Shown piece after piece: positions 1 through 36,299 of a stretch of DNA of 36,299 nt; within the stretch, counting starts at the first letter, position 1, and each line of letters begins with the position of its first letter. The position numbers and the translations under genes are program-made. The DNA lies in assembly GCA_016201205.1 (NCBI GenBank), contig JACQDF010000023.1:1-36299 (forward strand), given 5' to 3'. Under the pieces are notes generated by a model, which worked only from the letters and a program-made list of their open reading frames with translations, made no database searches and had not been told where the DNA came from. This DNA is from Acidobacteriota bacterium. Its GTDB lineage: Bacteria > Acidobacteriota > Terriglobia > Bryobacterales > Bryobacteraceae.

Positions 1-174
1 CTCAACCTGGCGACCATCGGCACGCTGATTCTGTCCGGTTACCTGGGCAAGGTGTTGTATGAAGCAGCCGCCACTCCGCTGACGTACCTGGTGGTCAATT
101 CTCTCAAGCGCGCCGAAGGGGTCGACGTGTACGACACGAGCACAGATTTCAACCCCTTCCACGGCGCTAAGTAA
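1..174 (+). CDS. Queuosine precursor transporter (YhhQ/VUT family), C-terminal part
   Basis: The reading frame is open from the window edge and gives the last 57 residues of an integral membrane transporter. It contains a hydrophobic helix (about residues 3-14) followed by the stretch YEAAATPLTYLVVN and the tail LKRAEGVDVYD...FNPF. That ending is characteristic of the VUT/YhhQ family, which imports queuosine precursors across the inner membrane for tRNA modification. The start and most transmembrane helices lie outside the window. The gene ends in TAA at 172-174, and a toxin-antitoxin remnant begins about 30 bases later. The family call rests on recognising the C-terminal motif; substrate identity is inferred from the family. 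Confidence 0.8.
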   Translation, partial: LNLATIGTLILSGYLGKVLYEAAATPLTYLVVNSLKRAEGVDVYDTSTDFNPFHGAK

Positions 175-203
175 GAAACCGGGGACAGTCGCCTGCGGCC
201 TCA

Positions 204-317
204 CTGGAAGCCCGCCGCCGCGCTGTTGAACGCATACGCGAGTTGCGCAAGGGTGTCCGGCTTCAACGCGAAGGCGTGTCGCTGCGCGAATACGCTCATC
301 TTGGCCACCGCTACTAA
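204..317 (+). pseudogene. Antitoxin C-terminal remnant (Phd/YefM-like)
   Basis: An open stretch with no start codon encodes about 37 residues, LEARRRAVERIRELRKG followed by GVSLREYAHLGHRY. This looks like the toxin-binding C-terminus of a Phd/YefM-type antitoxin, where an arginine-rich helix with a RxLRKG motif precedes a short S-x-R-E-x-x-x-x-G-x-R-Y tail. The DNA-binding N-terminal half is missing: the sequence runs straight into the 3' end of the transporter gene. The stop codon TAA (315-317) overlaps the ATG (317-319) of a PIN-domain remnant, the usual antitoxin-toxin coupling. I read it as the surviving end of an antitoxin whose 5' part was deleted. The exact antitoxin family is uncertain. 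Confidence 0.55.
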
Positions 318-648
318 TGCAGGCTTTCGTACTGGATGTCTCGGCCTGCCTGCCGTGGTGCTGTGAAGACGAGCAGACTCCATTTTCCGACCGTCTGCTC
401 GATAAGCCGTCCGGCGTAAACGTATCCCCTTGGACCGCGCCAACGAATTTCACGAGCAGTTGAAAACTTCCGCGTTCTCATCGACCCACCGCCAACCGTC
501 GCCGACTTGCCCCGCCTCAGCGAACTTGCCTCCCACCACCAGATCACTTCTTACGATGCCGCCTATCTTGATCTCACCCTCGCATCTCGTCAGCGCCCGC
601 CGTGACAGCATCCGGCGCCCAGAGTTGAAATCAACTTGGCACCATTAA
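317..648 (+). pseudogene. PIN-domain (VapC-like) toxin, broken
   Basis: From the ATG at 317 the frame gives QAFVLDVSACLPWCCEDE, a good PIN-domain N-terminus with the first catalytic aspartate (VLD), then runs to a stop near 475. The rest of the domain continues in other frames: RKRIPLDRANEFHEQLK around 416-470, then FRVLIDPPPTVADLPRLSEL and ITSYDAAYLDLTL around 468-590, which contains the late catalytic aspartate of PIN domains (YDAAYLD). The middle of the domain (normally a helix with a conserved glutamate) is missing. At least one internal deletion and two frame changes are needed to explain it. VapC-type PIN toxins are RNases; this copy cannot make an intact one. It overlaps the antitoxin remnant by one base. 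Confidence 0.7.
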
Positions 649-664
649 GAAAGGAAGGGATCTG

Positions 665-933
665 ATGACCATTACCCTCGAACTCCCTCCCGAGCTCGAA
701 GCACGCTTCGTCGCAGAAGCGAAGGCAACGGGTATCCCCGTTGATGAGGTCGTGAAGGCCTACCTCATCTATCACTCGCCAGCCGTTCGCACGCCAAAGC
801 AGCTCACCGCCGAGGAGGTCGATAGAGGGCTCGACGAAGCTGCTGATCTGATCCCGAGGGCATTGCGCCGCTCTCAGACGAGGCGATGAGCCGAGACAGC
901 ATCTACACCCGTGAGGATGACTGGAATTGCTAG
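665..933 (+). pseudogene. VapB-like antitoxin with one frameshift
   Basis: The annotated-looking frame starts at ATG 665 (good spacing from AAGGAAGGGATCTG) and reads MTITLELPPELEARFVAEA, a ribbon-helix-helix-like antitoxin N-terminus. It ends at a TGA near 889. A second frame carries the natural ending, EGIAPLSDEAMSRDSIYTRE and DDWNC, finishing at TAG 931-933. The switch lies around 863-866 (IP|EG), so one base is gained or lost there. The repaired protein would be about 88 residues. The final TAG overlaps the GTG start of a PIN fragment (933), which is typical coupling of antitoxin and toxin. With the frameshift, the toxin-binding tail is lost. Confidence 0.65.
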
Positions 934-1007
934 TGGACGTTCTTGCCGACACCAACATCATCGAGGATTTCACCCGGTATCACTATGGAATGCTGGCGAG
1001 CGCATAA
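933..1007 (+). pseudogene. PIN-domain toxin N-terminal stub
   Basis: From GTG 933 the frame reads VDVLADTNIIEDFTRYHYG and stops at TAA 1005-1007. The first ten residues, with DTNII, are the canonical start of a VapC-like PIN domain and carry the first metal-binding aspartate. After about residue 10 the PIN sequence is gone, and the end runs into the 3' end of the Fic gene on the other strand (stop at 983). I infer that the toxin was cut off by the event that brought the Fic sequence next to it. It is the cognate partner of the antitoxin upstream. Confidence 0.6.
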
Positions 1008-1933
1008 CTTGTGCTGCGCCCCCCTTCCGGATTGCGTACGAGAATGCCGCGTTCGACGAGAGGCAGGATGTCCCGCAGAGCCGTATCCTGGGAGCACTGG
1101 GCGAGCTTCGCGTATTTCGACGTCAGCCTGCCCTCGAAGCCGTCGAGCAACCGGTTCAGCACAAGACGCTGGCGCTTGTTGAGCGGGACACCCTGAATGT
1201 GCTCCCAGAAGCGAGCCTTGGCGAGTACAGCGCTGAGCGTACTCTGTGCACCGTCAATGGCGCGGCCCAGACAGCCGAGGAACCATTCCATCCAAGGAGT
1301 GATGTTCATCGACCCTTTCTGCGTCTGCTCGAGGATGTCATAATAAGCACCGCGGTCCTGCTGGATTTGCGCCGACATGCTGTAGAAGCGTTGCGGGTTG
1401 TTCTCGGAACGTGCCAAAGCCATATCGGCGATGGCGCGCGCAATGCGGCCGTTGCCATCATCAAACGGATGGATGGTCACGAACCAGAGATGGGCCAGCC
1501 CCGCTTTTAGGACCGGATCAATGTCGGCGTTTGCATTAAACCAGTTCAGGAATGCCTTCATTTCCCCGTCCAGGCGTGCCGCAGGAGGAGCCACGAAATG
1601 AATGTGCTACTTCCCGATCGGGCCGGCGCTGTCGTCGCGCCAGGCCCCTACCCTGATCTTGTTCATGCCACTGCGTCCGGTAGGAAACAGTGAAGCCTGC
1701 CACGCAAAGAGCCTTTCGTCGCTGAGCGGTTGGTCATAGTGGCGGTTGGCGTCGAGCATCATTTCAACGACGCCCTCGACACTCAGGTCTGCTGGCTTCA
1801 GGGCGCCGATATCCATGCCAAGGCGGCGGGCGATCGAGGATCGGACCTGTTCCGCGTCTATCGAGTAGTTCGCGAGACGCAGCAGCGGCGCGGTGAACGA
1901 GCCGTTCTGTCCAGTTGTGAGCTCTGTGACCAC
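983..1933 (-). pseudogene. Fic-domain protein with in-frame amber stop and foreign 5' end
   Basis: Two open stretches on the minus strand (1933-1607 and 1606-983) are in the same frame and are separated only by a TAG at 1607-1609. Together they give a Fic protein: AEQVRSSIARRLGMDIGAL and a GRSGMNKIRVGAWRDD strand, then after the stop IHFVAPPAARLDGEMKAFL, the catalytic motif HPFDDGNGRIAR (HxFx[D/E]GNGRxxR) and a winged-helix-like C-terminus. Fic enzymes usually transfer AMP to protein hydroxyls. The normal N-terminus, which carries the inhibitory SxxxEG helix in class II Fic proteins, is absent. Instead residues encoded by about 1963-1859 read like a carboxypeptidase-regulatory repeat (TGTETGDVVTELTTG, GSFTAPLLRLANYSI). 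The gene is therefore a chimera plus a nonsense mutation. The start at 1933 (GTG) is only the first codon of the open frame and not a convincing native start. Confidence 0.75.
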
Positions 1934-2060
1934 GTCGCCGGTTTCCGTGCCGGTGAGCCGGATCTTCGAACGAAAACCGGACTGACCTACTCAACGACAG
2001 ACGGCATCAGCCGAGCGAGATCAGCGCTCGGTGCGCCGATTGTGTGCATAATTCAGGTGT

Positions 2061-2477
2061 ATGTCTCACACTCTTGTGTTGGTTGCTCTTGTCGCCGCGT
2101 CCGCCGTCGCGCAGACGCCAACCTGCTCGAACAAAACCGTTCGGGGGGTCTATACCTTCGCAAACAGCGGTACTGCGATCGTCGATGGAAACCTCTACTT
2201 CTTCGCGGCAGCGGGAAAGCTGACTGCTGACGGAGAAGGAAATCTTGAGGGTAAGGACACCGCCAGCACGAATGGCCGCATCGAACGCCGCAGCTTCACG
2301 GGCACGTACACAGTGAACGAGGACTGTACGGGCTCAGTGCGGATGAGGGTTCAGGGATTTGTGGCCGGCTTCGACGTCGTTGTCGCTGTGGACGGGAAAG
2401 AGCTTCAGTTCATACAGACTGATCCCGGCGTGATCATCTCGGGTACCGCCAAGCGCCAGGACACTCCACCGGCTTAG
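2061..2477 (+). CDS. Secreted protein of unknown function
   Basis: This 138-residue protein starts with a signal peptide (MSHTLVLVALVAASAVAQ, cleavage likely after AVAQ or nearby). The mature part is predicted to be beta-rich and contains two cysteines (CSNKTVRGVY and EDCTGS), which could pair outside the cytoplasm. The pattern GKLTADGEGN, SFTGTYTVNEDCTGS and FIQTDPGVIISGTAK resembles a family of small exported proteins I associate with Acidobacteriota, but I cannot name a function. A CATAAT sequence at 2047-2052, 9 bases from the ATG, could be a -10 element of a nearly leaderless transcript. The gene stands alone between the Fic remnant and the minus-strand pair. Confidence 0.7.
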   Translation: MSHTLVLVALVAASAVAQTPTCSNKTVRGVYTFANSGTAIVDGNLYFFAAAGKLTADGEGNLEGKDTASTNGRIERRSFTGTYTVNEDCTGSVRMRVQGFVAGFDVVVAVDGKELQFIQTDPGVIISGTAKRQDTPPA

Positions 2478-2557
2478 AATCGGGCTACTATAGGAGCCTC
2501 CGACTCCAACTCGCCCGCACAACGGAGCGCGGCGCGGCAGGTCACTCGGTCCGGGCC

Positions 2558-3016
2558 TCAGTTCTTAGGTTCGGGCCCAAGCCGGAACGACGGCCCTACA
2601 AAACGCTGCCGCCGGTCGGCTGACATTACGACAAAACGAAACTCGCCCGGACCAAGGTAAATGTTCGCCCGGCAAGGCCGCGGACACTGGCCGTCGCAGC
2701 TCCACCCGTTCCACGGGACGACGACAAGCGTTTCACCACGGCGAACCAGGCGAGTGGCGCCCGTCTCGCTTTCCGTGCAACTTCCTATCAGTCGCACGTC
2801 AGCTTCAGTCCTGGTCCAGCCATTCTTTTCTCTCTTTTCCACCACGACGCTGCGTTGGAGTTCAATATCCGCACCTTTGTTGACAACCGAGAACGCACCG
2901 GCCTTAGGGAGATTGTTAACAACAACCGATTGCATAGCGTCTCCAGAACACCCGTTCGCGAGGACTGCGACCAGAAAAATGGCCTGGGTCACCGTCTGAC
3001 ATCGAAATTTTCCCAT
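2558..3016 (-). CDS. Putative lipoprotein of unknown function
   Basis: This is a 152-residue protein with a hydrophobic N-terminal segment (AIFLVAVLANGC). The cysteine after ANG could be a lipidation site, though the lipobox is not canonical. Further cysteines (SCTESE, WSCDGQCPRPC) suggest an extracytoplasmic, disulfide-bearing domain. The C-terminal part (GPGEFRFVVMS, FVGPSFRLGP) looks like an immunoglobulin-like or lipocalin-like strand pattern, without a family match I trust. The start is supported by GGGAGG eight bases upstream. Its first codons overlap the last 28 bases of the upstream gene (2989-3807), so the two are probably co-transcribed and coupled. Confidence 0.6.
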   Translation of the reverse strand: MGKFRCQTVTQAIFLVAVLANGCSGDAMQSVVVNNLPKAGAFSVVNKGADIELQRSVVVEKREKNGWTRTEADVRLIGSCTESETGATRLVRRGETLVVVPWNGWSCDGQCPRPCRANIYLGPGEFRFVVMSADRRQRFVGPSFRLGPEPKN

Positions 3017-3807
3017 ACTCGCGCCTCCCGCACGTTTGGACTAGTGAACGCGGCGCTAGCCACTTGGTTACAGTTTTGCGTCTGCACCGAAGTCAGGACG
3101 CCCGCAAACCGCCGGTCTGTCGCCGCCCCGGAAAAAGCCCGGCTTAAATTACCGCCAATACCGGCCGCCACCGGAGTAACGGTCAGCGAGCCGGGTCCGG
3201 GTGGAAAAGCCGTCGGAGAGAAGCGATACTGCCAGTGCATGTTCCAGTAGAGGTGTTTCAGTTGACGGAAGACCCCGCCGGGATCTCGCACCACAAAAAT
3301 CGTGCAGAAGTGAAACTCGAGCTGGACTTCACGGATAAAGTTAGGTTGACTGGTCAGCGAGTTGACGACGGAAATGGGGTACGTTTCGCCTGGGGTGTCC
3401 CGGAAAACTACCGACACCGTGGCAGGAAACGCCGCACTGGTGATACCCGAGCGCAACCCGGCGCTGAGGGAATAGAAAATGTCAGTGACGGGACCGACGG
3501 TGTCACGGCAAGCCTGATTGGGGCGTGCGGGCGCGCGTGCACGTTGATGGAAAACACTGCCGTGATTATTCAGCCTGCCACGGAAATACCCCCAGTTGGT
3601 TTCAATCCACTGAGCCTGTATCCAGCCGATGAACCAGCCGGCTGTGGAATCGCCGGGCGAACCGTTGAACCGTACCTGGCCGGTCGCCTGGATGGTCCGA
3701 GAAGTAAACCGGACGTTGGTAGCGCTTACGGCGGGCGCATTGACGCCAGGGCGCGACGTCACCGCGACCGAAGCCGAACCCGGCACTATGGAGATTGCCA
3801 CGATCAT
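2989..3807 (-). CDS. Conserved-looking protein of unknown function
   Basis: The open frame reaches 3873, but I place the start at ATG 3807 (MIVAISIVPG) because AAAGGAGG precedes it. That spacing is very short, and GTG two codons later would fit better. The product of about 272 residues has no clear signal peptide. It is rich in tryptophan and aromatic residues (GWFIGWIQAQWIETNWGYF), with few cysteines (FHFCTIF, QTQNCNQ). The end EARVWENFDVRR looks like a conserved terminus. Regular hydrophobic strand patterns (TNVRFTSRTIQATGQVRF) suggest a beta-sandwich. I do not recognise the family. It is upstream of, and overlaps, the small lipoprotein gene, so the two may act together. Confidence 0.55.
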   Translation of the reverse strand: MIVAISIVPGSASVAVTSRPGVNAPAVSATNVRFTSRTIQATGQVRFNGSPGDSTAGWFIGWIQAQWIETNWGYFRGRLNNHGSVFHQRARAPARPNQACRDTVGPVTDIFYSLSAGLRSGITSAAFPATVSVVFRDTPGETYPISVVNSLTSQPNFIREVQLEFHFCTIFVVRDPGGVFRQLKHLYWNMHWQYRFSPTAFPPGPGSLTVTPVAAGIGGNLSRAFSGAATDRRFAGVLTSVQTQNCNQVASAAFTSPNVREARVWENFDVRR

Positions 3808-3967
3808 GCCTCCTTTCTCTGACCCTCGATTGGGCGCACGACACCGACCAGGCGCAGATTGGCCTTTAATCACCGATTGTATGACAGTGCGCGCTGCTCT
3901 ATGACGAATGCCCGTGTCATGAACGTGTCATGAAGCCCACGCGCCCTTTATCAGGCGTTATCTTGGG

Positions 3968-4043
<76 letters not shown>

Positions 4044-4163
4044 ACACGTGGTGGCGGGTGATGAACGACCAGATCAGAATAGCACAGCGGCGGCATTGCT
4101 ATGCTGGTCTAGCAGCTCGCGGCCATGAGGGCGCATCACGCAGGCCCAAAAGAGGCTCCCGAC

Positions 4164-5153
4164 ATGATCATCGAACAAACGCCGGTTCACGACGCGCCGT
4201 TTACCGGCAGCGGCGCCTGGCGTGGCAGCGATTTCCGCAGCGCCGCGGATTGGACCTCGGAGCTGTCGCCGGCCATGCTTGCCGAGCTGGACCGTTCGAT
4301 GCGGCGCATTCAGAAGGAGGGGAAGCGCCTTGCCGAGCTGTCGGCCGCCGATTACGACGTTCCCTCATTCGCCAGGGACGGGGAGGCTTTGCGGCTGGAT
4401 CTCGAGTCCGGCCGCGGCTTCGCCGTCCTCCGCGGGCTGCCGGTCGATGAATACACCGAAGAACAAGCCGCGATCCTGTACTACGGCATCGCGACGTTGC
4501 TTGGACAGCCGATTGTGCAAAACCGCAACGGCGACCTTCTGTTCTCCGTGCGCGACGAGGGCTACGATTTTGTGAAGCAATATGGCACGCTTGGGGTGCG
4601 CATCTCGAGGACTGCGTCGGCGATCGATTTCCACACCGATTCCTCGGCGGCCTACGCCGGCAACACGCCGGACATCGTGGGCTTGCTGGCGCTGCGGATG
4701 GCCCGGTCCGGCGGGGTCACCGCCATCGCGAGCGCGCAAACGTTGCACAATACTCTGCTCGAAGAGCGCCCGGAGTATCTCGAGCGCCTCTACCTGCCCT
4801 ACTTGTTCGACCGCCAGGCGGAGTTGAGGCCTGGCGAGCCCGTCACGCTCAACGCGCCGGTTTTTATGTTCCGCGACAACCTCACCATCCGCTATTTCCG
4901 GTTCAATCTGATGAAGGGTCACGAGACCGCCGGTGTGCCGCTCAGCCCGGCTGACACGGATCCGATCGACTATCTGGAGAGCATCTGCCGCCGGCAGGGG
5001 ATCGCGGTCGAGTTCGAAATGCGGCGCGGCGACATCCAATTCGTCAACAATCGCTTCATCCTGCATAGCAGGACGGCCTTCGAGGACTATCCGGAGCCGG
5101 AGCGCCGGCGGCATCTGCTGCGTTTGTGGCTGGCGTATCGGGGGACCGGATGA
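4164..5153 (+). CDS. TauD/TfdA-family Fe(II)/2-oxoglutarate-dependent oxygenase
   Basis: The product is about 329 residues from ATG 4164 (MIIEQTPVHDAP); the longer open frame from 4125 adds residues unlike the family. It belongs to the TauD/TfdA-like group of non-haem iron oxygenases. The iron-binding pair is seen in DFHTDSS (about residue 157), and the distal histidine in NRFILHSRTAFEDYPE (about residue 300). A following arginine (RRRHLLRLWL) is placed to bind 2-oxoglutarate. These enzymes hydroxylate small molecules; the substrate is not evident here. The stop overlaps the start of the M50 protease gene (ATGA at 5150-5153), so the two are translationally coupled, though no biochemical link is obvious. 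Confidence 0.85.
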   Translation: MIIEQTPVHDAPFTGSGAWRGSDFRSAADWTSELSPAMLAELDRSMRRIQKEGKRLAELSAADYDVPSFARDGEALRLDLESGRGFAVLRGLPVDEYTEEQAAILYYGIATLLGQPIVQNRNGDLLFSVRDEGYDFVKQYGTLGVRISRTASAIDFHTDSSAAYAGNTPDIVGLLALRMARSGGVTAIASAQTLHNTLLEERPEYLERLYLPYLFDRQAELRPGEPVTLNAPVFMFRDNLTIRYFRFNLMKGHETAGVPLSPADTDPIDYLESICRRQGIAVEFEMRRGDIQFVNNRFILHSRTAFEDYPEPERRRHLLRLWLAYRGTG

Positions 5154-5764
5154 ACATCGAGCTCGCCATCCTCAACGTTTGCCTGCTGTGCATCCTCACT
5201 GTACCGCATGAATTTGCGCACGCCTGGGTAGCCTCGATGCTGGGCGATGACACGCCCAAACAAGAAGGCCGGCTCACGCTGTATCCGCCGTCGCACATCG
5301 ACCTGCTGGGCACGATCATCCTGCCCGCGATCACCTCGCTCATCGGAGGCGGCTTTCTCGGCTGGGGCCGCCCTGTGAATACGAACCCCGCCCGGCTCCG
5401 CTTCGGTCTCTACGGTCTCGTGATGGTAGCGCTGGCAGGCCCGGCCAGCAATATCCTGCTGGCGGTGCTCTTCGCCGGCGCGGCAGTTTTCAGCGGAGCG
5501 CTCTATGCGCCGTTCAGCGAATTTGCGGGCCGCGCCTCGCAGCTCAGCGTCTACCTGGCGTTGTTCAACCTGCTCCCCGTGCCTCCGCTCGATGGGTCCA
5601 AGCTGCTGCTGATCGCCCGCATTCCTCCCATGATCTATCTCGAGCTGGCGCGCTTCGGCTTCATTCTGCTGCTGGTTGCGTTGACCGCCACCAGCCTCGG
5701 CCTCTACTTGTCCTTAAGCAGTGTGCGGCTCACGGAAATGATCTTCCGCCTGTTCTACTGGTAA
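5150..5764 (+). CDS. M50 (site-2 protease-like) membrane metalloprotease
   Basis: This 204-residue protein starts at the ATG overlapping the previous stop. The first helix carries the zinc-binding HEFAH (about residue 20), and a later helix carries NLLPVPPLDG (about residues 139-149), matching the N-x-x-P-x-x-x-L-D-G motif that supplies the third metal ligand. Several hydrophobic segments (IILPAITSLIGGGFLGW, GLVMVALAGPASNILLAVLF, FILLLVALTATSLGLYLSL) fit the M50 membrane core. It lacks PDZ and CBS domains and is of the short, minimal type. Such proteases cut transmembrane segments of substrates; the target here is unknown. Confidence 0.9.
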   Translation: MNIELAILNVCLLCILTVPHEFAHAWVASMLGDDTPKQEGRLTLYPPSHIDLLGTIILPAITSLIGGGFLGWGRPVNTNPARLRFGLYGLVMVALAGPASNILLAVLFAGAAVFSGALYAPFSEFAGRASQLSVYLALFNLLPVPPLDGSKLLLIARIPPMIYLELARFGFILLLVALTATSLGLYLSLSSVRLTEMIFRLFYW

Positions 5765-5852
5765 ACGGGATGCGCCCGCGGCACATGCGTCCCGATGCGG
5801 GCGGAAAAAACCTAGAGGCCCTGGTGCACAATCACGGTGCGGCCGGCGACGG

Positions 5853-7037
5853 TCAATTCTTCACTCCAGCGATGTCCCCCGATGACAAGGCGTTTCGCTG
5901 ACCCATGACGACGCCGTCCGGAAGGCAAATGGGAAAGATCGTCTGCATCCCCACCGTTGGCCCCACGATCTCGGGTGAACGCGAACGCATTGTGGTGCAT
6001 GATGGAGCCGTGATCGTATTGTCCGGCCAGATGTTGGCCCACACGATCACGACATAGTTGTCGCGGTCTTCGCGGGTATGCTCGTGAAAAAGGCCGGCGG
6101 CGTGGCCGATTTCGTGAATCACGTTGCCGGTGCTGCATCCGCTGCCAATGTCGATGGTCTGGACGCCCCCTCTGCGGCCGACACTGGACTGGCACACGCT
6201 GCTGCCGGCGGCCTGCCTGAATTTCACGTAGTCGGCTTGTCCGTTGCGGAGCGCCAGAATTCCCGGAAGCGTCTGGTTCCAATATTGGATGGCGGCGGTG
6301 ATGCGGGCATCCGTAGCTCCATTCACGACGAGTGAGGCGTCGATCGTGTAGCGAATAACGCCGCTTGGCCAGCGGTACTGCGCCCCGGCGATACCCATGG
6401 CCTCGCGGACGTCGGATTTCGATCCGCCTGGCTCGATCTCATCGGCGGGTCCGACGACGATGTCGCCTTCAACCACTGCCTGGCCGTTGATGATTTCGCA
6501 CTCCCGGCGTTGGCCTCGGAAGAGGCAGGAGCGGCGCTCGCCGCGCGGCGGTTTGCGCTCCACTTCGGTTTCATGGAGCCCCGGAACATCTGCTTGCCGC
6601 AGGGAATGCAGCGTGGCCGCGTCCATGCGGGTGATTCGCTCGAGATGGAAGGGCCAGTTCATGGGCTCACTCGCCTGAAGCTCGATGACGGCTTGAGATC
6701 CGGAGAGGATTCTTGAACGGAACTCGCCGGTGTCCAGCGGCCCAGCCTCTTCGTATGGCCCAAAGGCCGTAGTGACGGCCCCGGAGGAGTCAATTCCGTA
6801 AAGGAACAGGCTTGCGCCAGGAGGAATGCGCAATTGCTCGAAGTGGAAGCGGTACGCGGCTGCGCCGGGGCTTCCCACACGCAGGAGGGCTACCCGGCCG
6901 TTGCGGCCTTGCTGCCACGCCGGCGCCGGGAGCGCACCGAGCAGCAGCACATCGCCTTCTTCTCCATGCGTCATGGGAGAAGGCGGTGCGAAGGCGGGAA
7001 CTGCGCTCGAAAACTGGAAACAAAAAAGCAAACGCAC
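5853..7037 (-). pseudogene. Astacin-like (M12A) metalloprotease with two frame shifts around the Met-turn
   Basis: The 394-residue frame carries the extended astacin zinc signature HEIGHAAGLFHEHTREDRD at about residues 308-326, preceded by a pro-region with a beta-sandwich look (FHFEQLRIPPGASLFLYG). Just after NIWPDN the frame loses the family pattern. The expected Met-turn, YDHGSIMHHNAFAFTRD, is found in another frame between about 6028 and 5972. The original frame resumes with GMQTIFP and GQRNALSSGDIAGV, the usual end of the domain. Two compensating indels would repair it. The assigned GTG start (7037) lies inside a terminator hairpin; the next candidate is ATG 6974, which would remove the signal-like LLFCFQFSSAVPAFA. 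Secreted astacins digest proteins; as written this copy lacks the Met-turn and is probably inactive. Confidence 0.8.
6991..7019 (+). repeat. 29-bp direct repeat, copy A
   Basis: AAGGCGGGAA, four variable bases, then GCTCGAAAACTGGAA. Copy B at 9187-9215 is identical except for the four central bases (25 of 29 match). The two copies have the same orientation and bracket the FG-GAP gene together with its terminator and start. Copy A also encodes part of the signal-like N-terminus of the astacin frame on the minus strand. Confidence 0.7.
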
Positions 7038-7061
7038 CCCGTGGCCTTGGGGTGCGTTTGC
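7028..7061 (-). terminator. Intrinsic terminator of the FG-GAP gene
   Basis: A perfect 13-bp inverted repeat (7028-7040 and 7049-7061, arm GCAAACGCACCCC) encloses an 8-base loop. On the minus strand it is followed by TTTTTTGTTT (7027-7018), and it lies 22 bases after the stop of the FG-GAP gene. It is the strongest terminator in the window. Its 3' arm and T-tract overlap the putative start codon and signal-peptide codons of the astacin-like gene. Confidence 0.93.
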
Positions 7062-7082
7062 CTCTGAACCTTGGCTGCCGGC

Positions 7083-9129
7083 CTAAGGCGTCCTGGTCAG
7101 ATTGTTGATCGCCTGTGTGACATCGCACCAGTCGCTGGTCACCGTGATTGTTCCCGAAAGCTGATTGCCGTTTACGTCCATCGAGAGCGAGATGCTATTC
7201 ACAATGCTGGGGACTGTCAGATCCGCCAGCGTGCCGGCAGCGTGAGTCTCCGTGGTTCTCGCGGCGACCACCGTGGCCCTGCCTCCGAGAACCACGTCCC
7301 GCAGATTACAGGCGTTCTTAGTGATGTTGTCAAGGCGTGCGGTCCCGCCCACCCCATCGCGGTCGGTGAGATTCAGAGTCAAAGTGCCGCTGGTTCCGTA
7401 GTCGCCGTTCACGGTCCCCGACCACTGTCCCTGGAACTGCCCGGGGGCGGCGCCGATCGTCCTCGCCAGAAAGACCGCGCCGGCGTCTTGCGAGCCATTG
7501 TTTTCCCGCGGATCGCCGATCACGAGATCGGGAAAGCCATCCCGGTCGCCGTCGACATTGCCCGCCGCAAGTGCATAGCCGAACCAGTCGTGGGCCTCAT
7601 TCGCGCCCTCAGGCGTCTGGTCGAGGAAAAACTGGTTCGGGATGTCGCGGCGCAGGCCGTTCTGGCCGCCCAGGTAAATGTAGACCACGCCCGTGTTGGT
7701 CGCCCCATCCCAGTCCTCCCTGAATGCGCCGACGGCGAGGTCCGCGTAGCCATCGCGGTTGAAGTCAGCGGAAACCAGGGCGGCCCCGTGCATGTCGTCG
7801 TTCTCTACGAGCCCGATCGGCAATTGGGTGAGATAGCGTTCACCGGTCGAAGCGAAGTGATGATTGGCCAGCCGAAGATAGCGTTGTCTATTGTCGTTTG
7901 GATAGGCAAGCGATCCTACCCGTCCGTTCGCATCGGCGTCGGCAATGAAGACAAAGCCTCCCGAACTCGCATCCGTGTAGCCCGAACTGGGTGCGCCGAT
8001 CGCCAGATCGTTTCTCGTGTCGCCATTGAAGTCGCCGATGGCAAGCGCGTGTCCGAAGCTGCGTACACCAAGGGGGGCCAGATTCGGCATGACGTCCAGT
8101 GCATGGTTGAAAGTGCGCTGATCCTGGACGCCATCGAAGACGTAAACCATGCCCGAGTTGTAGGCAAGCGTACCTCCCGCGGTGACAGAGTGGAAGCGAA
8201 GAGTCTTGCCGGGAGCGCCGACCACCAGATCGTCGCGATGGCCATATGGGTTAACGTGCAGTTGCCCGGCGGCAAGGCTGTAGCCGAAACGCTCATTGGT
8301 CTGTGGTGTGTTCGTACCGGTGGTCGGACTGCGCTTTGCCGACGTGATGAAGTGATAGCCGCGGTTTTCCATGCCGTTTGGGCCGCCGTACCTGATGAAT
8401 ACGGCGCCGGCATTGTTCGCTCCATAGGCTTCCACATCCTCGTCTGGAGCGCCGATGGCAAGATCCGAGTGGCTGTCCCCATCGAAATCGCCGGCGGCGA
8501 GTGAAAACCCGAAGTGGTCGTGCGGCTCGTTCGATGCGTTGGCGCCCGTCTGCGTGATGGTGAACCTGTTGATCAGCAGTCCCGCGGGGCCTTTCGCACG
8601 GTTGCCCAACAAGACATAGACTTCGCCTGCGCCTGCATTGCCGTCCACGGAACGAAAGGGAGCGCTGATGGCGAGATCGGCAAGGCCGTCGGCGTTGAAA
8701 TCCCCGGTCGCCAACGCGTACCCGAACTGATCGCCGGCGCGGTCGTTGCCAAATCCCACGACAGCAGGTTCAGTGATCCGCGTGCGGGTGCTCAGGTCGG
8801 GATTATTCAAGTCCATGCCGGAAGCACCGCCGTAGATGATTGCGACCGAGCCGCGTCCTCCGTTGTCTCCCGGCATCCCGGCGGCAATGTCGGCAAAGCC
8901 GTCGCCATTGAAGTCGGCCACGGCGACACTTTGGCCCAGCTTGGCGTCGGTGTCATCCTGCCCCGGCCGGCCCTCGATTTCCCACGCGCGGGCCACCTGG
9001 GAGATGCGAGGCGTGTTATCGGCCCGGGGATACTTTTTTTTCAGGGTGGAATTTCTTGGTGTCATTGTTGCAGCCGGCGGAGACCACAAGGACGGCCACG
9101 GCGGCCCCAAGCAGGATCTGGTTTTTCAT
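7083..9129 (-). CDS. FG-GAP (integrin-alpha-like) beta-propeller lipoprotein, frameshifted at an A8 tract
   Basis: The start is at ATG 9129, with GAGGAG seven bases upstream: MKNQILLGAAVAVLVVSAGC is a lipoprotein signal peptide with cysteine as residue 20. This frame ends after about 37 residues. The main frame picks up at a run of eight A's (9034-9041 as T on the plus strand); one A fewer joins them as HPEKKYPRADNTPRISQ. Seven FG-GAP repeats follow, such as VADFNGDGFADIAAG and IGDFNGDTRNDLAIGAP, with calcium-binding DxNxDG loops, so a seven-bladed propeller is predicted. A final domain of about 130 residues (QFQGQWSGTVNGDYG to the end) is beta-rich with two cysteines. It is likely anchored on the cell surface or outer membrane; the ligand is unknown. 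A strong terminator follows the stop. Confidence 0.85.
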
Positions 9130-9186
9130 GGGAGTTCTCCTCTCACTGGATCTTGTTCTTCGGGTCGTTGGACGACCTCAACCAGG

Positions 9187-9215
9187 AAGGCGGGAATCCG
9201 GCTCGAAAACTGGAA
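9187..9215 (+). repeat. 29-bp direct repeat, copy B
   Basis: This is the second copy of the repeat at 6991-7019. It lies in the intergenic region upstream of the FG-GAP lipoprotein gene and abuts the duplicated ECF sigma 5' region that begins at 9213. Confidence 0.7.
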
Positions 9216-9311
9216 GCGCCGGTGTCGGAATGCGGAGATATAATGCCCCAGACAATATGCCGCGCACGCGGAATGTGACCGAGCTGCTGCTGGCCTGGAG
9301 AGGCGGCGACG
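9213..9311 (+). repeat. 99-bp duplication of the ECF sigma promoter and 5' end, copy 1
   Basis: 99 bases match 10242-10340 with a single difference (T in GGTGTCGG against C). The copy includes a perfect TATAAT (9239-9244), the likely start ATG at 9257 and the first 18 codons of the sigma factor. The offset between the copies is 1029 bases. Confidence 0.93.
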
Positions 9312-9498
9312 GGGCGTGGGCGGCGTCGCATGCTGCCGGAACAACGGGCCACGTTCCTCGAACAGGCCTGTGCGGGCGAGAGCGAGTTGCGCAAGGAAGT
9401 GGAATCGCTCCAGGCGTTCGGAGCCGAGGCTTCCGGCTTCATCGAAAAACCAGCCATCGAGATAGCCGCCAGAGAAATGGCTAAGGGCCAGAGCCGCG
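9257..9498 (+). pseudogene. ECF sigma N-terminus joined to a Ser/Thr kinase N-terminal remnant
   Basis: The first part encodes PRTRNVTELLLAWRGGD, identical to the start of the sigma factor at 10286. After 9311 the similarity ends. From about 9327 another frame reads LPEQRATFLEQACAGESELR, KEVESLQ and FIEKPAIEIAA, the N-terminal region typical of acidobacterial Ser/Thr protein kinases that sit downstream of such sigma factors. The kinase domain itself is absent. I infer an ancestral sigma-kinase operon in which a deletion fused the two 5' ends and a further loss or insertion removed the rest. The VapC-like gene starts immediately beyond on the other strand. Confidence 0.65.
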
Positions 9499-9502
9499 GG
9501 AA

Positions 9503-9904
9503 TCAGTCAAAGAGGTGGACGATCCTGATCAGAGACGTGCGGTAGATCGGCTTTCCGGGTCGCTCGGTGGTGACGAATTCGTCGGCTCGCGACAGGTTCG
9601 CGGCGGCCAAATGGAGGGCGTCCATGGCAGCAAGCCCCGATTTCGAGGCCTCTATTTGAGCTGCAGCCTCTATCTTGTCGAGATCTCGAAACCACTCCGC
9701 TGCGTTGAAGTACTCGTCATAAAACGCCTTCTCTAACCCCTTCTTATGGAAGATGGCTTTGGGAACAAGCTCGAGATGAACGAACGGGCTGGTCAGAAAC
9801 CTGCGGTCCGGATGTTCAAGGATTTCGAGTGCCCGTTCTCGATCACGACCGAGCGATCGCACAGCGGCGAGCAGAACGCCGCTATCGAGGAATGTCCGCA
9901 CCAT
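9503..9904 (-). CDS. PIN-domain (VapC-like) toxin
   Basis: An intact 133-residue PIN-domain protein. The acidic residues are in place: FLDSGVLLAA at the N-terminus, FVHLEL in the middle, MDALHLAAA in the late helix and DEFVTTER near the end. PIN toxins are metal-dependent RNases, usually held inactive by the cognate antitoxin. The start codon (9904) lies six bases after the stop of the small upstream gene (9911-10093), so the two form an operon. It replaces the missing kinase gene between the two copies of the sigma 5' repeat. Confidence 0.85.
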   Translation of the reverse strand: MVRTFLDSGVLLAAVRSLGRDRERALEILEHPDRRFLTSPFVHLELVPKAIFHKKGLEKAFYDEYFNAAEWFRDLDKIEAAAQIEASKSGLAAMDALHLAAANLSRADEFVTTERPGKPIYRTSLIRIVHLFD

Positions 9905-9910
9905 GCAGGA

Positions 9911-10093
9911 TTAGCGAACCCGGCCCCGGCGCTCCGCTAGTTCTCGTTCGAGTTCACGGCGGGTGAGCAACTTCTCGCCCGACGCCGCGATCTTCTCGCT
10001 GATCCGGCGGAGTTTCCGGCCCAACTCCGAAACAACCGGCTTCACTCTGCGGGAGTTCTTGCTGGTGGTCGTTGTTTCAGCAACTCTTGCCAT
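9911..10093 (-). CDS. Small basic protein, probable antitoxin of the PIN toxin
   Basis: This 60-residue protein is highly charged (KNSRRVKPVVSELGRKLRR, TRRELERELAERRGRVR) and probably mostly helical in its second half. It lies directly upstream of the PIN gene with a six-base gap, the usual antitoxin position. I do not recognise a named DNA-binding fold, so the role is inferred from size, charge and position. Confidence 0.65.
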   Translation of the reverse strand: MARVAETTTTSKNSRRVKPVVSELGRKLRRISEKIAASGEKLLTRRELERELAERRGRVR

Positions 10094-10122
10094 AGCTCCA
10101 TCTTAGTGGATACCGCTGTCTG

Positions 10123-10272
10123 ATGCCCGCTGACAACAAACTCGAACTGGTCGTCACCGTCGAGGTGGACAAAGCCAATCGGTCCATCAAGAGCGTCAAT
10201 ACAGTCTGCGAGCATCGAGACCACATCGGCCAGAAGCGCGAGAAGCGCCGGTGCCGGAATGCGGAGATATAA
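10123..10272 (+). pseudogene. Short fragment resembling a phage tape-measure N-terminus
   Basis: ATG 10123 opens a 49-codon frame beginning MPADNKLELVVTVEVDKANR then SIKSVNT. This resembles the start of tail tape-measure-like proteins, in which a short strand is followed by V-D-K-A-N-x-S-I-K-S-V-N. After about residue 27 the sequence is unrelated, and the frame runs into the duplicated sigma promoter. It is too short to be functional and is probably debris left by recombination. The similarity is from memory and is not strong. Confidence 0.35.
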
Positions 10273-10340
10273 TGCCCCAGACAATATGCCGCGCACGCGG
10301 AATGTGACCGAGCTGCTGCTGGCCTGGAGAGGCGGCGACG
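10242..10340 (+). repeat. 99-bp duplication, copy 2 (at the full ECF sigma gene)
   Basis: This copy is attached to the complete sigma gene and is probably the original or the better-preserved one. It matches 9213-9311 except for one base. Confidence 0.93.
10268..10273 (+). promoter_or_regulatory. -10 element of the ECF sigma gene
   Basis: This is a perfect TATAAT 12 bases before the chosen start ATG (10286). The transcript would begin only a few bases before the start codon. No convincing -35 hexamer is seen 17 bases upstream, so an activator or another sigma factor may be involved. Confidence 0.5.
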
Positions 10341-10864
10341 ACGACGCGCTGGAGAAGCTGACGCCGCTGGTCTACGACGAGCTGAAGCGGATCGCTCGCC
10401 GCTACATGGCCCACGAGCGCCCGGGGCACACCTTGCAGGCCACCGCACTGGTGAACGAGGTGTACCTGCGGCTGATCGATTCGCGTCACGTGCAATGGCG
10501 CGACCGTGCGCATTTTTTCGCGGTGTCGGCGCAACTGATGCGGCGTGTGCTGGTGGATTTTTTCCGCTCACGCCGCTAGCAGAAACGCGGTGGCGGGGCA
10601 CGGCCGGTTTCGCTCGAGGAAGCGCTGGAAGTGGGGACAAAGCGCGACCCGGACCTGGTCGCACTGGACGACGCGCTCCGCACGCTGGCGGCGATGGATG
10701 ACCGCAAAGCGAAGGTGATCGAGCTGCGCTTTTTCGGCGGATTAACCGCCGAGGAGACGGCGGAGGTGCTCAAGGTGTCGCCCGAGACCGTCTTACGCGA
10801 CTGGAAGATGGCCAAGGCCTGGCTGCTGCGCGAGATGAGCGGGAAGGCGGAGGATGCATCCTGA
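10286..10864 (+). pseudogene. ECF sigma factor (TIGR02999-like) with in-frame amber stop
   Basis: From ATG 10286 the frame gives region 2 of an ECF sigma factor (LVYDELKRIARRYMAHERPG, HTLQATALVNEVYLRLID, RAHFFAVSAQLMRRVLVDFF) and then TAG at 10577-10579. The same frame continues without a break through QKRGGGARPVSLEEAL and region 4 (MDDRKAKVIELRFFGGLTAE, then ETAEVLKVSPETVLRDWK) to TGA 10862-10864. In relatives the stop position is usually tyrosine (RRYQKRGG), so one base change explains it. An intact product would be about 192 residues and direct RNA polymerase to a small regulon. Region 2 alone could bind core polymerase but would lack -35 recognition. The usual downstream kinase gene is missing; the next gene converges. 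Confidence 0.85.
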
Positions 10865-10891
10865 ACGCTGGCGGCGGGTCGAACCCAGTCA

Positions 10892-12985
10892 TCAGCGGCC
10901 AACCCGGAACAGCACCACATCCGACCAGCCGTCCACCCGCGAGCACACGATGCGTGTGCCATCCGGAGAAAGGTCGAAGGAGGTCGTCCGGTCGTCGTCA
11001 AGACAGGTGACCTTCCTGGGCGCGCCGCCGCCGACAGCCTGCCGCCACACGTCCGCGCGTCCATTCTCCAGCAACAGATAGAACAGTTCTCTCCCGTCTG
11101 GAGACCAGCGGAGGGACCTCAGTTGGGCGGCTTCGTGCAAGTCCGTGACCTTGGAGGGGGCGCCGCCGGCGGCGGGCACCGTGACAATCTGCCGCGGCGC
11201 TTCCGCCTGCTCGTTCCAATAGTACAGGGCGACCGTGCGGCCGTCGGGTGAAACTGCCGGGAAGCGGGAGAGTTTGTTCGTCACGGGCTCGGCCTTGCCA
11301 TTTTGCCGGTCGACTCGCCAGATGATCGGCTTTCCCCGCTCCGAGAATTCGAAGAACACCCACCGCCCGTCGCGCGAGCAAGAGGGCGAGTTGACGCCTC
11401 TCCCGAACCAGAACGGCTTTGCTTTGGCGCCGTTGGCGTCCATTTCCCAGAGCCCCGAAGTCGAGCCGCACTCGGCGGCCAGCACGATCAGCCCGCCTGG
11501 CGTTGCCGCCGGGGAGGAGTTGTCGCATCCGTTTCGGGTTAGCCGGCGACGATTCCCGCCGTCCTCATCCATTCTCCAGATCTCCCCTCGCTCGCCGCGC
11601 CGTAGATCGAACACGATCGTGCCGGCAGCCAGCCATGCCGGCCGCTGTTCGGACTCGCCGCTGTCACGGAGCCGCACCAGCTCGGTCGCGCATCGGTCCA
11701 CTCCGGGGATGGGAACAACAGATACTCTCGACGTGTAGGCCCCACCCGTGGTCGCGAGCAATCCATCTCGAGTGATAGTGACGCTGCGATACTGCATCAC
11801 ATCCTGGTTCAGGCGAGTCGCCTCCCCACCGGGATAAGAAACGTGCCAGAGTTGCAAGGGCATCCACCGCTCTTCAGACGCCGAAGTGATCAGCCCGCTG
11901 CCGGATGGCACCCACGCCAGCCCGTTGATCGACGCCCACCTGTGGCTGGTAACCGGCCGCTCGACGCCGCCCAGGCGGGCGATTTCCACCAGCCCCAATT
12001 CCCGCGCGCCTCCGACGATCCCCGCGGCCACAACCAGAGACTTTCCGTCGGGGCGCCAGCACAGAGCGCCGTAATAGCTCGGCAACCGGCGAATCGCCAG
12101 CCTCTCCGCCGCCGATCCGTCCGGATTGCTGACCACCACTGCACTCTCTCCCGTTCCCAGATCTTCCCGCACAAAGGCCACTTGGCGGCCATCCGGTGAG
12201 AACGCCGGTGCTTCGTCCACATCGTCGATCAACTTCACGGCCGGTCCCCCGGCGAGAGGTACGTGGTGCAGTGCATTGTCAAGGACGAGGTAGATCGAGG
12301 CCGCATCCGGCGAGAAGCTCAGCCCAGTGCACTTCGAGCCGATCGGGCCTAATACACGGGAACGACGCCCCCCATCCACCTCAGAGACCCATAAACTACT
12401 TCCCTGCGAATCGTCCGCCAGGTAGGCAACCCTCTTGCCGTCTTTTGAAATCGCGGACAGCCCGGCGTGCCCGTTCCACGTGAGCCGGCGCACATCACTA
12501 AGACCCACCGATTTCGCCGTCTGCCTCTTCACCAGGAGGAGCCCTGCTCCCATCAACACGGCAGTCGCCCCGACGACCATCCAAAGCCTCCTGCTCCTTC
12601 TCCTGCTCCTGCTCCTGTTCGTGACCGGAGCAGGAGCAGCCTCGGGATCCAGCCCCGCCACCTTCACTTCCACCGGCCCAACAAACCGGTAGCCTCGCTT
12701 GGGAACTGTCTCAATGTAACGCGTGCCCTCGTCTACCCCCTCCAGCGCCCGGCGCAGCCGGAAGACGTTCTGTACCAGCGCACCTTCTTCCACGAACGTG
12801 TCTGGCCAGACCGCCTTTATCAGGTCATCTTTGCTCACCAGCCGTCCCCGGTGTTCCAGCAGGTAACGTAGCGTTTCCAGAGCCTTCGGCGGAAGTGGAA
12901 CTGCCTCCCCGTTCCGCAACAGCAGAGATTCTTCCACATCGAAGCGAAACGGCCCGAATTGATAGATCAAGCGAGGTTGGTCCAT
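10892..12985 (-). CDS. Membrane-anchored winged-helix transcription regulator with PD40/TolB-like propeller
   Basis: A 697-residue protein in three parts. Residues 1-105 are an OmpR/PhoB-type winged helix (FGPFRFDVEESLLLRNGEAV, LIKAVWPDTFVEEGALVQNV, RYIETVPKRGYRFVG). An arginine-rich linker leads to one transmembrane segment (LWMVVGATAVLMGAGLLLV, about 134-152). The rest is a periplasmic beta-propeller with repeated SPDG motifs (FSPDAASIY, FSPDGRQVAFV, WSPDGRELFYLL, LSPDGTRIVCS). The layout resembles CadC/ToxR-type one-component regulators, which sense outside and bind DNA inside; such proteins are common in Acidobacteriota. The ligand and target genes are unknown. It diverges from the BNR gene, sharing a promoter region, and converges with the ECF sigma gene. 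Confidence 0.88.
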   Translation of the reverse strand: MDQPRLIYQFGPFRFDVEESLLLRNGEAVPLPPKALETLRYLLEHRGRLVSKDDLIKAVWPDTFVEEGALVQNVFRLRRALEGVDEGTRYIETVPKRGYRFVGPVEVKVAGLDPEAAPAPVTNRSRSRRRSRRLWMVVGATAVLMGAGLLLVKRQTAKSVGLSDVRRLTWNGHAGLSAISKDGKRVAYLADDSQGSSLWVSEVDGGRRSRVLGPIGSKCTGLSFSPDAASIYLVLDNALHHVPLAGGPAVKLIDDVDEAPAFSPDGRQVAFVREDLGTGESAVVVSNPDGSAAERLAIRRLPSYYGALCWRPDGKSLVVAAGIVGGARELGLVEIARLGGVERPVTSHRWASINGLAWVPSGSGLITSASEERWMPLQLWHVSYPGGEATRLNQDVMQYRSVTITRDGLLATTGGAYTSRVSVVPIPGVDRCATELVRLRDSGESEQRPAWLAAGTIVFDLRRGERGEIWRMDEDGGNRRRLTRNGCDNSSPAATPGGLIVLAAECGSTSGLWEMDANGAKAKPFWFGRGVNSPSCSRDGRWVFFEFSERGKPIIWRVDRQNGKAEPVTNKLSRFPAVSPDGRTVALYYWNEQAEAPRQIVTVPAAGGAPSKVTDLHEAAQLRSLRWSPDGRELFYLLLENGRADVWRQAVGGGAPRKVTCLDDDRTTSFDLSPDGTRIVCSRVDGWSDVVLFRVGR

Positions 12986-13011
12986 GCCGCAGTAAGGATT
13001 CAGTAATCAAA

Positions 13012-13019
13012 TTATAATG
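13012..13019. promoter_or_regulatory. Overlapping divergent -10 elements
   Basis: ATTATAAT contains TATAAT on the plus strand (13014-13019) and TATAAT on the minus strand (13017-13012). The plus-strand element would serve the BNR gene (start 13088), the minus-strand element the winged-helix regulator (start 12985, 26 bases away). Polymerase could occupy only one at a time. No clear -35 elements are seen. Confidence 0.4.
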
Positions 13020-13087
13020 CCGCTCGCAGGACTTTCCCCTTCCTCTAACGCAAACTGCCCCTGTCTGGGATCAGAGAGGGGTCGAAG

Positions 13088-14212
13088 ATGCGAAACCATT
13101 CTGTTCTGCTTCTGCTGGGTTTGACAGCGGTTCCCCTGGGGGCTCAGCCTGTTCCCGCCAAGCCGGAGCAGCGGTTCAAAGCGATCTGGGAGCCGGTCAA
13201 CGTCAAGGCCGACATCACGCTGTTCGATGTTCTCTTTGTCAGCGAGGAGGTGGGCTGGGTCGCTGCCGGGTCGAATGAAATCGCCGGCGGGGTCATTCTC
13301 CACACGCGCGACGCCGGCGCCACCTGGACTGCGCAGTATGGCGATCCCCAGTCGAGTGATCGTGCCGTCCGCAGCCTCCGCTTTGTCAACGAGCGCACGG
13401 GCTGGGCCACGCAGGGGACCGGCGGCAGCGCGCGCCTGCTGCGGACGACGGACGGGCAGAATTGGGAACAGGCCGGCTCGATCGCCGAGCACTATAAGGA
13501 TTATGCCTTTACGTCTCCGACTCATGGTCTGGTCGTGGAGGCCCGCACCATCTCCGTTACCAACGACAGCGGCCAGAGCTGGAAGCGTGTTGCTGCCTGT
13601 CAGACTCAGGCCGAAGTGGACGGGCTGGTTCGTCAAATTGGCTGCGAGTTCTCCGCGCTCCACTTCCCCACACCGGAGACAGGTTACGCTGTCGCCTTCT
13701 CCTCCGAGTTGCCGAGAATGTTCATCGTCTTCAAGACAGGCGATGGCGGCGCCTCCTGGCAGGTGAAACCTGTTCCCGCCGGCCAGGATACCCGCGACGC
13801 CCGCGACGTGTTCTTCACCAGTGCGAACACCGGATTCGTCCGTGTTGGCTACCCCGATAGCGGCCGGCTCTACCGCACCGACGACGGAGGCCAGACCTGG
13901 CGGGGCATCGGTGGTTCGCCTGGAGCCCGCATCAAGTTCACCGATCCCGAGGTCGCCTGGTCCTTCCACTACAGTAAGATGAGCTACACCACCGACGGCG
14001 GCTCACGCTGGAATTCGCGGACCTTCCGCTTCCCGGCGACGGTGTGGGAGTTCTCTTTACCCAGCCGCCGTCGCGGCTTTGTCTGCGGCGAGCACGGAAT
14101 GGTGTACCGCTACCGCATCGTGCCGGAAACCTACTCGGCTCCCGGGATGCTCGATGCGCCCATGATGCCCGCCCGCACCACAAAGCAAGGCGGCGGTGCG
14201 GGTAATGACTGA
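13088..14212 (+). CDS. Exported BNR/YCF48-like beta-propeller protein
   Basis: This 374-residue protein has a signal peptide (MRNHSVLLLLGLTAVPLGAQ). Six Asp-box motifs follow: TRDAGATW, TTDGQNW, TNDSGQSW, TGDGGASW, TDDGGQTW and TTDGGSRW, spaced about 50 residues apart as in sialidase/YCF48-type propellers. The intervening strands (GWVAAGS, GWATQGTGG, GYAVAFS, GFVRVG, RGFVCGEHG) have the small-aromatic pattern of YCF48-related photosystem II assembly factor-like proteins. These folds often bind proteins or glycans; the partner here is unknown. AGAGAGG upstream supports the start. It is followed after 18 bases by the peptidase-like gene, with AGGAGG between them, so they may share a transcript. 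Confidence 0.82.
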   Translation: MRNHSVLLLLGLTAVPLGAQPVPAKPEQRFKAIWEPVNVKADITLFDVLFVSEEVGWVAAGSNEIAGGVILHTRDAGATWTAQYGDPQSSDRAVRSLRFVNERTGWATQGTGGSARLLRTTDGQNWEQAGSIAEHYKDYAFTSPTHGLVVEARTISVTNDSGQSWKRVAACQTQAEVDGLVRQIGCEFSALHFPTPETGYAVAFSSELPRMFIVFKTGDGGASWQVKPVPAGQDTRDARDVFFTSANTGFVRVGYPDSGRLYRTDDGGQTWRGIGGSPGARIKFTDPEVAWSFHYSKMSYTTDGGSRWNSRTFRFPATVWEFSLPSRRRGFVCGEHGMVYRYRIVPETYSAPGMLDAPMMPARTTKQGGGAGND

Positions 14213-14230
14213 AACACAGGAGGATGCAAG

Positions 14231-14737
14231 ATGGTGACGCGGGATATTCTCGACGGGTACCTCGGAGAATCGATTTCGGAAATCTGCCCCAATGGCTATA
14301 CACAAGCCTCAGACAACCACTGTGCTCATTTCGTCAGCCATGCTCTCCGCTTTCGGTTTGGCGTCACGTGCCGCGACATGAAGAAAGGCGCCGGATTTGC
14401 GGCGTGCATCCGGGTTCAGGACGTATTTCACAGTTGCCCGGCCGTTGGCACATGGGCCTCCAAGCCGGCATCAGTGGATATCTGTTTGGTCTTCATCACG
14501 CATGCTGCTAACGTAGATGTATCCACGCGCACCATGCAAAACGTTCCAAGGAAACACGTAGGTATCTTCTTCGACGGGCTCGTGTGGCATTATTCCAACA
14601 GCCGCAGCAAAGTTGTGAATCAGACTCCAACAGAGTTTAGCGGTCACTATCCGGCGCCGTCCAACTCCATGTTCTACGGACACATCCCTTGGGTGGGGGA
14701 CTTCCCAACTGAGGTCCAAACATCGATGCTGGCATGA
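14231..14737 (+). CDS. Putative cysteine peptidase/amidase-like protein (NlpC/CHAP-like)
   Basis: This 168-residue protein without a signal peptide starts at ATG 14231 after a strong AGGAGG. Near residue 30 it has ASDNHCAHFVSHAL, where a cysteine heads a helix, and later RKHVGIFFDGLVWHYSN, a strand with histidine. This Cys...His order with a W-x-Y/S-N strand fits the papain-like NlpC/P60-CHAP fold, whose members cut peptidoglycan peptides or amides. The similarity is to the fold pattern and not to a named family. Its stop overlaps the ATG of a lipoprotein gene (ATGA at 14734-14737), so the two are tightly coupled. An effector with a periplasmic protector is one reading of this arrangement. 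Confidence 0.5.
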   Translation: MVTRDILDGYLGESISEICPNGYTQASDNHCAHFVSHALRFRFGVTCRDMKKGAGFAACIRVQDVFHSCPAVGTWASKPASVDICLVFITHAANVDVSTRTMQNVPRKHVGIFFDGLVWHYSNSRSKVVNQTPTEFSGHYPAPSNSMFYGHIPWVGDFPTEVQTSMLA

Positions 14738-15222
14738 GTCAACAATGGAACAGAAGGCCAACCACAGCCTGGTTGAGCCGTGTGTGCTGTCTGTGCGCCG
14801 CCCTGATACTCTGCATTGGATGCCGCCCCGCCGGTCCTGTGCCTGCTGAGGCGTCCGTAATTCGTGTGTCGCATCTGCCGCCAAAGCCGAAAGACGTCAT
14901 CGAAGCCATGATGAGGAGCAGCGAAGTCAGCCTTTCGGTCGATCGATCCTGCAACGGAGTTGGCACGGAAGCCGGCGACAACACCATTGGCCGGTACATC
15001 AGCGGCTTCCTGGCCGAACAATCTGAACGGCGCGGACAGAATTGGATTGAGACAACCATCGAACCTGGCAAAGACGCCGACGGGTCAGAGATCTGGCTCT
15101 GCCACGTGGTGATCCGGCACGTGGATGGCGACGACCGATGGGGCTGGGGAGTGCGGTTTGCCGTTCGCCAAAGGGACGGCGTTGTGCTCCGCGACTCGTT
15201 CCGCTGCACTGGCGCTGGATGA
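14734..15222 (+). CDS. Small putative lipoprotein coupled to the peptidase-like gene
   Basis: This 162-residue protein has an N-terminal signal (TTAWLSRVCCLCAALILCIGC) with a probable lipidation cysteine. The mature part begins RPAGPVPAEAS and contains VIEAMMRSSEVSLSVDRSCN and a beta-rich end (EIWLCHVVIRHVDGDDRWGW, GVRFAVRQRDG) with further cysteines. I do not recognise the family. Position and export suggest that it works in the periplasm, possibly binding the product of the overlapping upstream gene. The function is inferred from gene order only. Confidence 0.6.
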   Translation: MSQQWNRRPTTAWLSRVCCLCAALILCIGCRPAGPVPAEASVIRVSHLPPKPKDVIEAMMRSSEVSLSVDRSCNGVGTEAGDNTIGRYISGFLAEQSERRGQNWIETTIEPGKDADGSEIWLCHVVIRHVDGDDRWGWGVRFAVRQRDGVVLRDSFRCTGAG

Positions 15223-15263
15223 GGCGAGGCCAAGCCCCCCCTTTCTTTTTTTATTAATCGCGC

Positions 15264-15269
15264 TACAAT
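15264..15269 (+). promoter_or_regulatory. Possible -10 element of the NHL-repeat gene
   Basis: TACAAT lies 14 bases before the proposed start ATG 15284. The T-rich stretch 15241-15252 occupies the -35 region without a good hexamer. The same stretch follows the lipoprotein stop but has no stem before it, so I do not call it a terminator. Confidence 0.3.
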
Positions 15270-15283
15270 ATGGCCCTGAAGGT

Positions 15284-18200
15284 ATGGGCCGCCTGTTATG
15301 CCTCGTCGCATTTCTGATAATCCAAGCCGCTCGTGCGCAGATTGGAACCACGTATTACGTCATTCAGACTGTTGCCGGCACTTATTCGCTTGGTGACAAT
15401 GGGCCGGCCCGCGATGCGATGCTCTTCGGCCCGCGGGCCATGTGCATCGACCGCGCCGGCAACATCTACGTGGCTGACGAGCGCAACTCGCGCATCCGCA
15501 AGATCGCGCCCGGCGGCATCATCACCACTCTGGCGCGAAACATCGAGGCGATTGACATCGTCTGTGACGCCGCCGGCGAGAATTTCTACGTCCTCACAGG
15601 CAACTACATTTACCGCATCAATTCGCAGGGCGGCATTGGGGTGTACGCCGGCGATGGCCGCGCTGCTTTCTTCGGTGACGGCGGCCCGGCCAACAAGGCT
15701 TCTTTTGACGCGTTGGGCATCGCTCTCGATGAGCAAGGCGCTCTCTACATCGCCGATAGCTGGAACGATCGCATCCGCAAGATCAGCCGCGATGGCGTCA
15801 TCTCAACCATCGCCGGAACCGCCAACTTCGGATTCGGCGGCGACGGTGAGCCGGCCACCGGCGCCCGCCTCAATTTCCCCTACGGCATCGCCGTGGACCG
15901 CGGCGGAGCCATCTATATCGGCGACACCGGCAACCACCGCATCCGGCGCATCGACGCGAATGGAATCATCCGCACGATCGCGGGCAGCGGAAATGCGGGC
16001 GCCTCCGGAGACGGCGGCGCTGCAACGCTCGCCATGCTGCGATTTCCCTCTCGCATCGCCGTGGACTCCTCCGGCAACACCTACTTCACCGATGACGATA
16101 ACCGCATCCGCAGAATCACGCCGGCCAGCATCATCTCGGCGTTTGCCGGAACCGGCGAGTACGGCTTTGCCGGCGACAAGGAAGACGCCGTCAAAGCCAG
16201 GCTGAACGGCTTCAATTCTCCACTCGGCATTGCCGTGGACTCCCGCAGCAACGTCTATATTGCTGATGTTGACAACGACCGTATCCGCGTCGTCGATTCC
16301 AGCGGCAAGATAGACTCGATCGCCGGCGTTCTCCATTATGCCGGCGACGGCGGCCAAGCCACCCGCGCCGTCATGAAGTTCCCTACCGGCGTCGTTGTCG
16401 ATCGCTCCGGAACCATCTACATTACCGATACGGAGAACCACCGCATCCGCTCCGTCTCCCCGCAAGGCATCATCAACACCTTCCTGGGCAGCGGCCTGTC
16501 CGCCTATCAGGACGGACCGGTGGCGGCCGCCCAGACGCCTTATCCGCGCGGCCTGATATCCGACGGCGGCAGCACACTGTACTTCGCGGACTTCTCCAAG
16601 ATTCGCAAAATCACGGCCGCCGGCTCGGTGGCAACCGTTGCCGGCACCGGCACGCGCGGCTTCGGCGGCGACGACAGCCTGGCAACGGTGGCGCGCCTGA
16701 ACCGCCCTTACAACATCGCCATTGACGCCGAAAACAATATCTATTTCGCCGACAACCTGAACCACCGCGTCCGTAAGGTCACCGCGGATGGCACCATCTC
16801 GACCGTCGCCGGCAATGGCAATGCCGGCTTCAGCGGCGATTTCGGCCCGGCCAAGAATGCCCGGCTCCTGTTTCCAAGAGGCGTCGCGTTGGACCGGAAC
16901 GGAGTTCTGTATATCGCGGACACCGTCAACAACAGAATCCGCGTGGTGGATAAGAGCGGCGTCATCACCACCTTCGCTGGCACCGGTGAGTGCTGTTCCT
17001 CCGGGGACAACGGGCCGGCGTCCAAGGCCAAGCTCGGGCTGCCGACCGGCCTTGTGTTCGACGCGCAGGGCAACCTCCTCATTGCGGAATGGGACGGCAA
17101 CCAGGTCCGACGCGTGGACCGCAACGGCGTCATCACCACCATCGCCGGCACCGGCCAGGCTGGATTCTCCGGCGACGGCGGGCTCGCGGTGCTGGCGGAG
17201 CTGGACGGGCCGGCCAGCATGTTCCTCGACGGAAACGGCGTTATCTTTTTCACCGATCAGTACAACCACCGTGTGCGGCGTCTCACACCGCTGACGCCCG
17301 CCGTGCTCAGCATGGTGAGCGGCGACGGACAGAGCGCTCCAGCTGGCGCGGCCCTGCAAGCGCCGCTCATCGTGAAAGTGGCGGCGCGTGACGGTGTGGG
17401 TGTGCCTGGCGTGCAGGTGACCTTCACCGTGGTTGCAGGCGCCGCACGGCTCTCGGCGGATACGGTCGTCACTGGTTTCGATGGCACGGCCTCGGTGCAG
17501 GTGACGCTGGGCGCCGGCGAAGGCGAAGTGAGGATTCGCGCCATCGCGCCATTGTTGCAGGAGGTTGTCTTCCGCTTGACGGCTACGCCGCCGCCATCCA
17601 CAGGCCCGCCCCCGCCCCGCATTCTCCCTGGCGGCATATCGAGCGGTGGAGGCAGCGTGCCTCCACTACGCATGCTGGCTGTCAATTCGCAAGCCATCAT
17701 TGAAGGCGAGAATTTCGCTGCTGCCAGCCGCACACTCGTTGCCGTGGACCTGGTGGATGGCAGGCTGCCCGCCTCGCTGCTCGATGTGTGCGTCACCTTC
17801 GGAGGCGTTGCCGCGCCCATCTTCATGGTCACTCCGGCGCGCCTCGGAGTCGTGGTCCCGGACGTAGGTGCGGGCGACTTGCCTGTCCAGGTGATCGGAA
17901 ATTGCGGCCGCGGCGAGGAGCGCCGCAGCAACACTGAGATCGCGACCGTGCAGGCCAATAGTCCGGAGTTCTACTACGGCGGCAACCCTCAGGATGGGAA
18001 GCGTCCGGTGCTGATTCGCGACACCGACGGAAACCGTCTCAGCGGCGCGTCGCCATCCTCGATCATTCTTTTGACGCTCACCGGCCTTGGTCCCTCGTCG
18101 CCGCTGGTGATTCCCGGTGAGGTCGCGCCCCAAGGCGCCGTATTGCTGGAAACGCCCAGAGTCACCATCGCCGGAACAGAGCTTGCCCCGGAGAATATTC

Positions 18201-18418
18201 TCGGCGCGGGACCCTCCCCCTCCTTCCCGGGCCTCTATGACCTTCGTCTCCAACTGGCTGCCGATCTGGCGGAGGGGGATCAACCAATCTCGGCCAGCGT
18301 GGGTGGTGTGAGCACTCCTGATGGCGCCGTCCTCCCGGTACGCATGAATCCGGCGCCGGCGGGCACATTCCGGCGACTTCCTCGAGCAGAGCGGGTCGTT
18401 CCGATCCCTGTCCGGTAA
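15284..18418 (+). CDS. Large secreted NHL-repeat protein with Ig-like and TIGR03437-like domains
   Basis: The open frame begins earlier, but ATG 15284 gives a proper signal peptide (MGRLLCLVAFLIIQAARAQ), so the protein is about 1044 residues. Residues 30-665 hold about twelve NHL repeats of the form GIAVDRGGAIYIGDTGNHRI, separated by IAGTGxxGFSGDGGPAxxAxL spacers, predicting two six-bladed propellers. Next comes a Big_1/invasin-like domain (about 670-765, VTFTVVAGAARLSADTVVTG) and a proline-rich linker. A C-terminal domain (about 800-1040) matches the TIGR03437 pattern known mainly from Solibacter (MVTPARLGVVVPDVGAGDLP, ILLTLTGLGPSS). It is probably surface-bound or secreted; its function is unknown. 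It converges with hisA with only 30 bases between the stops. Confidence 0.88.
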   Translation: MGRLLCLVAFLIIQAARAQIGTTYYVIQTVAGTYSLGDNGPARDAMLFGPRAMCIDRAGNIYVADERNSRIRKIAPGGIITTLARNIEAIDIVCDAAGENFYVLTGNYIYRINSQGGIGVYAGDGRAAFFGDGGPANKASFDALGIALDEQGALYIADSWNDRIRKISRDGVISTIAGTANFGFGGDGEPATGARLNFPYGIAVDRGGAIYIGDTGNHRIRRIDANGIIRTIAGSGNAGASGDGGAATLAMLRFPSRIAVDSSGNTYFTDDDNRIRRITPASIISAFAGTGEYGFAGDKEDAVKARLNGFNSPLGIAVDSRSNVYIADVDNDRIRVVDSSGKIDSIAGVLHYAGDGGQATRAVMKFPTGVVVDRSGTIYITDTENHRIRSVSPQGIINTFLGSGLSAYQDGPVAAAQTPYPRGLISDGGSTLYFADFSKIRKITAAGSVATVAGTGTRGFGGDDSLATVARLNRPYNIAIDAENNIYFADNLNHRVRKVTADGTISTVAGNGNAGFSGDFGPAKNARLLFPRGVALDRNGVLYIADTVNNRIRVVDKSGVITTFAGTGECCSSGDNGPASKAKLGLPTGLVFDAQGNLLIAEWDGNQVRRVDRNGVITTIAGTGQAGFSGDGGLAVLAELDGPASMFLDGNGVIFFTDQYNHRVRRLTPLTPAVLSMVSGDGQSAPAGAALQAPLIVKVAARDGVGVPGVQVTFTVVAGAARLSADTVVTGFDGTASVQVTLGAGEGEVRIRAIAPLLQEVVFRLTATPPPSTGPPPPRILPGGISSGGGSVPPLRMLAVNSQAIIEGENFAAASRTLVAVDLVDGRLPASLLDVCVTFGGVAAPIFMVTPARLGVVVPDVGAGDLPVQVIGNCGRGEERRSNTEIATVQANSPEFYYGGNPQDGKRPVLIRDTDGNRLSGASPSSIILLTLTGLGPSSPLVIPGEVAPQGAVLLETPRVTIAGTELAPENILGAGPSPSFPGLYDLRLQLAADLAEGDQPISASVGGVSTPDGAVLPVRMNPAPAGTFRRLPRAERVVPIPVR

Positions 18419-18448
18419 ACCTTCGGGAGCGATCCTCCGCTTGGTAGC

Positions 18449-19141
18449 TTACATCCTCGCCAGCACGGCCAGATCCAGCTTCCCTGTATAAATCGCCATG
18501 CCGAGCGCCGCGTGCACCTGCATTTGCTGCAACTCACGCACTTCCTCATAGCTGCTGATCCCGCCCGCTGCCGTGATCTCGCGATTCGTCGCCGCCCGCA
18601 ACCGCCGGAACCAGCCGAGGTCCGTGCCCTGCATCATGCCTTCTTTGTCCACGTAGGTGCAAAGGAAGCCGCCGCAGTAGGGCTCGAGCTCGCGCACAAC
18701 GGATTCGGCGGTCAGTTCGGTGGCCTCGCGCCATCCTTGCAGAACAATGCGCCCGTCCTTGCTGTCCAGAGCAATTAACAGGCGTTCCGGCTCCACTGCT
18801 GAGGAGATCTGACAAAGCAGTTCGTGATTTACTCCAGCGCTGTGAAACGCCGCTGTGCCCACGATCACCTTGCGTGCCCCTCGGGCCAGCAGCTTTTTCG
18901 CCCGCTCCGCCGTGCGCACACCGCCCCCGACGCGGGTGACGGCTTTGCCCGCCAGGTATTCGACCAGCGCGCCGTTCTCCCCGCGCCCCATCGCTCGATC
19001 CAGGTCGATCACCTGGATCTCAGCAAACGCCGAGAAGCGCTCCAGCATCTCATCCGGCGTGCCGCCTTCCAGCGCCTTCTCGCGTCCCTGCACGAGCTGC
19101 ACCACTTTGCCGTCCATCAGATCGATGCAGGGGATGATCAT
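18449..19141 (-). CDS. hisA: Phosphoribosylformimino-5-aminoimidazole carboxamide ribotide isomerase
   Basis: HisA isomerises ProFAR to PRFAR, the fourth step of histidine synthesis, in the cytoplasm. The 230-residue protein is a TIM barrel like HisF. IIPCIDLMDGKVVQLVQG holds the first catalytic aspartate, VGGGVRTAERAKKLLARGA the first phosphate-binding loop, and YVDKEGMMQGTD the second catalytic aspartate. AAGGISSYEEV and GMAIYTGKLDL close the barrel. I chose ATG 19141 because the family begins at this isoleucine pair; in-frame ATGs at 19156 and 19165 would only add a short tail. It is the last gene of the his operon but is separated from hisF by a foreign membrane-protein gene. Confidence 0.95.
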   Translation of the reverse strand: MIIPCIDLMDGKVVQLVQGREKALEGGTPDEMLERFSAFAEIQVIDLDRAMGRGENGALVEYLAGKAVTRVGGGVRTAERAKKLLARGARKVIVGTAAFHSAGVNHELLCQISSAVEPERLLIALDSKDGRIVLQGWREATELTAESVVRELEPYCGGFLCTYVDKEGMMQGTDLGWFRRLRAATNREITAAGGISSYEEVRELQQMQVHAALGMAIYTGKLDLAVLARM

Positions 19142-19187
19142 GCTGCCGGTCCTCATCTGTGACATGAACGATCCGCGATTCTTTGTG

Positions 19188-20126
19188 TCATGGGAATAGT
19201 GAGCGCAAAGCCGAACCGACTTTGAAGTGTCCGGCAAGGAACGACAAGGTTGGGATGATAAGAGACGTGATATAGCCACCGACCGCCTTCGGATCCACGG
19301 CCGTCTCGCGGGCGCCGGACAGCCTGGAGTTGAGATCAACCAGTTGAGAAAGCTGCTTGCGTTCTTCATCGTCCAACTGCATCAGCCGCAAAGCAAGAAC
19401 TCCTAGTTGCTGCTGCACCCGCAGCATTTGCCGTGTCTTCTCCCGGCGAATGGCTCGATAAAGGTGGAACTGCGGATAGAGGAACCCGTAGGAGATACCG
19501 GCGAGTCCAACAGCAAGCCAGGTCAATGAGACGGTAGCTGCTAGTCTGGACTCCCAGGGACGAAACCAGTACATTCCAGTGATGCAAAGTGTTAGCACAA
19601 TGCCTTCACTCAATGACATGGCATTGAAGCTGAACGACAATGTCCTGATCCAGCCAGTGTCAGCAGGATTCAGCCAATACATTCGGATATCAGTCTCGGC
19701 GGCCGCCTTGGCTAGCGTTGGTGTGTACAAAGCACAGTAACCGCCGTGGAATACCCAAAAGAGACAGACGAAGCCAAGCAAATACGAAGTGACACTAAAG
19801 CGCGCCGACGTCGCATGTTGAATGACGAGAAGCGTAGGCACAATCATAATGCTTAGGAACACTGAGAATGCTACTTGACGACGCAGCGATAGAAAACCAT
19901 GAAACCAATTCTCTAATGCTCGCAATGCCTCGGTGCTGGCGGCGTTGCTCATTAAGTTCGAAACATTGTCAGCGAAAAGATTATTAAAAAGAGTGTTGAC
20001 TATGACAATCGCACAGGTACAGATGAAGCAGACTAGAGCTCGACCAGTGTCGAGCATGGGATTGCCGTGCGAGAGAACAAGGCCCAGGAGCGTGGAAGTT
20101 ACATAAAGGAATATAAGACGAAGCAA
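19188..20126 (-). CDS. Membrane protein of unknown function inserted in the his operon
   Basis: This protein of about 312 residues has six likely membrane segments (for example LIFLYVTSTLLGLVLSHG, ALVCFICTCAIVIVNTLF, VAFSVFLSIMIVPTLLVI, YLLGFVCLFWVFHGGY, LAATVSLTWLAVGLAGISYG). After these come a charged cytoplasmic coiled stretch (REKTRQMLRVQQQLG, DDEERKQLSQLVDLNSRL) and a final hydrophobic segment. I do not recognise the family. Base composition is visibly poorer in GC (about 42% in one 60-base row) than the flanking his genes. The frame starts at TTG 20126 right after a stop. A better N-terminus (ATG 20172, MESTEKPDLTQYALK) is in another frame, so one base may be missing near 20127. It lies between hisF and hisA, in the same direction. 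Confidence 0.6.
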   Translation of the reverse strand: MLRLIFLYVTSTLLGLVLSHGNPMLDTGRALVCFICTCAIVIVNTLFNNLFADNVSNLMSNAASTEALRALENWFHGFLSLRRQVAFSVFLSIMIVPTLLVIQHATSARFSVTSYLLGFVCLFWVFHGGYCALYTPTLAKAAAETDIRMYWLNPADTGWIRTLSFSFNAMSLSEGIVLTLCITGMYWFRPWESRLAATVSLTWLAVGLAGISYGFLYPQFHLYRAIRREKTRQMLRVQQQLGVLALRLMQLDDEERKQLSQLVDLNSRLSGARETAVDPKAVGGYITSLIIPTLSFLAGHFKVGSALRSLFP

Positions 20127-20176
20127 GTTTCAAGGCATACTGCGTGAGGTCAGGCTTCTCAGTGCTTTCCATGAGA

Positions 20177-20311
20177 TTACGAATAAGTATATGTCACATT
20201 CATCTGGGATTTCAATTCTGCCGTCGCCACCAGGAGGAATGGACCAGTCTCCGTTAGTAAAGCCAGGACAACAGGTCGCCCTCGGTTGCGTATGATCGGG
20301 GCGGCGTTCAT
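20177..20311 (-). CDS. Possible 44-residue peptide coupled to hisF
   Basis: An ATG overlaps the hisF stop (ATGA) and opens a 44-codon frame ([20 protein letters not shown], then [16 protein letters not shown]). It is hydrophobic in the middle. There is no recognisable family. The frame may be a remnant of whatever filled the hisF-hisA gap before or with the insertion, or chance. Coding is not established. Confidence 0.25.
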
Positions 20312-21072
20312 ACCACGCTCCTCACCGCCACTCCGTGCTTTGCCAGATAGCCCTTCAAGTCCGCCACCGTGTATGTGCCGTAATGGAAGATCGACGCCGC
20401 CAGCGCCGCATCCGCCTCGCCTCCGGTGAGCACATCGAGGAAGTGCTCCAGCTTTCCCGCGCCTCCGCTGGCAATGACGGGAATTCGCGTCGCATGCGAC
20501 ACCGTGCGTGTCAACTCGCAATCAAACCCCTCCTGCACTCCGTCGGTGTCCATCGAGGTGAGCAGAATCTCGCCCGCGCCCAGCTCCTGGCCTCGCCTCG
20601 CCCACTCGATGGCGTCGATGCCTTCATCGGTGCGTCCCCCGTGTGTATACACGTTCCAGCCGCCGCCGGATCTGCGTCGTGCATCGATTGCCAGCACGAC
20701 GGCCTGGGCGCCGAATTCCTCGCTCAGCTCGGAAATCAAGGGCGGCCTCCGGACGGCGGCGGTGTTCACGCTCACCTTGTCCGCCCCGGCCATCAGGATC
20801 CGCCGCCCGTCGGCCACCGAGCGAATGCCGCCGCCCACTGTCAGCGGAATGAAGACCTTGCGAGCCGTGCGCGCCACTACATCCACCATCGTCTCGCGAT
20901 GATCGCTGGAAGCCGTGATGTCGAGAAACACCAGTTCGTCGGCGCACTGCTCGTTGTAGCGCTCCGCCAGCTCGACGGGATCGCCGGCATCGCGCAGGTT
21001 CACGAAGTTGACGCCCTTCACCACGCGGCCGCCGGTGACGTCGAGGCAGGGAATGATGCGTTTGGCGAGCAT
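20308..21072 (-). CDS. hisF: Imidazole glycerol phosphate synthase, cyclase subunit
   Basis: HisF uses ammonia from HisH to turn PRFAR into imidazole glycerol phosphate and AICAR, linking histidine and purine synthesis. The 254-residue TIM barrel has the catalytic aspartates in [18 protein letters not shown] and [13 protein letters not shown]. Phosphate-binding loops are seen in [13 protein letters not shown] and [19 protein letters not shown] and the [15 protein letters not shown] end are typical. ATG 21072 lies three bases after the hisH TAG, with GGAG overlapping that stop. The length matches the family. Confidence 0.97.
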
Positions 21073-21075
21073 CTC

Positions 21076-21669
21076 CTAGAGGTTTACGAAGTTCTTCACG
21101 ATGCGCAATCCCAAGGGACCGGACTTCTCCGGATGAAACTGCACCCCGAACAGATTCTCGCTCTCGAGCACCGCTGTGTACTCGACTCCGTATTCGCAGA
21201 CCGCCGCTGTCTGCGGCGCAACCGGACAGTAATAGCTGTGGGCGAAATACAGATAGGGTTTCGAACCAAGGTCCAGGCAAAGTACGCTCTCCGGCTTGGC
21301 ACGGATCTCGTTCCAGCCCATGTGAGGGACGCGCAGATCGTCGCCGAAGCGCTTCACGGCGCCCGGAATCACGCCGAGTCCCGCCAGGTCCGGCGCTTCT
21401 TCGCTGTGTTCGAACAGCGCTTGCAAGCCCAGACAGATTCCCAGAAACGGCACGCCATCAGCGATATTGCGCTTCACCGGCTCCCGCAGGCGCATCATCT
21501 CGAGCGATCGCATCATCTGCCCGAAATGGCCGACGCCCGGCAGAATGATCTTCGAAGCCGCCCGCAGCCCTTCCGGCGTGTGCACCAGACGGTAGGCTGC
21601 GCCGATCTCGGCCAGCGTGTTTTGTGCGCTCCGTAAGTTACCCGCTCCGTAATCGATGATCGCGATCAT
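21076..21669 (-). CDS. hisH: Imidazole glycerol phosphate synthase, glutamine amidotransferase subunit
   Basis: HisH hydrolyses glutamine and channels ammonia to HisF. The 197-residue class I amidotransferase shows [16 protein letters not shown] at the start, the oxyanion region [10 protein letters not shown], the nucleophile in [16 protein letters not shown] and the His-Glu pair in [18 protein letters not shown] and YFAHSYY are family marks. ATG 21669 overlaps the hisB stop (ATGA), so the longer open frame upstream is not used. The stop is TAG, which shows that TAG is a true terminator in this genome. Confidence 0.97.
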
Positions 21670-22253
21670 AACAAGCCTTTGGTCGACGGCAGTTGATCCT
21701 TCAGCCGCGCGTCCTTCGAGCACGCATACTTCATCGCCCTGGCGAAACACTTGAAGATCGATTCGACCTTGTGATGACTCGATCGCCCATAGAGCACCTT
21801 CGCGTGCAGGTTGGCGCCACAATGATTCACAAAGCCCTCGAAGAAATCGTGCACCAGCTCCGCCTGCAAGTCACCCACCAGCCGCGCCTTCACCAGATCT
21901 TTGTACACCAGCGACGGCCGGCCTCCCAAATCCACAGCGACAACCGCCAGCGTCTCGTCCATCGGCTGCACGAAGTACCCGGCGCGATGGATGCCTTTGC
22001 GGTCGCCCAAAGCCTTTGAAAAAAGCTGCCCCAGCACGATTCCGCAGTCTTCCACCGTATGGTGCTGGTCGACGTCCAGATCGCCCTTCGCTTCGAGCGC
22101 CAGGTCAAACCCGCCATGCTTTGCGAACAGCTCGAGCATATGATCCAGAAAGCGGACGCCGGTGCGGATGTCATAGCGGCCTTTGCCCTCCACCCGCAAC
22201 TGCCCGCGAATCCGCGTCTCGTTCGTATTACGGATGAGCCGGGCGGTTCGCAA
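21666..22253 (-). CDS. hisB: Imidazoleglycerol-phosphate dehydratase (monofunctional)
   Basis: HisB dehydrates imidazole glycerol phosphate to imidazole acetol phosphate. The 195-residue protein has the manganese-binding histidine motifs [29 protein letters not shown] and [10 protein letters not shown], plus [18 protein letters not shown]. No ATG fits. I choose TTG 22253, which gives [15 protein letters not shown], the family's usual beginning, with GGAGG six bases upstream inside the HAD gene. The gene overlaps the end of the HAD gene by 26 bases. It lacks the N-terminal phosphatase domain found in enterobacterial HisB; that role could fall to the adjacent HAD protein. Confidence 0.95.
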
Positions 22254-22923
22254 GGAACGCCTCCAGTTGATTGATGTCCTCCAGAACAGCCGCCGCCTGC
22301 TCCTGCCGGAACAGCGCCAGCAACTCGGTTCGGCGGCCGTGCGACTGGCTGGCCACACCGATAAAAGCCACTCCCGCTCCGCGCGCACAGCGGGCGTCGT
22401 CCACCGTGTCGCCGACATACCACATCGGCTGCCCCGTTCGCAGTTCGGCCACCCGCAGCAGACCCTCCGGATGCGGCTTGCCGTGCTGCACATCGTCCGC
22501 CGTCACCACCGGATCAAACGGCAGCTCACTCGCCAGACGCGACAGCGACAGGCTCAATTCATGGCGCGGGCGGCCGGTGAAAATGCCCAAGTCAAAATCG
22601 CGGCCCAATCGCTCGAGCAGACCCGGCTTTGCAATCCATTTCTCGCGCAGAATCAGCCCGTCGTCCCCATTGCCCAGAAACAGCTCTTGAAAATGGTCGA
22701 TCACAGCGTGGTAGCCGACCTCGACGCCCAGGTCCGCCGCCATTTTCTGCGACAGCGCCCAGTCGTTATTCCATCCGCCGGCGTTCTTGTAGGCCTGGAT
22801 CATGTCATAAGTGACCGGCTTACCGGTGAAGTGCTCGACGGTCTGCCGGATGGTTTCGCGATAGGACCCGGTCACCTCCACCAGCACGCCGTCCATGTCG
22901 AACATGATCAGCTCGCGGGTCAT
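22228..22923 (-). CDS. HAD-superfamily phosphatase, candidate histidinol-phosphatase
   Basis: This 231-residue HAD hydrolase (subfamily IA pattern) has motif I in [12 protein letters not shown] with both aspartates, motif II threonine in [11 protein letters not shown], motif III lysine in [11 protein letters not shown] and motif IV in [17 protein letters not shown]. It sits between hisC and hisB and overlaps both, exactly where a histidinol-phosphate phosphatase is needed. No hisN- or PHP-type phosphatase is present in the operon. Function is inferred from position and fold, and HAD enzymes have broad substrates. ATG 22923 shares one base with the hisC stop; a GTG three bases earlier is also possible. 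Confidence 0.85.
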
Positions 22924-23981
22924 CACCAGATCTCTTCCAGCGACTCGAGGAAGCGCTCCGCGTGTGGCCGCGTCCCCACCGTGACGCGAACGCCCCCGGC
23001 GACCTCGTAGCTGCGGTCGCGAACCAGCACGCCCATCGCGCGCAGCTTGTCACGAATCTCGATGGCTCTCGATCCGGCGTCAAAAAGCACAAAGTTCGCC
23101 TGGCTGCGGTAATAGCGGATGCCCAGCCGCTCCAGACCGCGGTAGATCTTCTCCCGCGCCTCGAGCACCTCGGCTGCATAGTTGCTGACGTAATCGGAGT
23201 CCTCGAGCGCCGCCCGCACGGCAATCGCCGCCAGCAGGTTGACGCTGTAAGGCGACTGCGCCTTGCGCAAGCAGGCGGCATTGGCCGCCTGCGTCAGAAT
23301 CACTCCCACTCGCATCGCCGCCATGCCATACGCCTTCGAGAACGTGCGGCTCACGAAAAGATTCGAATACTCGGCCACCAGCGGCAACGTGGTGACACGG
23401 CTGAACTCGTAATACGCTTCATCGATCAGCACCGCCGCATGCGACGCCCGGTCCAGAATGCGGCGGATCGAGCCAACGTCCGTGCCGGTGCCCGTCGGGT
23501 TGTTGGGATTCGCGATCAGAATGGCGCGTGTGTCCGGGCCGATCGCATCGAGCATCTCTTCGAGCGGAAACGCCAGATCCGCCGTCCGGTAGGGGATCGC
23601 CTGCACCCGCGCTGCGGCAACCTCCGCATAAAAACGGTACATGGCATAAGAAGGGTGCGGCAGAAGCACCTCATCGCCGCCGTCAACGTAGGTGTTCACC
23701 AGAAGCTGGATCGCCTCGTCGGTGCCGTTGGTGAGCACGATCTGCTGCTCGTCCACATCAAAGAACCGCGCCAGCGCCTGCCGCGTCTCACCGTACTCGG
23801 GGTAAACAGAAAAGGTGTTCTCATCGAGACGCTGTCTGAGGTACTCGAGCACGCGCGGCGAGCAGCCCACGGTGTTTTCATTGAAGTCCAGCCGCAGCTT
23901 GTCAACCCGCCCCGCCGTGGGCGGCCGATAGGGCGCCATCCTGCGCACGGCTTGGCGTGGCTGCAGCAGCGCAGTCTTCAC
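22923..23981 (-). CDS. hisC: Histidinol-phosphate aminotransferase
   Basis: HisC transfers an amino group from glutamate to imidazole acetol phosphate. The PLP enzyme of about 352 residues has the motifs LRLDFNENTVGCSPRVLEYL, TNGTDEAIQLLVNTYV, LIANPNNPTGTG, LIDEAYYEF and the PLP lysine in SRTFSKAYGMAAMRVG. The open frame runs back to 24086, but GTG 23981 gives VKTALLQPRQAVRRMAPYRP, the natural beginning. It lies one base after the hisD stop. Its end overlaps the HAD gene start. Confidence 0.95.
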   Translation of the reverse strand: MKTALLQPRQAVRRMAPYRPPTAGRVDKLRLDFNENTVGCSPRVLEYLRQRLDENTFSVYPEYGETRQALARFFDVDEQQIVLTNGTDEAIQLLVNTYVDGGDEVLLPHPSYAMYRFYAEVAAARVQAIPYRTADLAFPLEEMLDAIGPDTRAILIANPNNPTGTGTDVGSIRRILDRASHAAVLIDEAYYEFSRVTTLPLVAEYSNLFVSRTFSKAYGMAAMRVGVILTQAANAACLRKAQSPYSVNLLAAIAVRAALEDSDYVSNYAAEVLEAREKIYRGLERLGIRYYRSQANFVLFDAGSRAIEIRDKLRAMGVLVRDRSYEVAGGVRVTVGTRPHAERFLESLEEIW

Positions 23982-23982
23982 C

Positions 23983-25227
23983 TCACCGGCCAAGCCGCAC
24001 CTCGACACTGCGCGCATGCCCTTCCAGTCCCTCCGCCCGCGCCAGCGTGGTGATCGACGGGCCCAGCCGGCGCAGCGCCTCTCCATTCAGCTCCTGCACC
24101 GAGATCACCTTGACGAAATCCGCTGCCGACAGCCCGCCGCGGAGGCGCGCCGCGCCGTTGGTCGGCAGCACGTGGCTGGGCCCGTTGGCGTAATCGCCCG
24201 CCGCTTCCGGGCTGTTCGGCCCGACGAATACGGTGCCCGCATGCCTTACCAGGTCCAGCAGCCGCATCTCGGGAATGCTCAGGTGTTCCGGCGCGAACTG
24301 ATTCGACAGCTCCAACGCCTGCTCCAGCGAGTTCGTAATGATGATCGCGCTGTTCCGATCGATCGACTTTCGCGTGATTCTGTTTGTCGGCAGCTCCGCC
24401 ATCTGCCGCTCGAGTTCCTGCGCCACCAGCGTCGCCAGACGGCGCGAGGTGGTCAGCAGCAGCGCCGCCGCATCCACGTCATGCTCGGCCTGCGCCAGCA
24501 TGTCGGCGGCGATCCAGCGCGGGTCGCCTTCGGCCGAAATGATGAGGATCTCGGTCGGCCCGGCGATGAAATCGATGCCGACCTCGCCTGCCAGCAGCTT
24601 CTTTGCAGCCGCCACGTAAATGTTGCCCGGGCCCACGATGCGGTCGGCTTTCGGCACCGTTTTGGTTCCGAACGCAAACGCCGCGATGGCATGGGCCCCG
24701 CCCATCTGAAACACCTTTCTTACATCCAGCATGGCCGCCGTTCCCAGAATCTCCGTGGTCGGACGCGGCGTCGCCACGCTGATCCGGGGAACCCCTGCCA
24801 CCTGCGCCGGCACCACCGTCATCATTAAGGTGGACGGCAGCGGATGGCGTCCGGAAGGGATGTACGCCGCCACCGAGTCCAAGGGCCGCACAATCTGTCC
24901 CAGCCGGACACCGGGCGACAACGCCTTGCGGAACGGCTTCGGCAATTGCAATCTGGCGTAGCTGCGGATATTCTCGACGGCGATCTTGACAGCGCTCCTG
25001 AAATCGAGGGACAGCTCCTCGGCTGCCCGATCGAGAGCGTCGGCCGGCACCGTGACGCACCCCCGGTCCAGCCCATCCAGCTTCTTTGCATACTCGACCA
25101 GAGCCTTGTCGCCGCGCTTGCGCACCGCCTCCAGGATCGGCTTCACCATGCGCTCGGCCTCTTCGAGCCGCGACGTCCTCCGCTCGATGATCTTGTTTGC
25201 GTGGTTGGCTTCCAGAATCCGGATCAT
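23983..25227 (-). CDS. hisD: Histidinol dehydrogenase
   Basis: HisD carries out the last two oxidations, from histidinol to histidine, using NAD and zinc. The 414-residue protein shows AYIPSGRHPLPSTLMMTVVP, VFQMGGAHAIAAFAFGT, the NAD-region GPGNIYVAAAKKLL, AGPTEILIISAEGD, the catalytic/zinc segment AQAEHDVDAAALL and the C-terminal NQFAPEHL and GDYANGPSHVLPT. All zinc ligands of the family appear to be present. ATG 25227 is two bases after the hisG TAG. Confidence 0.97.
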   Translation of the reverse strand: MIRILEANHANKIIERRTSRLEEAERMVKPILEAVRKRGDKALVEYAKKLDGLDRGCVTVPADALDRAAEELSLDFRSAVKIAVENIRSYARLQLPKPFRKALSPGVRLGQIVRPLDSVAAYIPSGRHPLPSTLMMTVVPAQVAGVPRISVATPRPTTEILGTAAMLDVRKVFQMGGAHAIAAFAFGTKTVPKADRIVGPGNIYVAAAKKLLAGEVGIDFIAGPTEILIISAEGDPRWIAADMLAQAEHDVDAAALLLTTSRRLATLVAQELERQMAELPTNRITRKSIDRNSAIIITNSLEQALELSNQFAPEHLSIPEMRLLDLVRHAGTVFVGPNSPEAAGDYANGPSHVLPTNGAARLRGGLSAADFVKVISVQELNGEALRRLGPSITTLARAEGLEGHARSVEVRLGR

Positions 25228-25229
25228 GG

Positions 25230-26099
25230 CTACATCACGATCTTGTTCAAAGGGTATTCCACGATGCCCTGCGCCCCCGCCTGTTTCAACCGGGGAATGA
25301 TGCTGCGCACGGTGCTTTCATCGAGAATGGTGTTCACCGCCAGCCATTCGGCGTCGCTCAAGTGAGAAATGGTGGGCTTCTTCAGCGCCGGCAGCACACC
25401 GAGCACCGACTCGAGGTCCCTCTGATGCACGTTCAGCATCAATCCCACTTTGCCCAGTGCGCCAATGGCGCCTTCCAGCAGCATGAGGATGTCTTCCAGC
25501 TTCCGCCGCTTCCACTCCTGCTGCCACGAGTCTTTGTTGGCCACCAATTGCGTGTTCGATTCCATCACCACGTCGATAATGCGCAGCTTGTTGGCCCGCA
25601 GCGAGGAACCTGTCTCGGTGACTTCCACGATGGCGTCTGCCAGCACGGGCGGCTTCACTTCCGTCGCGCCCCAACTGAACTCGACCTTCGCCGTCACCCC
25701 GTGCCGCGCCAGATAGCGCCTGGTGGCGCCCACCAGCTCCGTTGCGATGATCTTGCCTTGCATGTCTGTTACCGAATGGAAGGGAGACGCCTCCGGCGCC
25801 GCCAGCACCCAGCGCACCTTGCCGAAACTCTGCTTGGCGTAAATCAGGTCCGCCACCGTGACCACCTCCGCCTCGTTCTCTTCCACCCAATCCCGCCCGG
25901 TCAGCCCCGCATCCAGCACGCCGTCTTCGACGTAGCGCGCCATCTCCTGCGCCCGGATCATCATGCATTCGATCTCCGGATCGTCAATCGCGGGAAAATA
26001 CGACCGGGTCGAAGTCGTGATGCTGAACCCCGCGCGCCGGAACAGATCAATGGTCGCGTTTTCCAGGCTTCCTTTCGGAATTCCTAACTTGAGTTTCAA
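25230..26099 (-). CDS. hisG: ATP phosphoribosyltransferase, long form
   Basis: HisG condenses ATP and PRPP, the committed step of the pathway. The 289-residue protein is the long form, with a C-terminal regulatory (ACT-like) domain (about 210-289) that senses histidine, so no HisZ partner is needed. Seen are [31 protein letters not shown], the PRPP loop [18 protein letters not shown] and the regulatory part [20 protein letters not shown]. The start is TTG 26099, preceded by GGAGG seven bases upstream within the end of hisI. The weak start codon may tune its dosage. Confidence 0.95.
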
Positions 26100-26102
26100 C
26101 GC

Positions 26103-26477
26103 TCAGCCTCCGTAAACTTTGCCCGGCTCGAAGGTGCGCTGGTCGGTGACCACCCAGGCGCCTCCGTCCAGCTTTCTGTAGAAGCAGCTCAGGTAGCCGT
26201 TGTGGCAGACGCCCGGTCCCAGCGCCTCCACTTTTACCACCACGCTGTCCTGATCGCAGTCGGTCGCGATTTCCTTCACCAGCAGCCGGTGGCCGGACGT
26301 CTCGCCTTTCATCCACAGTTTCCCGCGCGAGCGGCTGTAGAAAGTCGCAAAGCCGGTTTCCACGGTCTTCCGGAACGCTTCTTTGTCCATGAAGCCGACC
26401 ATCAACACCCGGCCCGTCCGCTGGTCCTGTATGACCGCGGGAATCAATCCGTCCAGTTTGGTGAAATCCAGATCCAT
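26103..26477 (-). CDS. hisI: Phosphoribosyl-AMP cyclohydrolase
   Basis: HisI opens the adenine ring of phosphoribosyl-AMP. The 124-residue protein is monofunctional: it has no HisE (phosphoribosyl-ATP pyrophosphatase) extension. Metal-binding residues are seen in ATDCDQDSVVVKVEALG and GVCHNGYLSCFYRKL; the substrate-binding part is FYSRSRGKLWMKGETSG. It is the first structural gene of the operon and starts 18 bases after the T-tract of the attenuator. I find no hisE in this window, so that step must be encoded elsewhere. Confidence 0.96.
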   Translation of the reverse strand: MDLDFTKLDGLIPAVIQDQRTGRVLMVGFMDKEAFRKTVETGFATFYSRSRGKLWMKGETSGHRLLVKEIATDCDQDSVVVKVEALGPGVCHNGYLSCFYRKLDGGAWVVTDQRTFEPGKVYGG

Positions 26478-26494
26478 GATGAATCGTTCAAATG

Positions 26495-26520
26495 AAAAAA
26501 CCCGCCGGAACCGCGGCGGG
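26495..26520 (-). terminator. his operon attenuator terminator
   Basis: On the minus strand CCCGCCG pairs with CGGCGGG (26514-26520 with 26501-26507) around a six-base loop CGGTTC, followed by six T's (26500-26495). It lies between the leader peptide and hisI. The loop CGGTTC is complementary to GAACCG at 26543-26548 (minus strand), which follows the leader stop. That 2:3 pairing would compete with the terminator. Confidence 0.85.
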
Positions 26521-26553
26521 CTTCGTAGCTCTTACAAACGTTCGGTTCGCGCT

Positions 26554-26628
26554 TCAGAACCCTGCCCGTCGCGGCACGTCCAGGGGAGCATGATGGCCGT
26601 GGCTGTGCTGGGCGAGGTGAGCAAACAT
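26554..26628 (-). CDS. hisL: Histidine operon leader peptide
   Basis: A 24-codon frame reads MFAHLAQHSHGHHAPLDV then PRRAGF, stop TGA. It has five histidine codons (positions 4, 8, 10, 12 and 13) within ten residues, far above chance, directly upstream of an intrinsic terminator and hisI. Ribosome stalling at histidine codons when charged tRNA-His is scarce is the known logic of his attenuation. There is no Shine-Dalgarno sequence; the -10 lies nine bases before ATG, so the mRNA is probably leaderless or nearly so. A ribosome reaching the stop would cover the GAACCG antiterminator segment and favour termination. Confidence 0.85.
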   Translation of the reverse strand: MFAHLAQHSHGHHAPLDVPRRAGF

Positions 26629-26637
26629 GAAGCTAAC

Positions 26638-26646
26638 AGTATATCA
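26638..26646 (-). promoter_or_regulatory. Promoter of the his operon (extended -10)
   Basis: TGATATACT on the minus strand is an extended -10 (TGN-TATACT). It is nine bases before the leader ATG (26628), so transcription probably starts two to three bases before that ATG. No good -35 hexamer is visible, as is usual for extended -10 promoters. Confidence 0.6.
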
Positions 26647-26827
26647 GAACAGAATGCCGTGCGCGTTGTTTGCTTCTTCGCGCGGCCGCGCCTATGCTGA
26701 TATCAGGCGCTCAGGGGCGCCTTCCCGCCGAAAGAAGCCTTCACCATGGAAGTTCCACCGGGTACATCCATTGCAAATTTTCGAGATGGCCAGCAGGGAG
26801 CGGGGAGTGGCCGAAAAGGAGACTGCA

Positions 26828-27388
26828 ATGATCGATGCGATCCGCGAGCTGAAAGTACGCGCCGAGATCCTCCATGGCCGGGTGAGCGCCCGCGACAGCG
26901 GCGCTCTGAAGCGGCTGCGAGTGCTTTCCGAATTTCGCCGCTGCTCGGATCAGGAATTGGCCGCGATTGCGGGTGCCATTCGCCGGCGGCATTGTCTGGC
27001 TGTCATCGCCGCGGAGCTGGGATTCCCCGGCTGGCCGCAAGCCAGACGCGCCATTGCGGGGGAAGGCCCATTGAGCGACTTCGGCGACCTTCTTTGCCCT
27101 GCCCGCTGTTGCGGGCACCTCAACCTGTGGTTCACGCGTTACCAGGAGGCGGCTGCTGTTCGAATGGCTCGCGGGGGCTACCTGCTTGCCTACCGGCGGC
27201 ACTACCTGGTGGTCGACCGCTACTATATCGATTCCCTCGGTCTCGATCCCGACGACGCGGACTGGAATGCGCTCGGGTTCGACTGGGTGCAGCCCAGGGA
27301 TGCCGCCGCGCGTGGGCGGCTGTACGCCAGGCTGATCGCCGGGCTGCCTCGGGACCACGGCGCGGATTCCAGTGCGCTGAAGCAATGA
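26828..27388 (+). CDS. Conserved-looking cytoplasmic protein of unknown function
   Basis: The 186-residue protein from ATG 26828 is supported by AAAGGAGA seven bases upstream; the longer frame from 26627 overlaps the his promoter and is not credible. It has no signal peptide or membrane segment. Landmarks are LGFPGWPQARRAIAGEG, DFGDLLCPARCCGHLNLWF with three cysteines and a histidine (a possible metal site), and GGYLLAYRRHYLVVDRYYID followed by LGLDPDDADWNALGFDW. I recall similar hypothetical proteins in other soil bacteria but no function. It diverges from the his operon. Confidence 0.72.
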   Translation: MIDAIRELKVRAEILHGRVSARDSGALKRLRVLSEFRRCSDQELAAIAGAIRRRHCLAVIAAELGFPGWPQARRAIAGEGPLSDFGDLLCPARCCGHLNLWFTRYQEAAAVRMARGGYLLAYRRHYLVVDRYYIDSLGLDPDDADWNALGFDWVQPRDAAARGRLYARLIAGLPRDHGADSSALKQ

Positions 27389-27422
27389 CTGCACTGGGAT
27401 CCGAGCGTCTGGCCGGGTGCTG

Positions 27423-27758
27423 CTAGTCCCGCGTCTGCGGACTGACGACGTGGGTTACTTCACCGGGTTTGACGCTCTCGGCAGCTTTCAGTAGCTCCGT
27501 AAAGATTGGCTGATAGGAGCCGATCTCGTTGTTGGGCACTCGGGCCAACACAAATCCCAGCTTCAGTTTCTTGAAGTTGTGCTGCCCTTCGAGCTTTCGG
27601 TCGATGGTAACGAAGACATCAAATCGCCCTTGCGCGTAGGCCAGCAGGGAACCGTCCTTGCTGCCGCGCAAGCCAATCTCGTTGACGGTCTTGACGGCGT
27701 GCCCAGGGAAAGCCGCTTTGACTGCCGCATTCACACATTCGTCTAGGAGGATACGCAC
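27423..27758 (-). CDS. DUF5615 PIN-like toxin
   Basis: This 111-residue protein starts at GTG 27758. MRILLDECVNAAVKAAFPGH is the usual DUF5615 beginning with the acidic pair LLDE, and DVFVTIDRKLEGQHN carries the late aspartate. DUF5615 proteins are PIN-like and are the toxin-side partners of DUF433 antitoxins. It overlaps the DUF433 gene by 16 bases, so expression is coupled. Both frames are intact, unlike the TA remnants at the start of the window. Confidence 0.88.
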   Translation of the reverse strand: MRILLDECVNAAVKAAFPGHAVKTVNEIGLRGSKDGSLLAYAQGRFDVFVTIDRKLEGQHNFKKLKLGFVLARVPNNEIGSYQPIFTELLKAAESVKPGEVTHVVSPQTRD

Positions 27759-27979
27759 GCAAGGAGATTGTCTTTGGCCAGTTCGATAAACCGGATGGCT
27801 TGTTCACGAGTGACGGAAGGAAAGCCTTGCAGAAAGTCGTCCAAGGTGGAGTTGCCCTCGATGTGGTCTACCAAAGTTTGCACCGGCACTCGCGTACCCT
27901 TGAAGCACGGCTCTCCGCTCATCCGGTCGGGATCAACCCAAACGATGTCGTCCAAGAGGGCTTTTTGAGCGGCGGTCAC
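27743..27979 (-). CDS. DUF433 antitoxin
   Basis: This 78-residue protein starts at GTG 27979. It shows the DUF433 pattern: IVWVDPDRMSGEPCFKGTRV, PVQTLVDHIEGNSTLDDFL, GFPSVTREQAIRFIELA. DUF433 proteins have a small helical DNA-binding-like fold and neutralise the DUF5615 partner. The start codon's spacing from GGAG is short (two bases), so initiation may be weak. Confidence 0.88.
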   Translation of the reverse strand: MTAAQKALLDDIVWVDPDRMSGEPCFKGTRVPVQTLVDHIEGNSTLDDFLQGFPSVTREQAIRFIELAKDNLLACVSS

Positions 27980-28157
27980 ATCTCCAAGTTAGACCATCCG
28001 GTTGTGGTTAGGCAAGCGGGTTTCCGAGTCGCTGACCAGCAGGAACAAGAACCGGCAAACCTTGCAGGTCCGCGCGGCGTTTATCAACGGAACTGCGGCG
28101 CGGATTCCCGCACTCGGAAGTCGACGCGGTAGGAGTCCTTCGTGCCGGGCCACCTGA

Positions 28158-29876
28158 TTACCGGGCCAGCGTGAAGTTCACATCGACTTGCGTCATCACT
28201 TCCACCGGATTGCCGTTCAGAAGCGTGGTCGCGTACTCCCACTGCTTCACCGCCTCGACCGCAGCCTGGGCCAGCAGAGCTTCTCCGCTGATCACCTGAA
28301 CGTCCATGACTTTGCCGTCGCGGCCAATGCGCACTTGCAACTGCACTGTTCCCTGCATGGCGGCCTGTTTGGCCAGAGGTGGATACGCCGGCCGCACCTG
28401 TTTGGTCAGCTTGGCCGCCAGCACGTTGCCGCCGACGCGGATGGCCATCGGCGCCGGCATGATCTCGACCACCATGTCCTCGCTCAGGACCGCTCGAAGA
28501 TTGGGATCCACCTCGGACACCGCCTGCTGGATGGCGGCGAGGGCCTCATGTGTCAGCGTGTCGCCCTCCTTCACCGGCAGCCTCGGCTCGATCCTGGCTT
28601 TCAGCCTGCCATCCACGCCGGCGAACTCGATGCGGCGGAGAACACCCAGCACCGGCTGCTCCGGCGGGACTTTCTCCTGGCGAAGGTGAAACTCCATTTC
28701 CAGGTTGGCTTTCACTTGTGTGCCTGTCGGCTCGAACTGCCATTGCAGAACCGCTTGCAGGGCGGCGCGGCGCAGCTCGTCCGGCCCTCCCAGCACCCGC
28801 CCGTCCTGCACCAGGCCGCGTGCGTCGATGGTCACCTCCAGGTCCACCTTGCCCTCAATGCGCTTCAGCTTGGCATCCGGCGGATAGACTGCGTTCACTT
28901 TGTGCAGAATGCGCGGCGTTCCTGGTCTTGCCTCGCCTTGCGCCTCGGCCTTCCCGGAGCTTGTTTCCGACTGGGCCGGCGCGCGAAGAGGCAACAGCGT
29001 CCCCGCGAGAACGCCCGCGATCAGAATGGATGTTGCGCTCATCGAGAGCGAAAGGAGCATGCGCGTTCGAGTCATGTTGAGAATTGCCGCCACTCGCTCG
29101 GCGAGATGGCGGCTGCGAAGCAAAGGCGGAGCGGGAAATATGTCCGGCTGCGGCTTCCAGCCGGCGAACACCAGCAGCGCTTCCACATAGGCCTGACGCC
29201 CCTCGGTGGCCCTTATGACTTCCTGGTCGACCACCTGCTCGCGGGCCAGTTGGACGCGGCTGAGCAAATACCAAACGCCAGGGTGGAACCAGAGCAGCGC
29301 ACGGATGATCTCCTCGGCTACGGCGAACAGCCAATCCCGGCGGCGGACATGGGTAAGCTCATGAGCGCAGACGGCGTCCTGCTGATCGCCGGACAGACTC
29401 AGGAATTGCTCCGGCAGCAGGATGACTGGCCGCCGCCAGCCAAAGGTGACCGGACCGCTTACTTCGCGCGAAACGAAGAATTCCGCTCCCCGACGCCCCT
29501 CGACAGGCGCTGCTCCGCGAACCAGGGCTCTGATCCGCCAGCCGCCGGCTGCCAATCGAGCCAGAAAGAGCCCGGCGCCCAGCGCCAGGATGCTCACCAG
29601 CGCCGCCTCCCAGGGAATCGGCCACGCCGAGGGCATCGAAGGCACAACCGCCACCGGCCCCAGACTCACTTTGACCGCTGAGGAAACGGGCTCCGGCCGC
29701 TGCCACTTCTCCAGCAACGGAAGAGCCAGGCACAGCGCGAGCACCGTTTGCCAGTGCCACAACCGCAGCCGCGGCGGATGCGTTCTCAGGACGAGTGCCG
29801 CGGCCATGGCTGCCGCCACGATGGCGGCAACTTGCGCGGAATACAGAAGCAGATTTTCCGCGATCAGTCGCGTCAT
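28158..29876 (-). CDS. BlaR1-like M56 membrane metalloprotease with two TonB C-terminal domains and a POTRA-like segment
   Basis: This 572-residue protein has N-terminal membrane helices (NLLLYSAQVAAIVAAAMAAA, LALCLALPLLEKW, EAALVSILALGAGLFLARL), an M56 peptidase domain with AHELTHVRRRDW (HExxH, about residue 171) and a further helix (LSMSATSILIAGVLAGTLL). Two TonB C-terminal domains follow: about 320-400 (KVNAVYPPDAKLKRIEGKV, LQWQFEPTG) and about 490-572 (QVRPAYPPLAKQAAMQGTVQ, VKQWEYATTLLNG). Between them is a POTRA-like segment (LRRIEFAGVDGRLKARIEPR, LPVKEGDTL). BlaR1/MecR1 proteins sense a signal and cleave their repressor; here the usual penicillin-sensor domain is replaced by TonB-type domains. 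It overlaps the BlaI gene (ATGA). Confidence 0.88.
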   Translation of the reverse strand: MTRLIAENLLLYSAQVAAIVAAAMAAALVLRTHPPRLRLWHWQTVLALCLALPLLEKWQRPEPVSSAVKVSLGPVAVVPSMPSAWPIPWEAALVSILALGAGLFLARLAAGGWRIRALVRGAAPVEGRRGAEFFVSREVSGPVTFGWRRPVILLPEQFLSLSGDQQDAVCAHELTHVRRRDWLFAVAEEIIRALLWFHPGVWYLLSRVQLAREQVVDQEVIRATEGRQAYVEALLVFAGWKPQPDIFPAPPLLRSRHLAERVAAILNMTRTRMLLSLSMSATSILIAGVLAGTLLPLRAPAQSETSSGKAEAQGEARPGTPRILHKVNAVYPPDAKLKRIEGKVDLEVTIDARGLVQDGRVLGGPDELRRAALQAVLQWQFEPTGTQVKANLEMEFHLRQEKVPPEQPVLGVLRRIEFAGVDGRLKARIEPRLPVKEGDTLTHEALAAIQQAVSEVDPNLRAVLSEDMVVEIMPAPMAIRVGGNVLAAKLTKQVRPAYPPLAKQAAMQGTVQLQVRIGRDGKVMDVQVISGEALLAQAAVEAVKQWEYATTLLNGNPVEVMTQVDVNFTLAR

Positions 29877-30253
29877 GAGAGCCTCCTCTGCCTGAGCAGC
29901 TTCTCAATCTCGCTGATTTCGGCTTCGGAAAGATGTTTCTCTTCCACCAGGTGCACCACCAGCGGCTCGGCAGACCCGTTGAATACCCGCTCGACGAAGT
30001 CCCGCACCATGCTCTTGACTACCTGGTTCTTGGGGCGTGTTGGGGTGTAGAGGTAGGCCTTCTCGGCCGCCGTTTTCTTCAGATGGCCTTTCTGCTCGAG
30101 GATCTTCATCATGGTCATCACGGTGGTGTAGGCGATCCTGCGCCGCTCGAGCAGCGTCTCGTAGACGTCGCGCACGGTCGCCCGGCGCCGCCCCCAGATG
30201 ATCTTCATGATTTCCAGCTCCTGCGCGGTGAGGGTGAGGGAAGCGGTTCTCAT
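29873..30253 (-). CDS. BlaI/MecI-family repressor
   Basis: This 126-residue winged-helix repressor shows LTAQELEIMKIIWGRRRATV, YTTVMTMMKILEQKGHLKKT, where the recognition helix contains the conserved TTVMTM, and a C-terminal dimerisation part (DFVERVFNGSAEPLVVHLVE). BlaI-type repressors bind palindromic operators and are inactivated by proteolysis through an M56 partner, which is the next gene. Its own promoter carries a matching palindrome, so autoregulation is very likely. Confidence 0.95.
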   Translation of the reverse strand: MRTASLTLTAQELEIMKIIWGRRRATVRDVYETLLERRRIAYTTVMTMMKILEQKGHLKKTAAEKAYLYTPTRPKNQVVKSMVRDFVERVFNGSAEPLVVHLVEEKHLSEAEISEIEKLLRQRRLS

Positions 30254-30268
30254 ACTAATAAATTAGTA
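30253..30268. promoter_or_regulatory. BlaI-type operator
   Basis: TACTAATAAATTAGTA is a perfect palindrome with seven-base arms and a two-base centre. Its edge includes the A of the blaI-like start codon (minus strand ATG at 30253-30251). It also covers the probable -10 region. Bound repressor would block both polymerase and the start site. Confidence 0.8.
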
Positions 30269-30283
30269 CGACATCCCTAGCAA

Positions 30284-30289
30284 TGTCAA
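30284..30289 (-). promoter_or_regulatory. -35 element of the BlaI/M56 promoter
   Basis: This is a perfect TTGACA on the minus strand. The -10 (TACTAAT or TAATTT) lies 15-18 bases downstream inside the operator 30253-30268. The mRNA would start at or within a few bases of the start codon. Confidence 0.7.
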
Positions 30290-30393
30290 GCGCTTTTTTC
30301 CCCCACTATGCCGGACCCCGGACCATGCCGGGATTTGGCCAAAGAAAGGAGGCAGGGACGGAGAGGTGTCCATGCACGCGGATCATAGGATGG

Positions 30394-30794
30394 CGGCTTG
30401 GAGTCGCTCATCCGCAAGGCAGGTTGATCTGGGACCCCGGCGCCGTTCCTGATGCGGACTGGACGCCGACTGGCGCTGCGGTCACGCACCATCTCGTCCT
30501 GCCGGATTCCGGGGAGCGAGACCTGACGTTGAGGAAACCGTTGATGTTGCAACTGGCTGAAGTGGGCTACTAACGCGTTTGCACGCGCCACCTGGCTCGT
30601 ACGGCGGGTTGAGCGTGACGCGATGTTCTCCGACAAGCCACCGGGTGTCACACGCCCATCGAGCTATGCTGCGCAAAACCGGAGGCGTTGTGCTCTCCGG
30701 GGACCTCTATCATTTTCCCGAACCGCGCAGGCTCAAGCGCGTGGCAACGTTCGACTTCAACCAGGAGCAGACGCCCGCCACGAGAGCCGCCATC
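30394..30794 (+). pseudogene. Metallo-beta-lactamase-fold hydrolase (lactonase-like), deletion remnant
   Basis: Three pieces of one protein lie in order but in different frames. Piece 1 (about 30403-30570): GRLIWDPGAVPDADW, HHLVLPDSGERDLTLRKPLM, LQLAEVGY. Piece 2 (about 30572-30671): NAFARATWLVRRVERDAMFS then DKPPG. Piece 3 (about 30660-30794): HRAMLRKTGGVVLSGDLYHF, LKRVATFDFNQEQ. These match the MBL-fold family that includes N-acyl homoserine lactonases. The joint between pieces 1 and 2 removes the HxHxDH metal motif, and the joint between 2 and 3 removes most of the DVFGDG...HTPGH part. The gene cannot be active. It ends at the stop of the TonB receptor on the other strand. Confidence 0.75.
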
Positions 30795-33700
30795 CTACCA
30801 GACCAGCTTCAGCCCGAACTGGATCTGCCGGTTCAGCGTCGATGTCTGGCTTACCCGCCCGAAGGTCCCCGAAGCCAGGTTCGCGTCCGGCAGCCCGAAG
30901 TTGGCATGGTTGAACGCGTTGAAGAACTCGCTCCGGAATTGAAGCGACAACCGCTCCAGGATTCGGAAGTTCTTGAACACCGACAGGTCGAAGTTCGAGA
31001 TGCCGTCGGAAATCAGCAGATTCGGGCCGGCGTTGCCGTAGGCGAACACACCGGCCGGAAGCGTATCAGAGAAGGCGGCGGTGTTGAACCATCGCTCCGG
31101 ACGCGGATCGTCGATGCGCGGGCTGCCCGCAACGTTCGGGCGGTTCTGGCCTCCGGTATTGGATATGTCGCGCGCTGTTGTGACCGTGAACGGCCGGCCG
31201 CTTTGCAGCAGCACGATGCCGGAAACTTCCCATCCGCCCAGCAGCCGGTTGCCACGGGCGAACGGCAGCTCGTAGACGGCGCTGGTGATCATGCGGTGGC
31301 GGGTGTCGAACTCCGACAGGCCGCGCTCGAGTTTGAAGTTGCGGGTGTAAAGGATGCCGGATTCACCGTTGCCTCCGGTCGCCGGCGGCGCACCGTAGTC
31401 CAAAGATTTCGACAGTGTATAGGCCGCCAGCATCGAGAGGCCATGCGAGAACCGGTGCTCGAGGCGGAGCGCCAGGGCGTTGAAATTCGAGCCGCCGACG
31501 GCGTCCCGGTAGTTGGCGGCGCCCCACTGGCGGAACGGCCGGCGATTGGCAATGGCGCCGGGACCGGGTTCCGGCTGGTTGATGTCCCAATTGAGGGGCA
31601 GGTGGGTGCCCTTTGAACCGAAGTAGCTGGCGTCGACTACCAGACTGCCCGTAATCTGACGCTCGAAGCCGAAGCTCCACTGCTGAATGTAGGCGTCCGG
31701 AAAGTTTGCGTTCATGCCCTGCGGATTCAGCCCCCCGCCGGCGACACCCGATGGGAACGGATTGGCCCAGGTGGCGATGACATTGGTGGTTTGGTTGATA
31801 AAGGTCTCCGAGCGCCGGAACGGCAGCCCCCGGTACATGGTGGAAAGCCCGTTGGCGGAAACAATCAGGTTGTAGAAGATGCCGTAGCCGGCGCGGATCA
31901 CGGTGCGATTATCGGCAAAGGGCCGCCAGGCGAGCCCAAATCGCGGGGCAAAGTTGTTGCGGTCCGGCCGCCACATCCGCCTCCCGAGCGACGACGTACC
32001 CACCGCAACGAGCTGCCCGGCGGAGTCGACATTCATCAGACGCCCGTCAGCCACAATAATATTGCCCGTTCCCGGATCGTAGCTTGCGTTCTTGTTGACA
32101 CGCTCCAGAATCGGCTGGTTGTATTCGTAGCGCAGCCCCAGATTGAGTGTCAGCTTGCGCGACACCTGCCAGTCATCCTGGAAGTACCCGCCGAGGGAGA
32201 AGTTGAAAATGTTGTTGAACGGCTCGCCCGGCTGGCGCTGCGTCTGGCGCAACCCGCCGAGCAGAAAGTCCGCGAATGGATCTCCGGTGAATTGCCCGTT
32301 AAAGGTAAAGGCCGCTCGCCCAAAGCTGGTGAAGAAGCTGTTGAAGAGGTATTTCTTGTAATCAACGCCGCCTTTCATGGTATGGCCGGAACGGACCCAG
32401 GTGACGCCATCCACCAGGTTGTAATTGGTGACGCGCCGGCCTTGCGGCAGGTTGGTGGGGCCTCCGATGGTGGCATAGCCCGTGATCGTGATCTGGGGCA
32501 CGCCGGTGTTGAAGTACTCCGGCCCGGCCAGGCCCGGGATTCCGATTTTCTGGACCACATTGCCGAGCGCCATATCATCCTGGAAGCGGTTGGTGCGGAT
32601 GCGGTTGAAGCCGAACCGGAGCTCGTTGAGCAGGCCCGGCGAAAAGACGTGCATGTGAACAATGGATCCGGTCTGGGTCCGCTCGGGCTCGGTGCAACTG
32701 AAGATCGGAAGGCCGCGGTCGCCGCAAAGCGAATTGGAAGGCTCATTGTTCTGGCGCTGGCTGAACTGGTAGCTCACATAGATGCTGTCTTTTTCGGAGA
32801 AACGGTGGTCCACCCGACCGGAGAACTGATCCTGATTCTGCGTTCGGGTGCCGCTGAAGGCGTAATTGTTGATCACGCCGGGCAGCGCCGGGCGCGGATA
32901 GTACTCACGAAACTTCAGGCTGGTGGCGTGCAGGCGGGCGGCCGGAATGACGCCGCCTGGAAAATTGCCGCCGCTCGGGTCGCGAATAACGCGATTCAGC
33001 TCGGAGAGATCTCCTGTCCACATCTTGTCTGTCGGCGTCGTGCGCAGCCGTGCCACCCCTTCCCCGAGCCGCAGCGCCTCCCAGGTGCCGAAATAAAAAG
33101 TGCGGTTGCGCAGCATCGGGCCGCCGGCGGACCCTCCATACTGGTGCCGTTTCAGGTCCGGCAACGCGCCTGGTGTGAAGAAATTTCGCGCATCCAGGCT
33201 GTCGTTGCGATGGAAGTAATAGGCCGTGCCGTGCAGCGTGTTCGATCCGGACTTGGTGGTGATGACGATCTGCCCTCCGGACTGCCGCCCGTACTCGGCC
33301 GAATAGATGCCGGTGAGCACCTTGAATTCCTGGATGCCGTCGACCGACGGCCGGTGCGTGGGCTGGCCGGTCGTCTGGTCGTTGTTGTCGATGCCATCCA
33401 TGATGAACGCGTTGTTTACTTCCGGACTGCCGGCGACGCTAAAGCCGCCCCGGAAGCCGAGAGTCGAGCCCTGCGTGGGAGACAGGACCATGGGAGAAAG
33501 CTGGGCAAGCTGCCAGAACTCGCGGCCGTTGAGCGGCAGCTCCCTGATTTTGCGCTCGTCGATGACCGCTCCGGTGTTGGCGTTCTCCGACTGGATGAGC
33601 GCCGCTTCGGCCTGCACAATAATCTTCTCCTGGGTGGCGCCGACGCGCAGCGAGAAGTCGATGCGATACTCCTCGTTCACCTGGAGGATCACGTTCTGGC

Positions 33701-33947
33701 GCTCCTCGGGAACAAAGCCTGCCGATTCCACGGTGACGTTGTAATGCTCGGGCGCAAGCTGCGTGAAGACGTAGCTGCCGGCCTCATCGGTTTCCACGGT
33801 CCTGGTCCAGCCTTTTTCAAGACTGGTGACGCTGACTTTGGCCCGTGGAATGACGGCGCCGGTGGGGTCGGAGACGAGGCCGCGGAGCGTGGCCGTTTGA
33901 CCAAACAACGAAGCCGCTGCCGCCAGCAGCAATGAGAACAGAAGCAT
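30795..33947 (-). CDS. TonB-dependent receptor with carboxypeptidase-regulatory domain (Oar-like)
   Basis: A 1050-residue outer-membrane protein. The signal peptide is MLLFSLLLAAAASLFGQ. Residues 20-100 form a carboxypeptidase-regulatory-like domain (LRGLVSDPTGAVIPRAKVSV). The plug follows (about 120-235: IRELPLNGREFWQLAQLSP, AFIMDGIDNNDQ, YSAEYGRQSGGQIVITTKSG). The barrel extends to the end and finishes in QFGLKLVW with a terminal aromatic residue, as barrel proteins do. Oar-type receptors are abundant in Acidobacteriota and probably take up large polymers or glycans; the ligand is unknown. GGGAGG lies three bases before the ATG. The frame is complete over 3.1 kb, in contrast to the broken genes on both sides. 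Confidence 0.95.
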   Translation of the reverse strand: MLLFSLLLAAAASLFGQTATLRGLVSDPTGAVIPRAKVSVTSLEKGWTRTVETDEAGSYVFTQLAPEHYNVTVESAGFVPEERQNVILQVNEEYRIDFSLRVGATQEKIIVQAEAALIQSENANTGAVIDERKIRELPLNGREFWQLAQLSPMVLSPTQGSTLGFRGGFSVAGSPEVNNAFIMDGIDNNDQTTGQPTHRPSVDGIQEFKVLTGIYSAEYGRQSGGQIVITTKSGSNTLHGTAYYFHRNDSLDARNFFTPGALPDLKRHQYGGSAGGPMLRNRTFYFGTWEALRLGEGVARLRTTPTDKMWTGDLSELNRVIRDPSGGNFPGGVIPAARLHATSLKFREYYPRPALPGVINNYAFSGTRTQNQDQFSGRVDHRFSEKDSIYVSYQFSQRQNNEPSNSLCGDRGLPIFSCTEPERTQTGSIVHMHVFSPGLLNELRFGFNRIRTNRFQDDMALGNVVQKIGIPGLAGPEYFNTGVPQITITGYATIGGPTNLPQGRRVTNYNLVDGVTWVRSGHTMKGGVDYKKYLFNSFFTSFGRAAFTFNGQFTGDPFADFLLGGLRQTQRQPGEPFNNIFNFSLGGYFQDDWQVSRKLTLNLGLRYEYNQPILERVNKNASYDPGTGNIIVADGRLMNVDSAGQLVAVGTSSLGRRMWRPDRNNFAPRFGLAWRPFADNRTVIRAGYGIFYNLIVSANGLSTMYRGLPFRRSETFINQTTNVIATWANPFPSGVAGGGLNPQGMNANFPDAYIQQWSFGFERQITGSLVVDASYFGSKGTHLPLNWDINQPEPGPGAIANRRPFRQWGAANYRDAVGGSNFNALALRLEHRFSHGLSMLAAYTLSKSLDYGAPPATGGNGESGILYTRNFKLERGLSEFDTRHRMITSAVYELPFARGNRLLGGWEVSGIVLLQSGRPFTVTTARDISNTGGQNRPNVAGSPRIDDPRPERWFNTAAFSDTLPAGVFAYGNAGPNLLISDGISNFDLSVFKNFRILERLSLQFRSEFFNAFNHANFGLPDANLASGTFGRVSQTSTLNRQIQFGLKLVW

Positions 33948-33977
33948 AGGCCTCCCTCGTTACGGAAAACTCTGTTC

Positions 33978-34006
33978 AGGGTATGGTCTGGGATAGCCGA
34001 TGTCAA
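33978..34006 (-). promoter_or_regulatory. Sigma-70-type promoter of the TonB receptor gene
   Basis: On the minus strand TTGACA (34006-34001) and TACCCT (33983-33978) are separated by 17 bases. The start codon is at 33947, so the leader is about 25 bases. Confidence 0.6.
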
Positions 34007-34129
34007 GGGCAGAGCCGAATGGAACCGGTTCTACGCCGCTGATCCCTCGCGGTATCCCCTGAACGGGGGACACTTGGTTGGAATCTTCGAGGGATGTGGA
34101 ATCCCTGACAACCGCCGTAGACTTAGGGC

Positions 34130-35343
34130 ATGGTCAGTGGACAACGGCTCGAGGCAATCGATACCCGCATGGTTTTCCGGGTCTATGCTGTTCTGGCTTG
34201 CCTCGCCGGATTTGTTCTGATGAGCTGGGGTCCGATGTGGCTCGGCGCCGATCTGGCTGGCCAACGATGGGGCAAGGCAGCGCTAATCCGAGTTCTAGGT
34301 TCGATCGTGATCGCTGCCGGGTGCTGTGCCGCCGGGTTCGCCGCGGTAGATCATCCACCCGCCCGACGGCGCGGGTTGTTTTGGTTTGCTGCCGGACACG
34401 CCGTCCTCTGGCTCGTAGTGTTCACGCAGCGGATCGCAATATGGGGCCCGGGACTCGCGGAGGGAGCCACCCAGTTGTTGGGAGCCGTTGTCTTAGTTCT
34501 TTTCTACCTTTGGGGAACCTCCGAAGGTGAGTCCGCGCGTGGGACTCTGATCAGCTTGTTCGGCGGCAGCGCTCCGGATTCGGCTGAGCGGTTGCGCTCG
34601 CAGTATGAGCAGCAGATTCGTGAGGCTGCAAGGCAGGAAGAGCGTAACCGCCTGGCGCGGGACTTGCACGATTCCATTAAGCAGCAGATTTTTGTGATGC
34701 AGACGGCGGCCGCGACAGCACAGGCGCGATTCGACGGGGATCAAGCCGGCGCGAAAGAGGCGTTGGATCAAGTCCGCGGCTCTGCCCGCGAGGCTATGAC
34801 CGAAATGCAAGTGATGCTGGACCAGTTGCGGGCAGTACCGCTCGAGAATGCCGGCCTCATCGAATCCCTGAAGAAACAGTGTGAGGCGCTTGGGTTCCGA
34901 ACAGGCGCACGGGTCGAGTTCAAGATCGAGAACCTCCCTCCGACCGAGGCGCTCCCCCCAGGAGCCCACGAAGCGATTCTGCGGGCGGCACAAGAGGCCC
35001 TGGCAAACGTCGGCCGGCACGCACGCACCCAAGTCAGAGCGGTCGAGGCCAAGGCATCGCGAACATGCATGCGAGAGCTGAGGAGTTTGGGGGGAAGTTC
35101 GAGTTGATAAGTCAGCCGGGCAGCGGCACATCTGTGGCGTTCTCTGTCCCATACACAACTGCCGGGACGCCGCGAGAATATCGGCGTCGGGCCGTGGCCT
35201 GGGGCGTGCTGCTGGTGATCTCGATCCTGGTCCTCGTTTGGACGAAACGCATGGCGGCGGCATCGGCAATCGCCGCTATTGGCGTCGTCCGCTACCTGAT
35301 GGCAGACCGCCGCGCGCGAATACGAAGTGAGGCTGCCCAATGA
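34130..35343 (+). pseudogene. NarL-type sensor histidine kinase with internal deletion in the ATPase domain
   Basis: The first frame (34130-35107) encodes about four membrane helices, a short coiled linker and the HisKA_3 dimerisation domain with the phospho-acceptor in RLARDLHDSIKQQIF, then the N-box of the ATPase (EAILRAAQEALANVGRHA). It goes out of frame after TQVRA. The other frame (about 35040-35343) supplies the end of the ATPase domain (GQGIANMHARAEEFGGKFEL, SQPGSGTSVAFSV). About 40-45 residues with the DxGxG box are missing between them, so ATP binding is lost. After the G2 box comes an unusual hydrophobic tail (AWGVLLVISILVLVW, ASAIAAIGVV). The stop overlaps the regulator's ATG (35340). 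Confidence 0.8.
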
Positions 35344-35872
35344 CCCCGGTATCTATCGCGTTGGTGGACGATCACCGGGTAGTCGCACGCAGCCTGAAAG
35401 CGTATCTGGAGTCATTTCCGGACTTGCAGGTGGTCGGTATCGCGGCCAGTGGTGAGGAGCTGCTGGAGAACCTCGAACGATGGAAACCGCAAATCGTGTT
35501 GCAGGACTTGCTGATGCCCGGTGGAATGGATGGCATCGAGACCACTCGCCGGATCTCGGAATGCGCCCCGTCCGTCAAGGTGATTGCCCTCACCGCGTCC
35601 ACCGAGGAGGCGCGAATGATGGGTGCTCTGCGCGCCGGTGCGGCCGGGTATGTTCGCAAAGACGCGGAACCCGAGATCCTGCTGGCTGCTGTTCGTGCGG
35701 TCGCTCGTGGAAAGACCTACATCGATCCTTCTGTGAGCAGACAGATTCTGCAGGCCGCGGTTCCCCATGACGATCTCACGCCACGGGAAGTCGAAGTGCT
35801 ACGGCAACTCGCGCTCAGGCGATCGTCCAAGCGCTCAAGCGCGGTCTTGTTTCGCTCGAAGAGCTGCAGTAG
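35340..35872 (+). pseudogene. NarL/FixJ-type response regulator lacking its DNA-binding helix
   Basis: ATG 35340 overlaps the kinase stop (ATGA). The receiver domain is complete: acidic pair in ALVDDHRVV, phospho-aspartate in VLQDLLMPGGMDG, threonine in ALTAS, lysine in YVRKDAE. The effector domain begins with LTPREVEVLRQLA and then the frame changes. The natural end AQAIVQALKRGLVSLEELQ with TAG at 35870-35872 is in another frame. The roughly 35-40 residues that form the LuxR-type recognition helix are missing between 35811 and 35818. The original frame stays open to the window edge, but its later codons are antisense to the PQQ-like gene. This regulator cannot bind DNA normally. Confidence 0.8.
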
Positions 35873-35897
35873 AACCTTGGCCGCGCGGGCAACCCCG

Positions 35898-36299
35898 TCA
35901 GCGGCGCGCGAGGGACAGCCGGAACGCGGCCATCTCCTGGCCGTTGCGAACCAGCAGGTGGTCGCCGGCCAGCACCGGGTGGTTCCAGGTCTTGCCCTCG
36001 ATCGCCGGGACCCGCGCGAGCTCCTTGAACTGGTCGACGGTCGCTCCGACCAGCGCCAGCTCACCCTCCTCCGACACCACCAGCAGCAAGTGCTGGTCGG
36101 GCAACAGGACGAGCTGCCCCTTGCCGTAGCGTCCGCCCTTCCACTTGCGCTTGCCGTCCTCGAGGTCGATGCACGCGAGTATGGAGCCGTCGAAGCCGAA
36201 GGCATGGCCATTGTGAACGACGAAGTCGTTGAAGTCGGGCTTCAGCCCTTTCGACGTCCAGCGCTCTTCGATGGTCCATCCGCCGGGTCCGTGCGCGAC
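35898..36299 (-). CDS. PQQ-like beta-propeller protein (BamB-like), C-terminal part
   Basis: The frame is open from the right edge to the stop at 35898 and gives 133 residues. The segments GHAFGFDGSILACIDLEDGK, RKWKGGRYGKGQLVLL, HLLLVVSEEGELALV and GKTWNHPVLAGDHLLVRNG show the W-x-G strand pattern of PQQ-type propellers as in BamB and related secreted proteins. The 5' end and any signal peptide lie beyond the window, so its location in the cell and its role are not known. It converges with the response regulator remnant. Confidence 0.8.
   Translation of the reverse strand, partial: VAHGPGGWTIEERWTSKGLKPDFNDFVVHNGHAFGFDGSILACIDLEDGKRKWKGGRYGKGQLVLLPDQHLLLVVSEEGELALVGATVDQFKELARVPAIEGKTWNHPVLAGDHLLVRNGQEMAAFRLSLARR

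Follow-up and report, generated by a model that had tools for sequence, protein, structure and literature searches.

Organization of the his locus

The window, that is, the whole 36,299-nucleotide stretch of DNA analysed here, carries on its minus strand a cluster of histidine biosynthesis genes in the order hisI-hisG-hisD-hisC-HAD hydrolase-hisB-hisH-hisF-unknown-hisA. Families could be assigned to nine of the ten cluster frames, namely eight his genes and the HAD-type hydrolase, with the hisA match falling below the cut-off of its own model, TIGR00007. All ten frames lie on the minus strand, and the cluster is presumably transcribed as a single operon. The HAD-type hydrolase, encoded between hisC and hisB (22228-22926, minus), lies near TIGR01548 at a score below the cut-off and is a candidate for the histidinol-phosphate phosphatase; no other frame of the cluster was named as this enzyme. 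The frame between hisF and hisA (19188-20126, minus; 312 residues) had no NCBIfam or Pfam match at an E value of 0.001.

Upstream of hisI the minus strand reads, in order, an extended -10 element, nine bases, a short histidine-rich frame with its stop codon, about 32 nt, a terminator and the hisI start. The features are listed below, with segments numbered by the 1:2, 2:3 and 3:4 scheme of the classical his attenuator.

18449-26477, minus: his cluster, hisI to hisA (family matches)
26103-26477, minus: hisI, phosphoribosyl-AMP cyclohydrolase, first gene 3' of the putative attenuator (NF000768, above cut-off)
26638-26646, minus: extended -10 promoter element TGATATACT (sequence; hexamer counts in 87 loci)
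26554-26628, minus: leader peptide frame of 24 codons plus TGA with five His (ATG at 26628, stop at 26556-26554)
26590-26619, minus: putative regulatory His codons, leader codons 4 to 13 (sequence reading and codon usage)
26605-26624, minus: segment 1, predicted to pair with segment 2 as a protector hairpin when no ribosome is on the leader (minimum free energy fold)
26564-26574, minus: segment 2, probable antiterminator strand CCGCGACGGGC, leader codons 19-22, 3' of the His codons (complementary at 10 of 11 bases to 26511-26521)
26543-26561, minus: GGTTC-stop-GAACC, which may fold as a small hairpin spanning the leader stop codon (weak permutation support)
26511-26521, minus: segment 3, terminator 5' arm and first loop bases, GCCCGCCGCGG (pairing with segment 2)
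26495-26521, minus: intrinsic terminator hairpin and U tract, segments 3:4 (terminator scan, alignment and folds)

The leader peptide, MFAHLAQHSHGHHAPLDVPRRAGF, has its histidines at codons 4, 8, 10, 12 and 13, and its ATG lies 151 nt from the hisI ATG (26477-26475). The terminator is a GC-rich hairpin with the loop CGGTTC, reading GCCCGCCG-CGGTTC-CGGCGGG (26521-26501), followed by six T (26500-26495). An initial annotation of this DNA had proposed that these elements form a complete his attenuator, and on the minus strand all of them are present where it placed them, give or take one base at the terminator edge. A terminator scan of 26300-27000 returned one site against an average of 0.8 in shuffled sequence, and a sigma-70 two-hexamer scan of the same interval reported no promoter. 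For this reason, neither element stands out when taken alone.

Conservation of the leader and terminator upstream of hisI

Is the arrangement kept in related genomes? hisI was matched at 62 places in 60 of 61 near genomes, a weak second place in one of them (G052) was left out, and 80 named loci were added. The resulting 141 loci contained 124 with distinct sequences in the last 160 bases before hisI, of which 18 were set aside as non-Acidobacteriota by title and 106, window included, were taken as Acidobacteriota, with L119, titled 'bacterium', counted among the latter. A leader was called where a frame starting at ATG and 8-45 codons long had three or more His within 12 codons.

By this definition a His-rich leader is present in 88 of the 106 distinct regions, window included, compared with 58 of 2120 dinucleotide shuffles, and a leader with a terminator after it is present in 87 of the 106 regions, compared with 12 of 2120 shuffles. 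The arrangement as a whole therefore stands out from chance, and the proposal of a his attenuator with a His-rich leader is strongly supported by comparison. One alternative is that a chance short frame adjoins the terminator of a gene further upstream. It would fit the terminator scan, which by itself is not above chance in the window, but the comparison of 87 of 106 regions with 12 of 2120 shuffles already refutes chance, and the promoter-like element, leader and terminator keep a fixed order across loci, so that we regard the probability of this explanation as virtually nil.

The enrichment is for histidine in particular. At a threshold of at least four identical residues within 12 codons, His qualifies in 80 of the 106 regions, followed by Arg in 24 and Ala in 20. 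The 87 leaders contain 266 CAT and 196 CAC codons at a median of 5 His per leader (range 3 to 8), and both codons are used in 82 of them, which indicates that the amino acid rather than the bases has been kept, as expected of a translated frame. By eye, the residues flanking the His run differ between families.

Named carriers include Bryobacterales/Bryobacteraceae, Solibacter-like, Terriglobus, Granulicella and Vicinamibacterales/Vicinamibacteria records. The host had been taken from the sequence to be an Acidobacteriota bacterium, in agreement with the finding that L002 and L031, from the same genus as the window, are identical to the Bryobacteraceae/Bryobacterales records L063 and L062. No leader was found in 18 of the 106 regions, 11 of them in one genus (g28). 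In L032 a comparable frame starts at TTG, and L005, in the same genus as the window, has a leader with a terminator that the scan rejected. A promoter-like hexamer and a terminator without a His leader lie upstream of hisI in L020 (G012), L098 and L102, in which the switch seems to be decayed or altered. Among the 18 loci set aside, L136 has a GTG frame with three His and, by eye, no attenuator.

A probable antiterminator strand within the leader frame

In the window, CCGCGACGGGC (26574-26564) is complementary at 10 of 11 bases to the terminator 5' arm GCCCGCCGCGG (26521-26511). Terminator arms were swapped between species as a test of co-evolution: across 65 representatives, which are still related to each other, the native 2:3 duplex has a mean energy of -21.17 kcal/mol, as against -19.29 (sd 0.32) after permutation of partners, and the native value was not matched in any of 5000 permutations. 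Locus by locus, the native arm pairs better than the mean foreign arm in 65 of 87 cases and ranks in the best tenth in 19. Relative to shuffled spacers, the 2:3 duplex has a mean z of -1.81, with 47 of 87 loci at or below the 5% level; for the window locus alone, 6 of 200 shuffled spacers reach its own duplex. Inspection by eye shows that both 2:3 strands depart from the common form in L059, L061, L083, L097 and L141.

The same pairing was counted by columns after 46 of the 87 loci, hand-picked and mostly from Bryobacteraceae, had been aligned. Pairing in register was counted in 76.2% of cells, and sliding the strands by 1-3 columns lowers this to 32-42%. Column shuffles give 74.0%, with 4 of 500 as high as the native value; the margin is narrow since the core shows little variation, and column pairs 25:106 and 30:98 are unpaired in most rows. 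Terminator pairing, for comparison, holds in 98.1% of alignment cells. An antiterminator that excludes the terminator is therefore conserved as a pairing by permutation (0 of 5000), and less markedly by the column count. Based on these comparisons, the antiterminator strand is most likely CCGCGACGGGC, inside the leader just after the His codons.

This assignment differs from that of the initial annotation, in which GAACCG (26548-26543), within the region of the stop-codon hairpin, served as segment 2 and would pair with the terminator loop CGGTTC as the antiterminator. The two strings are complementary in the window, and across 11 same-genus loci (a set that omits L005, whose terminator failed the scan) GAACCG follows the stop codon in 10 and CGGTTC occupies the loop in 6, these being L001, L003, L004, L007, L016 and L031, with the last C in the stem in L004 and L031. 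However, the loop varies while GAACCG stays constant in L002, L006, L008 and L012, and a pairing of six bases leaves the 5' arm of the stem free. In the 46-locus alignment 47.8% of cells pair as compared with 45.3% after shuffling, 62 of 500 shuffles being as high, while a segment within the leader pairs in a species-matched manner. GAACCG is consequently a very unlikely antiterminator. In relatives, the His codons are conserved and a species-matched 2:3 pairing is seen; the pairing of GAACCG with the loop gives no comparable signal.

A weak pairing of GGTTC with GAACC had also been suggested. It may form a small hairpin around the stop codon, with 90 of 5000 permutations as good as the native pairing. 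By eye the hairpin had looked like a covarying element, and the permutation count supports it weakly.

The species-matched pairing also bears on whether the His-rich peptide might itself be the product, for example in metal binding, with the terminator unrelated to it. Leaders with a median of five His are indeed very His-rich. Nevertheless, in 87 of 88 regions a terminator lies between leader and hisI, families do not by eye share the residues next to the His run, and pairing between the bases of the last leader codons and the terminator is species-matched, all of which makes it very unlikely that the peptide itself is the product.

The leader is probably leaderless

Of the 87 loci, 26 have 8 nt and 33 have 9 nt between the end of the -10 hexamer and the leader ATG (59 in all); the window locus has 9 nt. 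A hexamer with at least four of six matches lies 5-12 nt before the start in 69 of 87 leaders; among hisI starts this holds for 3 of 87, and among 2590 other ATGs for 4.2%. Where a leader had several in-frame ATGs the one with the best -10 score was chosen, which affects few rows and favours the result, as control ATGs had no such choice. A TG lies one or two bases 5' of the hexamer in 57 of 87 loci. No conservation at -35 was seen by eye in the position table of the 87 loci. A Shine-Dalgarno-like sequence was found ahead of 8 of the 87 leaders, as compared with 31 of the 87 hisI starts and 16% of other ATGs; the leader of the window has none.

The window thus has the features of a leaderless start, with a -10 element about 7-10 nt before the ATG and no Shine-Dalgarno sequence, and the counts in the 87 loci strengthen the earlier view that the leader is apparently leaderless. 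Leaderless genes have been recognised in the literature by a TANNNT motif about 12 bp before the start, and the source describes such genes in all three Acidobacteria genomes it covers, at a mean of 13.3% (PMC3160421). From the sequence we conclude that the leader is probably leaderless and that the 5' end of its RNA would fall on the ATG or no more than about 3 nt from it.

A purine-rich block, GGAAAGGA, occurs just 5' of the terminator in many Bryobacteraceae (L010, L015, L018, L072, L075, L076, L083, L084, L095, L099 and others). It was considered as a hairpin-bridged Shine-Dalgarno sequence for hisI and rejected, the link to a missing site being non-significant, with Fisher p values of 0.17 over 87 loci and 0.25 over the 65 representatives.

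RNA folding in three ribosome states

How would the leader RNA fold with the ribosome absent, at the last His codon or at the stop codon? In the window, the whole leader folds with codons 2-8 in a hairpin with segment 2 and its flanks, together with the terminator. A piece of RNA that begins at 26590, just inside the last His codon, and stops at 26503, part-way through the 3' arm of the terminator, folds as the 2:3 antiterminator, and one that begins at 26543, representing a ribosome at the stop, folds as the terminator. The fold energies are no better than those of shuffles (z of -0.65 for the whole leader and -0.72 for the RNA from 26590).

Across the 87 loci, the terminator forms in all 87 with the ribosome at the stop codon. 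With no ribosome the terminator forms in 79 of the 87, and segment 2 is then paired upstream in 67. With the ribosome at the last His codon and the RNA ending in the terminator loop, the antiterminator wins in 74 of 87 loci, compared with 59.7 for shuffled spacers; with the ribosome in the same position and the full RNA, stability favours the terminator in 76 of 87 loci, that of the window included. This last result means that the switch must be kinetic, with antitermination decided before the 3' arm is synthesized, and that folds alone are weak evidence. Attenuators are usually assumed to decide antitermination before the terminator 3' arm is made. The 1:2 hairpin has a mean z of -1.12 over the 87 loci, with 22 at or below the 5% level (for the window alone it does no better than shuffled sequence, z of -0.5). 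A 1:2 protector hairpin overlapping the His codons may form, with moderate support over the loci as a whole.

Proposed model for attenuation of the his operon

Very probably the his operon is controlled by a ribosome-mediated transcription attenuator at this locus, which senses charged tRNA-His. Support for this reading comes from comparison: the conserved His leader, the conserved terminator, the species-matched 2:3 pairing and the promoter spacing. We infer how the operon would respond to histidine, where ribosomes would stand, the kinetic order of events and the position of the RNA 5' end. Transcription would start on the leader ATG or a few bases from it, and such a transcript could take up a ribosome at its 5' end with no need of a Shine-Dalgarno site. 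When histidine is scarce, the ribosome would stall on His codons 4-13 and open the 1:2 hairpin, which would release segment 2 (26564-26574) for duplex formation with segment 3 (26511-26521) while the terminator is still unfinished, and hisI and the genes behind it would be transcribed. When histidine is sufficient, the ribosome would reach the stop codon (26556-26554) with its footprint over segment 2, and the terminator would form. If the leader is not translated, the 1:2 hairpin would form and termination would again be favoured.

Could the locus instead belong to a described class of his RNA regulator, such as a T-box, a known His leader family or a riboswitch? In favour of this are matches over the terminator to the Phe and Leu leader families, which are at chance level (E values of 2.1 and 1.4). 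The only Rfam family to reach its gathering score in the window, however, is a tRNA elsewhere, and none reaches it in 20 chosen relatives. The His leader family RF00514 stays short of its gathering score in both sets and is absent from the 8 matches up to an E value of 10. Membership of a described class is accordingly very unlikely, and the locus is filed under the attenuation mechanism rather than under RF00514.

The enteric his operon begins with hisG, whereas hisI is the first gene here. Further differences from the gamma-proteobacterial his attenuator are that the leader has no Shine-Dalgarno sequence, that its start codon is probably near the RNA 5' end, that there is no covariance match, and that hisI lies 151 nt from the leader ATG. 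The likeness, as far as it is described in the source, is a leader with His codons and competing terminator and antiterminator hairpins before the his operon (RF00514; PMC9413887). The same source gives comparative predictions of Firmicutes His leaders in the B. cereus group, Peptostreptococcaceae and Erysipelotrichales, with three to five His codons, a terminator and an antiterminator; these belong to another phylum, and in the part of that account consulted a leaderless start is not described (PMC9413887). The word Acidobacteria is absent from its main text. A second likeness is the ilvBNC attenuator of Corynebacterium glutamicum, which has terminator and antiterminator hairpins and is reported to have a leader peptide that starts one nucleotide from the transcription start (PMC11857589). 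It differs in its branched-chain codons and in being from Actinobacteria, and it is likened here by description, not by sequence.

Among the papers listed from the full-text literature, which covers subscription journals thinly, none was recognised as describing a his attenuator in Acidobacteriota; Lopatovskaya et al. 2010 (Mol Biol 44:128) may bear on the point. This kind of switch is known, and its use in Acidobacteriota appears to be undescribed within the literature searched. Since the leader seemingly starts at the RNA 5' end, it is also well suited to studying the coupling between transcription and a leaderless message. A broader proposal, to which we give somewhat less than even credence, is that an old his attenuator, separate from the enteric one, is spread across several Acidobacteriota lineages, that the ribosome loads on a bare 5' AUG as the RNA emerges, that such direct loading may replace the enteric pause hairpin in coupling ribosome and polymerase, and that ilvB is attenuated too.

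Distribution in the phylum

In a sample of the phylum, hisI was matched in 83 of 129 genomes, and 66 loci besides that of the window were read (16 left out). A frame was returned in 23 of the 66, and L204 and L206 were dropped as frames inside genes; terminators were judged by eye. The 21 loci with a leader are all 13 of family f8, which lies in the same class as the window, and 8 in other families, with the leader of L193 starting at GTG. The remaining 45 of 66 loci showed no leader in the 330 nt before hisI. Several of these seemingly do not stand at the head of an operon: hisI there seems to follow hisF, so the operon head lay outside the search.

For the genus without a leader before hisI (g28), only a distant HisG was matched, in 8 of its genomes and one other. 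Of these 9 HisG loci, 7 had no His frame ahead of them; in the other 2, a frame starting at GTG and containing 3-4 His lies some 950 nt upstream and has the look of coding sequence. Plasmid records gave two Neisseria matches, which cover 16% of the query and lie within hisI.

A second his leader was sought with a model in 12 genomes, 150 of several thousand first-look candidates being scored in each. One place was returned in the genome of the window (G000), and the best match was at hisI in 9 of the 12; in G012 the best place at hisI has a terminator and no leader. Three extra weak matches (L262, L263 and L264) were rejected, two lying inside long frames and one being a terminator without a leader, and the weak matches L265 and L266 overlap, on the other strand, a place already seen. 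G003 carries two very similar hisI loci (C240 and C229; L003 and L031), each with its own leader, which are possibly two strains in one bin, as 7% contamination is listed.

Leader-like frames before other amino acid operons

Other amino acid operons were also inspected. No Leu leader of the leaderless type was seen before leuA in ten genomes, and a Trp-rich frame was seen before trpE in one of 11 loci; in the genome of the window the trpE frame begins at the contig edge, so that its upstream region lies outside the comparison. The one locus, L185 (G011), has a 28-codon frame with four Trp (MWIWLPAERSCVWPEPFGHSNWMYTIDG) about 106 nt before the trpE frame and no evident terminator, and could be a chance occurrence.

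Upstream of ilvB in the genome of the window (L170, G000:C274, ilvB at 26739-28421) lies a short Ile-, Leu- and Val-rich frame, MDRSSQLSVSEALPVLTGIIILVIVAGPA, and, as judged by eye, a terminator comes after it. Of the 10 ilvB loci that score above the family cut-off (L164-L173), all but L169 and L173 have a comparable frame ahead of the gene, and an Rfam search of these 8 gave no match. A run of at least five T lies between frame and ilvB in 7 of the 8, with a run of four in L168. The frame and terminator upstream of ilvB look like a second attenuator.
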